Of a stretch of DNA of 64,000 bases, positions 1-64,000 are shown piece after piece. Positions within the stretch are counted from its first letter, which is position 1. Every line of letters starts with the position of its first letter. This DNA is from Bolinopsis microptera (Eukaryota; Ctenophora; Tentaculata; Lobata; Bolinopsidae): the NCBI RefSeq assembly GCF_026151205.1, contig NC_087082.1, positions 20,298,494 to 20,362,493 on the forward strand, read 5' to 3'. The notes under the pieces were generated by a model. The model saw nothing but the letters and a program-made list of their open reading frames with translations, made no database searches and was not told the origin of the DNA. A program made the position numbers and the translations under genes.

Positions 1-175
1 ATTTGTTGATTGATTAGGACAGCTATTAATTAATATTTAGTCTCGAAAATCTAAAGCAAAGCAAGGTCGTCTATCAAATTGCGCCTGTACAGTGTACTCA
101 AAATGGCTGTCGAGGTAGACTAATCTACGCAGCTGTATTTAAAAGTAACAAAACCAGACAAAGCTCAAAATCACA

Positions 176-497
176 CTTTACGTTACAAGATCACACGTTA
201 CAAGATCACACATTACGTTACAAGATCACACGCCACAAGATCACACTTTACGTTACAAGATCACACGCCACAATATCACACATTACGTTACAAGATCACA
301 CATTACGTTACAAGATCCCACATTACGTTACAAGATCCCACATTACGTTACAAGATCACACATTACCTTACAAGATCACACGCCACAAGATCACACATTA
401 CGTTACAAGATCCCACATTACGTTACAAGATCCCACGTTACGTTACAAGATCACACATTACCTTACAAGATCACACGCCACAAGATCACACATTACA
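176..497. repeat. Short-unit tandem array (ACGTTACAAGATCACAC-like)
   Basis: Imperfect tandem units built from ACGTTACAAGATCACAC, alternating with a shorter CGCCACAAGATCACAC form. There is no sustained reading frame. The flanking bases 1-175 and 498-900 show no gene that I can support. Confidence 0.85.
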
Positions 498-899
498 GAG
501 GGTGAGAGAGCTAGTACAAGAAACCCCTACCTCCGCGTGAATAGTATCAAACCGCGTACAATCATTAGTACACTCCGCAAGCAATCATTACCTCATTACC
601 CCGGCTAATTGATCCATTATCTGGTGATTATACAGACCTGGAGTGTACTAGTGAGGATTGCTTGCGGAGTGTAGCAGAGGTGTAGTTGAGAGCGTGTGTT
701 ATAATACACTTGCTCTCAATTACACTTGCTCTCTTGCTTGTACCAGAGGAGCGGAACTATCCTGGTTACTAGTAGTAGTACTGTATCACAAGGAATGGTT
801 GCTGGTACTGGGTCACAAGGAATGGCTACTAGTAGAAATATTATATTATCAATACTACTATACTAGTGTAACCCTGAGATTTTTATCAAATATGTGAAT

Positions 900-1361
900 T
901 TCGACAGCCGCGGACGATTTGAAAAGATGAAGCTTCTATTCTGATGATTTACCGGTTATCAAAGTTTTCTTTGGTAATCTGACTTTCAGTACCTCAATCG
1001 TGTCTTGTGCCATCCTCAGTGACCTTGTAAGATGGTCATTCAAGAATTAATATTCAATCAAAACAACGAAATTTGGGTCGCGGAAAGCTGAAATTCGAAT
1101 ATGTCCCACCGGTAGGACATATTCAACATTTTCATTGCATCAACGTTTCCTCCAGATATACTGCTTTCAGCACCTTGATGGCGACTTGTGTCACTCTCTC
1201 CGACCTCACTGATTGGTCAATGGTCAAAATTTCAGTCAAAACCGCGAAATTTCTGTCAAGGGGACGGCAGAACAGCTCCTCTTCAAAAATCTTCCAAAAT
1301 CTCTTTTTTTGATATTCTGATGATTTTACGTTTATCGAAGCTTTTTTTGGGAATAGAACTA
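900..1361. repeat. Dispersed repeat copies; paralogous empty site for the MULE
   Basis: Bases about 938-1065 are a diverged copy of the sequence split by the MULE (left half about 1313-1370, right half 3062-3125). Both carry a TATTCTGATGATTT start, a TGTCTTGT-CCATCCTCAGTGACC block and a TGGTCATTCAAGAA block. This shows a roughly 200-bp dispersed repeat at this locus. No gene is visible. Confidence 0.7.
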
Positions 1362-1370
1362 CTTCAATAG

Positions 1371-3052
1371 GGTAATCGTACTGTAGTGCGACACGTACTC
1401 TAGTGCGACACGTACTCTAGTGCGAAGTCCGACAAAAACACCCTCTGTCGCACTAGGGTACGTGTCGCACTACGATCCAGGTAGCGTACTCTACTGCGAC
1501 AAAATATCCTGACTTATTTCCAAGTTCAGGTCACATCCTATCCTTCTTATGGATCATTAAGTGATTCGTCGGGTCGGTTCACGTCACTTATTTCGAAGTG
1601 ATCTTGCGAACATGATTCGTCGGTTCACATCATGTATTTCGAAGTGATCCACTGATCATAATTCCTTCGGGTCAGTTCAAGCGACGTATGTGATCCACTG
1701 AGTAACTCGTAAGCAGCATAAGATCCTCATTCCTATCACACGCATCGTATGAAGGTATATCTCCGATCGGGATAACAAGTTCATATGCTTGGGCCATACA
1801 TAAGGTCACGATGATTCTACCAAAGCATCGAACAACATCAATATGTCTTCTTCAATCACCTTCATTCCTGGACGCACTACTGGTTCAAGAAACGTTATCC
1901 ACGACGGATACCGCTACTGGCTGGATAAGAAGCGCGACCACAAGACCTAGTGGCGATGCACTGAGAAGATCTGCTCCGGACGTCTCAGTCTGATGAACGA
2001 CACTACAGTTGGTGATTATCCACGGACTCTATCCTGACGGCTGGAGAATTCCCCTTGCATTCGGCTTACTCCCCGGAAAGACGCAGGCTCATTGTGAAGC
2101 CCTCTTGGATGAGCTCCTTGCATTTGGGGTCGACCCTCAATCTGTCATGAGTGACTACGAGAGAGCCCTGATAAACGCTGTGGAGACAACCTGGCCCACT
2201 ACTACCAAGAGAGGATGCAACATGACCTAGTCCCGGAATACAACGCAGAGAACTCAGCAGTCCGGAAATACTAGATGATCGGTGCTATTGCCTTCGTGGA
2301 CTTTGGAGACGTACTGGATACCTGGACGCAGCTGAAAGCAACCCTTCCCTCGGAGATGGATTCCTTTGCTGACTACAACGAACGTACCTGGGTCGGAACA
2401 CAAACCTCCTCTCCCCTCTACACCCACTGGATCTGGAATCAACAGGATGCTGTCATGGCCGGACTCCCCAGAAGTTCCATCATTGCTGAGGGTTGGCACA
2501 ACGGTTTTCTATCCTTGATGGGATGCACCAACCCTACTATCTGACGATTTATCGACGTCCTGAAGAAGGAGCAGGATCTAACCCAATGGAAGATCAACCA
2601 GAAGATGCTCAGACAACCACCTCCTCGCCGACTGAAGAAGTGGACCGATTACGACCGTCGCTTGAACGCTGTGATTGATAGCTACGATGATTATGACAGA
2701 ATGGATTATTTGAAGTGTGTTGAAACAATGATTTTGAATTGAATATTGTGATTGTAATCTTTGATTTTATATTTAACCCCATTACTTATACACGACTACA
2801 CTCAAGTCAAATTTGAACTTTACACATTGAATGTGTAAAGTGTTTTGTCGCACTTTAGTTCGTGTCGCACTGCAGTCCAGGTAGCGCACTGTAGTGCGAC
2901 AGTGTCGGCCTTGAAAATTCTCTTGTCGCACTAGGGTACGTGTCGCACTACGATCCAGGTAGCGTACTCTACTGCGACTGTGTCGATTTTGGAGGTTTCG
3001 CACTAGGGTACGTGTCGCACTAGAGTACGTGTCGCACTACAGTACGTGAACC
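1371..3052 (+). mobile_element. Mutator-like (MULE) DNA transposon, non-autonomous
   Basis: The element is bounded by the 9-bp direct repeat CTTCAATAG at 1362-1370 and 3053-3061, the usual target duplication size for MULEs. Both ends carry inverted repeats of about 50 bp built on CGTACTGTAGTGCGACACG. A second subterminal pair (GTACGTGTCGCACTACGATC) lies at 1459-1500 and 2930-2980. The interior holds a decayed FLYWCH/MULE transposase. A diverged uninterrupted copy of the target lies at about 938-1065. Identification is firm from structure plus coding remnants. The element cannot move on its own, because its transposase has stops, frameshifts and an internal deletion. Confidence 0.9.
1868..2742 (+). 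pseudogene. FLYWCH-MULE transposase remnant
   Basis: About 1868-1990 encodes a FLYWCH-type zinc finger: HDGYRYWLDKK, then WRC and CSGRL, with TAG at the aromatic position just before WRC. From about 2009 the MULE core reads IPLAFGLLPGK, then a catalytic-type SDYERALINAV block, AIAFVDFGDV, and further on AEGWHNGFLSLMG. The reading frame changes near 2220-2275 and again near 2540. The C-terminal part continues in another frame (RFIDVLKKEQ) to a stop near 2742. The region normally between the finger and the transposase core is missing. This is a defective transposase whose family is recognisable from conserved motifs. Confidence 0.85.
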
Positions 3053-3341
3053 CTTCAATAGTGTCTTGTACCATCCTCAGTGACCTTGTATGGTGGTCAT
3101 TCAAGAAAAATTCAGTCAAAACAGAGAATGTTTTGCTCATTTGTCGGATGCATATAGATGTTTCTGCTTTATTTAGAAATTTGACAACGATTTACATTAA
3201 GTCATTGTATCAACACCCAAACCCCAAATCTGATTCTAATAAAATGATAAATCTTCTGAAATAAATAATTTACTATAAAAGTCTGCTTGTAAGATCCTGT
3301 GTAATCCTGTGTAATCATACACGCAGATTGAAGTTGCACTT

Positions 3342-3347
3342 TTTATT
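3342..3347 (-). promoter_or_regulatory. Poly(A) signal of the VWD gene
   Basis: The minus strand reads AATAAA 63 bases after the VWD gene stop codon, at the right distance for 3' end formation. Confidence 0.55.
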
Positions 3348-3409
3348 CTAAAATGGAAACATTTTCTTTTTCAAACATCAGTTGTTTAAAATTTCCTTGA
3401 ATTGAATCT

Positions 3410-5546
3410 TTACGAGGTCAATTTTTTGCGCCGTAGAAGCTGTTCAATATTTTGTGGGCAGCCCTCATCCAGAGTAATGTCTTGCTTCTGGTAGAGTCTA
3501 GGGCATCCAATACTATCCTCCCAGTTGTAGATCTTTACACCCTCGATATCACATCTAGTGGAATTAACAGTTAGATATAATAGATGTACAGCTTTTAAAG
3601 TAGAGAGATCAGAGAACGTGGCTCAGTGGCGTAACGAAGGGCCCCGCTGACCCCGCTGTGAGGGAAGGGGGGTATCTTAGGGGGGCGCCAAATCGTCGTT
3701 TGAATGTGGGACAATTTTGCTCTAGAAACACACTTTTTTAGAGATTTTACCGGCGTATCCTCTAAAATCACCTAATTTGTTCAATTTTAGGGAGGGGCGC
3801 CAAAATGGGAGGGGGCGCCAACAGGGGGGCGCATTTTTGGCGGGAAGCGCCAGCAGGCAAAGTTACGCCACTGAGTCGTGGCTGAGTATAATATGTTTGA
3901 AGATTAATTCATAGTTAAATTATTACTCTAGAAGACACAGATCGTCTAAAGGACTCTGCACCTCTGAACGTAGGTTCCCACAGCAATACACTGAGGGGAG
4001 AGTTTGTCAGTTAACCATATCTGAGCACACACGTCCACCACACAGCCCTCAATAAACGGCTCCTTTTCTACTCCGCACTCTTCTAGTCCTGCTGCTCGGA
4101 ACGCTTTCTGGCATCTCTGTGGCAGTTTGTTTGGGTTCAATTAATCAACTCAGTTTGTTTTACAGAGCATCTGGATATTGGGTTGTCACGATGAACTGCG
4201 AGTACAGATCAATAAAAGATGATGAAATGTACTTTCTATCAGCTGGAATACGCGGATCTGGAGTCTAAACATGAACTGGTAACGAGGTAACCAGGTTACC
4301 AGGTAACCAGGTTACGAACTTTCTCTCTCACCTGTTTAGCTTGTTTCCTGCTGCTGAAAGAGCACTTTTTGTTGACATTTGGGATGTTCTTCTCACATTT
4401 GTTGGATCTGTCTACGGCCCAACTATCCCCAACCACCACTTCATCACCCGTCACTCCTCTTCTAGAGAATAAGAAACGTTTTGCTATTGAACGTTGAACT
4501 AGGGTTAACTCAATTCAATTTATCCGACTCATTCATATGCTACAACAAAGCTTATCTCGCTCAGTTCAAGTTCAAACCTGTTTTTAACTAGTTATAATTA
4601 TAATTATATTAAAGTATTAGTATTTAGAAATAATATTAATAATATTAGAAAACTATTACCTTCCCAGTAGATCGTTATCTGGTTCCAGGTCGTTATTACC
4701 GCACAGCCCACACGTAGTAGCCTCAGCAGGAGCCAAGATGTGAACTGAAACTAAACCGTCCCAAACCACCTCAACATCTAGTAGAAGGACAGTTGTCAGG
4801 TAATTTTAATACTGGATCACTTGACAAAGTTAAGTTATAATAACAGCTGATCAAAATCGTATTGTTACAACTAAAAAGTTTCTTTTCATAATATTAATAA
4901 GGATTAAATAACTGATTCACTCGTACTTGAAGCATCAAGTTTGACCCTCAGATTTCTTCCATCAAATGAGATGGTCATGGGCCCGTTCCTAACAGTCTGA
5001 TCGAGAGTGATGTTCATCTTCTCTCCTCCGAGGTTGATTACCCAGCCTCGCTGTAGCTCCACTGCTGATCCGCCCGAGAATAATGTTATCGAACTGGACA
5101 TTTAGGTTACCATAGTTACCATAGTAATAATTAGTGGCAAATTAATGAATAAGGGTACTGATAAGAATCCTGCTATCTCTGCAATACAACTCTTATATTG
5201 TGCGAATTTTATATCTTGCGTTTAAAAATCATATAAAGTTATTTTGACGAAGGTGAATATAATTTGAGACTGTCTCACAAGCTATAGATTGCTGAAGTCA
5301 GATAAAATAATGAATAACTCCAGAATAAATAATGAGTTACGACAGATGAAATAATTACTTACCTCAGGCAGGAACCACGAGCACTAGTTGCAGAACATTT
5401 ATCCATTTTACCGTAGACCAACCACCCAGCAAACTGACAGTCCATAGCGAGAACATAAGTGCACTCTCCCATGAAGTCGTACGTAAACCCATCAAATGTG
5501 ATGAGGTGGGGGTCTCCAAATACTGTACACACCTTGTAAATATAAT
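3410..5546 (-). CDS. VWD-C8 domain secreted protein, 3' six exons
   Basis: Minus-strand exons are 5363-5546, 5093-4927, 4777-4660, 4461-4332, 4116-3962 and 3554-3410 (stop TAA). All have GT-AG borders, and phases match at every junction. Exon 1 has the VWD signature [21 protein letters not shown]. Exon 2 completes the beta-rich VWD core ([23 protein letters not shown]). Exon 3 has the hallmark CGLCGNND. Exons 4-5 form a C8-like cysteine module (RCQKAF, EECG, CVVDVC). Exon 6 is a short cysteine-bearing tail. Proteins of this class (mucins, zonadhesin, SCO-spondin and relatives) are secreted and often multimeric. The upstream part with the signal peptide is not found before the divergent tubulin gene, so either upstream exons lie beyond it or this is a fragment. 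Domain call is firm; gene identity is unknown. Confidence 0.88.
3624..3873. mobile_element. hAT-type MITE, copy 1
   Basis: A 250-bp non-coding element begins CAGTGGCGTAACG and ends in a near reverse complement, AGTTACGCCACTG. Its interior is about 80% similar by eye to the element at 42364-42638. It sits in the intron between exons 5 and 6 of the VWD gene. The flanks (ACGTGGCT left, CGTGGCT slightly offset right) suggest an imperfect 8-bp target duplication. Confidence 0.75.
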
Positions 5547-5826
5547 CTGTAATCAATTCAGTTCCAATTAGTGTAATTACAGACTTGAAGAGACATTGAA
5601 TTTAGTTATTTTATTTTCCTATTGCACAAGATTGATAATTAGATACAAGATCTGTACAGTGTACTGGAGCGAGTTTCTTGAAACATATAAATAATACGAT
5701 AGTTTGTGGTAACTTTTTAAAAACATGTGTTAACCATCTTCAGTTGTTTAAGCTTTATCGTGCGATGTTTTGTCTAATATGCGAGCTAGGTAGCAAAGAT
5801 AAGCGTGCTGCATGTGATAATAATCA

Positions 5827-5890
5827 CGTGATCACATGGCACTCCATATATGGGCATCACGTGTCCATATATGGACATCACGTGGTCTAC
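5827..5890. promoter_or_regulatory. Paired CArG boxes with CACGTG/CACGTGT motifs
   Basis: Two perfect CArG boxes, CCATATATGG, lie at 5844-5853 and 5865-5874, exactly 21 bp apart (about two helical turns). Between and around them are CACGTG-type E-boxes (TCACGTGA at about 5824, ATCACGTGT, ATCACGTGG). CArG boxes bind SRF/MADS factors, and CACGTG binds bHLH-Zip factors. They lie about 170-200 bp upstream of the tubulin TATA box, so a role in the tubulin promoter is likely but inferred. Confidence 0.55.
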
Positions 5891-6036
5891 CTATTCTTGT
5901 GATAATAGTAACGTGATTTGGCTGTTCATGTTAAGTTTAACGGAGAGACAAGTAAGAGCTAAGCAGCAGCATGCACTGCAGCATATCTGCAACTAACAAT
6001 CACTGCACTCCTTGGTAACGGTGATTCAACTAATAT

Positions 6037-6044
6037 ATATATAA
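6037..6044 (+). promoter_or_regulatory. TATA box of the beta-tubulin gene
   Basis: TATATAAG lies about 80 bp before the tubulin ATG. The transcription start would be expected near 6065-6075. Confidence 0.6.
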
Positions 6045-6112
6045 GACACCGAATCAGTGGACAGGCATTACTATTTTTCAACTTTTCATCAACTTAAGAT
6101 TGTTCCAGTTAA

Positions 6113-7863
<1,751 letters not shown>

Positions 7864-9740
7864 GTTCTCACCTCGCATACAGTAACTAGTGACGTCATCG
7901 CACTATCTAGTGACATCATCACGCTATATTCCTTCAACATTCAGTAATGAATTGTAACGGACGATAACGTAGGGAGATGTTTAATTTAATGTAACGTGAT
8001 TTTTTAGTGGACGCTTAAAAGAAGACATAGGACAATTTTCTGTGTCTTTTTCTGGGAATGTTTCATTATAATTTCATATTCATTCGCAACTGTTTGTAAA
8101 ATTCTTGCAATTTCATCAACAACAAAAAAATGTGTTTTAATTCTAACATTTTCCAAATCACAGTGCTGGCAAGCACGACCGTTGCATTTATTGTGGGTAT
8201 ACTATGTTCCCCATTTACTATTATACCCCTTTACTATTATACCCCCTTAACTATATACCCCCTTTGGTACACGTTACAAGCCTCTTTTGTGCACGCGAAG
8301 CGTGCACTCCGGCCGGGGGCGGCGGCCGAAGGCCGCCGCCTCCGGCAGGAGTTTTCCAGGCATTAAGACTCATCGGAAGTCGTTAAGCAGAATTATTTTT
8401 AGTTCAAAACATTCTAATTTGATGTCAACGATGACAGGAATAAAAAATAGTTATGTTGAGATTTTTAAGAAATTTGCATAAAATACTCGCCAGCACTGTT
8501 ATACGAAATTCGGTAAAAAACCCAAAATCGCCATATTCAGGTGCCTTAAAAACCATGTTAAAATTGAGTTAGAGATCTGAAATTTTTCAGGGCGTCTAGA
8601 CGTTGATCAAATCGACTGCAAAAAAAGTTTCAGGTTTCAGGAGTATCGGGAAATGGGTTTTCTAGAACCCCTGTTTTACGACAGATTGTCGTGATATATA
8701 TATTATATATACATATTCAGGGATAGACGCTTTGCCAGTCAATTGTAGCCTGTATTTAATTGTCCATAGATTCAAAAGTATAAAAGATAAAGCCATTTCC
8801 GACCACAGGTCTTGCAAATAATTGTTTACACTTTAGTTTACATTGTATAAAAAAATTATTTGACGTCATAAACACCCCTTGATGACGTCATCAAGTTAAC
8901 CGTTTTTAAAACTTGATTTTTGACAAAGTAATAACTTTTAAAATTAATTTTAAACCATTAAGGAGTAATTTTATTCAAAATCTGAGGAGATTTTCATCTT
9001 AGATAATTGTTCAAGCATTCTGAAAATCTACCGGAAAGTTTTTCTAGCTTGCTCCTTCATAAAGATATTCGTCATTGAAGTTTGTGCTTTTTTGAAGAAT
9101 TATTTTATAAAAACGTCAATTTTGTGATTTAGTATTCTCTGGTGTTGGGCCATGCCTTGAGTTGAGGAGCTCAGTTCTGCTTCCTATAGGTATAAATTGT
9201 GCATTAGGCTAGTTTTGAAGTTGAAAATCGAAAAGTTGCACACGTGGGGACACGCCCAAATTGATAGAAAATTGCTAAAATCACTGAAAATTGCTGTTTT
9301 CGTCATTTTCTGTCAACTTTAGAGTGCCGTTGTGATTACAGTTCTTCTTGAAATACTTTGAAACTTTGCATGCTTATCAAGCTATATATAAAACAATTAC
9401 ATGAAAAAATTTACGGCGATTCAATATTGGATGCGCACGCAACGTCCGCTCAAAGTTTGCACGTGCGAAAGGTGAGAATTTTGCTCATTCGTGATTTCCA
9501 ACAAATTCTGCTTTGCCACGACAGTTTAATGTCATTATATATGAATTTAATGCCAACTTGAATGAGTATTAGGTGGCATATTCAGTCAGTGATCGACCGA
9601 TATGCTTACCTAAACAAAAGGAAATGTTTTTAAAGGAAAATTTCGAAATCGTTGAAACTTCCTCCTTATTAATTAATGAAGATATCAGTTTATATTTCGA
9701 CTTTATAAAGTACCCTGACATTATAATCAAAAAGAGATGA
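7864..9740. other. Intergenic, no gene seen
   Basis: AT-rich sequence with no convincing exon. About 8287-8352 is an abrupt GC-rich island (GGCGGCCGAAGGCCGCCGCC) with strong hairpin potential, preceded by GCACGCGAAGCGTGC, also self-complementary. Confidence 0.6.
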
Positions 9741-10248
9741 TATTTTACCAAAACCCATATTCATGGGTAGAGTGGACCGCTGCCAGTGTCTCTCTTTCCC
9801 AAACAAAAGGAAATGATATTAATTTGATTGACCGTTCTCAAATGCAAAATGATACCGAGAATGAAATCGGTCGCTCGCTTTTCCCATTCATTTACAATTG
9901 TAATAGATTAAGAAGATCTACCCAAAGGCAGCTGTACTCGGCAATAAAGATTCAATAAACTTCAGCTAATTCAATAAGCAATAACTACTACCCTTACCCC
10001 GAAATACTAGGTATCGATCCGAACGCAACCCAAAGAGATTTTTACAGCATCTGACTGATGTAATCAATCGAAATTTATTACAATTCGTAAGCCGTGAATG
10101 AATGGAAAAAGCGAGCGACCGATTTCATTCTCGGTATCATTTTGCATTTGAGAACGGTCAATCAAATTAATATCATTTCCTTTTGTTTGGGAAAGAGAGA
10201 CACTGGCAGCGGTCCACTCTACCCATGAATATGGGTTTTGGTAAAATA
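9741..10248. mobile_element. Small foldback/MITE-like inverted repeat
   Basis: Arms 9741-9893 and 10096-10248 are near-perfect reverse complements of about 153 bp. They start TATTTTACCAAAACCCATAT and end in the reciprocal GGGTTTTGGTAAAATA. The unique centre is about 200 bp. No coding content or clear target duplication was found. Probably a non-autonomous DNA element. Confidence 0.75.
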
Positions 10249-10336
10249 CTGTACACAGATAATGTAGTATGGAAACAAAATACTCGATTTAGAGTTGGAC
10301 CCTAATAGAAAAACTCTATTTCATAGCTTTGGCTTG

Positions 10337-10405
10337 ACATGTAACCATAGTAACCATAGTAACCATAGTAACCATAGTAACCATAGTAACCATAGTAACC
10401 ATAGT
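10337..10405. repeat. CCATAGTAA tandem repeat
   Basis: Seven or more 9-bp units of CCATAGTAA in direct tandem. Related GTTACCATAG units occur near 15370 and 16745. Confidence 0.85.
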
Positions 10406-10638
10406 ATCTCTACGAATTACAGAGCTTACTGTAACCATGGTAACTGTATTGAGGGGACGCTAATCTTAAGATCCCCCGCTGAATTAGGGTCTAGACTCAT
10501 ACCATCAGCCTCTTAAGTTTTACATATGCTAAGTTGGGCCGGGGTGCAGCCTCTTATCTTGCAGTTTTATATACGCTAACGTGTTGTGGCACATGTGTTA
10601 AGCTCATGAACCTGCCGGTTCGTGAACCAGACTGATGT

Positions 10639-10678
10639 TAAGAGTTTGAACAGCGTTTAAACGCTGTTCAAACTCTTA
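10639..10678. repeat. 40-bp perfect palindrome
   Basis: A perfect inverted repeat with no spacer, centred on GTTTAAAC; each arm reads TAAGAGTTTGAACAGCGTTT from outside in. Pairing stops exactly at the outer bases. It can form a cruciform or hairpin. Confidence 0.95.
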
Positions 10679-11351
10679 GACGGTCTGTATTTATGGTGAT
10701 GCAGCAAATGTTCCTATAAATATTTGGGTAACTTGACTCAGTTATTAGTCCTTACATCGAGGTCACATGAACTCAGAGGCATCATGACTCTACGAATGAA
10801 CTTATGAATAGTAATTAGTAAGGTGTAGGTAACAGGGCCGGTGATATATGGTCTCTCCAGAATCGTGATATCTGATACACACGAGACTGTCATCAGTCAG
10901 TTACCATGGGTACAGTCGCCCAGTGATCAACAGGGGCGGCTCTTTGGAATCCTGATCTCAGATCAGAACTCAGATCAGAACTCTTTTTATAAACCTCGCT
11001 CAAATCGAGAGTTTAAGCTCCATAGTCCATTGTTTATCACTTCCTTAGTGAGCTGGTGGGCAGGGTATCCTCCTATGTTTGGGTAATTCTTTCTCCATCT
11101 AACCCAAATCATTAGATTGATCCCGTCCACGGTAAGGTTCATGAATATTATGGATCATCTGATTATAGATATAAGTGTAGCACATGGTACCTGGAACCTG
11201 TGACTAATTATTGCATTTATTTGTCTGTTTTGATGTTTATTGATAAGAAATTGTCGGCCCTATTTTCACTACCAGTACCTGGAACCCCCAGATCATGTTC
11301 CAACAATGATCTTTAGCTTAGACGTCACCTGATTTGTGGTTATAGGCAGCC
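10679..11351. other. Intergenic, no gene seen
   Basis: No exon or repeat beyond short motifs could be supported here. Confidence 0.5.
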
Positions 11352-11882
11352 GTGTTAAGATAACTGGTCACTTAGTTGAACTCTTTACTCGTTATACGTC
11401 TTGTATTATTGTGTTAAGATAACTGGTCACTAAGTTGAACTCTTTACTCGTTATACGTCTGGTATTATTGTGTTAAGATAACTGGTCACTTAGTTGAACT
11501 CTTTACTCGTTATACGTCTTGTATTATTGTGTTAAGATAACTGGTCACTAAGTTGAACTCTTTACTCGTTATACGTCTGGTATTATTGTGTTAAGATAAC
11601 TGGTCACTAAGTTGAACTCTTTACTCGTTATACGTCTGGTATTATTGTGTTAAGATAACTGGTCACTTAGTTGAACTCTTTACTCGTTATACGTCTTGTA
11701 TTATTGTGTTAAGATAACTGGTCACTAAGTTGAACTCTTTACTCGTTATACGTCTGGTATTATTGTGTTAAGATAACTGGTCACTAAGTTGAACTCTTTA
11801 CTCGTTATACGTCTGGTATTATTGTGTTAAGATAACTGGTCACTAAGTTGAACTCTTTACTCGTTATACATCTGGTATTATT
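11352..11882. repeat. 59-bp minisatellite, nine copies in two variants
   Basis: Nine 59-bp units begin GTGTTAAGATAACTGGTCAC. Two linked variants alternate: CTTAGTT with CGTCTTG, and CTAAGTT with CGTCTGG. The order is A B A B B A B B B, showing duplication of multi-unit blocks. Confidence 0.9.
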
Positions 11883-12059
11883 GTGACAAGTTATCTGTCA
11901 TAGCTTGATTCGTGCGTATTCAAGTTTTGATCCATCTAAAATCATCAAAATATAATACAGCTGCTGTTTGTTTGTTGATACTTTGATAGTGTTGGATAAA
12001 TATTCTAAAATCATTCCATATGTTATCTAAATAACTAAGTTATGTAGCTGCTATCTGAG

Positions 12060-12460
12060 TTTGATAGGTTGCATCACACTCTATAATAACATAACGCTAT
12101 AATAACACTATGTAGTATGTAATGGCACTATGCAGTATGTAATGGCACTATGCAGTATGTAATGGCACTATGTAGTATGTAATGGCACTATGTAGTATGT
12201 AACGGCACTATGTAGTATGTAATGGCACTATGTAGTATGTAACGGCACTATGTAGTATGTAATGGCACTATGTAGTATGTAATGGCACTATGTGATGCAC
12301 TATAATACTCCAGTAGGACTATAAGATTAGTCTACTCCACAGTTCTTAAGGGCTATTCTGACCTCACAATTAACATGGGTGTGTTGAGAGTGCCGTATCC
12401 GGTGCGGCTAGCTCTGCGTTTACATTTGTTTGTGTGTTTACAGTTGTTTGGGCTTTCAGT

Positions 12461-12495
<35 letters not shown>

Positions 12496-12990
12496 TGACT
12501 GGTGGTGCAAATATCCCGGGTCTAAATTATGTAGCTGCTAGCTGAGTGACTATCTTTGATCACACTCTATAATAACATAACGCTATAATAACACTATGTA
12601 GTATGTAATGGCACTATGTAGTATGTAATGGCACTATGCAGTATGTAATGGCACTATGTAGTATGTAATGGCACTATGTAGTATGTAATGGCACTATGTA
12701 GTATGTAATGGCACTATGTAGTATGTAATGGCACTATGTAGTATGTAATGGCACTATGTAGTATGTAATGGCACTATGTAGTATGTAATGGCACTATGTG
12801 ATGCACTATAATACTCCAGTAGCACTATAAGATTAGTCTACTCCACAGCTCTTAAGGGCTATTCTGACCTCACAATTAACATGGGTGTGTTTGCAGTATC
12901 CGGTGCGGCTAGCACTGTGATTTCAGTAGTTTGTGCGTTTACATTTGTTTGTGTGTCTGTGGTGACTGGTGGTGCAAATATCCCGGGTGT
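12060..12990. repeat. Duplicated module with 20-bp arrays
   Basis: Two successive modules of about 480 bp each contain CACTCTATAATAACATAACG, then an array of the 20-bp unit GTAATGGCACTATGTAGTAT (about 12100-12290 and 12590-12795), then a shared tail with CTCCACAG and ATCCGGTGCGGCTAGC. A (GT)n tract of about 28 bp lies at 12467-12494 in the first module only. Confidence 0.85.
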
Positions 12991-13205
12991 ATACCATACT
13001 GTATTACTGATGTGATGTTTGGAGAGGGATATCTGGCGTAGATCGAACTTAGTTTATGTTGTTGCAGTATTGTTGTAATATTTTTGATACTTTTTTGAGT
13101 TAAATAGAGGACGATAAATTAATGTTTTCGTAATTGATGAATTTTTGTTTAGCAATGATTAATTACCATGGATTTATTTAGGCAAGGTTCAACCTAAGAT
13201 CAGAG

Positions 13206-14179
13206 ATGATCATGGTGATGATTATCGTTCTCATGTCCATACTCGAGGCGAGAAGTGAAGGAGGTAAAACATTTCCAAATAATCATGAGTTTAGAAGTTC
13301 AGAGTGCATCGCTTTTAGCACTTTTATGATTGACTCGGTGCCTACTGCCATTCCATCAAGATAATCATCATTGAAATTAATTTGATTAATTCTATCTTTC
13401 AGTGTGAGTACCTGCAGTTATAGGCACAGAATACCAGCATAACATCGCTCGGCGACCACTCCAAATAAGAACAAAAGACAAACTGGAAAAGGCTGACAAG
13501 ATAGCAGTAGCTATCAGAACAGACAGTAAACTGGTTGGGGTGATCAAGCTGGAGTTCTTCCCTGACAGTGAGGATCCTTATGTGAGCTACTCAGTACAAC
13601 ACTGCACTGGGAATGAGACTCAGAATGTAGGGGAGAAGTTGGGGGAGACTGGGAGGGGCTTCAAGGAGTTCAAGATAACGAAGGATGAAGAGAGGCTGGT
13701 CCTTGTATGCGATGGAGTGGAGTTAGTGACAATGGTTACATTCTCCTCCACCTCCACTGACTTTCCCGGTATAGGAACTTTCAATAAGTCTCAATTTGAA
13801 ATTGTAAATAACTTGATTTAACTAATTTAACCGTTGATTTTAAAGAAGTGAAGGTAAAATTGGTGAAAATGTTCTTCTACAGATTGCATAAAGAAATGGG
13901 CTGGTGATACGAGCATTGTTAAATTCTGGTCAAAGAGCAACGCTCAGGAAACTATTCTTCTGTACCCCAGTAAGTATTATATATTAAGTAACTAAAATAA
14001 GTAAGTATAATATATTGAATATTTAACTTACTATATTTTATTATGTATTATCATTGAGTAATTAGTTGTAATGAAACGAAAAGGGATTTGTTTCATTCCG
14101 ACTAATTCACTACATTTAACTTAGAATATAACTTCATATCAACATTGAATCACAATTTCTCTCGTTAGATCCAAACTGA
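13206..14179 (+). CDS. Small secreted protein, four exons, unknown function
   Basis: Exons are 13206-13263, 13418-13768, 13883-13969 and 14169-14179 (TGA), giving 168 residues with consistent phases. The acceptor at 13418 was chosen because using 13403 gives an immediate stop. The N-terminus MIMVMIIVLMSILEARSEG is a clear signal peptide. The mature part is beta-rich looking, with KLVGVIKLEFFPD, a lone SVQHCTGNET (N-glycosylation site) and a C-terminal DCIKKW block. The pattern loosely recalls secreted beta-sandwich modules, but I do not recognise the family. The stop lies 15 bp from the stop of the convergent Ig gene. The fourth exon is only 11 bases, so the C-terminus is the least certain part. 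Confidence 0.65.
14037..14042 (-). promoter_or_regulatory. Possible poly(A) signal of the VWA-Ig-Kazal gene
   Basis: The minus strand reads AATAAA about 150 bases past the stop at 14195. If used, the 3' UTR overlaps the convergent gene's last intron. Confidence 0.35.
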
Positions 14180-14194
14180 AATGTTAACCATCGT

Positions 14195-17100
14195 TCAAGA
14201 AAACCCAATATAACCCAAATCAAGAAGCTCCCCTACCCGTTTCCTAGACTCCAGGTTATCAGGCCGGAATGTGGGAGTAGGTGTGACCTCCTCCTCCACT
14301 TCCACTACCACTTCCTGACTCCGGTACTCTCTCTCACACTGTCTAGCTTCACACCTGTATCTCCCTTTGTCACGTGAGCTGAGCGAGGTGACACGGAGTA
14401 CGGACCTCGAGGACACCTGATGGAGATACGAATATCAGAATCAGGAGAGTCAGTGCTAGGATTGATATTTATTTTAAATTTAACCATTTTAGTTAATATT
14501 AGCTGTCTTCAGGTACCAAGTACTTTGATAAACCTTATTCGTGATAAATCTGGCAGATCTGGCAGACTCACCCTAGCAACACTCACCCTAGCAACAGTAC
14601 TCACCCTAGCAACAGTACTCACCCTAGCAACAGTACTCACCCTAGAAACAGTACTCACCCTAGCAACAGTACTCACCCTAGCAACACTCACCCTAGTAAC
14701 AGTAAATACTCACCCTAGCAGCAGTAAATACTCACCCTAGCAATAATAAACACTCACCCTAGCAACAGTACTCACCCTAGCAATAGTACTCACCCTAGCA
14801 ACAGTACTCACCCTAGCAACAGTACTCACCCTAGCAGCAGTACTCACCCTAGCAACAGTACTCACCCTAGCAACAGTACTCACCCTAGCAACAGTACTCA
14901 CCCTAGCAACAGTACTCACCCTAGCAACACTCACCCTAGTAACAGTAAATACTCACCCTAGCAGCAGTAAATACTCACCCTAGCAATAATAAACACTCAC
15001 CCTAGCAACAGTACTCACCCTAGCAATAGTACTCACCCTAGCAACAGTACTCACCCTAGCAACAGTACTCACCCTAGCAACAGTACTCACCCTAGCAACA
15101 GTACTCACCCTAGCAACAGTACTCACCCTAGCAACAGTACTCACCCTAGCAACAGTACTCACCCTAGCAACAGTACTCACCCTAGCAACAGTACCGTCTT
15201 CAGAAGTCCTGGTCCAGTACAGCTCAGGAGTAGGAACAGCGGACTCTGACACTGAACAAGTCAGTCTCAGAGTCTCTCCTACTGAGTAAAATAGTTGACT
15301 TCCCGCGTTGACTTGAAGACTGGGCCTCGCCGTCCTCGGGCAGAAACCTGAGGGGTGGCAGAGAGTTACCATAGTTACACTACTAGTTACCATAGTACAC
15401 TGAACTGAACATGCGTGCAAACAGAGTTTTAAATACTGTACAGACATGGGTTAAAAACAACGGTCTTAAACTTAATGTAGGAAAAACTAAATACATGATA
15501 TTCACTAACAGATTACCAGAGGATATAAATATTAGTATAGAAGGACAGCGACTAGTGAAAAGTGAACATGAACGATTTTTAGGTGTCATTATTGACTCAA
15601 AACTTAGCTGGAGCCAGCACATTAAACAGTTAAAGACTAAAATATCCAGAAATGCAGGCGTAATGATGAAACTTAAAAGTTCCATTCCGAATAAAGCTCA
15701 AAAAATGCTATACAATAGTTTAATTCAATCTCACCTGTATTACTGCGCTACTGTTTGGGGTACTACTACTAAATCTTTAAATTCCATTCAGTCTTTATTC
15801 TCTGCTCAAAAGAAAGCTATTCGCGCCACTGATTCAGAATATCATAACTATTTTTACGACAAAGAAAAACGTAAACTACCATCTCACACAAAATCCATCT
15901 TCAACAAAATAGGAATTTTAGCTCTTCCTAATCTCATTGCTAAAAGCTGTCTAACTTTGATGCACAAGGTTTATATGGGAGTAGCACCATCGAGTATCTG
16001 TAGTATATTTGAAAAATCGCCGCTTAGACAAACGGAAAGGAGAAATCCAAAGTATTTTGAAATTAAGTTCAACAGATTACGGATCACCGATTATAGCATC
16101 TCTAACGTAGGACCACGATTATATAACAACACGATAAACGAAATAAATAAAATCCTTCCCTTCAACTTACCTAAGTTACAAGATAAGTTTATTAATTCAT
16201 ACAAGGACAACATTGTACGTTACTTACAGGACAAACAAAAACTTGACCTAGAAAACCTTTCGTGGACGGACAAGAACTTTGTCCTTTACAACTTTTAAAC
16301 AAAATATTAGCAAAATATAACAGCTGTAAAAATCCTAAACGTTAGTGCAGTCAAATAAATGAACTGCGATAATGCATTTGACAGTCAGTCACTGCAATTT
16401 ATTCTGCAACTTATTTTTCAATTTTCACTGCCACACTTAGGCTTATCTTGCCTACACATTTTTTAAAACGAAATTCCTTGCGCACCGCGTACTAAAATTA
16501 CTTGGATTTCTACCGCTTTGATAAATGACTACAAGAAGATGGGGAGTTAATATTGTTGATTTATATAATATAGATTATTTATTCTTTAGTGTAGATTAAC
16601 TTTATTTTTATATATTTAACCAAGTGTGAAGGATCAACCATACGTTATTGATATTTTTGAAATATTTAACGATAAATTAATATAATAATAAATGATTGTA
16701 ATATTTTTATTGAGGCACATGCCACCCCATCGCGGGTTTACTACTTACTACTACTATAGTTACACTACTAGTTACCACAGGTACACTACTAGTTACCATA
16801 GTTACACTACTAAGCAGAGGCTGGGAGAACATGATGTGGGTTCGGATCTGACACATTAATTCTGTTTCAGGAGGAAATTACACTGTAGCACCTACCACAC
16901 CCCTACATATATGTAAAAACTGACACTGTTAAAATTAACAAGTGTATGTCCACCGTTAATACTTTAATATTAATTGAGATATTCCCGAATGGAAGAATAT
17001 CTGGAAACAATCTGTCACCCAGAGGAGGGGGGGCACATAGATACGTTTCGTCACTGACGTCACCAGCCCACCAGTTGCCAAGTGTTGTCTTGACTCACCA

Positions 17101-20100
17101 TCATAAGAAACCACAGTGACATTAGTTCCCTCCCTGCAGTTTTCTTGTGTCACGTGACAGGGATTGTAGAAGCTCCTACAATCTGATCCGCACACCGGAC
17201 TGTATTCAGTATTTTGGCACTCCGGACACACGCACTCCGTCGTACCTGCAATATCTAGTCAGTCTCACACCGGACTGAAATCCGGTGCTGTCTTTTTAGC
17301 GGTGATTTAAACGGTCTGATTGTAGTCCTAAACAAAATTAGTCAGTATAAAACAAACTGATCAAGAAAACAAAATAAAATAATATCGTTTTCTGAAAACA
17401 ATAACCCACATAAACGTATTTAAAACGTGCAGATTGAAGTTGCTCGTTCCCTCAATAATACGAACAGAACATTACCAGTAACATAGTCAGCTTGACAAGT
17501 CTGACCAGCTCCACAGTTCACATCTTTACACAGATCCAGGACTCTGAGGTAAGCGTCCTGGAAGTCATCACCCCACGCGTTAGAAGCAAGACACCTGTAC
17601 CATCCTGTAAATTATAATGTGTTCAATAATCACGCGTTAGAAGCAAGACACCTGTACCATCCTGTAAAATATAATGTGTCAATAATCACGTGTCAATCTA
17701 CAAATTTGTTTAGTCAATTGGACATATTAACCATTAGAGCTGAAGTAGTTCTGATACGTTGGAATAGAATCTGTAAGACTGGCCTCTAGCTCGCCATTTT
17801 TTAGATTCAAGCAAATCGAGGATGTTCAAAGGGTGCAGAATGTTCAGCTCGACAAAATACCAGTGGTAATTATTCCGTAGGCTGTAAAATGACTCCTCCA
17901 TGTCCATATCCTTAAATAATTGGACATAACCACGTGGTAAACTGCACGACAACAAAATATTAGCCTTTGAATCACTAGCTGTGAATGATGAAGATGCTAG
18001 CTGTGAATGATGAAGATGCTAGCTGTGAATGATGAAGATGCTAGCTGTGAATGATGAAGATGCTAGCTGTGAATGATGAAGATGCTGTTTGAATTTCAAC
18101 CCTCAAATTTATAACACTCCCTGCAAGCTTATCACTTTCGTAGCACGTGTTGTGCACGTGGTAGTGCCACTTCAATATAAACAATTATCATCATTCGTAC
18201 CTTCGTTTTGTTGGTTGACCTCTTCAAACTCTTGTATTACTGATACCACAGTAACTCTCTCTCCTCCGATCATCTCTGGAACCGCTCTGTTCACTCCGTC
18301 TGATCGCAGTGTTATTGTAGTCAGGGGGGCCGGGGCTCCTTGTGACTTACAGCTGAAACAGTGTTATTGTAGTCAGGGGGGCCGGGGCTCCTTGTGACTT
18401 ACAGCTGAAACAGTGTTATTGTAGTCAGGGGGCCGGGGCTCCTTGTGACTTACAACTGAAACAGTGTTATTGTAGTCAGGGGGGCCGGGGCTCCTTGTGA
18501 CTTACAGCTGAAACAGTGTTATTGTAGTCAGGGGGGCCGGGGCTCCTTGTGACTTACAGCTGAAACAGTGTTATTGTAGTCAGGGGGGCCGGGGCTCCTT
18601 GTGACTTACAGCTGAAACAGTGTTATTGTAGTCAGGGGGGCCGGGGCTCCTTGTGACTTACAGCTGAAACAGTTTTATTGTAGTCAGGGGGGCTGGAGCT
18701 CCTTGTGACTTACAGCTGAAACAGTGTTATTGTAGTCAGGGGGGCCGGGGCTCCTTGTGACTTACAACTGAAACAGTGTTATTGTAGTCAGGGGGGCCGG
18801 GGCTCCTTGTGACTTACAGCTGAAACAGTTTTATTGTAGTCAGGGGGGCTGGAGCTCCTTGTGACTTACAGCTGAAACAGTGTTATTGTAGTCAGGGGGG
18901 CCGGGGCTCCTTGTGACTTACAGCTGAAACAGTGTTATTGTAGTCAGGGGGGCCGGGGCTCCTTGTGACTTACAGCTGAAACAGTGTTATTGTAGTCAGG
19001 GGGGCCGGGGCTCCTTGTGACTTACAGCTGAAACAGTGTTATTGTAGTCAGGGGGGCCGGGGCTCCTTGTGACTTACAGCTGAAACAGTGTTATTGTAGT
19101 CAGGGGGGCCGGGGCTCCTTGTGACTTACAGCTGAAACAGTTTTATTGTAGTCAGGGGGGCTGGAGCTCCTTGTGACTTACAGCTGAAACAGTGTTATTG
19201 TAGTCAGGGGGCCGGGGCTCCTTGTGACTTACAACTGAAACACTGTTAATGTAGTCAATAACAGTGTTTCAACTGTAAGTCAACAGTAATATCAACCGTA
19301 CCTGAACATTGCAGTTGAGCCAGGAGGAACTGTAATATTAAACGTACCTGAACATTGCAGTTGAGCCAGGAGGAACTGTAATATTAAACGTACCTGAACA
19401 TTGCAGTTGAGCCAGGAGGAACCGTAATATTAACCGGGGGATCAGTTATAATGGCAGCTACCCTCAGTCCAGGGATTATATCCACGTCTCTGTTACCATC
19501 GTTTATCACTACCTGAACAAATGGAGATTATAATACATGCAGCTTATTCCTATCATCCCTGGACTGTGTAACAAAAGTGCAAGTTTCGAAAAGTTTGGAG
19601 ACACTTAACAATGCACTAAACGGGTTAAGGAATAAAACAAGCAGTTTGTAGTACGTGATTTGTGCTTCACCTCGTTGCTGAAGGTATCTGTATTCCGGCC
19701 GGTATTCCGGCCGACGTCCAGCGCTTTAGTGAACGCACTGTATTCGTATTTAGGACTAGCTGTCGTCTGGCTGCTCTTATCTGTTATTATTAGGTTATAT
19801 CGTTCAGTTTAGAAATGTTCAGGAGACTTTAATCCGTTTAGTATCGGAGCTTGGGAAGCAGTACGTCATTGATAAATACTAATTATCACCAAATAATGAG
19901 TTAGTCTGACATGCATCAAATATTTCAAGTGGAAATTTCCCACTCAAACAATGTAAGTTATATCCTCAAAACTAGTAATGTTTCATGTTAGCCCAACTTA
20001 CCCTTATTAAAGAACTCAGTAGATGTCAGAGGGAGGGTCTGAGTAGAAAAGGAGACGGTTCTAGCTGCTCCAAAGTTAATGTCCTCAGTAGCGGAGGGAG

Positions 20101-20520
20101 TAGGGATGTTCAGGCTCTTCAGAAGCTGGCACACTGTGAGCAGGTCGTCTGTGTACCTGTACAGTATAACTCTGATTTACTGCTATTATCTTCCTCCAAA
20201 TGAAGTCTTTACTATTTTATACATTATGTGAACGATTTACCGCGGCTGTTTACTTTCCCCAAACTCCGCGGTTAACCGGGGTTTGACTGTGAGTTGATTT
20301 TCTTCCAACGTTAGTGACTATACAGTTAACAGGTCTCATAGTCCCGTGTCAAATTATTAATAGATCAGCCTAGCTTGAAATCTCAACAGTATAATTCACG
20401 AAATAGCCCTGTTATTCTGTTGTTATACATTTGCTGTTAGAGTCTGCTGCTTCAGCTTACCTAGAACAGATGGCTTGATGTTTACATTGAGTAAAAAGAC
20501 TAGCTGTTGAACACTTCACC
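14195..20520 (-). CDS. VWA-Ig-follistatin/Kazal-Ig extracellular protein, nine 3' exons
   Basis: Minus-strand exons are 20520-20461, 20156-20002, 19780-19671, 19512-19394, 18352-18201, 17604-17476, 17245-17099, 15347-15181 and 14416-14195. They join into one open frame of 419 residues with every phase matching. The first four exons look like part of a VWA domain (INFGAARTVSFSTQT, then VVINDGN and GLRVAAII). Next is an Ig domain (PPVNITVPPGSTAMFSCKSQ to GWYRCLASNAWG), a follistatin-like CKDVNCGAGQTC, a Kazal domain (EYSPVCGSDCRSFYNPC to YDGFC), and a second Ig (GETLRLTCSV, LYWTRTSEDG, RDKGRYRCEA). VWA plus Ig recalls hemicentin-like matrix proteins; Kazal-Ig pairs also occur in follistatin-like proteins. 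The 5' end with signal peptide is not located. Four exon borders lie inside tandem repeats, and a LINE fragment sits in the intron before the last Ig. Confidence 0.85.
14566..15193. repeat. 18-bp minisatellite carrying a splice donor in each unit
   Basis: On the minus (gene) strand the unit is GTGAGTACTGTTGCTAGG, about 30 copies in three sub-blocks. Degenerate linker units (AGTAAATACTC, AATAATAAACACTC) recur at about 14700-14755 and 14940-14997, so one block is a duplicate of the other. Each unit carries AGG followed by GTGAGT, a near-ideal 5' splice site, and starts exactly at the donor of the exon ending at 15181. Confidence 0.95.
15405..16298 (+). mobile_element. 5'-truncated LINE, C-terminal reverse-transcriptase region
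   Basis: About 295 open residues, ending with TAA at 16298. They carry post-catalytic LINE motifs: GLKLNVGKTKYMIF, FLGVIIDSKLSW, and SHLYYCATVWG, followed by a C-terminal RLYNN block. The catalytic YADD region is absent, so this is a 5'-truncated copy. AT-rich 3' sequence runs to about 16735. It is inserted in the intron between the Kazal and second Ig exons, on the opposite strand. GTTACCATAG/GTTACACTACTA units flank both ends, suggesting insertion into a short minisatellite. Confidence 0.85.
17575..17688. repeat. 57-bp tandem duplication spanning a splice acceptor
   Basis: Two copies of a 57-bp unit begin ACGCGTTAGAAGCAAGACAC. In gene orientation each contains an intron 3' end, TTTACAG (lower) or a TTTTACAG variant (upper), followed by the first 30 or so coding bases of the exon that starts at 17604. 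The second, upstream acceptor is at 17661. Confidence 0.9.
17977..18086. repeat. 22-bp tandem repeat, five copies
   Basis: Five near-identical units starting AGCTGTGAATGATGAAGATG, within the intron between exons 18201-18352 and 17476-17604. They do not touch an exon border. Confidence 0.9.
18309..19250. repeat. 52-bp minisatellite spanning a splice acceptor, about 18 copies
   Basis: Units of 52 bp (51 in a few, one G fewer) run from 18309 to about 19250. In gene orientation each contains TGTTTCAG followed by CTGTAAGTCACAAGGAGCCC, i.e. the intron end plus the first 41 or so bases of the Ig exon that begins at 18352. Units also contain CTGTAAGT, a donor-like site two bases after the acceptor. 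Variants include TTTTATT and GGCTGGAGC forms repeated in order. Confidence 0.95.
19290..19428. repeat. 46-bp triplication spanning a splice donor
   Basis: Three 46-bp units each carry, in gene orientation, GGCTCAACTGCAATGTTCAG followed by the donor GTACGT, plus ATTACAG ahead of it. Donor positions are 19394, 19348 and 19302. The first is contiguous with the exon 19394-19512. Confidence 0.9.
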
Positions 20521-21674
20521 CTGTTCTCTTCAACCTTATCACGTGTTTGACAGGTTGTCAATCTCCAGCTTGAAAACAACACAACACAACACAAAGCAAG
20601 CATGTTTACCTAAAAGTGTAATTTATTTGCCCTCTGTGCTAACTTTCCTCTAAAGACTCTCTCTCTCCTAGTTGGCCCTCCACGCCCCAAACAAGCTCCT
20701 ATTGGCTCTCCTCCCTCAAGCCAGGCCCTTATTGGTGGAGAGAGCATGTCTGAGCGGTAACCCAGTTATCTAATTAACGTTTTAAGGAACATGCGTCACA
20801 GTCAAATGGGTGATCGGTTAATTGAACGGATGTGAACTGAGCTGGGACCATGCTGATCTATCAAGGTGTTGATAGTTGATGTGTTGATATGTTGATAGTT
20901 AAAGCTACAACCGTGTTATTGTTATTGTGTTTTTAGTATTGTAGTGATCCTGTGATATAACCATTCTAATCGAATTTGGTTTAGACAACTGACAAGTGCT
21001 GGTGAAGTTTTTATTTGTACGCTTTGTTAAAGTCTAGTAGTACCAAAGTTTTTAACTTAATATAAACTTGTCAAATTTCAAAATTCCTGCCAAGCGTCTG
21101 TACTATAGAAACCGAAAAGGTATCCGGCTGAATTCAGACCAGAGCTCGGAATTTCAAAACTTTTCAGAACATTTTTCTATCCATTCATAACTTTGAGTAA
21201 CATGCCGGGTATTACTATTTATGTTACAGTTAAGGTGTCGGGGCCGAATGAGATATTTCTGCAGGATTTGATGTCTGATAATCATGAATCAGGCTAAATC
21301 ATGTCATTGGGATTAAGGTTTATGCAAAAACCGTTTTGTTCAGCTGCAAAACCATAATTAACGGGCGATACTAGTAAAATATTTGTTCCAAATATATAGG
21401 ACCGTCGACGAGTCCAACTCGGCACACGTCCTGGTAGGTTATAAACCTACAAAACCATAAAAACCAAAGTCACGTGATAATTTTAAGGCAAGCGAAAGTA
21501 AGAGTAAAAGACTAAAAGCCAATTAAATTGGATATGCTCAATATGCATTTGCTTCAAGAATTTTGTGCTGGCCGAAATTAGCGTTAAAAAACCATATTCA
21601 ATACTAGTACTACTAGTACTATACACTATACTAATCAGTATGCGCGGCCTACCACAAGTACATGATTTTATTAA
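20521..21674. other. Presumed upstream intron/intergenic region
   Basis: This should hold upstream exons or introns of the minus-strand VWA-Ig-Kazal gene. One very short candidate exon (ending before the donor near 20610) is phase-compatible but too short to support. Otherwise AT-rich, with no gene seen. Confidence 0.4.
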
Positions 21675-21829
21675 GGGGTCGTTCACATATTACGTAATCA
21701 GCTGAGGGGGGGGGGGTTTCCGAATGATTACGCTAGTGTAATTTTGACACAATAGTTATGTGTAAAACTGATAACGGAGGGGGGGTTAAAATGTTCCAAA
21801 AAATGATTACGTAATATGTGAACGACCCC
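21675..21829. mobile_element. PIF/Harbinger-type MITE
   Basis: About 155 bp with terminal inverted repeats GGGGTCGTTCACATATTACG, extended by TAATCA on both sides, and a flanking TAA on each side that would be a 3-bp target duplication. The interior includes G-runs and no ORF. The TSD and GGG-start termini fit Harbinger; the superfamily call is inferred. Confidence 0.7.
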
Positions 21830-23303
21830 TAATATAACCCTAACAGTAAACGAAACTCACTGATCATTCCAAAAAGGTATATAATTATAACAAATTTGGT
21901 ACTGTGAAAATTCTCACAGTCTCTAGACAACAATGGTACAACAATTTTGAAATCCGAGCAAGTTTATTTTTATCGTGCACCCGGCCCCTAATGCTAGCAA
22001 AAAAAATTCGGCTTTTTCATGGTACCTAGACGAAATAAATATTTACTATCTAGGTGCCATATTTAATGGTGCGCGGCTTTTGGAGCAAGAGTAGGTGTAA
22101 AAGTCGCGTAATTTTACGAGATTCGTTGATTTTTGTCGTATTATTCTGTCATATCTTTGGTTCCTTCAATGAGGTCAAAATTATTGTGACGACCTTCCAA
22201 TATAAGGGCTTTCACAACTTCCGAAAAATTTGGTGGATATCGACAATCGAAGTTGATATAGCTAGCATGTAGCTATAGTAATTTGAAAATGGGGCAAAAT
22301 ACGCTGCTTTTAGCTGTAACATAACGTTTGATGCAGATGGTTGGATATGCTCTAAATTTTTGGGACATGTAATTCTATAATAAGTAAGTCTATAAGTAAG
22401 CCTACTAATTTTTGTTAAAATTGGATCAAGGGAAGGTTACTTATATTAATGGGTATTAATACGCATTTGTTTCAAGAATTTTGAGCTGACCGGAATTACT
22501 GAATTAGCGCTAAAAAACCATTCTACAGTCGGCATGCGCGGCTCACTGTCGATGCAGCGCACTATCTACTAGCATGTGACCAAAATAGTTTTTTGCCCAT
22601 AATTGATAATGCAACGAGCGACGATGCGAAACAAGAATGCTAGTTTGCGCGGCGCTTCGAAGCGGCGAAGTCCTCCAAATAATGCATAACTCTCTGCGGA
22701 AGCATTTTTACCCTACGTCGTGTTACTGCGCGGCGCTCAGCCTGTTATTCCGCCAAATCTATATTTGGTTATATATATGATTATGAACATGAGGTCCTCA
22801 GGTAAAACAATGTCATGTGCATAGTATGTAGCATGTAAGGAAAATAATTTGTATTAAAAAATCGTACCTTGTAGCGCTATGCGTTACTGTGCCGCGCCGC
22901 GCACTCAATGAGGCGTCTCGCTAGATTCGGTTTCACTAATTCACTCGCCATGGATTATAGGAAAAGGGCGCGTGTTTGTATTTCGCATTGGATATAAAGA
23001 TGACCAATGATATTGCAGTGTTTAAGTCACGTGCGCGTGATATAGCGCGCTTGCGTGTGCTACCTTGAGCTGAGATCAGATACAAACTTTTGTTCCTGAC
23101 TCTCTCTCACTCGCTCTCTGCATTATACCTTTACTTCTGATAAACCTATCGCTTGCAGTTTGTTGAATATCTCTGTCATCTGTCATATGCCTTAAAGTGA
23201 TACCCTTCTCGTACGCTTTTGTTGTTGTTATGGTTTCAATGTCATGAGAGCTACATACATCCAAGAAAAATGGTCTTGTCTATAACTTGTGCCTAAACAA
23301 TGA
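21830..23303. repeat. Intergenic with dispersed repeat copies
   Basis: Two copies of a block containing CATTTGNTTCAAGAATTTTG lie at about 21530-21600 and 22450-22530. About 22860-23060 is similar, in inverted orientation, to about 30750-30900 (shared GGCGAGTGAATTAGT and GTGCCGCGCCG). No gene seen. Confidence 0.5.
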
Positions 23304-24481
23304 ATGTGCCTAAACAATGAATTCAAGCTCATACATATTCGAGGTGCAGCAGCGCCAAACCACCCACTAAACCTGTTCCAACAGGAAAGAAAAGTCCCTC
23401 CTGCACAAGACAATCATAAACGCAGCAGGAAGAATACATCAACTTTAAAGCCGCCTCAAGATAAAAATGCCTTGAAATATTTTAGCAACAAGGATCTTCT
23501 CCAGCATTTGGACCAGTTGAAAGTGGATTGGACGTAAGAGATTTCGTGCATGATTCAAAAATCACTCGAATCAATGATGGCCTCTTATCTACCCTCGCAA
23601 ACAAGCCCGAACCCCCAGATATATCTTCGTCCGGGTGTTCAGTACTCAACTGCAGCTCAGCAACCCTACCAACAAGCCCCTCATCACCCCAGGGCTACCC
23701 TGCACACTGCAGTGCACAGCACCTGCAACAGCCTGCTCTCTACAAACCGCTACTGGGAAAGTAGACCTCAAGTCAATACTTCCGATCTCCTCAACATTTC
23801 TTCTTAACATACAAGGAATGAATCCTGGGATAAAGAACCAGCAATGGAAGTTAAAATCTCTCCACGAGAATTTAGCAACCAGCCCGCTCCACACTCCCTT
23901 CTTTATTCTGACTGAGACTCATCTGAAGCCATACCATGTTGAAGCGGAGACGTGTATCCCTGGCAACAGTACCATCAGAGCTGATCAAGACAAACGTGCT
24001 CAAGGCGGTGTAGCTATCTACCTACACCACTCTTTACCTGCTGACACAATAAAAGTGTACTCTAACTCCTATTGTGAAGTTGCAATGGTTCACATCGCTA
24101 GCAGTAACTTTCTCCTTGTTGGCGTGTACCGCCCTCCACAGGCACCAGTCGACAAGTTTGATGACTGTTTGTGTGTGATTCAAGACTTTATAGACCACCT
24201 CCCTGGCTCTCCTGAACTCTACATTGCAGGCGACTTTAATTTGCCGTTTGTAGACTGGTCCAGTAAGTCTATCAAACCAAACTCCAGCAAATCGGCTTCC
24301 GAAACGAACTCGGGACTAGCCTTTATGGAGTTCATATCCTCTAACTTCCTAGAGCAGCTAGTCGACGAACCCACTAGGAAGGACCAAAACATCCTTGACG
24401 TGATCCTCTCCAACAATATCGATTTAATCCACGGTTTATCAGTGTCAAAGACGGAGAAATCAGACCACGTCATAGTGACAC
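23304..24481 (+). mobile_element. LINE fragment with APE-type endonuclease domain
   Basis: From about 23800 a single frame reads LLNIQGMNPG, LTETHLKPYHVEAE, GGVAIYLHHSLP, VGVYRPPQAP, AGDFNLPFVDW and KSDHVIV, the ordered catalytic motifs of an apurinic-type endonuclease. All the expected catalytic residues (N, E, D/N, D-H) are visible. Upstream, 23304-23800 contains proline/glutamine-rich sequence in shifting frames, probably an ORF1 or linker remnant with frameshifts. The copy stops right after the endonuclease, where a CCCT microsatellite begins. The reverse transcriptase is absent, so the copy is dead. Confidence 0.8.
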
Positions 24482-24484
24482 GCA

Positions 24485-24547
24485 CCTCCCTCCCTCCCTC
24501 CCTCCCTCCCTCCCTCCCTCCCTCCCTCCCTCCCTCCCTCCCTCCCT
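24485..24547. repeat. CCCT microsatellite
   Basis: About 16 uninterrupted CCCT units (a pure pyrimidine strand) abut the end of the endonuclease fragment. Confidence 0.95.
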
Positions 24548-25239
24548 CACGCAACCTTACTTTAATGGTATTTGGAGATATATCTCTAGGATAATCTTGG
24601 TTTAAGCTTTTCGATGTGTAAAACATAGATTCGGATGTAGGAACCAAGGCTCCTATTTGTTCTTTTAGAGCTCCACATTTGGAAATTATAAATTTGAGTG
24701 TATCAGTGTAGTTGTTTGGCGTCAGCTAGACTGGCATAAGTGGTCCACACCCGACTAACAGCCAGCCCTCTGATTGGTCAGCGTGACTGCTATTCGATAG
24801 CTTATTGGCCAGATTGCGTGTCACGTGGTACCCTAGAAACGTGTGTTCAAGTTAATTTGCAGTAGAAATTCAACTGGGATGTTCGGTTTATCATTCTTTG
24901 TTACTCCCTGTTGGCATTCTTTAGCGCTAAATGACATCAAGACCTAAAAACCTTAGGTTCTTAACTCGACTCAGGATTGTTGTATCATGTTATTGCTTAA
25001 TTGATTTTCTGATCAATTACCTGGCTTTTCAACTGGTTGCCGGGGTAATTTCATTGGATCCTCCTGCCCGGACAGTAATAATGTCATGTTGCAGGTTTGT
25101 TACAATTAATGATAAAGTCAATTTTGTTTTGAGCCTACCGTGATCTTCATTACATCTGCTACATTGATACCCAGTGTTATAACAGGTAGTAGATAAGCTT
25201 ACTGATTGTTCTACTATAGTAACTTACTTACTACTTGAT
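24548..25239. other. Intergenic, no gene seen
   Basis: No exon supported. It contains the left copy (25075-25106) of a 32-bp direct repeat whose right copy lies at 29032-29063. Confidence 0.5.
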
Positions 25240-26920
25240 TAGGTCTCCTCAATCATTCGAGTGGCCTGCACCAATGAACTCCCGTTTGTGACGTATCATC
25301 TCCCTCCAAAGTTTGCGGTCACTACTCACTAGCCATCTCGCTCGCTCCTTCTAGGTCTATGTCAGTGTTTCCTGTAAACGCTGCAGCATCTTCCAGCAAA
25401 CATTTCCTCCAGTTCTTTCTTGGACGGCCCCTAGATCTTCTCCCATGGACAGGGGTCCAGTTAAGCAGGTACTTAGGAAGCCTAGTGTCTGGCATTCTGG
25501 TGACATGGCCAAACCAACGCAGGCGGTTTGCTCCTATGTACGTCTCTACTGGATTTATCTTTGCACGCTCCAGCACTTCAGTGTTTCTAACCCGATCGAG
25601 CCATCTTATCCTAAGTATTCTCCTCAAGCAACGCTGATGGAACACCTCAAAGCGATGTAGCTGCTTTTTGGTTGTGTTCCAAACCTCACTACCATATAAC
25701 AATATTGTCAAAACCGCTGCCTTATAAATCCTGATCTTTGTATAAGACTGGATGTTGCGGTTTTTCCATATATTACCTAGTTGATTGAAGGCTCCGGAAG
25801 CTTTCTGAATCCTAGCTGACAGCTCACGGTCGATAGTACCGTCGCTGGAAATAATTGTACCTAAGTACGTAAAGTCACTAACTTGCTGCACTGGCGTGTC
25901 TTCAACAGTGATGTTCACTGTGGCTTCTTTCGTGTATGGCCGTCGAGAGGTTGCTTTACCAATGACCATAGCCTCAGTCTTTTTACCATTGATTCTAAGA
26001 CCTCCCTGGGCACCATACATACACAAAAGGTCAGTTGTTTCTTGAAGACCTTCCTCGCTGTTATCCAGTACAGCCATGTCATCTGCATAATCTGTATCTA
26101 ACACAGTGATATCATCAACAAGCGGACTGATAGATCTTTGAAGAACCGCTCCGTGGGACACCACTTTGTTGCTTTCTGTTCTTTCAGCAGCCACATTGAG
26201 GCAGACATTAAAAAGTGGGGGACCCTGAATGTCTCCTTGGCCACTGCCTGAACTTACTTCAAACCATTCTGATAGTTCACCATTGTGTCTAACAGCACTA
26301 ACAGTTCCATTAAAGAATGCCTGTATTATTCGAATGTATTTACATGGCAGGCCATAATGACTGAAAGCTTTCCAAATATAATTCCTGTCGATGGAATCAA
26401 AAGCTGCCTTGAAGTCCACAAAATTTACATACAGGGGGAGATTATATTCAATGCAGTTATGTATAATAGTGCGGAGTGAATAAATCTGATCAATGCATGA
26501 TCTGTTCTTTCTAAACCCACACTGATTGTCTCGTAGCAAACTTTCTAAACCGTCACTCATGCGTTGTAATATGATGATTTGATACAGTTTAGATGCTGTA
26601 GATCGTAGAGTGATCCCCCTATTATTGGAGCAATGAGAGGTATCACCCTTCTTTGGTACAATTATCACGATGCCTTTTAACCAGTCGTCAGGCACTGCTT
26701 CTGAATTCCAAACTTTAGAGAACAATTTCTCCATCCTATCCACAAGACCACTTGCCCCATACTTTAACTGCTCATTAGAGATTTCGTCGATCCCAGCACT
26801 TTTATGGTTCTTCAATTTTTTGAGACAGTTTAAAATCTCAAGTCTAGTGGGGGGACCATCACCATCACCAAGATAAGGAAAGCATGGAACCACTTCAAGA
26901 TGGTCCAGGTCAGACAGATA
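25240..26920 (-). mobile_element. 5'-truncated LINE reverse transcriptase (NNRGIT type)
   Basis: The frame 26893-25322 (523 residues) encodes a non-LTR reverse transcriptase: NHKSAGIDEISNEQLKYG, WLKGIVIIVPKKGD, NNRGITLRSTASKLYQ, QCGFRKNRSCIDQI, FVDFKAAFDSIDR, the catalytic DYADDMAV, and C-terminal ANRLRWFGHVTRMPD and RRSRGRPRKNW. The frame is open upstream of the first ATG to about 26915, where the copy begins abruptly. Near its end a frameshift separates ASEMASE from the expected continuation (SDRKLWREMIRHKREF) to about 25250. Endonuclease and ORF1 are missing. Relatively young copy, but truncated and inactive. The exact clade is not assigned. Confidence 0.88.
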
Positions 26921-26959
26921 GTAACTAGTGACTAGTAACTAATAACTAGTAACTAGTAC

Positions 26960-28855
26960 CTAATAATAATAATAATAATAATAGGATTATGGCCACATGG
27001 CCATCTCGACAAAACTTGAAACCCAACTGCACTCTACGCTATTGCAGTTCGCACAATATTATCAAAAAGAAAAATGTTCCTATCCGGAACATTTAACGAT
27101 TAATTATTTTTAGGACGTTAACATGTAGTTCTGAATTTAACAATCAAGAAACATTGATTCCTCGGTATTTAGCAATCAATGGGTTATTAGACATGAAATG
27201 TGCATATGAATCATGCTCACATGTATTTATTTTTGACATCAAGGTTTCGCTGAGATCCCAGAAGTGACCCTTTGACGATGCTCCACTCGCTATCAGTTCA
27301 TTTTTATAACATTGAAGTCGAGCTTTGAATGCGTCTACTGAACTGGCTTCTTTAACCGAACTTGGTACTTTGTTCCAGTAATTGGCAACACGGTTACTGA
27401 GGACCTGATTTCCTCTTTTATCTTTTAGGATCTTGGTACCGCTACGTGATATCCTGAAAAGATCTTGTCCATAGTCCACTTTACCCGTCGTTATTTTAAA
27501 GGTTTCAATAAGATCACCCCTCATACGGCGCTCCAGTAGTGTTGTTAACTGGAGGATTCTCAGTCTCTCATCGTATGGTAGGATACCAATCCCGTCGATT
27601 ATTCGTGTAAATTCTCTCTGAACGTCTTCTATCTTCTTAATAGTCCTCCAGTTTCCGTGCTCTGCTGGTAGATTCCACACTTGCACAGCGTATTCGATGT
27701 GAGGTCGAACTAGAGTTCTGTAGACATTTAGCATAACAAATTTGTTACGGCAGATCAAACTTCGTTTGATCCAGCCTATAACAGACTTTGCTTTTTTCAC
27801 GGACTTATCTATATGATCACTCCAGTCCAGGTTTCTGGTAGTTAGAACTCCAAGATCCTTTTCTGCCTTCACTTGGGGGAGGCGTTCCCCATTCATGAAG
27901 TACTCGTGCATTGGATTGTTACGCCCAATATGTAGTACCTTACACTTGCCATCCTTCACATTGAATCTTAGGAGCCATTCCTTCTCCCACGCATTGAGTT
28001 TCAGTATATCATCTTGTGCAACACTGTGCTTAGCTGTGCTCGTTACTAGCTTAAGATCGTCCGCAAAGAGTGATACGAAGCTCTCAATTCCATCAGGGAG
28101 ATCATTTATGAAGAGCAGGAAGAGCAGGGGGCCCAGCACGGTTCCTTGAGGGACCCCAGATGTTACAGCAAACACTCTAGAAAATGATGATCCAACCCTG
28201 ACGCGAAATGTTCTTCCTGTTAGAAAGTCTTCCACGACTGCAAGGGTGTTGCCAGATATTCCAAAGGATTGTAATTTTCTCAGCAATCGTTTGTGTGGTA
28301 CAGAATCGAAAGCCTTCTGAAAATCGAGATACAGTATATCAGCTGACCCGTCCTTCTCTAGTATCTCACTGACAATGTCCATACATTCCAGTAGGTTCGA
28401 GACGCAGGATCTTTTTGGTAGGAAACCGTGTTGTTCATTCACAATCATGGGGGATACGTGAGCTAGAATATGGTTCCTTAAAAACCTCTCAAAGATCTTG
28501 GAAAGAACGCACGTTAGGCTAATAGGGCGATAATTGCTGGCTTGGGATTTATCCCCCTTTTTATGCAATGCAGTGACATTTGCCTGCTTCCAGATTTCGG
28601 GAATCTTTCCCTCGTTGTAGCATTTTTGGAACAGTGCTGTGACTGAATCAGCAAACTGTTTGTTTTCGGCTAGTGTTTTCAAAAGCTTGGGGTGTATATC
28701 ATCAGGTCCAACGGACTTCCAGATGTTAACTTTACGAAGTTGATCTTGAACTTCACTTGTATTGAATTTCAGGTCAGGAATCGTCTCCTTTGCGCTGTCT
28801 CCGGGTAGTGGGTCAGGTATTGAGGCCTGATCCTCCTTTACTAATGACTTTTTAG
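26960..28855 (-). mobile_element. 5'-truncated CR1-like LINE reverse transcriptase
   Basis: The open frame runs from about 28855 to a stop at 27144, beginning upstream of the first ATG with VNIWKSVGPDDIHPKLLK. Motifs in order are VTALHKKGDKSQASNYRPIS, EQHGFLPKRSCVSNL, LYLDFQKAFDSVPH, SGVPQGTVLGPLLFLLFIND, the catalytic FADDLK, KDLGVLTTRNLDWSDH, and C-terminal RVANYWNKVPSSV. The 3' side ends near a (TAA)n tract at about 26958-26983, consistent with a microsatellite-type LINE tail. The reverse transcriptase is intact, but everything 5' of it is absent. It lies in tandem with the unrelated copy 25240-26920, on the same strand. Confidence 0.9.
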
Positions 28856-29273
28856 TTTAATTGGAATCAGTTACTGGTTACTTTTTCTATGAATCTACTC
28901 TTGGACTAAAGTTAAACTTAATAAAGTGATTCAGCGGCACATGAAGAAGGTTCGAGAAGAGAAAAGAAATTCCTGGAACGTTGCCAGAAGTCCCCCCATG
29001 GTACGGAGTCCTCCCACCCGGAGGCTTCCCTGTAATAATGTCATGTTGCAGGTTTGTTACAATCGATCGTAACTAATATAATAATATTCTATTAACTTAT
29101 GTTAAACTTAATATCATAACTTAAAATAATTATTGTTCCGGACGGTAGTGATATTGCGGGGTGTAACAAGTTTACAGTTATAACCTCACTTTATTAATAA
29201 TTGTTTGGTGTAATAATTTTTTTGTTAAACTAATGATTGTTTGGTGTATTTCTCTAACCAACATAATGGTCAG

Positions 29274-29991
29274 GTATGTACGGAGACCTCCCTGCTAGCT
29301 CCAGCTCCTACGAGGACCTAATCCTTCTGATAGAGAAACTGAGAGAACTCCTCTGTCCTGGTCTTCCGCTGGACAAGACCAGTTTGTACGAGCTGGAGCT
29401 CTTGTAACATCCCTGGGTGGAAAGTTGGTACGCTAGTCCAGACCATGGAACATCAACGTCCTGCTGTTATTCAAAGCACTGATGTGGCTGGACGGAAATC
29501 CAGCCTCTAAAATTAGACTTGTTCTTCCCGGTATGTGGTGTTTGTGGGAAGAGTGCCGTTAATAAAAAATAATCTTCTTTTCTTGTAGCTTATATAATAT
29601 CCTAATCTTGAACCCGTCTCTGATCCTGATCTAATACTGCAGTAATTATAGTGAGTAAGATAGAAGTAGTTAATACACCTCTCCAAAAACGGTTGACAGG
29701 TCGAGTCGTGGCTAAGTAATGAACGAATGAGAGCTCATTTTTGTCACGTGACAGCACTACTATAAAATATCCCTTATTATATATTCTCTACTCTGTAATC
29801 ACCCTCCCCCCTCAGATATTCAAGAAGAGGAAGGAGAGAAGGAGGAACCACACAAAGGAATGTACAACGTGGCAGGAGGAGACCTCATCACCCAAATCTA
29901 CGCCGCCTCCGGGCAACTACTGGACCTCACCTACCGGGCTGGCCGGCTCTATCATACCTCACCTACCGGGCTAAAACACGGGTCCTCATAG
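29274..29991 (+). pseudogene. Possible protein-kinase C-lobe remnant plus downstream exon
   Basis: After an AG at 29272-29273 the frame reads MYGDLPASSSSYEDLI, then CPGLPLDKTSLYELELL, stop TAA at 29405-29407, then HPWVESWY. This resembles the end of a Ser/Thr kinase (a YGDLPF-type helix, then RPSLEEL and HPWV) with a stop in place of the residue before HPWV. A second exon-like segment, 29816-29991, follows a strong polypyrimidine-CAG acceptor and encodes IQEEEGEKEEPHKGMYNVAG to a stop. Kinase similarity is by eye only, and no upstream kinase exons were found. Could equally be a chance ORF pair. Confidence 0.35.
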
Positions 29992-31637
29992 TGATATGAC
30001 TTTGATTTCGAATAGACTGATATTTATTGACATTTTTGGTTAGGTTCATGGTTAGGACATTGGACAGTTGTTATTTTTTACTTAGTTTGGTAATGTTATA
30101 ATAATCTTGATGTCAACTGTTTTATATTGTAAATATTCTGTTATTCTAACAGCACCGTTATAAAGTGTTTTAATCCTTCAAACATATGTAGCTGATAGTG
30201 ATATAATAACATATTGTAAAATTATTGAAATGTGACGTGCTCTGGTATATAATATATCGACTATTATAATGGTAGAATCTAGGTAGAATCTAGGTACGGT
30301 AGATAAGAATCTGGTACAATGTAGAATTTTTATCTATTTAACAGTTGGAGGCACGTTTGTCGTTTAAGAGGCAAATCGATCTCAATTTCAATTGCCCTTT
30401 CATAAATATCATCGTTGATAAACAGAGCTACAAATCTAAACAATTGTGAGATTTATCCTTGGCCGTGTAACAACTTCAAATTGTGGTATCTTTTCGCGAT
30501 GCAAAACTGAAAACAAACCTTAAATCAAAATGAAATTGAATCAAACAAACCTTAAATGAAATTGAATCAAAACTTGCAGGAATAATGTTATTGCAATGTT
30601 ATTGATAATTCGTGAATTCGTGCAACCTTATATAGTGCCTATAATTCAATTAGCTAATTACAGGCCATGCGTTTCATAAACATGGCCCATTTCGGTCACA
30701 AGTCGGAGCTTAGATTGAGTTTATTGCACGCGCGGTGGACAAATTGTGTAAAAACAACTATGGTGTCACAAATAATGCGCGCTATAGAGGTGACCAATGA
30801 AATCACGGCATTAAAAACACGTGATAGCGCGCTGGCGAGTGAATTAGTAAAATCCCGCTAGATTGGCGGAATGCGCTACTGTGCAGTGTGCCGCGCCGAG
30901 CTGCGATGAATTGACATCGTCAATTAAAATCGTATTATGCAGCGGCCCGGCCTGCCAAATATTATGGTTTTAATTTTCAATGATCTCTTGTATATCATAT
31001 TCGTTACGCGCGTTGCGTTACCAATACAAGTAACAAGGAAATCCTGAAATAATAACTTTTAAATACTACTATAATGTGCCATGCAGCTAATTTTAATTTG
31101 ACCTTGCTTGCTAGATTTACCATTTACTGCTCGCTTCTCTCGCCTAATAGCTTGAAAAGAGCGCCGCGCACAGGGATTGGCTTGCCTGTTCACAATATGC
31201 TATGCCAGGTATGTAATTTTCAATCCAGTTATATCATGTTTATCATTTCCGATAATGTGCCAACAAAATTATGTTTCGACAATATTTTTTGTTATATTTA
31301 TTTTTGTCCTATTTTGGACCAGAAAAATTGTTTTGCAATTTTAATCTAGGTTACTTGTTTTATGGTTTATTCTGTAATCTGCAAGATCTCTAGACCACTT
31401 TTAATATATTTTATGGTTAAAAATACGTCCAGAGAAGTGTTTTAGGGATCCTAGTATATTGAGCAGAAAATTTCAGCATGGCTTTTTACTAAAACCCAAT
31501 ATCAAATAACGGAGTAGTTCGCTGTTTATTAGTCTCATGATTGAAATACTGATATATCTGGATATTATCCGGTTGGAAGAGACAAGGACAAGTGAAACAA
31601 GGAAGTTAGGAGTAATAAGGGCAAATTTTCGGCGTCA
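29992..31637. other. Intergenic, no gene seen
   Basis: AT-rich; about 30750-30900 is an inverted relative of a repeat near 22860-23060. No exon supported. Confidence 0.5.
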
Positions 31638-31951
31638 ACGCCATCTTCAGGCTAAAATTGTTATAAATGTTAGTATATAATAAATGCTTCTATACTAGTT
31701 AAAATGCTAAATTAAAATTACACACACTGAATACAGGTTACATCAAATGGTATTGTACATTACATTGAAAATAGTGATGTACACACGTTTTACACTCAGA
31801 GTGTAAAACGTGTGTAATCATATCGTTCACCAAAACCCCTGTATTCAGTGTGTGTAATTTTAATTTAGCATTTTAACTAGTATAGAAGCATTTATTATAT
31901 ACTAACATTTATAACAATTTTAGCCTGAAGATGGCGTGAACGATATGATTA
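31638..31951. repeat. Nested inverted repeats at the LINE 5' junction
   Basis: Arms of about 100 bp, 31638-31737 and 31839-31937, are near-perfect reverse complements (ending CGCCATCTTCAGGCTAAAAT / ATTTTAGCCTGAAGATGGCG). Between them lies a 16-bp-arm hairpin (31781-31796 with 31800-31815; ACACACGTTTTACACT). A third pair, TAATCATATCGTTCAC at 31815-31830 and its complement at 31936-31951, brackets the right arm. Confidence 0.9.
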
Positions 31952-32963
31952 CCCTGGGGCAAAAGCTGCTAAGCCCATATCAGAAGACCTGCCTGAAGTT
32001 CTTGCTGAACTTGCCTCAAGGATAAAGAAGCTTTGCCCTGAAACAGTTATTAATCAATGCCTGATCAACCGGTACAATGATGAGAGCAGTTTTCTCCCTA
32101 AACACTCGGATAACGAGAACTCGCTTGTGCATGATAGTTCGATTTTCACTGTATCGTTAGGAAGCCAGTGTTCAGTTAAGTTCTCAATGAAAGGATCAGA
32201 AAGTGGGGAAGTCATTGAGACAATAGAGGGACGCAGTCTATATATCATGAGCAAGCAGTCTCAGTTCCTCTGGGACCACAGAATAGATAAGAGCAGTGAA
32301 AGGAGGGACGTGAGATTCAGTATAACGTTCCGCTACGTGAGCAGCAGTAGCAATGCAACATTGATTATTGGTGACTCAAATACCCGGTTCCTCCGATTTG
32401 GTGCTGGAAAAGGGACATTCGGTCACAAACTGCCTGGAAAAAGACTTGAATGCTTCACAATAGATCAGTTTGACCCTGCCCTTTGTGTAGGATATAAGAA
32501 TGTTGTAGTACACTGTGGTGTAAATAATATTAAGAGGGGAGGGGGTGATGTTAAACACTGGGCTAATGAGCTGACGAAGAATCTCACGAATATTTGTGAA
32601 ATTTGTCCTTACTCTAAAGTTATAGTTTCACCAATCCTACCAACTAGGTCCTCCTGGCTAAATGAGAGAGCCATGGAGTTTAACAGTATATTGTTTGGGT
32701 ACTGTAATACCAACGCTAGAATAGGAAATTTAGATTTTGATAGTTTTGTCGATGAGGAGGGTCTACTGAACAAACAGTTTTGTAGGTACAAGAAGCCGGA
32801 TGACCCAATCCATCTGGGGTCAAGCGGTATCTTCAAACTCTCCCGGGCAATTGCCCATAAGATTCTAGGTAGCCCCGTTGATGGGAGGTTGTTCAGTGAT
32901 GTTACCAAGGCCCAAAATAGATTTTCCCCACGTTCTCGTAGATCTGTAATCCAGTCATGGTAG
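31929..32963 (+). CDS. LINE ORF1: AlkB-like 2OG-Fe(II) dioxygenase fused to SGNH esterase
   Basis: Open for 344 codons from 31929; no ATG at the very start, so the true 5' end is lost. Codons 1-140 read as an AlkB domain: YDYPGAKAAKPISEDLP, CLINRYNDESSFLPKHSD with the iron ligands H59-x-D61, IFTVSLG, LYIMSKQSQFLWDHRI with H117, and R129-x5-R135 (RFSITFR), the 2-oxoglutarate pair at the family's spacing. From codon 145 an SGNH/GDSL domain follows: LIIGDS with Ser150, VVVHCGVNN, and D292-x-x-H295 near the end. CR1-type LINE ORF1s are known to carry an esterase. An AlkB domain, an oxidative demethylase of nucleic acids, is not what I know from this family. Every catalytic residue expected for both folds is visible; activity is inferred. 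Confidence 0.82.
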   Translation, partial: RWRERYDYPGAKAAKPISEDLPEVLAELASRIKKLCPETVINQCLINRYNDESSFLPKHSDNENSLVHDSSIFTVSLGSQCSVKFSMKGSESGEVIETIEGRSLYIMSKQSQFLWDHRIDKSSERRDVRFSITFRYVSSSSNATLIIGDSNTRFLRFGAGKGTFGHKLPGKRLECFTIDQFDPALCVGYKNVVVHCGVNNIKRGGGDVKHWANELTKNLTNICEICPYSKVIVSPILPTRSSWLNERAMEFNSILFGYCNTNARIGNLDFDSFVDEEGLLNKQFCRYKKPDDPIHLGSSGIFKLSRAIAHKILGSPVDGRLFSDVTKAQNRFSPRSRRSVIQSW

Positions 32964-35900
32964 TCAAACTGATGTGCGAAATCTGCTGCTGTTGCGATAG
33001 ACCTGTGCGTGCTGGACATCCATTTTTGATTTGTCAGATGTGTGACAAAATAATGCACAAAAAATGTAAAACTGATGATAACATAACCAAATTTCGAGAT
33101 GCAACATACTGCAAAATATGCACTGATGCCAATGATATTGTACGGTACAACCCTTTCTACCAAGCTCCACACTTTGCAAACAATGGCCTCATTGATGATG
33201 AGCCAGTTAATTATATTGAATCTATCTACAATAGCTCAAAGATTCTTGAAAATTGCAAAACATTCTCCATAACTGAGTTGAATGCTACCGTCCTACCTAA
33301 AAATTCAGCTAAATATTTGTCCAAATTATTCCTAAATATTGATGGAAATGCATCAAACTTTGACAACTTTGCAGTTGAGCTGTCTTGTATCGACCACAAA
33401 TTCTCTGTTATCGGTCTTGCAGAAACAAATACTAATCCCGAAAATGGAACTCTGTATCAGCTTAACGAATACTCCTCCTGTTACCAATCACGTTATTTTT
33501 GTCAAAAGAAAAACCAGTTCAAGAGTAAAGGATCAGGAGTGTGTCTTTACCTGCACAACTCCTTTAACTTTAACAAAATCCCTGGCTTATCTCTCTGTAA
33601 TGAACACATAGAATCACTGTTCGTATCCATCACTAGCTTGCAAGACCCAACTGTTGTAGGGGTTATATACCGTCCCCCAAACGCATCACTCGAACTGTTC
33701 AACGAAGCATATGAATGTATTCTCTCAAAACTGAATGGCAAAAAAGTATATATTCTTGGTGATTTCAATATAAACATGTTGAAGGACCCATCTCCATCAG
33801 AGGACAAATTCCAAGAAATAATATTCAACAACGGCTTCATACCAACCATATCAGTACCAACTCACCAAATGCCTGGCTGTTCCAGGACCTGTATTGACAA
33901 TATCCATACCAATGTAGTAGATCAAACCCTTATTTCTGGTGTGATATCTGACAAGATCTCCCACCATCACCCTATATTCACTCTTATTGAACTTTCCCCT
34001 GACTCTGTGCCAACACCTGATTCATCAGACAAAATTACTATACACTACGACTACAGTAATGCTAACTTAGAAAAGCTCTGTCTTGAAATAGAAAACGATG
34101 TAGATAGGTTCCACCACAGCTGTAACACATTTGATTCCTTCATGCAGTTATTTCAAGAAAAGATAGATTTGTCTTGCAAACTTCTAACTCCTAGAACCAC
34201 TAAACGTAACAGCATAACCAACCCTTGGATTACCCAGGGCCTAATTAATTCCATCGATAAGAAAGCTAGGTTGTATTTCGAATGGAAGAAGACTTGTACA
34301 TTAAAACTACCTGACGGTGACCCAAACAAGCACATCTACTACAAGGAATTCGACAAGTTTCTCAAAAGGTCAATAAATATGGCAAAGGCTATGTGCTATA
34401 CTCAAAAATTCGAGAAGTACAGCATGAATTCGAAAAAGACTTGGGAAGTTATAAATGAACTCCGTGGTAAAAATTTGTCTAGATGTAAGGACGATTTTGT
34501 CATAGATGGTCAGAGAGTTACTTGCAGACGAATAATTGCTAACAAATTTTGTGAATATTTTACATCTCTTGCAAGTAATCTCAATAAAAATGTACTGTCA
34601 AACAATAGTATTTCTCTGGAACCAGTAGAATCATTTGCTCAGTTCATGTCTAATTCAGTATCTGACTCCATATACCTAGAAGAAACTAATGAAGACGAGA
34701 TTGTCGAGGTCATCAGAGATTTTCAAAATGGCAAGGCGAGTGACATACCTATAATCGTTGTAAAAAAATCGGCAAAGCTCATTGCTGGTACCTTGGCCAG
34801 GCTTTACAACACATGTATACAAAGTGGTACATTCCCAAGTATATTTAAAACTGGTAAAGTTATTCCTATTTACAAGAAAGACAATAAGGAATGCATTGAA
34901 AATTATCGGCCTGTATCAATATTACCTTTATTTGGAAAAATCTTTGAGAAGATCATTTACAAACGCCTTTATAATTTCTTCACATCTAAAGGTGTACTAA
35001 CAGACTCACAGTTTGGATTTAGAAAAGGCCATTCTACCACTCATGCTCTACACAAATCTATAGACTCCGTTACAAAGTCTCTGGCTAGCAATAAACATGT
35101 ATTGGGCATATTCATTGACTTGAGCAAAGCCTTTGACACCCTTGATCACAATATTCTTCTAAGCAAGTTAAATTCCTACGGTATTAGGGGTTCAGCACTT
35201 ACCTTACTTAAAAGCTATTTGACTAACAGAAAGCAGTATGTTATGTATAACGATGTACCATCAGTAACAATGGACGTGAAATTTGGAGTACCACAAGGGT
35301 CAATTCTTGGGCCACTACTCTTCCTACTGTATATGAACGATATAGTAAACTGTTTTTCAGACAGTGAGGTGAAATTTGTACTTTATGCTGATGACACTAA
35401 TATCTTCATATCAGGACCATCTAGAGAAGCAACATATAAAAAAGCCAACTTAGTACTTAAACATGTCTCGATTTACATGAAATGTAATCTACTTCATATC
35501 AACATGTCCAAATGCTGCTACATACATTTTAAACCTGCCTCTGAATATGATGACACCTGTGCGCGGACTAGACCATTTGCTAACCTGCTAGATGAATCTA
35601 GATCAATATTCATCGATGGTAAGGTTATCACTAAAGTCAAGGATACCAAATTCTTAGGTGTTGTTATAGATAGTAAGCTAAACTGGACTGCCCACATGCA
35701 CTACATCCGTAAAAAACTGAGGTCCATGACTGGTGCAATCTGTAGAATCCGGCACTCTATACCTGCTGAACTATACTTGAAAATATATAATGCTCTTTTT
35801 GAATCACATCTCAGTTATGGTATAAGTGTTTGGGGTGTTGTCATCAAGGAACGGTCCAATGACAGTCTTTTTATCACTCAGAAGCACTGTATAAGGATCC

Positions 35901-36606
35901 TTTTTGGTGATCTCGACTCATATCTAGATAAACAATCAACATGTGCAAGAACTAGACCATATGGTATGCAAAGATTAGGCCATAAACATTTTGAAAAGGA
36001 GCATACAAAACCCATTTTTAATAGACTAAAAATTCTTACAGTTCAAAACTTGTTCAAGTACCATTGCATTTCAGAATTCTCTAAGATTATCAAGTACCAC
36101 TGCCCATACTCCCTTTATGAGGCCATCAACATTTCAAACCGTACAACGAGTTTAACGGTTATTCTTCTTAATAAATCAAATACTTTTTTGTTCACTGCAG
36201 CCAAGCTTTGGAACACTGTTCATAAAAAAATTCTAACCTCAAGCAATTGCCTAGAAACTTCCATTAACTTGATAAAATTGAGAACCAAGGCACTATTATT
36301 ACAAGTACAGGCTGCTGATTTAAAAGATACTTGGAATCCAAACAATTTTAAATTGCAGTAATCTATTCTTATCGCAGCAGCACACACTTAACACACTTAA
36401 TATTACTATCATGATTGTATTGTAGACTGAAAAGCTCTCAGATCAATTTTGGGCGTTTTTAACCACTTGTTGTAATGTTTTTAATTATTTAATATCTTAA
36501 CTTAACTAAATTTTTATTCAGATCGAATTAACAAATAATATTTGATAATTTATTTGATAGTTTAGTCTGATATTGATATTGACTATATTGATATTGTTAT
36601 TATTGA
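31936..36606 (+). mobile_element. Two-ORF CR1/L2-group-like LINE, largely intact
   Basis: The element includes ORF1 (AlkB-like plus SGNH esterase) and ORF2 (PHD finger, endonuclease, reverse transcriptase), overlapping by 7 bp, and a 3' UTR ending near TTGATATTG-rich sequence at about 36606. The 5' end is marked by the inverted-repeat complex, so ORF1 is probably 5'-truncated. The long ORF2 without any stop suggests a recent insertion. Confidence 0.85.
32957..36361 (+). CDS. LINE ORF2: PHD finger, endonuclease, reverse transcriptase
   Basis: 1134 residues, uninterrupted. ATG overlaps the ORF1 stop (ATGGTAG). Residues 7-55 form a C4HC3 PHD-type finger (C7-C10, C26-C29, H34-C37, C52-C55). The APE-like endonuclease follows, with LFLNIDGN, GLAETNTN, GVIYRPPNAS, GDFNINML (residues 268-275) and ISHHHPIF; the last motif has His where the catalytic Asp of SDH usually stands. 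The reverse transcriptase has ENYRPVSILPLFGKIFEK, SQFGFRKGHSTTHAL, IFIDLSKAFDTLDH, GVPQGSILGPLLFLL and the catalytic YADD at residues 810-813. Function: nicks target DNA and copies the element RNA there. It is the only LINE in the window whose ORF2 is complete. Confidence 0.93.
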   Translation: MVVKLMCEICCCCDRPVRAGHPFLICQMCDKIMHKKCKTDDNITKFRDATYCKICTDANDIVRYNPFYQAPHFANNGLIDDEPVNYIESIYNSSKILENCKTFSITELNATVLPKNSAKYLSKLFLNIDGNASNFDNFAVELSCIDHKFSVIGLAETNTNPENGTLYQLNEYSSCYQSRYFCQKKNQFKSKGSGVCLYLHNSFNFNKIPGLSLCNEHIESLFVSITSLQDPTVVGVIYRPPNASLELFNEAYECILSKLNGKKVYILGDFNINMLKDPSPSEDKFQEIIFNNGFIPTISVPTHQMPGCSRTCIDNIHTNVVDQTLISGVISDKISHHHPIFTLIELSPDSVPTPDSSDKITIHYDYSNANLEKLCLEIENDVDRFHHSCNTFDSFMQLFQEKIDLSCKLLTPRTTKRNSITNPWITQGLINSIDKKARLYFEWKKTCTLKLPDGDPNKHIYYKEFDKFLKRSINMAKAMCYTQKFEKYSMNSKKTWEVINELRGKNLSRCKDDFVIDGQRVTCRRIIANKFCEYFTSLASNLNKNVLSNNSISLEPVESFAQFMSNSVSDSIYLEETNEDEIVEVIRDFQNGKASDIPIIVVKKSAKLIAGTLARLYNTCIQSGTFPSIFKTGKVIPIYKKDNKECIENYRPVSILPLFGKIFEKIIYKRLYNFFTSKGVLTDSQFGFRKGHSTTHALHKSIDSVTKSLASNKHVLGIFIDLSKAFDTLDHNILLSKLNSYGIRGSALTLLKSYLTNRKQYVMYNDVPSVTMDVKFGVPQGSILGPLLFLLYMNDIVNCFSDSEVKFVLYADDTNIFISGPSREATYKKANLVLKHVSIYMKCNLLHINMSKCCYIHFKPASEYDDTCARTRPFANLLDESRSIFIDGKVITKVKDTKFLGVVIDSKLNWTAHMHYIRKKLRSMTGAICRIRHSIPAELYLKIYNALFESHLSYGISVWGVVIKERSNDSLFITQKHCIRILFGDLDSYLDKQSTCARTRPYGMQRLGHKHFEKEHTKPIFNRLKILTVQNLFKYHCISEFSKIIKYHCPYSLYEAINISNRTTSLTVILLNKSNTFLFTAAKLWNTVHKKILTSSNCLETSINLIKLRTKALLLQVQAADLKDTWNPNNFKLQ

Positions 36607-36970
36607 ATGAAGTTAACTCCAGACGTACATAATATTACTTCTTTTAACAAAGGGACTTGGAGTATAAACGACCAAGTTAGCATACATTTTCAACCAACCA
36701 AGAATTCTGGAGGCAAAGGTGGGTGCGTAAACTTTATGGTCTGTACTCTCCGATCCTGTATCACCCAGGATTCTTTTCGACGTTTTTGGTAAAAGGTATA
36801 TACCTTCTAGTCAATCTCTTGCTACTCCAAGTCCCCCAAGATTTCTAAACTAAAGTTCGTCCTAGTTATATTATATTATATAAAATATATTTTTTGTTTG
36901 CTGTAACTGATACTAAATAAAATTGTTGTTTTCCTGAAATTGTTGTTTTCCTAAATTTGACTCGATTCAA

Positions 36971-39900
36971 TTACTAGAGTAGCAGAGAGGAGTTGAGTGT
37001 GCACTTCGATGTCCACAATTTCTGACCACACAGGGTCCTTCATTAGGTCGTTCTAAACCAAAATCATCTAGGTACCCAATTTGTGTCGCTAGTCCTAGTG
37101 CTACAGGGCATATTTTCTAAAATTGCCCTCAGTCGCGAATGGGGATTTTTGTATTGTGGCCCCTGAAGGTCGTCGAGGCTTTATTTTTAGCTTAAAATGA
37201 CCGCAATGGGCATGTTTATATACAACTTATGAATCAATATATGGTCTAAAATTGTTTGTTTCCGAGATATCTGCAAAAAACTAATTTTGAGCTCAGGCTT
37301 AGGCACAAATTTCAATAATTTGTATCTCAGCTTCTGAAGGTCTTAGAGACTCAAAGTTTAGCTTAGAATGACCGCAATGCACATGTTTATATTGACACTA
37401 TAAAGGTCATAAAGGCCCAAAATGCTTACTTTTGGGAAAAATCCTGAAAAACTGATTTTTACTGGGGCGAGTGAAAAAAATCTACTCTAGAAGCTAATTG
37501 AAATCGAGTATGCAGTTTGGTATCTACAACTTTTCTAGAAACCAGGTCCTTTGTAAGGTCATTCTGGATCAGAATTGATAAGGTACACAATTTCTATCAG
37601 TAGTTCCAACCCTAGGGGGGAAATTTATAAATTACCCTCAGGCGCAAATATATGACTTTTGTATCTCGGCTTCTGAACGTTGTAGGGGCCTCTCTTTTAG
37701 CTCACACTAACTGCAAAGGCCACATTTACATACAAGCTATAAAGCAACAGAGGGTTTATAGTGCTAAGTTTTGGAGATATTCATTAAAAACTGTTTTAAC
37801 TTTCGTGCATCCTGAAATAGTAACATCAAACATGTACTTAATTTTGGTATCCCGGGCTAAAAAAGTCTTACAGACACTTTACTTGCAGCACAGCATACTG
37901 TTCAGCATGAACACATTCAGATAATATTTATGAAGCAACACAATTCAGTTTCAGATGCTCCTTCCAGCTATCTTTTATTATCCCCAAATTTATACATCTG
38001 ACCATCTCTCTTGTTGCTTCCATCTCGTTAAAGCTAAGGCTCGACCGGGACCGCTTTTTTGGCCGAGACTGGGACTGGGAAATAGTGCCGGGACCGGGAT
38101 TAAGACCGGGACCGGGATTAGGGATCGGGATTAAGCCGGGATCCCGGTCTTAGCATAAGTTGGGCTCTCTCCACTCTCCACTGTCTCCAGTACTGTTTGG
38201 CTATTATAGCTAATCAACTCCAATCCAACCTCATGTAGTAGAATCTACTTCTAGTTTCCTTCAATTCTGCTACTTCCACTCTAGCTCTTTGTAGCAATCT
38301 CTGAATGCTACTTCCTGCTCTATCTAGCGTCCACCAACACCCACTAATTGTTGTTGAGCTACCACTAGCACCTGCAAATTCTAGCCCTATCCAGCACACT
38401 CACCCTACCTTATGCTATATCCAGCTATCCAGATAGCACAAGCACCCTCAAATTCTAGCTGGAGCCTGGAGGTAACCTTAATTAGATAAAAACAGATAGA
38501 ATTTGAGAGTGCTCAACCAACTGAATAAGGATGGATGTAGCCCGAAGTAGCTAGAAGAAGCTAAAATTTGTGGGTACCGTTTGCTAGTGTTAGCTGGATA
38601 GAGCAGAAAGTAGTCTGAGGTTGCTGGAATTAGTGCTAGAGTTTGCAGGTGCTGGTGATAGCTGAACAGAGTAGGAGTAAGTCTGAGGTTGCTGGATAGG
38701 GCTAGAATTTGCATTCAGAATTTGCTAGAAATAGCAGGTTTCCTCTTCCTCAATGAGCTGGAAATAGTGAATGCAGCTGAGTCAGCCGGAAAGAGCCAGA
38801 ATAAATTGTTGCTGGTGGTGCTATAAAAGTAAAAAGGCAAGAGGTAGCTTAAGTTAAGTTTGCTAGAAAGAGCAGAAGTTGGAGGGGCCAGGCGTCCTTG
38901 CAGTAGTAGCTAAATAGATGTAGCCGAAGTAGGTGAAAAGAGTTGGAATTGGTGGTTTCTGTCCAATATCCTTACATGAAGGCTACACATGCTCGACAAG
39001 GAAGCCGACCCTACTTATTTGTCAGGCTGACCCACCTGATAACCATAATACAAGATCAACCAAAATTTTTAACATGATTACTCCAAAAATTAGAATGGAT
39101 GACTTTACCATGAGTGTGATGTGTTTGCGGGGAAAGCTTAAACGTGCACTATTAAATAATCAACACAGCCACGCCCCGCTTGATTGGACAATCAAAGATT
39201 TTGACTGCAACAATATTGTCTTCGAAAGATCACTACTTGCTGGTCACACACATGTCAGCGAAATTCCCCTAGTCTAGTGTTTTCCAAGTCTTGTTCTGTG
39301 AGAAAAGTATGTGTGAGAAAGTCTTTAATAAAATAAAATGAATGTATATTTTTGAATTTTTAACATTTAATTTGATAATGCAGTATAAAGAAATTTTTAA
39401 TTAGCACTGTATAGTTTAAGATATTTATATTAGCTTATTATAACCATTGATACAACGAACATAATTTTTCAACAGCTCTCCAATATCCATCTTAAAGTTG
39501 CATCTTATATCCTCAAACTACACAATTTAAACTTAGGCATATATATAGTGTAGACTTTCTGTCACAACAAGACTGTAACCCATAGTAACAAACACAAACA
39601 GAACCCCTAACGTCTGCTAACAATTTTCTTCTTATCCTCATATGAGCCCTGTCTCTAAAAACTCAACTGAACTAGCGTTTTGGTGTGTGCAAAAGCTTTC
39701 AGGCACGCACATTCCCTGCCCCGTTAGTTGCCTGTCCCTTCAAAATCAAACTAACAGTCAAGGACAAAAAGTCATACACCAAATGAGCATTATATTTTTA
39801 TAAATTGTTTTACATCTCTTTACTCTGTAAAATGTGCTAAAAATTAAATTTCTTGTTTCATTGAAAAATTTCTTGTTTCATTGACTGATGGAACCTGTAT

Positions 39901-41210
39901 AGAGCAGGAGGTAGCATTCAGAGGTTGCTAGAAAGAGCTACAATTATTATAGTACGTGTTGGTGGTAGCTGGGTAGAATAGGCGTGGCATAGAGGTAGCA
40001 GAATTAAAGATAGCTAAAAGTAGATTCTACTTCATGAGATGGGATTGAAGTTGATTAGCCATAATAGTCAAACAGTACTGGAGAGAGCCCAACTTGTGGT
40101 AGCTATAACGAGATAATTAGATGTTCATGTATAAATTTGGGGATTGAGGTAGTTCGAAGTAACCAGAGAGATGGTTAGACGTATACATTTGGGGATAATA
40201 TAAGATAGCTGGATATGGAAGGAGCTTCTGAAACTGAATTGTGTTGCTTCATAAATATTATCTGAATGTGTTCATGCTGAACAGTATGCTGTGCTGCAAG
40301 TAAAGTGTCTGTAAGACTTTTTTAGCCCGGGATACCAAAATTAAGTACATGTTTGATGTTACTATTTCAGGATGCACGAAAGTTAAAACAGTTTTTAATG
40401 AATATCTCCAAAACTTAGCACTATAAACCCTTTGTTGCTTTATAGCTTGTATGTAAATGTGGCCTTTGCAGTTAGTGTGAGCTAAAAGAGAGGCCCCTAC
40501 AACGTTCAGAAGCCGAGATACAAAAGTCATATATTTGCGCCTGAGGGTAAATTATAAATTTCCCCCCTAGGGTTGGAACTACTGATACAAATTGTGTACC
40601 TTATCAATTCTGATCCAGAATGACCTTACAAAGGACCTGGTTTCTAGAAAAGTTGTAGACACCAAACTGCATACTCGATTTCAATTAGCTTCTAGAGTAG
40701 ATTTTTTTCACTCGCCCCAGTAAAAATCAGTTTTTCAGGATTTTTCCCAAAAGTAAGCATTTTGGGCCTTTATGACCTTTATAGTGTCAATATAAACATG
40801 TGCATTGCGGTCATTCTAAGCTAAACTTTGAGTCTCTAAGACCTTCAGAAGCTGAGATACAAATTATTGAAATTTGTGCCTAAGCCTGAGCTCAAAATTA
40901 GTTTTTTGCAGATATCTCGGAAACAAACAATTTTAGACCATATATTGATTCATAAGTTGTATATAAACATGCCCATTGCGGTCATTTTAAGCTAAAAATA
41001 AAGCCTCGACGACCTTCAGGGGCCACAATACAAAAATCCCCATTCGCGACTGAGGGCAATTTAGAAAATATGCCCTATAGCACTAGGACTAGCGACACAA
41101 ATTGGGTACCTAGATGATTTTGGTTTAGAACGACCTAATGAAGGACCCTGTGTGGTCAGAAATTGTGGACATCGAAGTGCACACTCAACTCCTCTCTGCT
41201 ACTAGAGTAA
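36971..41210. mobile_element. Large foldback element, about 4.2 kb
   Basis: Arms of about 1.3 kb are inverted copies: the left runs from 36971 (TTACTAGAGTAGCAGAGAGG) to about 38290, the right from about 39990 to 41210. The arms are almost identical over the outer 1 kb and then fade gradually. The same 90-residue frame is present in both (37652-37924 plus, 40258-40530 minus), but it looks like a chance frame. The central 1.7 kb holds GGGATTAAGACCGGGACC-type short repeats, TAGCTGGA-type motifs and one 114-residue ORF (38933-39277) that I do not recognise. No target duplication could be fixed. Probably a non-autonomous DNA transposon of foldback type. Confidence 0.85.
38933..39277 (+). CDS. Unrecognised ORF inside the foldback element
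   Basis: 114 codons, starting MKRVGIGGFCPISLHEGYTC and containing HNTRSTKIFNMITPKIRMDD. The NTRS segment is faintly like LINE C-terminal tails, but no domain can be claimed. No introns or promoter are visible. It may be non-coding. Confidence 0.2.
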   Translation: MKRVGIGGFCPISLHEGYTCSTRKPTLLICQADPPDNHNTRSTKIFNMITPKIRMDDFTMSVMCLRGKLKRALLNNQHSHAPLDWTIKDFDCNNIVFERSLLAGHTHVSEIPLV

Positions 41211-42363
41211 ATGATCATTCGAAAAAATATAATAATTATAATGAATCCATGCAGTTACACGATAAATTATGACTCCGTATAATTATGGGCAAACATGCAC
41301 ACTTGTCAGTGAAAATGTTCTCATCGTTAAAATTACCAAGTACAAACCTATCTGTATGACTGCACATAATTAATTTTTTTTAAACGATCTTAAAACAATA
41401 GCAATAAATATTTGGGTTAAAATTCTGGACCATTGTTAGCCCCAAGCGTTTTGGTCCCTCATTCCTTCCACTCAGCATTGCCTATACTACTGTAAAGTAG
41501 AAATTTTTCTAAGACAATAGAGAAACTGACCTCGTCTCACTAAATTCCCCTAAATTCAACCACTTGCCATAATAAAAATACTAACAACCAAATAAAGTTT
41601 TTAAAATAAAAAGAATATTTCCTCAAGTTTACTTCTAGTTAACTAATTCGTGGTTTAAGCTCTTATTTTATTTATGATTAAAGGAATGTAAAATAAAACT
41701 TATTGTTTTATTGAAAACTTGTTGTTTCATTGAACAGAACAAATTCCTCGTAAGCCCAGCGCAGAAGTGGCTAAGCTTTATATTCGCTGACTCGGATGCA
41801 GATGGTTCCACCTTTGGTGAGAGTTTGGAGCTAAGACCATTTACAAGTACTAAAGTTTGAACACTGAGGGACCCTCAGTGAGAGTCACAGTTGCTGATCA
41901 CTCCTGCTTCAAAGGCTGTAAAGGATATGTCATAGCCATTGGTGTCAGATGTCAGTGTTCCGACTTGAGTACCGAGGAAAGAACTTTCTGTTGTTTACAC
42001 CAATGTCTACCTGCTACTAGCATCCAACCCTCACCTGCATTTTTTCTCGGGTTCAGCTGGAGATGTTTATCCACAAGGCGAATAATTTCTTCCTTAAGTA
42101 GCTGACAAGACCGTTTTGGACACTAGTCAGAAGGTATATTTTGCTTCGGTTCAATTGACAAGTTGTCCATGTTAGAAACTGACAAAAAATATAAAATGTG
42201 CAAATGAACCTTCATCTGAAAAAATGAACATTTTTATAACAAGCCCATATGTTTGTACACTGACTTTTGGCTCCTGTAGATATTTAGATCTATTTTTCAT
42301 CTATCCGGATTGGATAAAAAATGACTGAGCCATGAGCCAAAAACCAGATGCCCACACACCAAC
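41211..42363. other. Intergenic, no gene seen
   Basis: AT-rich, without a supportable exon. A small cysteine-containing ORF near 41857-42105 has no recognisable domain. Confidence 0.5.
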
Positions 42364-42638
42364 CAGTGGCGTAACGAAAGGCCCTGCTGACCCCGCTGTG
42401 CAGGGGGGCGCCGTCTTAGGGGGTCGCCAAATCGTTGTTTGAATATGGGACAATTTCGAAAACTTAACTAAAGTACTAGCAAAACTGCGCGTTTTGCTCT
42501 AGATACACACTTTTTTAGAGATTTTACCGGCGTATTCTTTAAAATCACCTAATTTGTTCAATTTTAGGGAGGGGCACCAAAAGGGGAGGGGGCGCTTTTT
42601 TCGGCAGGGGGGCACCAACAGGCAACGTTACGCCACTG
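42364..42638. mobile_element. hAT-type MITE, copy 2
   Basis: 275 bp with ends CAGTGGCGTAACG and CGTTACGCCACTG, flanked by the exact 8-bp duplication ACACCAAC at 42356-42363 and 42639-42646, as hAT elements make. The interior matches the copy at 3624-3873 plus a 30-40 bp extra segment, with alternating G-rich blocks. Confidence 0.9.
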
Positions 42639-43105
42639 ACACCAACCCCAGCCCATATATATTGATAAAATATTCAAGTTAACGAGGCAAACCATATTGC
42701 TGCATAAAAACAGGTATTAGAACACTCCAGTTTGATTCAGTTCCCCAGGCAACATCAAATTTATACTCAAATGATTCGTTTTATAATAGTGTAGTACGTA
42801 TAAAAACACTATAACATTATGTATGATGTTTTATGTAACTGTGTAAGGTATTCGTTCAAATCTGATATATTTTACTCCAACACCAATATCAAAAAATCTA
42901 TTAGATTCGCATAATAAATCATTTCATTGTATGTGATTAATTTATTTATGAATATTTGATTAAATCTTATCAATTGAAAAATTACAATATAATTTTATTG
43001 CATCTTATTAATATTTAATTGGTTATTACTAATGTCATTTGATAATATCAATTTGCAGACTGAAAATGAATCGAGTTTATTCTGTTTAGAGAGCACTATG
43101 CTATT

Positions 43106-44081
43106 ATGTCAAAAGAGCGACAGTATGAAGGTGTTAAGACTCTAAAGTGTATCGGTCGTTATGCTCTGTGCAACAAAACCCTTGGTAAAGGGAACTTTGC
43201 CAGGGTTGAGCTGGCTGCTCACACCCTCATCAGTAACAAGGTAATCATTTAATTACTAAATTATTTTACTTGGTTCTTACTTTTGAGCTTTACCATTTAT
43301 TTCAATGTTCCTGTATGCATACAATGTACACCTATTTAGAACTGGCACGATCTTGTACAAGAGTCGATGTTCTCCATTTTTTCAAAAAGCTCCACCCCTG
43401 CTTTGCTCCACAACTTCTTAAAATAAATCACTGGTAAATGGTAATGGCCCTGACGTGGTATTATATTCGCCCATTAACTAGAGTTAGAGGAATGTGATAT
43501 TAACTTAATCATAAAATTTTACTTTTAAATTTACTTACTTACTTTACTAAACTCTTAAGCTTTATTTGAAACACTGTCAGTCGTGTTGGAAATGAAACCC
43601 TACAGTCTTAATGGGCGTTGCTAATTTTCCCCTGAACATTGCAGGAAACTATGGTAATGTTCAATAATTATTAAATAAAATTTAAAATTGGCTCCACACT
43701 CACTGCATTGTAGGGAGTTGTTCTAATAAAAACAGCACCAACTCTTAACATGATGATAGTAACTCAGTATTCAATATTCGTTGACCAGAGTTATTATATC
43801 AGTTGGGTCCTGGGAATACAGTGGTAAATTTTGTCCGTTAACACATTCTTTGGCCCTTTGAGTTTTGAGGCAGTTAATTTAACCGGCAAGTGATTCAATA
43901 CTTGTTGCTGCAAATTTTATTTACTGACATGTTCTCATCCTTCTCGCTATAGGTTGCAGTAAAGATAATCGACATGAACAACATAAAAGATGACTACGTG
44001 CGGCGGAACTTGTTCCGGGAAGCAAGGCTCCTCCGCAGACTTTCTCATCCTAACATTATCAAACTATTTGAGACCATCAAG
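43106..44081 (+). CDS. AMPK-related Ser/Thr kinase (HUNK/NIM1/SIK-like), 5' exons
   Basis: Two coding exons, 43106-43240 and 43953-44081, both phase 0, with donors GTAATC and GTACGT. Exon 1 starts MSKERQYEGVKTLKCIGRYA and carries the glycine-rich loop LGKGNFARV. Exon 2 has VAVKIID with the ATP-anchoring lysine, DDYVRRNLFREARLLRRLSH with the helix-C glutamate, and HPNIIKLFETIK. This is the start of a CAMK/AMPK-like kinase N-lobe. The pattern before helix C (charged stretch, then NLxREAxxLRRLxHPNI) is nearest to HUNK, NIM1 or SIK among those I know. The HRD and DFG exons were not found before the window ends, so the next intron, containing the purine array, must be long or the gene is cut. An upstream out-of-frame ATG at 43098 lies just before the chosen start. 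Confidence 0.82.
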
Positions 44082-44488
44082 GTACGTGTTGTACGTGTCT
44101 AAGAAGTAGGTATGTGTCGATATATTTATTATATATATGGTTTATTTAAATACAGATATCAAGAGAGGTCTCATTAAAATACCTTTCAAATATTCATCAT
44201 AATTTTATCTGATTTGTACATATTATGTGCGGTAGCATGTGACGAATATATTTTAAAACGTTAACACTATTTTAACAGTATTAGCTGTATATCTTAAAAT
44301 CTTATTAAAAGCTGCGCCTAAGCACTGTATATAACATTGTATATTATATATGATATTTATGGGTGTGCGTGTGTGTGTGCGTGTGTGTTTGTGCCAACTG
44401 AGCGAGAAAGCAATTAATCTGAATATAGTGTTATACCTTATGTATGTTGTGTAGCTTGATTAAGATCTCCCCAGGGGTCTTGTAATCA

Positions 44489-44919
44489 AGCAGATATAGA
44501 GAGAGGGAGAGAGGGAGAGAGGGAGAGAGGGAGAGAGGGAGAGAGGGAGAGAGGGAGAGAGGGAGAGAGGGAGAGAGGGAGAGAGGGAGAGAGGGAGAGA
44601 GGGAGAGAGGGAGAGAGGGAGAGAGGGAGAGAGGGAGAGAGGGAGAGAGGGAGAGAGGGAGAGAGGGAGAGAGGGAGAGAGGGAGAGAGGGAGAGAGGGA
44701 GAGAGGGAGAGAGGGAGAGAGGGAGAGAGGGAGAGAGGGAGAGAGGGAGAGAGGGAGAGAGGGAGAGAGGGAGAGAGGGAGAGAGGGAGAGAGGGAGAGA
44801 GGGAGAGAGGGAGAGAGGGAGAGAGGGAGAGAGGGAGAGAGGGAGAGAGGGAGAGAGGGAGAGAGGGAGAGAGGGAGAGAGGGAGAGAGGGAGAGAGGGA
44901 GAGAGGGAGAGAGGGAGAT
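44489..44919. repeat. (GAGAGGGA)n purine array, about 430 bp
   Basis: An 8-bp unit, GAGAGGGA, is repeated more than 50 times with no visible interruption. One strand is pure purine. It lies about 400 bp into the intron after kinase exon 2. Confidence 0.97.
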
Positions 44920-46160
44920 TATATTATATTATAACGAATGTCTTACTTATTGCTTACCAATCAATACCTTTGCTACATGAGTGGTGTAATGTCCCGGTTA
45001 CTTTTGCGGTTTGCTTGCTTAGTACACTTGGAGAGTTAAGCAACTGTTCGTTAGAAGGGAAATAATTGAAACCTCGTTTCATGCAAGAAAATGTAAAAAG
45101 TTGCCTTTTTAAATGGATTGGTCTAGTCAGCCAGAATTGAACTCTTGTAACTTTAAAGACAGTAATCATACCTAATACGGTATTCACCATGATAACTACT
45201 CCATTCTTTATGTTAAATTGTTGGAACAATGGCAGATTCTCAACCCCATATAAGAACTTGATGATGACACTATGATATCGTACAAGTTACTTGATGATAG
45301 AAGTCTGTTCTTCTTAAATAACGTGCTCGTAAATGTTCTTACAGTTTTGCGCGTTTAACAATGTTCAAGTTCTCACGCTGTCCTCATTATGCCGAATGAA
45401 GTTAAATTAACACGTTGTTAATACATTATAAAATGCAATATATTTATTACCGTTGGTATGAAAAATTAGTATCTTCTGAACACTACCAGGTTAAGTAAAT
45501 GAATTGTAATATCCAGTGCAGTATTCCAGCGCTAGAACCTCCTTCTCATACATTACTTCCGTACACACTGTTTGGGGTGAAACCGTTCAACTTCATTAAG
45601 CGTTTTAAGCGTTTTAAACGTGTTCAAATGTTGAAGTGGAAGGTTAGCCCATAGTAAGGCTTCAAAAATGAGAGGTGTGAGTATTTACAGTGCACTGTCT
45701 AGATGGTGTCTCCACAAGCCTCCACACCTAATATGTGCCTCTGCTCCACGACAGCGCGGAATCGTAATCCAAGACGCAGGTTAAGCAGCCATAATACCGG
45801 CCCTAATACTGACTCCTGATGGGGGTATTATGGTAATTATACCGACTATAATATTCCCAATTTCACTAGTCCATCTCTACTGGTTACTGGTTACAGTTGC
45901 TAAGAGACGGGGACTACTGACAGTATCTACATTGTGACAGTGTCTAGTGGGCGTTGGATTGACGGATCTGTTAAACACTCAGTTGTATTCAACACAATGT
46001 GTTGTGCAGTGAGCAAGTGTGTGCCACTAGCAGTGAGCAAGTGTGTGCCACAAGCGAGTATGTCTTAAACCACTATCACACCTCCACCATCAAACTATCC
46101 CACTTCAGCTCCAACAACAGCCACGTTCACTTTTTTAGATGGATCCTAGAGCTTATTTTA
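44920..46160. other. Kinase intron/intergenic, no exon seen
   Basis: No exon of the kinase could be recognised. The minus-strand frame 45229-44954 has no domain. Confidence 0.45.
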
Positions 46161-46301
46161 CTGGTTACTGGTTACTGGTTACTGGTTACTGGTTACTGGT
46201 TACTGGTTACTGGTTACTGGTTACTGGTTACTGGTTACTGGTTACTGGTTACTGGTTACTGGTTACTGGTTACTGGTTACTGGTTACTGGTTACTGGTTA
46301 C
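46161..46301. repeat. (CTGGTTA)n repeat, 20 units
   Basis: Perfect 7-bp units in direct tandem. Because 7 is not a multiple of 3, every forward frame is open and reads as a repeated LLVTGYW heptad; no reason to think it is coding. Confidence 0.97.
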
Positions 46302-47727
46302 TTGTGATCACACAATGTTAATGATTGAAATGTAACTAATTATAATACTCCTGATGGAAGTCCCACCATGTAATGGCCTTGTTACAACACATTACTAATT
46401 TCTTAGGACACACATTATACACCACATGGCAGTGATAAAGGTTACATGTGGCAATCAATGATAATACAAAATTATCATATTTTACATATGTAATGTATGT
46501 ACCCACAAACGGTACAATAGTCTCATAACAAACACTGTTATCGGAGAGATTTGTTTAACATGGCATGGCCCGTATTATTATTATAGTTTCTACTAATTGT
46601 TAATAACTTGTTAGGATACTCTCCTCAAGAAACAGGCCCTCTTTCAGAAGCCTCGGCTAGGTAGTCACGTGGCAGGGTACAGCACTGACAGGGTCACCCA
46701 ATATGAATAGCTGTTAACAACTGAACTGTTTAAAATGGCTTGTACGTCTTCGCGTTGCAGATAATATCTGGCACGTACGCTGGTTTATAGGGCGGGTTTA
46801 AAGATCTCCATTCTGGTGGAGAGGTGAACCGTATTTTCTGACACGTGACCAGCACACGTGACCAGTATTTACCAATAAAACTCCTCGAATAACCGTCACT
46901 TCTCAAAACAGAATTCACCTCCAGCTCTCCACTAATATTCAGTTATAATATTATATATGTAGGGACAGAAGTTATTATATTATATGAGTATTATTGAGAC
47001 AGAAGTTTCGAGTAATAATGGCAGCGTCTGATAGTGATGCTTTAATTATGGCACAATGTTCGACATCAAACAAGTACTCAAATTATTAGCTATTATAATA
47101 TAGTAATTATTAGAAGTAATTATAAGTTATATAAGAGTGTTGAAAGTATTATTTAAGTGTATTCAGTAATCAGTACTTTACTAATACTTACGACACTTTA
47201 ATCGCCACACTGCTGTGATGGAGGGAGTTTTGTTAATTTAAGATTATCATCTGTATTTTTTTCTGAGAGACGTTCATTTATGTTCAATTAATTATGATTT
47301 GAATAATCCTAAAAAAACTTACATAAACTTATTATCATGTAATGCTCACAACAACATGTCAATATCTAAATTATTGTGAGCCTTGTTAAACAACAAACTT
47401 GCTGGCTGCGAGCCAACACAGGTAGTTGACAGTAACACAGTCTATTGTTGAACTAAAAATGTAAACATTGAAAATACACCATTTCCTGGTATTTGGCAGA
47501 CGATCCCCGCCAGCTATACACTATACACACATATAATAGCATCTAGATCTTATTCACTCTAATTTTAGACCGGTCTTATGTTTACTGTATCTGCAGACGG
47601 TCCTGCTTTTATTTAAACCAACTATTTACCAATTATATATTTAACAATTAATGCAGTTAACTGCTCGATTAGTGGAAATAACACAGTGAATATACCAAGA
47701 TGTGACTTCTGGTCGCCAGTCGACTGT
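46302..47727. other. Intergenic/intronic, no gene seen
   Basis: AT-rich, with no supportable exon. Confidence 0.45.
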
Positions 47728-48675
47728 GGAGGGTTGGGTTAGGGTGGTGGAGGGTTGGGTTAGGGTGGTGGAGGGTTGGGTTAGGGTGGTGGAGGGTTGG
47801 GTTAGGGTGGTGGAAGGTTGGGTTAGGGTGGTGGAAGGTTGGGTTAGGGTGGTGGAGGGTTGGGTTAGGGTGGTGGAGGGTTGGGTTAGGGTGGTGGAAG
47901 GTTGGGTTAGGGTGGTGGAGGGTTGGGTTAGGGTGGTGGAGGGTTGGGTTAGGGTGGTGGAAGGTTGGGTTAGGGTGGTGGAGGGTTGGGTTAGGGTGGT
48001 GGAGGGTTGGGTTAGGGTGGTGGAGGTTGGGTTAGGGTGGTGGAAGGTTGGGTTAGGGTGGTGGAAGGTTGGGTTAGGGTGGTGGAAGGTTGGGTTAGGG
48101 TGGTGGAGGGTTGGGTTAGGACTTAGGATGGTGGAGGGTTGGGTTAGGACTTAGGATGGTGGAGGGTTGGGTTAGGGTGGTGGAGGGTTGGGTTAGTGTG
48201 GTGGAGGGTTGGGTTAGGGTGGTGGAGGGTTGGGTTAGGGTGGTGGAGGGTTGGGTTAGGATGGTGGAGGGTTGGGTTAGGGTGGTGGAGGGTTGGGTTA
48301 GGGTGGTGGAGGTTGGGTTAGGGTGGTGGAGGTTGGGTTAGGGTGGTGGAGGGTTGGGTTAGGGTGGTGGAGGGTTGGGTTAGGGTGGTGGAGGGTTGGG
48401 TTAGGACTTAGGATGGTGGAGGGTTGGGTTAGGACTTAGGATGGTGGAGGGTTGGGTTAGGGTGGTGGAGGGTTGGGTTAGGGTGGTGGAGGTTGGGTGA
48501 GGGTGGTGGAGGTTGGGTTAGGGTGGTGGAGAGTTGGGTTAGGGTGGTGGAGGGTTGGGTTAGGATGGTGGAGGGTTAGGTTAGGATGGTGGAGGGTTGG
48601 GTTAGGATGGTGGAGGGTTGGGTTAGGGTGGTGGAGGGTTGGGTTAGGGTGGTGGAGGGTTGGGTTAGGTTGGTG
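47728..48675. repeat. G-rich 21-bp minisatellite with TTAGGG
   Basis: About 44 units of a 21-bp G-rich sequence built from GGTTGGGTTAGGGTGGTGGA plus one G or A. 20-bp and GGACTTAGGAT-linker variants occur in repeated order (about 48120-48155 and 48400-48440). Each unit contains a telomere-like GGGTTAGGG and four G-runs. Open frames through it (VEGWVRV) are a by-product of the 21-bp period. Confidence 0.95.
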
Positions 48676-51600
48676 ATGGTGGCCTGAATACAGGCTGTAT
48701 TGGACCAGCCTTCTTGACTCGCCCAGTTAATATCTGTGGTACAAGCTGTTACTCAGTTTACTGTGTGCTTACAATAAACCCGTCACAAAGAATTGATCTG
48801 GGTTATGATCTATATAATACACGGATAGAATTGTACTATTATTTATTATTGATGACCTAAGGACCCAATTACCAATTTGATATTTCTTCATTTCCGTCTT
48901 AAATATCGTCTAATCATTATTTGATTGTAGAAAAATGATAAAAATGTTTAAGTTGAAAACTTAACTACATAACAATTTCAATTGGTATGCCCTTGATTAT
49001 GGTGTACAACAAGACGTACGGACAGTCGAGTCGTAGATTTTATTGCAACAGCTGATCTTCTAATAAGCAGTAATTAAGTAATCATGCCATTCAATAGTAA
49101 TTCGATATTAACGGAAATTGAGTTTACGACCGCCGCGCTGGTAAGATTAATTTTAATCATCATGGATAATTTATATCGACAAAAATGCTTCACTATGATT
49201 TATTGATCGAAGTATAATAATATGCTTATCATTTCTTATAAAAACAAGTATTAAAAAAGAAAAATGTCGCCTTATTTATTTCGCAGCTTAATAACAGTAA
49301 GAATTACTGTTACTATATATTATCAACCATTGTGGCAAGCTTAATTGTACGATCTGCTGAACATTTAAAATTTCAGCCCCAGTTTGGTTTAGTAAAATGT
49401 CTTTAAAACGTCTTCAGAGATCCATCACTAATTCTACAATTTTCCACAGCTCTGCAGTATAACTGCATAATAATAATTATCATAATGTTTTCTATGAACG
49501 TTTTTAAAACTCATTGTTTGTATATAATATACTGCTATACAGTGGACGTCCATTGACAGAGCATTTGACCGATCACAATAGCTTGTCGAGGTGGTTTGAA
49601 AACGACATGCTTGCTGCTGATACTTGCTGTCCTTCCATTGGTGGGGACCGGTCACGTGACTCTCAATCCTGCTTGCTGATTGGCTGGCCGTTGTTTGAAA
49701 TATCATATTTGCTTGATTAGACCGTAACATGAGAGGTCAGGACATGTATTATTATGTACGCCCTCACTGGAGCGCAGTCATGGTGGGATCTGTTGCGGAA
49801 ATCATTCATTAATCAGTGTCTCAATGTCCGGCTCTCCGGCAGCTACACTCCCCGTGGTAAAATGTCACACTTTGTTACGCTAATTGTAACACTTTCTGTT
49901 ATACTCCCTGTGACACTGTCCACAAGCAGCTCAATATGTTAAGTTTAGAGTCTGGATAGTATACAGTGTATACAGACGGTATTAGATCAGAGGAGAGTTG
50001 CTTGCATGACAAGATAAGGGCAGGACCATGTAATATAGGATAGTCTCAGAGAAGTGTTCTGCTACATACTACTATATATAGTATATATTATATACTATTA
50101 TATATATATACTATTATATATACTACTATATTGAGTATATATACTACTATATACTATATAGTATTATATATACTATTATATATACTACTATATAGTATAA
50201 ACTACTGTTATATCCTTATATCATGAAGTTCTCTACTACTCAAAGTAAACTGTTTAACACTATGGTTTTGGTTGGTTTATAGAGCTACACGCCACATATG
50301 TCCAGGTTCATTATAATATATAATGTAGGACTTCTAGGCAATGTGCTTGGTTGTGGGACACACTCAACTAGGGAAGTTGAGAGGCCTCAAATCAAGTCTC
50401 ATTAAAGAGATATCAACAGAGTGTGAGCCACTGCCAGACTAACCTGTGATTAGAGTTTGCCAGGCTCTATGAGTGTGGCAGAGAGTGTCTTCTTTGTCCT
50501 ATCCTTTGTTCGTGATGCTGATAACAGACTCTTGTTGTAGGTGGTGGTGACAAAAACTCATTTGCATGATTGGGTCTAGAGATGGGTCGATTGTGAACTG
50601 TGAAGTGTGCTATAAATAAGTGATAAAGATGCCACCAGTGGCAAAAGTAAGGGTAACATGATAGATGTGGTTAAATAATTAAACGTACTGCTCAGTACCG
50701 TAATTATAAAACCATTATCTGAGAACTTGTCTCAACATAGAAGATCTAAATGACATGAGGTCTAAACTGGGTCGATTGAAAAGTGAGCTACAGATTAGCG
50801 GCTGGGAAAAACAAAGGGATAGAGATTAGTGATTAACTATGCACTATGCAGGTAATCAGTACCTAGGTGCTGAGTGAACGTTTGGCAGACCGTAAAATCC
50901 GAAAGAAAAACTGTTAATGATTTAAACATCCTAGAATTAAGTGCCACAACCATGAGGTTATAAAGTCAAGAGGGTCTAAAATGGATCTAATTGTATAATG
51001 TGCTACCGAGAAAAGTACTTAGCAAAGTACCATGAGGTAATTAAGCTACTAGGGGATAAATGGTGATCGTGAGATAATAATTAAAAACCATGCCTCATGA
51101 TAGACGATAAAGTGAGTATATGAATGGAAAGAGGTACAGAAATAGCTCCGGTAATTATAGATGGGAACAAATAAGATGATTATGTACGGAGCTGAAATAT
51201 AGAGGATAGAGGAGAGAATAAATTGCTAAGACATTAAATGGGCAGATTGAAGTTTGAACTATTAAAAGAAACCGTGTCTTCACAAAGAGGGTCTAAATAA
51301 CGACTTCTAAGTGTTGGGGCTAATGAAAGGATGCTGCAAAATAATATCAGAGAATATATATAACTTAAGAAAGAAAGAAGTAAAGGGGATAAAATGGATG
51401 CTGTAAACAAGCGAAGTGGTCATAAATGACGGGCAATATGGCCGGTATCCAGAAAGTAGAATAAATATAAGCTCTGGTGTTTTAAAACGTTGAGCATGAA
51501 CCTGAGAACTAAATTGGAATGTTGTGATGCAGGGTATGGATGTGGTGCTGGTTGTGGTGAGTGTTCAAGAGTTGTCCAGCCACGAAGTATGGGCTAAAAT

Positions 51601-52969
51601 ACACAAACATGTAAACATACACAATGCAAAGGAATTGGTAGCCGCCACACCTGACCAAGCAAGTGAACGAGTAGAAGTCAGGTGCAGTAAGGCAACAACT
51701 AGTGAAGTATTTGGAATTTGAGTCCAATGTTAGGCAGGATATTGGACAAGGAACCAGCATCTAGTGATCTTCTGAGGAGAAGTCCGAGTGAAGATAAATT
51801 TAACAGTGTTTTTATACAATGTTTTTATACTGCACCGTTGTTGTGCTGTACTTTGTATGGTTAGGTTTCATATACTGAGCAAAACAGTATCATGCTTCCT
51901 TGGTGCATGGCGAAAAAGAACTACGTGCGTGGGCAAGAGTGTACATTGTACGATCATGTGACACTGGCAAGAGCGCGAGTAACGGAACTATGTGGAAGAG
52001 AGACAAAAGTAGAAGCAAAGCTGAGTGAGTAAATCGTGAATAATAGGAGTCTGACGACTGCAAGGTAATAAATACAGTGTCCAGAAACTGAAAACTAATT
52101 AGAAGTAGATAGTGCTGCTGTAAGTGTAAGAGTGTAGATAATGTAAAAGAAAAAGTCGAACTTTATGCGCGAAAAGAGTGCACAATCAAGTGACACTGGC
52201 GAGAGAGCGCGAGCGTGAGCAACAGGAAACTAACAAAGTGCAATAGACAGGTGATACTAAAGAAAGCGCACGCATGAGTAACAGGACTCTAGTCTTCACA
52301 ATGTCGAATGAGTACACTAACCAGGTAACTCTAAGGAGAGCGCACGCGTGAGTAACAAGACTCTATCGAAGGGATCTCAAACACGAAGCGCACGAAAGCT
52401 AGAGTATAACGTGAGTAAAAGGACTCTGACGACTACTATGTTACAGAAAAAGTGACCAGAAACTGAAAACTTAATGAGTAGATCAAGAATTTAAAGAGGT
52501 GCAGAATACCAGCTGTAAAGAAAAATCCTGTTTAAAATGGAAGAGTGCAGATATAATTATAAGTAAAGGTGAAGCCGATTGTAAAGTCTTAATAAAACTT
52601 CAGCGCAAAAGAAATAGTGTTTGGATTTGAAGGGTGAGACACCAAACCGTGAACGGACTTCATTCTCTGTGAGACCAGATTTCGGCTTTGACAGCAGAGC
52701 GGAGTTGTAGTGAAACTTAGCCAAAATCGCTTTATGTCAGAATCCTGTTTAACACTATAGTCCTCTACTGTAGAGGACTATGTTTAACACTATAGTCCTC
52801 TACTGTTATGTAATGCTTGCGGAGTAGGTACTTACTGTTGCTCTAGTACTTCTAGTGATTCCAACAAGTGGTCCTGACATACTACTACTACTTGAAATAG
52901 TGTTCTGTATAACGATATTACTACAGCAACTAACAGTAATGTTGTGGCAGTAGGAAGTATTAGTAACTG
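48676..52969. other. Long region without recognisable genes
   Basis: Moderately AT-rich. 50085-50205 is a TATATACTATTA-type low-complexity stretch. About 51950-52440 contains repeated segments with GCGCACGCGTGAGTAACA and GACTCT. At 52756-52806 a short hairpin/duplication, TATAGTCCTCTACTGT, occurs. Small open frames have no recognisable domains. Confidence 0.45.
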
Positions 52970-53115
52970 ATTTAGGTTAGTTACTAAGTTAGTTACTAGG
53001 TTAGTTACTAGTTTAGTCACTAAGTTAGTTACTAAGTTAGTTACTAGGTTAGTTACTAGTTTAGTCACTAAGTTAGTTACTAAGTTAGTTACTAGGTTAG
53101 TTACTAGTTTAGTTA
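52970..53115. repeat. TTAGTTACTA(A/G)G tandem repeat
   Basis: About 12 imperfect 12-bp units, TTAGTTACTAAG / TTAGTTACTAGG / TTAGTCACTAAG, arranged in a repeated order of variants. Confidence 0.9.
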
Positions 53116-54126
53116 CTATGTTACATGATGTGTAGACCTACAGTATACTGTGATAAAGTTAATTGGTAGCTATGACGTGTATAAATTGCTGTGGAAGAAC
53201 AAATCGCAAGGTATGTCTACTGGTTCAGAGAATAAGGCTGGCTTGTAGCTGCAGTAGCACACTCATTTGAAAAGCCAGAAGATTGCTGCTGGCTGCAGGA
53301 CGCAGATTGAAAGCTGGCTGCAGGATGCAGACAGATTAACTACGCTATATATGAGCTAAGAGCTGATCGTGACGCAGTGTAAGTTTGGTGGTTGTCTCCA
53401 CCCATACTATGGCTATGATTCATGATCCTAAAACTCATTACGGATTATATCCAATGAACTGAGCTGACGTCTCAGCTTCAACTCTGAAATGGACGCATCA
53501 TGTGTCAGGCTCATTGGTTTACGTACTGTAGTACTCATTGAACCATTAATGCACCTGCTTTACGCAGATTTACGCAGATTTACGTTATATCGGCGGGTTC
53601 CAATTCGTGGAGCTCTGTATTACTCCAGTAGCAGGGAGGGTCTGTATGATTTGTGCAGGGCTCTGTGGCAACATTTCCTCGTCTGCCATTACACTCTACT
53701 ATACGTCACAGTGAGTCTAGCTGCGTGTATAATTGGTCAATTAAGTGATTATCTCCAACTCATCAAGTGATTAACTCTCACTCCCCAGCACAACCAGTGA
53801 GAGATACTACTACCTGGAGTCTGGAGTCTCTCTCTCTCTCTCTACACCAGTGGAGATGTAGAGTACTTGTGTGGACAATGTGGATTATGTGTGGATAATG
53901 TGTAGGAGTGTGTTATATATGAGAGGTTTAGAAAGAGAGCCCGCTGCCTGATATTACTCATACTACTGAGGGGAGATTTGTGTGGGGGTAGGTAGTGTAT
54001 TACACATGATATAAGAGAGGGGTAACAGCTGCTGATTGCACGTGGGAACACATGTATTGTATACCTGACTACACTATCAAGTGTATAATGGTCAGAGGTT
54101 CAGGTTTTGGGGGCCGTTTGTATGGC
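53116..54126. other. Intergenic, no gene seen
   Basis: No supportable exon. Contains a CTGGCTGCAGGA duplication near 53285-53330 and a short (CT)n at 53826-53841. Confidence 0.45.
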
Positions 54127-55125
54127 TTACCTTCTACCTCCACCCCCGCCTGCTTCTACATCCACCCCCGGCTGCTTCTACCTCCACGCCGGCTGCTTCT
54201 ACCTCCACCCCCGGCTGCTTCTACCTCCACCCCCGGCAGCTTCATTACCTTCTACCTCCACCCCCGGCAGCTTCATCACCTTCTACCTCCACCCCCGGCA
54301 GCTTCATTACCTTCTACCTCCACCCCGGCTGCTTCTACCTCCATCCCCGGCAGCTTCATTACCTTCTACCTCCACCCCCGGCAGCTTCATTACCTTCTAC
54401 CTCCACCCCCGGCAGCTTCATTACCTTCTACCTCCACCCCCGGCTGCTTCATTACCTTCTACCTCCACCCCCGGCTGCTTCTACCTCCACCCCCGGCTGC
54501 TTCTACCTCCACCCCCGGCAGCTTCATTACCTTCTACCTCCAACCCGGCTGCTTCTACCTCCACCCCCGGCAGCTTCATTACCTTCTACCTCCACCCCCG
54601 GCAGCTTCATTACCTTCTACCTCCACCCCGGCTACTTCATTACCTTCTACCTCCACCCCGGCTGCTTCATTACCTTCTACCTCCACCCCCGGCAGCTTCA
54701 TTACCTTCTACCTCCACCCCCGGCAGCTTCATTACCTTCTACCTCCACCCCCGGCAGCTTCATTACCTTCTACCTCCACCCCGGCTGCTTCTACCTCCAC
54801 CCCCGGCAGCTTCATTACCTTCTACCTCCACCCCCGGCAGCTTCATTACCTTCTACCTCCACCCCCGGCTGCTTTATTACCTTCTACCTCCACCCCCGGC
54901 TGCTTCATTACCTTCTACCTCCACCACGGCTGCTTCTACCTCCATCCCCGGCAGCTTCATTACCTTCTACCTCCACCCCCGGCAGCTTCATTACCTTCTA
55001 CCTCCACCCCCGGCAGCTTCATTACCTTCTACCTCCACCCCCGGCTGCTTCATTACCTTCTACCTCCACCCCCGGCTGCTTCTACCTCCACCCCCGGCAG
55101 CTTTTACCTACACCCCCGGCTGCTT
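54127..55125. repeat. 1-kb minisatellite, proline/serine-like in all three forward frames
   Basis: Units of CTTCTACCTCCACCCCCGGC, with or without an AGCTTCATTAC insert, give 18-21 and 31-33 bp unit lengths. None contains a forward stop, so frames of 353, 369 and 401 residues overlap across it. The minus strand repeats AAG followed by GTAATG, and GGAG followed by GTAGAA, donor-like sites. No initiating exon, conserved frame or domain indicates a protein. Confidence 0.9.
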
Positions 55126-55228
55126 CATTTCGATTCGAATGAAGAAGATTATGTCAGATAAGATGGTCTACTCTAACTCTGGAGCTCTGGGAGCCTCGTA
55201 TCGAAGTCGGGGCTTTCTTCCTAAGGTT

Positions 55229-55345
55229 GATCAACATATCCTACATATTCTACATATCCTACATACTCTACATATCCTACATATCCTACATATCCTAAAT
55301 ATCCTACATTAACATATCCTACATATCCTACAAATCATACAGTTC
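55229..55345. repeat. (ATATCCTAC)n repeat
   Basis: Nine-bp units ATATCCTAC / ATACTCTAC / ATATTCTAC, about 11 copies. Confidence 0.85.
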
Positions 55346-55838
55346 CCTATCATATATTATAATACATTTAGTTAAACTTAATTCGTGGCAGGAATCTTGA
55401 TTATTAATTGCTTTTATGATGTAAGAAATCTTTATTGTGAATACCAACTTTTAAGTGCGATATTCTCTTTGTTCTTTAAAGCTCTCCTGAGTTTTGGCAA
55501 TCTTTCTAATAAAACGGAATTGCCTCTGCTCCAATTTGTAATGGTTAAGTTACACCCAATTTGGCGGGTCTGATAATTGATATATTCGAGTTAAACGACC
55601 GGTAGGTTTCATAGTTCATTTGCTTTATTTTAACTTATAAAATAATGTCTTTACTATAAAGTCAGAATTACTCTCGATGACATTACTACAGCAGTAAATC
55701 TCCCTCGTTGGGTGTAAGAGTGTAAGACACACTAAATTGGCTGTGTGAAGGCAAATGGCAGAGTTACTGAGATGTACATCATAAGCTGGTTTAGCTGCAC
55801 CATCAACTAGCTACTGAAGTGAAGATTGCGGTGATTAA
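55346..55838. other. Intergenic, no gene seen
   Basis: No supportable exon. Confidence 0.45.
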
Positions 55839-55926
55839 AGTGGTGAAAGTGGTGAAAGTGGTGAAAGTGGTGAAAGTGGTGAAAGTGGTGAAAGTGGTGA
55901 AAGTGGTGAAAGTGGTGAAAGTGGTG
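55839..55926. repeat. (GTGGTGAAA)n repeat
   Basis: About ten perfect 9-bp units. Confidence 0.95.
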
Positions 55927-56913
55927 GATGTGGTGGAAACTGAGCGTGTAACGATATAACAGTGAAGTGGTTAACTGGTCAAGTGATCTAGGATTTCCTG
56001 CTGGGGGAGGACAATATCTTTCAATTAATTAATTCTGCTCGTTATTATATTATGGTAGTATCAATATATCGCGTGACTAATACTTATTACATACGGTGGA
56101 AACCTAGGATTCAAGTACGACAGAGATCTTCAATCCTAATGTCGATCCAGCATCAGTTCATAGTTGTCTCAATCCTTAGAGCTAAAGATGAAACAGTATC
56201 TCTAATGTGACAGTCAAATAATATTGTATATTATGTTGAATATTTAAAATGCAGTACGGATGGTAGGAATGTGGCGGTTGTCATGCCGTTGTGTGGCTAT
56301 AACCAGTTACCATGACACTCAAGACAGTAACCACGACAGTAACAGTCTTAGTCACCTGGTTACTGGGGACTCTTAGAGATATCTTGTTTTGAATAAATGA
56401 GATATTTATCAAGCTATTTGAATCATAAAATGTAAAAAGTTGTATCAAGTATATTACATTTACATAATTTTAAAGTAAACATCATCACTGTGATCCACGG
56501 AAAGGAATCTTCCAGTATCAAAATTTAAAGTTTCACGCTATTGGCGCAGATGCGCGTCGTCTAGTCCCGGAATTGTTACTCCTAGCTCTGGCCCGGCCCT
56601 TGTCCTTTTTAAATGCCAAAAATCGGAGAAAAAACTGTTCAATTTAACTTTAATAAACTGAATAGCTTCATTTACCCAGCTTGTATCAAATTTCGTATTA
56701 CAAGATAATTGTAACTTTTAAAATGTTGTATCTTTAAAAATCTTAAATTATCGGAAATGTAGTCAAATTTGAAATTTGTCGGAAAAAAATGTTAGGCAAA
56801 TATTAAATAGTAATTCGGGAAAGGAATTACCCGCGGTAAATCGGGGTGTGGTAAATTCGGGTTTTACTATATTACAGTTATCGAATTAGAAAATTCGAGT
56901 AGCAGTAAACACA
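55927..56913. other. Region downstream of the Ly6 gene, no gene seen
   Basis: No supportable exon. The 3' UTR of the minus-strand Ly6-like gene must lie in its upper part; no AATAAA is evident close to the stop. Confidence 0.45.
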
Positions 56914-57384
56914 TTAGTAATACTGTCCAAGAAGAGCACACAGAAGAGACACTACTCCCATCAGAAGAGAAACCCCGGGCACTTTGCCAGCATTACAATA
57001 ATCCCTTCCCATGCAAATTTTAGTATTGCACGTCGTGAAGGAGCTAACGTTAATACTTGCAGCTGTGAACTTTTCCTTCAACTTCTCTTCCTCATTTTGG
57101 CACATATCATCGACCTTAGTCGAGTTCCAGCACTCTTTTACCAACGTGGTTGCTCTCCCAGGTACTCCCGCCATGTTGATTTTAAAACTCAGTGATAGGC
57201 TGGAACAAGCGTCCTCAAATACGTCACATCCGAATTTGCTGGATTCATTGCACTTCACTTGGTTTGGGATCGTGCTTTCTTTTCCATTGATTTGGTAGGT
57301 ACCTTCAATGCAGTTGTGGCATCTGAGAGAGTGTAAACCTACGAGGAGTACAGCTGCAGTGGCCAGAGCGAGCAGGCAGTTCAT
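56914..57384 (-). CDS. Ly6/uPAR-type three-finger protein, GPI-anchored, single exon
   Basis: 156 residues from ATG at 57384. The N-terminus MNCLLALATAAVLLVGLHS is a signal peptide, and maturation would leave LRCHNC, the typical Ly6 opening. The mature part has ten cysteines, enough for five disulfides, ending TCNTKICMGRDYCN (a Cys-Asn end as in the family). After it comes a short spacer and a hydrophobic tail (VSLLMGVVSLLCALL), as in GPI-anchored members. Two or more N-glycosylation sites are visible (NES, NVS, NST). No introns, whereas Ly6 genes usually have them, so retroposition or a lineage-specific single exon is possible. Probably cell-surface; ligand unknown. Confidence 0.8.
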   Translation of the reverse strand: MNCLLALATAAVLLVGLHSLRCHNCIEGTYQINGKESTIPNQVKCNESSKFGCDVFEDACSSLSLSFKINMAGVPGRATTLVKECWNSTKVDDMCQNEEEKLKEKFTAASINVSSFTTCNTKICMGRDYCNAGKVPGVSLLMGVVSLLCALLGQYY

Positions 57385-59349
57385 TGTGTTCCTTTATTTC
57401 TGAGGGTTTTCAGGTTTGTAATCATTGTAATATTATATATTATGTCATTTGAATTTTAAGGACAATTTTGAACATCAGGTGGCAAAAAATTTAAATCAGA
57501 AATTTCACTTAAAAAAAGAAAGATTTAATGAACTGAAACACTTTCTGTACGGCCTAGCAAGGCCTAGAATGAACCTATTTTCAGTTTTAAGAAATGTTTT
57601 AATAGAAGTAGAGGTATACATCATTTTTGTGAAATTAATGAAATTAAAGACATGGCAAAGTGCAAGTGTTGTGACAATTAGTATTGGTACAGATTACCGG
57701 TATTCATTTATTAATCTTTTTTTTGTGTACTACGATCCTGTTCAACGATAAGTACATTGCTGCAAAAATGGCGACCGCCAACTAGCGTGCAACAAGAAAT
57801 AACTATAAATTTCAGCTGAATACTGGGAATAACATGCCGCTAAAATAATGTCAAGCAAATGGAGAATAAATACCAAATTGTTGCCATAATCGCATGGCTG
57901 GCAGTATTGGCGTCACGAGAAATAAATACTGGGTATTTGAAACATTTTATCTCCTTAGAAATACAGGCTATTCTATTCAACATTTTTATCTGCCTAGCGT
58001 TACAAAGGAGTATGTCTATTGAATTACACGATTTTACTGATACGCTTCACTTTCCAGTGATATGTTAACTAGTTTAAATAGCATTTAGTGCTGTTTTCAA
58101 ATATTTTAGAAGCAATGCTTATCTCGTAAAGATAAGATAGGAGACTTGTAAGGTAAGAAAGGTATGAACTAGCCCTACATTGTATTTTTACGTGCACTTA
58201 TGTCTCCAACCTGAAACTCATATTTCCATAATATTATAAGATATAAGTGAATAAGAACATAAACATTTTATTAAAGAAAATTCAAACCCCACGTTATATA
58301 TTAAGAATAAACTAATTAAGTAATTAAGAGCCCTTTATCTAGATCTATTTAAACATATTGTGAAAACAACTCACCTACAGAGCTTACTTTAGTCTTCGCA
58401 GTAGAAGTGCTACAAAGGGTGAGTAGGCAGACAGCTCACAACAGTCGAGCTTGCTTAGGACTATATAATCTTATTTAAGTAATAGAGGCACTCTATTTGT
58501 AAGTACTGCAGTACAGACGATTTGAACAACTTAAGGATATTATTCTCTGATAGAGTAGGATGTAAGAAATTAAGTTCAGCTTTCAGGTCCCATCGAAGTC
58601 ACCCACCACAGAGCTAGGGATTCCAATTCGCTCATCCTGACTACAAGGACACACTGATAATGAGTAGTCTTGGCACTTCTCCCTCCAGTAACCACTTTTC
58701 AGTTTTCAGGTCTTTTCAGTTAAGACAGCTAATGCGTTAGGGCTGACACACGCTAGACACAGGCTCGTGATAAGACAGTGTTAGGGATTTTAACTCTGAC
58801 TACGAGGACACACTGATAACGAGGATTCCTGGCACTTCTTCCTCCAGTAACCACTTTTCAGGGGACCGGGTTAGCTTTGCCACACTCTTTATTGAAGTGT
58901 GACTGGACGCTCTACAATCATCTAGTAGCCAGCAGTGTTTGACTGACACCCCTACTGCAACTGGTTCTATTCAGTTCTACAGCGGAAGTTCTCAACACTC
59001 GAAAACAGTTCATCTCGGACATCCTGCAGAGATGCTTTTTCGCAGCCTGCCCCATTACACGGGGAACCCTTAGATCTACAGTACCCTGGTGGACAGCATA
59101 GCTCACTAAAGCATAGTGGACCTCTTTAGTTCTGAGACGCAAAGCTAACCGGACCAGGAATAAACATCAATGCAATGCTTAGGGGATGCAAATAGGACAT
59201 ACAACGTTTAACGATTTACTCGAACTTTTGATTCATTTTTTAGCTCGACGTTACATGGTATCATTTCAGGACAGATATTCCTTCTTCAGGTTCATTGAGG
59301 AAATCGTACCCGCTATTTGCGTTATACATGGCAAGTATCTGGACTAATG
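57385..59349. other. Intergenic with a duplicated block
   Basis: 58610-58690 and 58795-58865 are two copies of a block containing GACACACTGATAA and TCCAGTAACCACTTTTCAG. Weak open frames near 57449-58068 have no recognisable domain. Confidence 0.45.
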
Positions 59350-59362
59350 ATAACTTAGGATC

Positions 59363-59930
59363 TCAGATTCCCAGGCTGCATTTAAAGCGCTTAATAGCAC
59401 CAGTTTTAACTCCAGGTTCGTTCTGAACATCTCAGACCAACTCAACTCACTAGGTATTCTCATCGAGTAGAACTTCGTTCCAGGACATGAAGGAGTATAT
59501 GGTAAAGAACTAGCAGATGAAATCGCAAGGGACGATCAATCCAACAACATCCCCATAGGTCCAGAACCCTTCCTCCCAATTAGGCCACACTCAGTGACAA
59601 AGGAACATTCCACTTGAGATGTTCCTCCACAAATATAAATACAGGAACTTTAATTTTTCTGGAACTCACATCAGATGGCTTACATGGTCGCTTTCAGGAT
59701 AGGTCACAGCCCACTAGTTTATTTTCAGAACGTGGCAAACAACGTCAACTTCGAGACGCAAGATTGTGAACACTTTTCAGGAGAAGCAGAAACATCCCAG
59801 CACCTCCTCTGCAAGTGCATCCAGATCATGACGTTCAGAATGAGGATAATTGGTAAACTCTACCTTAAAAACAGTAAACTACAATCATATCTTCAAATTT
59901 GTGGAACAGTCGACAAGACTGGATAGGGAA
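59363..59930 (+). pseudogene. RNase H and C-terminal remnant of a LINE
   Basis: 59363-59600 reads, across frame changes, SDSQAAFKAL, a stop, then FVPGHEGVYGKELADEIARD: the end of an RNase HI domain as found in jockey/I-type LINEs. 59675-59926 continues with FRIGHSPL, CEHFSGEAETSQHLLCKC, the zinc-knuckle-like tail of those elements. Stops and frameshifts make it dead. It is unrelated to the two-ORF LINE at 32-36 kb, which has no RNase H. Confidence 0.75.
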
Positions 59931-60284
59931 AACCCTTTTGGGTAACCTCCTAGGATTCTTCACCAGGAACTTTCGCTAAATCCCATACTAGGAACTCAAC
60001 CTAGGCCCATCTCCGCATAGAGACATATCTCCCAGGCTTTGACCTTGCTCGGAAGTCCCTTGTCTGCCCGCAGAAGTACTACAACGGAAGTGGGTTTGCT
60101 CTGAGACAGGTAGTGACAGCTTCAAGACTCCAGGGGTCTGTTGCATTGATATTTATTATTTTATGATTTCGTATATACTTTGGGAGTCCTGGCGTGCAGC
60201 TAGCAGGAGTTGCATTCTGTGGGCACGGTGAGAAGGCCTCCATCTTTTAGTAAGAGGCCAGAAACCGTTGACCAGAACAGAGAG

Positions 60285-60365
60285 AGAGAAGTTCTGGAAT
60301 GTTCTAAAAAGTTCTGGAAGGTTCTGGAAAGTTCTGGAAGGTTCTGAAAAGTTCTGGAAGGTTCT
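60285..60365. repeat. GTTCTGGAA(A/G)(A/G) tandem repeat
   Basis: Repeated GTTCTGGAAG / GTTCTGAAAA units. The same units recur at about 61449-61475 on the far side of the adjacent LINE fragment. Confidence 0.85.
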
Positions 60366-61448
60366 ACTTACTTGGGTTACTTGGGGTTGCTTCATAGATC
60401 CTCTATCGGGTCATCAGAACGGCTGACCACCCGTGCAGCGAAGTTGCTGTCTTTTCTGCGCTCCAGTTCAATAACGAATTCCCGTTCTGGCAACAATATC
60501 CAGTAACAGGAGGTTCGTCCGGAATAGATGTAACAAACTCCGTCAACAATGACTAGGGGGTCCTCGATAAGGTGCAGGTTTGCGGGAATGATGTTCCACA
60601 ATCGAGGCCCCATCACTACAAATGAGCTGTCAAAGATCGATTGATTCCTTTGGCTACTGGACGTTGACAAGCTAGGGACTACTGCTTTCTGGCCATAACG
60701 GAGTGTATCTGTAAACTGAACGTTGACATCATTAGGACACTTCTTGTGTAGGATCTTCCACATATGAATGATAGTGTAACGTTCTCTCCTCCGTTGAAGT
60801 GACATCAATTTTAAGGCCTTCAGTCTCTGCCAATAGTTCAGATGTTGCCCACCATGTATTTTGGACGTAAATGTACGTTGTACTCCCTCTAGCTCAGCGA
60901 TATCAGCTTGCTTAGTTGAATTCCAGAGGGGACAACAGTACTCGAGATGGCTTCTGACTAATGACTTGTAGAGGGTCAGCATAGTGATCTTGTTTCTCGA
61001 TCTAAAAGCGCTCAGAACCCAAGAGGCAACTTTACGGGCACGATCTGCTATCATAGTAACATGTGAGCTTCAAGACAAGTCCGCCGAGATCAAAACCCCC
61101 AGGTCTTTGACTGCATCCGTAGGGTACATTATGTTACCATGCGAAACTTGATAAGTTTGCGTCAGGATGGCAAACGGGAGGTCTTGCAAGCTGTTTCGGG
61201 GACAGTGTTTGTGCACGAGTATCTCAAATTTATCCTCATGCAATGACATGTTATTGCATCTTGCCCAGTCAATGACAGAGTTGAGATCATTTTGCAGTAT
61301 ACTTGCATCATCAAGTGTATAGATGTGCCTCAAAATCCGTGTATCGTCAGCAAAGAATCTAATGACACATCCTGTGATGCACAGCTTCATGTCATTAATG
61401 AACAAAATGAAAAGCAGCGGGCCCAAAACTGTACCCTGTGGCAAATAG
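60366..61448 (-). mobile_element. 5'-truncated CR1-like LINE with one nonsense codon
   Basis: Minus-strand frame 61444-61070 begins at LPQGTVLGPLLFILFINDM and has FFADDTRIL (the catalytic motif) and KDLGVLISADLS, then TGA. The same frame continues as SSHVTMIADRARKVASWVL through HLEYCCPLWNS to a stop at 60392. The TGA replaces an expected Trp, so a single base change broke the frame. The 3' tail shows AAGTAACCC-type units. Flanking GTTCTGGAAG units at both ends show insertion inside a minisatellite. Confidence 0.87.
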
Positions 61449-61475
61449 TTCTTAAAAGTTCTGGAAGGTTCTGGA

Positions 61476-62249
61476 AGGATATAAGTGATGGGACGGGTTG
61501 TTTGTTTCAGAAGATTTATAATAACATGTGTCTACTGTCTATCTTCAAACGTTAAACTAGTAGAAAAGTCCGAAGAGAGCGATGGTAGCGGCAAGCAGGA
61601 AGAGGGAGGCGTCAAGTTCGCAGTATGTCCAAGATTTTAAAAATCGAATAAAGGCCTATCTTAAAATTTTGCCCGGACAATCTCTTCTAAATGATCCTTA
61701 GAACATATCCTGAAAGTTTGAGGGTGATTGCTCAAAAAATGTAGGAGGAGATAGATTTTTAGACTCGATTTTCAGGGCACGCGATCAAAAATCGCTCGTG
61801 CAATACAATTACACACAAGCACTGACCTTTTACCGGCGATAATTTCGGCTAGGAGCAATATTTTTCTATCGGATTAAAAGCATCTGATAGATATCACTCC
61901 CCTCTATCAGAAACAACTAAAAAGTCGATTTTTAGAAAATTTCCATGATTTTCACTGTTTGCTTGCGGTTGAGCAAACAGTGCAGCATCTGGTAACCTGG
62001 TTACCTGGTTACATCGCTTAGTTAGTTTTATTTCTCTAGACTTTTTAAACTGAATTCACAGACAAATAATTAGTATTATTGGGGATGTTACAGATCTCTT
62101 TTAATATTTTTGTCACTCGGTGGTTTTATTAGCTTCACGATAACAGTTTTACAGCAAGTTGCAAATCCACAAATCATCACACACATACATACATAACACA
62201 CGCGTGCACACATCTTCACAATATTTACCAGCCCAATTTCCGGACTTCT
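61476..62249. other. Intergenic, no gene seen
   Basis: No supportable exon. GGTTACC-type short repeats near 61990-62015. Confidence 0.45.
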
Positions 62250-62330
62250 GACCAGTGTGACCAGTGTGACCAGCTGTGACTAGTGTGACTAGTGTGACCA
62301 GTGTGACCAGTTGCAGTGTGACCAACAACA
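62250..62330. repeat. TGTGACCAG(T) repeat
   Basis: About seven 9-10 bp units of GTGTGACCAG / GTGTGACTAG. Confidence 0.85.
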
Positions 62331-62577
62331 ACAACAACCACTGTGTAGGTCCTGGTCAGCCAAATTCCATTAATGACCAGCCATTTACCCAGCCGGTTTT
62401 ACCAACATTATGCCCGTTCAGGCGGGGGATTATGTTTACCTCGTAATGTTAGTCACGTGTAACTACACTTGTTGTAACTATGCCATATAATAAAGTGTGA
62501 TCTGCAGCTGCTGTGATGTTGTGTCTCATGCTGTCTGTGTGGAGTGTAACACATTTTAACTGTAATTTTATTAAATT

Positions 62578-62684
62578 CACGTGGTGTTGTGATGACGTCA
62601 CGTGGTGTTGTGATGACGTCACGTGGTGTTGTGATGACGTCACGTGGTGTTGTGATGACGTCACGTGGTGTTGTGATGACGTCA
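62578..62684. promoter_or_regulatory. 21-bp minisatellite with five CRE and five CACGTG sites
   Basis: Perfect palindromic cAMP-response elements TGACGTCA start at 62593, 62614, 62635, 62656 and 62677, exactly 21 bp apart. CACGTG overlaps the end of the first four (from 62599) with one more at 62578. The last unit has CACATG instead. No gene is recognised next to it, so a regulatory role is inferred from the motifs. Confidence 0.6.
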
Positions 62685-64000
62685 CATGATCAATAATCGT
62701 GGTGTAAGTGTGTGAATAGAACTTAATGGGGTTGTGTACTGATTTTGGTTGAATTGTAGCATGAATTTAGAACTGGTATAGCTCAACTGGATGTATGTTA
62801 ACTGGGCATGTTAACAAATCAGTTATAAAACATGGTGTGAATGAATTCATGTACTTCACTCCCATTATTTCATAATTTACTGAGATTGGCAGCATTAAAG
62901 AATTAAAACCACAATATAAAACAAATATTTTAATTCTGCTCGTCAAATGCACTCGAAAAGAGATCTAGATCATGCATAAGATATTACAGTGCAGCTTATG
63001 TGTTACTGTTATAGCTGAAGATGAGTGCAGTTGGCATTGACTTTCAGAATTTACAGAAAATGAAATGTACAAAAGTCGTTCGTAAGGACAACTTAAACCA
63101 AATTTCTATAATACTAACTTAAAAATGACTTCCCTACACAATACTTACTAATACAATACTTGCACACAGCACAACCGGTCATATTCCTGTCTGTTTCCCT
63201 ACAAAAGTACAAACTGAACATGTAGTATACCTTTCTTACTAGCAGTAAATCAGGGTAAGAGTATTAATAAACTCGTCGAGCAATAAACTTGAAGTTTAAC
63301 GTATTATTTTTGTTGTAATGTTAATTATAGTGATTAATTAAAGTAGAGAAGCTATTGGCGATGTAATGAGACATATTCACATGACAGTGTTACACGTGAT
63401 GCCCATATAAGGAGTGAGAGCATTAATTATTATTATACACAGTCTAGTTAGTACCTCGTGATAATATGATCTTCTGAGAGGATGAAGGATCACGAGGTAC
63501 TTTGTTAACAAGAAGGCCAAACTTCTTCCGAGGCTCAGCCTCTGAGACAACCACAGGTATAATGTACACCAGAAGTAAAAAGCTACTTTACTAAAACCTT
63601 ACTTTTAGTACCAGTGTAGGGTCTACCCGGTAGTTTATTCTAGACCCTAAGTTTCTATGTAAAGATGTAACACTATTAATAGTGTAACAAGCCGGTGGCG
63701 GAGAGAGAGATGTAACACTATTAATAGTTACTATGGTAACGGTGGTGGTGTCCTTCTATTTTACTCACAGTGACTTGCAGTTAGTAGATTTATTCTTTAC
63801 GTCACAACGTCACAACGCAACTGTTAAATAGGTCTCTATTTGAGCTGCTCAAAGGGCTCATTTTAAGATTTTATCAGATAATGTCCTCTTATTGGCCATT
63901 AAACTATTAAAGTCTCTGTATCGGACTCAAGTAAAAGCATTGAAGGATGTAACGAATTTTAGAGCAGGGCGTGGTTTATTACGAATACAACTTGTGACGC
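62685..64000. other. Intergenic, no gene seen; short hairpin
   Basis: No supportable exon. A 13-bp inverted repeat, AGTACCTCGTGAT at 63450-63462 with its complement at 63489-63501, forms a stem-loop with a 26-base loop. A TGTAACACTATTAATAGT palindrome occurs twice near 63666 and 63710. Confidence 0.5.

Follow-up and report, generated by a model that had tools for sequence, protein, structure and literature searches.

Minisatellites spanning four splice junctions of a SCO-spondin-like gene of the ctenophore Bolinopsis microptera match the structure of amphioxus mirages

The stretch of Bolinopsis microptera DNA analyzed here (64,000 nucleotides, hereafter the window) carries on its minus strand a gene annotated at NCBI as SCO-spondin-like isoform X2. 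Its exon chain, from 20603 to 3410, comprises 15 coding exons and 14 GT-AG introns, giving 28 splice junctions, and its translation is identical in every residue to the 721 aa of the NCBI protein P0001. A domain search gave the order Ig-Kazal-Ig-VWD-C8. The VWA in the name VWA-Ig-Kazal, given to the gene in a previous sequence-only reading, is rejected on the basis of these domains.

Minisatellites inside this gene overlap 4 of the 28 junctions, two donors and two acceptors (Table 1), and since the exon chain translates exactly to P0001 all four of these junctions agree with the public gene model. The sequence-only reading had described four arrays, with units of 18, 57, 52 and 46 bp, at the donor 15181, the acceptors 17604 and 18352 and the donor 19394, and each of them does contain one exon edge of the model. 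Its copy numbers were also correct for the last three (2 acceptors, 18 acceptors and 3 donors), but 34 donors rather than 30 were counted in the 18-bp array, and its "four of eight internal junctions" has to be replaced by 4/28, or by 4/16 in the part containing exons 1 to 9, so that the observation as a whole is partly confirmed. Every repeat unit consists of an exon edge plus an intron edge (the exonic part of the arrays being 14, 31, 46 and 40 bp for the 18-, 57-, 52- and 46-bp units, respectively) and every extra copy lies on the intron side. At each of the four junctions the gene model uses the exon-proximal copy, which means the first donor or the last acceptor, among near-identical sites that are 15–22 nt apart in the case of the 34 donors and 51–52 nt apart in the case of the 18 acceptors. 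Accurate splicing at the four junctions is what the NCBI protein model predicts. Within the 18-bp array a block of 22-22-22-15 spacing recurs, and in the 52-bp array a variant with three changes is present at three separate places, patterns of ordinary array turnover. A degenerate array that starts at intron 10 was left out of the junction-spanning count because it has no exonic part.

Table 1 Features of the SCO-spondin-like gene and its arrays (window positions; a slash marks the exon-intron boundary)
Feature	Positions	Strand	Remarks
Host gene, SCO-spondin-like isoform X2	3410..20603	-	Exact translation to P0001; domains
18-bp minisatellite, donor of exon 8 (15181)	14566..15194	-	34 copies AGG/GTGAGT; 243-bp higher-order repeat
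57-bp unit, 2 copies, acceptor of exon 6 (17604)	17574..17690	-	31 bp exonic
52-bp unit, 18 copies TTTCAG/, acceptor of exon 5 (18352)	18307..19257	-	12/18 copies identical
46-bp unit, 3.3 copies, donor of exon 4 (19394)	19282..19433	-	40 bp exonic
22-bp array, 5.1 copies, within intron 5, no junction touched	17975..18086	-	Comparison: ordinary intronic array
Degenerate 22-bp array, 77% matches, starts at first base of intron 10	5305..5362	-	No exonic part
Intron 4, 1041 nt	18353..19393	-	Nearly all copies of its own two edges
Predicted hairpin, -32.7 kcal/mol (RNA parameters), 24 outer + 2 inner pairs	19225..19285	-	Structure prediction

The 52-bp and 46-bp arrays meet inside intron 4, separated by a spacer of only 24 bp. 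The predicted hairpin extends over this spacer into the beginning of the 52-bp array; its left arm is a partial inverted copy of the 52-bp unit.

The extra copies could represent redundant splice sites kept by selection, as the sequence-only reading had suggested, for instance as a back-up or regulatory reserve. The frame stays open from 11 of the 34 donors of the 18-bp array, the annotated one among them, and the ten inner ones would insert TVARVS-type hexapeptides; in the 52-bp array 14 of 16 candidate cassette exons (53–54 nt) are open and in frame. However, 23/34 copies of the 18-bp array would break the protein if used, as would 17/18 in the 52-bp array, 2/3 in the 46-bp array and 1/2 in the 57-bp array, where the frame is open from the exon-proximal acceptor alone. 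Altogether 43 of the 53 extra copies lead to a frameshift or a stop and only 10 leave the frame open, which speaks for copies that are tolerated rather than used, and none of the alternative sites is used in P0001. Functional redundancy is thus rejected for most copies, and selection for it, contradicted by these counts, appears very improbable.

Nor do introns 4 and 5 look young. The position of intron 4 and its phase (2) are matched in the gene of P0004 (L029), a protein 39% identical, and those of intron 5 (phase 1) in the paralog L035, in an alignment read by eye. On the other hand, the alignment runs straight through the site of intron 4 in L035 and L036 and through that of intron 5 in L036. 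The P0004 gene has an intron of its own 30 nt downstream of the intron 5 position, and many paralogs are uninterrupted open frames. Such differences among paralogs indicate that introns turn over in this family, while the sharing of introns 4 and 5 with one paralog each indicates that both predate the arrays. We have considered that the arrays might be introns in birth, through tandem duplication of segments bearing AG/GT. In the 52-bp unit TTTCAG and GTAAGT are only 2 nt apart, so that a pair of adjacent copies could delimit a new intron; introns 4 and 5 are missing from other paralogs; and there are precedents in print, a potato RdRp gene in which a boundary-spanning duplication made an intron (PMC4974935, available text) and the amphioxus globins, for which duplications of this kind were proposed to create introns (PMC3087553, available text). 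The link with intron turnover drawn in the sequence-only reading is therefore reasonable, but the arrays of introns 4 and 5 occupy introns that already existed, neither of which can be called newborn when one paralog each shares its position and phase, and in the gene model no new intron was seen inside any of the four arrays. From the paralogs of introns 4 and 5, it is judged highly unlikely that the arrays are introns in birth.

Whether four arrays in one gene exceed chance was assessed by placing at random the single-copy footprints of the 21 arrays of period at least 12 bp found in the gene. The mean was 0.79–1.15 junction-spanning arrays versus 4 observed, and the probability of four or more was 0.024, 0.011 or 0.0065, the last coming from a run in which the exclusion of wholly exonic footprints was inactive, unlike the run giving the other two; the gene was chosen as striking and these values are uncorrected for that choice. 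Results from a subset of "strong" arrays were not used, as it lacks the 18-bp array (88% matches). The previous description of the placement as far from random is therefore weakly supported, the excess (P 0.007–0.024 for a gene picked in this way) being modest. Minisatellites of period at least 12 bp make up 11.4% of the window taken together with 20 random stretches (254 kb) and 13.1% of 25 random stretches (240 kb), indicating that founder events are frequent everywhere, and with 10.1% the window is no richer than the sampled genome.

Splice words were also counted across the genome. The strong donor word AGGTAAGT was found paired at a spacing of 8–38 bases 1515 times versus 38 for the reversed word, single occurrences being 10758 versus 7965 (1.35-fold), and AGGTGAGT gave 1507 pairs versus 223 (pairs only, no single counts). 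The excess of AGGTAAGT pairs could mean that such pairs are truly enriched at splice sites and not placed by chance, although the genome-wide control (TGAATGGA pairs) consists of pair counts only, which long arrays inflate. Eight informative arrays were chosen by donor words, a selection necessarily biased to junctions; two of them span a junction with homology support, three probably do and two end near an apparent acceptor. At the level of arrays (176 in 304 kb, window plus random DNA) splice words were mostly 0.5–2.2 fold over expectation (GTAAGT 6 observed versus 2.4 expected, GTGAGT 2 versus 1.6), the exceptions being GTACGT (5 versus 1.1) and TTTACAG (4 versus 1.1). In six recognizable genes of the random sample an array is touched by 3/68 predicted junctions, a figure that nearby exons lower, versus 14% of random positions. 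One of these three, in L014, appears real by eye, with an ambiguous candidate acceptor.

A home-made ab initio gene finder was also used; it is unreliable, and no conclusion rests on its junction rates. Its first self-trained rounds, which called 441 and 854 exons, were dropped; once introns were penalized more heavily, it recovered 13/15 exons of the known gene but called 23. When every array was cut to one copy, 8/184 junctions in the window and 20 random stretches were covered versus 1.8% of intron interiors, four of the eight belonging to the SCO-spondin-like gene itself. Over 25 random stretches the figures were 4.0–5.7% versus 1.9–2.5%, depending on settings. Several of its matches are a coding-looking 312-bp repeat (L031), and an exon frame that is open in L043 was not picked up by its coding score.

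Junction-spanning arrays recur elsewhere in the genome at unrelated exons, in the paralog L035 (63-bp unit), at an ADAM-like exon (L041; Reprolysin E 0.0012) and at a copine-like exon (L038; Copine E 0.0003, PDB copine BONZAI1 E 5.4e-7), the Pfam scores of both exon fragments being below the curated cut-off. Duplication of junction-spanning segments, as the previous interpretation had it, is real, but the excess over chance in the host gene is modest, and that interpretation is partly supported as a whole.

The four arrays are probably ordinary minisatellite duplications that happened to span junctions and were tolerated, in a genome dense in minisatellites. A founder tandem duplication, by slippage, template switching or unequal exchange, would by chance have included the exon-intron boundary and would have been tolerated because exon-proximal splicing leaves the mRNA unchanged; the array may then have expanded within the intron like any minisatellite. 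Under exon definition the splicing machinery is expected to prefer whichever copy lies closest to the opposite end of the exon, and would do so here despite the near-identical local sequence of the copies. Set against neutral placement, the four spanning arrays are somewhat above random expectation, AGGTAAGT pairs are in excess and the unreliable gene finder puts arrays at junctions at about twice the rate of intron interiors. We consider unlikely the alternative that some mechanism preferentially duplicates junctions, such as breaks, linked to transcription or R-loops, where splice sites are strong, or fold-back between inverted repeats. It would account for donor-word pairs far above those of reversed words, for the word-chosen arrays that span junctions and for the predicted hairpin at the border of the 52-bp array, but the biases of both word-based counts, the near-expected frequency of most array-level splice words and the low rate in the six random genes argue against it. 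Quite unlikely too is that a junction-biased duplication in ctenophores, linked to transcription, splicing or fold-back at splice sites, continually converts exon edges into series of near-identical splice sites. Mirages would then form a permanent reservoir from which exons and introns could arise, and the 52-bp array, with its 14 in-frame cassette exons of 54 nt, would be one nursery. That the assembly collapsed or expanded the repeats is extremely doubtful as an explanation. Copy numbers of long arrays do depend on read length and polishing, and runs of N, which may be gaps or withheld stretches, occur in some of the sampled DNA; yet independent arrays in other genes and chromosomes have the same layout and the exon copies retain intact reading frames.

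Arrays of this structure are known in amphioxus as "mirages", minisatellites at exon boundaries described in Adh3 (Cañestro et al. 2002, as cited in PMC3087553 and PMC3902484), the globins BflGb6 and BflGb9, TnC and PGBD5; in the available text of both papers their units are 10–160 bp, they occur at 5' as well as 3' boundaries and regular splicing is apparently unaffected. An open-access literature search found no report of mirages in ctenophores. Those described here extend a lancelet curiosity to a distant animal phylum, Ctenophora, and suggest that mirages are common in at least one ctenophore genome. They are also natural splice-choice experiments, with one site chosen in the gene model among near-identical copies, and, with no new intron yet seen, they show the raw material on which models of intron gain by duplication depend. 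The arrays of the SCO-spondin-like gene match the published mirages in that the unit spans the exon-intron boundary, donors and acceptors are both hit, the extra copies are intronic and all four unit lengths fall within the amphioxus range (PMC3087553, available text). They differ in the ctenophore host, in the presence of four arrays in one gene and in an intron built as a mirage from both ends. Splicing is reported as apparently undisturbed in amphioxus; in the ctenophore gene P0001 corresponds to the exon-proximal choice at 4/4 arrays, from which regular splicing is predicted. With the potato RdRp gene they share a duplicated segment that crosses the intron-exon boundary with its splice signals (PMC4974935, available text), unlike that case with no new intron evident. 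Finally, they resemble ordinary intronic minisatellites or VNTRs in unit length, homogenized copies and higher-order blocks, but their founder unit includes coding sequence plus one of the splice sites in the gene model.

The window runs from position 20298494 to 20362493 on contig C11, which is 20825282 bases long, in the 264.65 Mb genome of Bolinopsis microptera. A protein search with the assembled exons returned four proteins, the top match being "SCO-spondin-like isoform X2" of the same species (98% identity, 721 aa); P0004, also among them, is the product of a paralog on contig C12. The exon chain of the host gene translates exactly into its NCBI protein, P0001, plus the stop. Pfam recognized two Ig domains, Kazal, VWD and C8; VWA gave no match in this search and was dropped, and with it the label "VWA-Ig-Kazal" of the sequence-only reading, which had also counted eight internal junctions in a gene of 14 introns. 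Two open frames lie on the opposite strand within introns, one of them long and resembling beta-tubulin, the other resembling the final part of the reverse transcriptase of a non-LTR retroelement; the latter is flanked on both sides by stretches resembling one 21-bp minisatellite, as if inserted there.

Features of the host gene and of related or similar loci (plain coordinates are window positions; C, contigs; L, fetched loci)
Feature	Location	Strand	Details
Host gene	20603..3410	minus	15 exons, 14 GT-AG introns
18-bp array	14566-15194		donor 15181 (exon 8); 14 bp exonic; AGG/GTGAGT 34 times
57-bp array	17574-17690		acceptor 17604 (exon 6); 31 bp exonic (17604-17574); 2 acceptors
52-bp array	18307-19257		acceptor 18352 (exon 5); 46 bp exonic; TTTCAG/ 18 times
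46-bp array	19282-19433		donor 19394 (exon 4); 40 bp exonic; 3 donors
Presumed beta-tubulin frame	6447-7637	plus	intron 9 (8.7 kb)
Presumed reverse transcriptase frame	15396-16295	plus	intron 7
Intronic arrays of paralogs	L029:420-512; L029:5576-5698; L035:1412-1691		end 4-8 nt short of acceptor, exon not entered
32-bp unit arrays	C1:36576-37703; C1:761375-762150		~725 kb apart
Apparently coding tandem repeat	L031:2810-7727		312 bp, 15.8 copies
Apparently intronless paralogs (examples)	C1:2779496-2781271; C1:2922067-2923842; C13:2834723-2836237

TRF and the exon chain confirmed the four units first read from the sequence, each array holding one exon edge; the copy numbers 2, 18 and 3 also stood, the fourth (30, for the 18-bp array) being too low. 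The surplus copies are intronic in all four arrays. Intron 4 (1041 nt) is built of 46-bp copies, then a 24-bp spacer, then 52-bp copies. A hairpin of 24 outer and 2 inner pairs is predicted to form from the spacer together with the adjoining edge of the 52-bp array, and one of its arms is a partial 52-bp unit in inverted orientation. Twelve of the 18 copies of the 52-bp unit are identical and a three-change variant is found again at three separate places, and in the 18-bp array a spacing block of 22-22-22-15 occurs repeatedly, all of them marks of ordinary minisatellite turnover.

The reading frame would break if splicing moved to any of the remaining 17 acceptors of the 52-bp array, to either of the two remaining donors of the 46-bp array or to the alternative acceptor in the 57-bp array; with the 18-bp array it stays open for 11 of the 34 donors, the annotated one included. 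Therefore 43 of the 53 extra copies are unable to stand in for the true site, and the suggested selection for redundant splice sites is contradicted. The site used in the gene model is always (4/4) the copy closest to the opposite end of its exon, as exon definition predicts. Within the 52-bp array, 16 candidate cassette exons of 53-54 nt can be drawn as well, each running from the acceptor in one unit to the GTAAGT in the following unit; 14 have an open frame that stays in phase, a possible raw material for new exons.

Intron 4 shares position and phase (2) with the P0004 gene (L029), and intron 5 (phase 1) with L035, another C12 paralog (by eye), which makes the arrays additions to older introns. 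Birth of these two introns, each present in one paralog, from such duplications is therefore unlikely. The picture is not simple, however: alignments run unbroken through the place of intron 4 in L035 and L036 and through that of intron 5 in L036, the gene of P0004 carries another intron, 30 nt downstream of the place of intron 5, and in many paralogs a single open frame covers the whole match. Introns have thus been gained or lost within the family. Many paralogs align over hundreds of residues in one frame of up to 882 codons, apparently intronless, and retroposition may have spread the family, with a few intron-bearing copies remaining. In the 57-bp unit, the exonic portion stops ~2 nt (by eye) from the place of the phase-1 intron of P0004 (residue 213), possibly by chance or because an intron slid through duplication.

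Minisatellites whose unit spans an exon-intron boundary, or mirages, recur elsewhere in this genome. The strong donor word AGGTAAGT is present 10758 times genome-wide against 7965 for its reversed word, and in tandem pairs (spacer 8-38) 1515 times against 38; for pairs of AGGTGAGT, another such word, the figures are 1507 and 223. Because long arrays inflate pair counts, loci were counted by eye among the matches listed: 11 for AGGTAAGT on the whole of C1 and 8 for AGGTGAGT on its first 15.8 Mb, 18 together with one in common. Flanks were inspected at 10, mostly longer arrays (7 on one side only), the other 8 being chiefly single pairs; in L037 and L040 the flank was still within the array, leaving eight informative. 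Two span a junction whose exon has homology support. L041 is ADAM-like (Reprolysin, E 0.0012, matching residues 1-45 of 71), so that its part adjoining the junction rests on the open frame, and L038 is copine-like (Copine, E 0.0003; PDB BONZAI1, E 5.4e-7 along the full 44 residues). The Pfam hits of both score under the curated cut-offs, as expected for exon fragments. Three more probably span a junction, L049 (exon open for 63 codons, no Pfam match), L039 (no match) and L045 (the donor itself among the copied sequence); two stop by eye near an apparent acceptor (L043, ~4 nt; L042, ~20 nt), and no exon was found in the flanks of L047/L048. The three near-acceptor arrays of the paralogs may be old mirages with a diverged exon copy or arrays halted at a constrained site. 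The 32-bp unit at C1:761375-762150 includes a donor and ~22 bp of exon, and its two places perhaps reflect a duplicated gene or region.

Minisatellites (period of at least 12 bp) cover 10.1% of the window and 13.1% of 240 kb from 25 random 10-kb stretches (N excluded). Placing the single-copy footprints of the 21 arrays of the host gene at random gave a mean of 1.15 spanning arrays (P of at least four, 0.024), 0.90 with unit-length footprints (0.011) and 0.79 when wholly exonic places were also allowed (0.0065). The claim of a placement far from random is thus reduced to a modest excess in a gene picked for looking striking. In three further intron-bearing family loci (L029, L035, L036) one spanning array was seen, a 63-bp mirage of at least 6.3 copies at a VWD exon end in L035. 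A mechanism biased to duplicate splice junctions would explain such an excess, and in an unreliable gene-finder test on the 25 stretches arrays covered more of the predicted junctions (4.0-5.7%) than of intron interiors (1.9-2.5%); however, in six recognisable genes from random stretches, arrays were met at 3 of the 68 predicted junctions vs 14% of positions drawn at random from those stretches, and the arrays chosen by splice word demonstrate recurrence, not excess. We consider this bias unlikely. Neutral origin of arrays together with purifying selection on exons probably accounts for most of the structure.

No report of mirages in ctenophores was found in the excerpts available from the open-access literature on ctenophore tandem repeats, minisatellites, introns and splice sites. 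The structure is real and of a known kind, new for the phylum, with four mirages unusually clustered in one gene. Excerpts of PMC3087553 describe boundary-spanning repeats in amphioxus Adh3, where they were named, and in globin genes, affecting both boundary types. These have units 10-160 bp long and are unstable in length, splicing is apparently not disturbed by them, and they were proposed to play a part in intron gain. Further amphioxus cases are PGBD5 and TnC (PMC3902484, in part), and in a potato gene a new intron has been linked to a boundary-crossing duplication (PMC4974935, in part).
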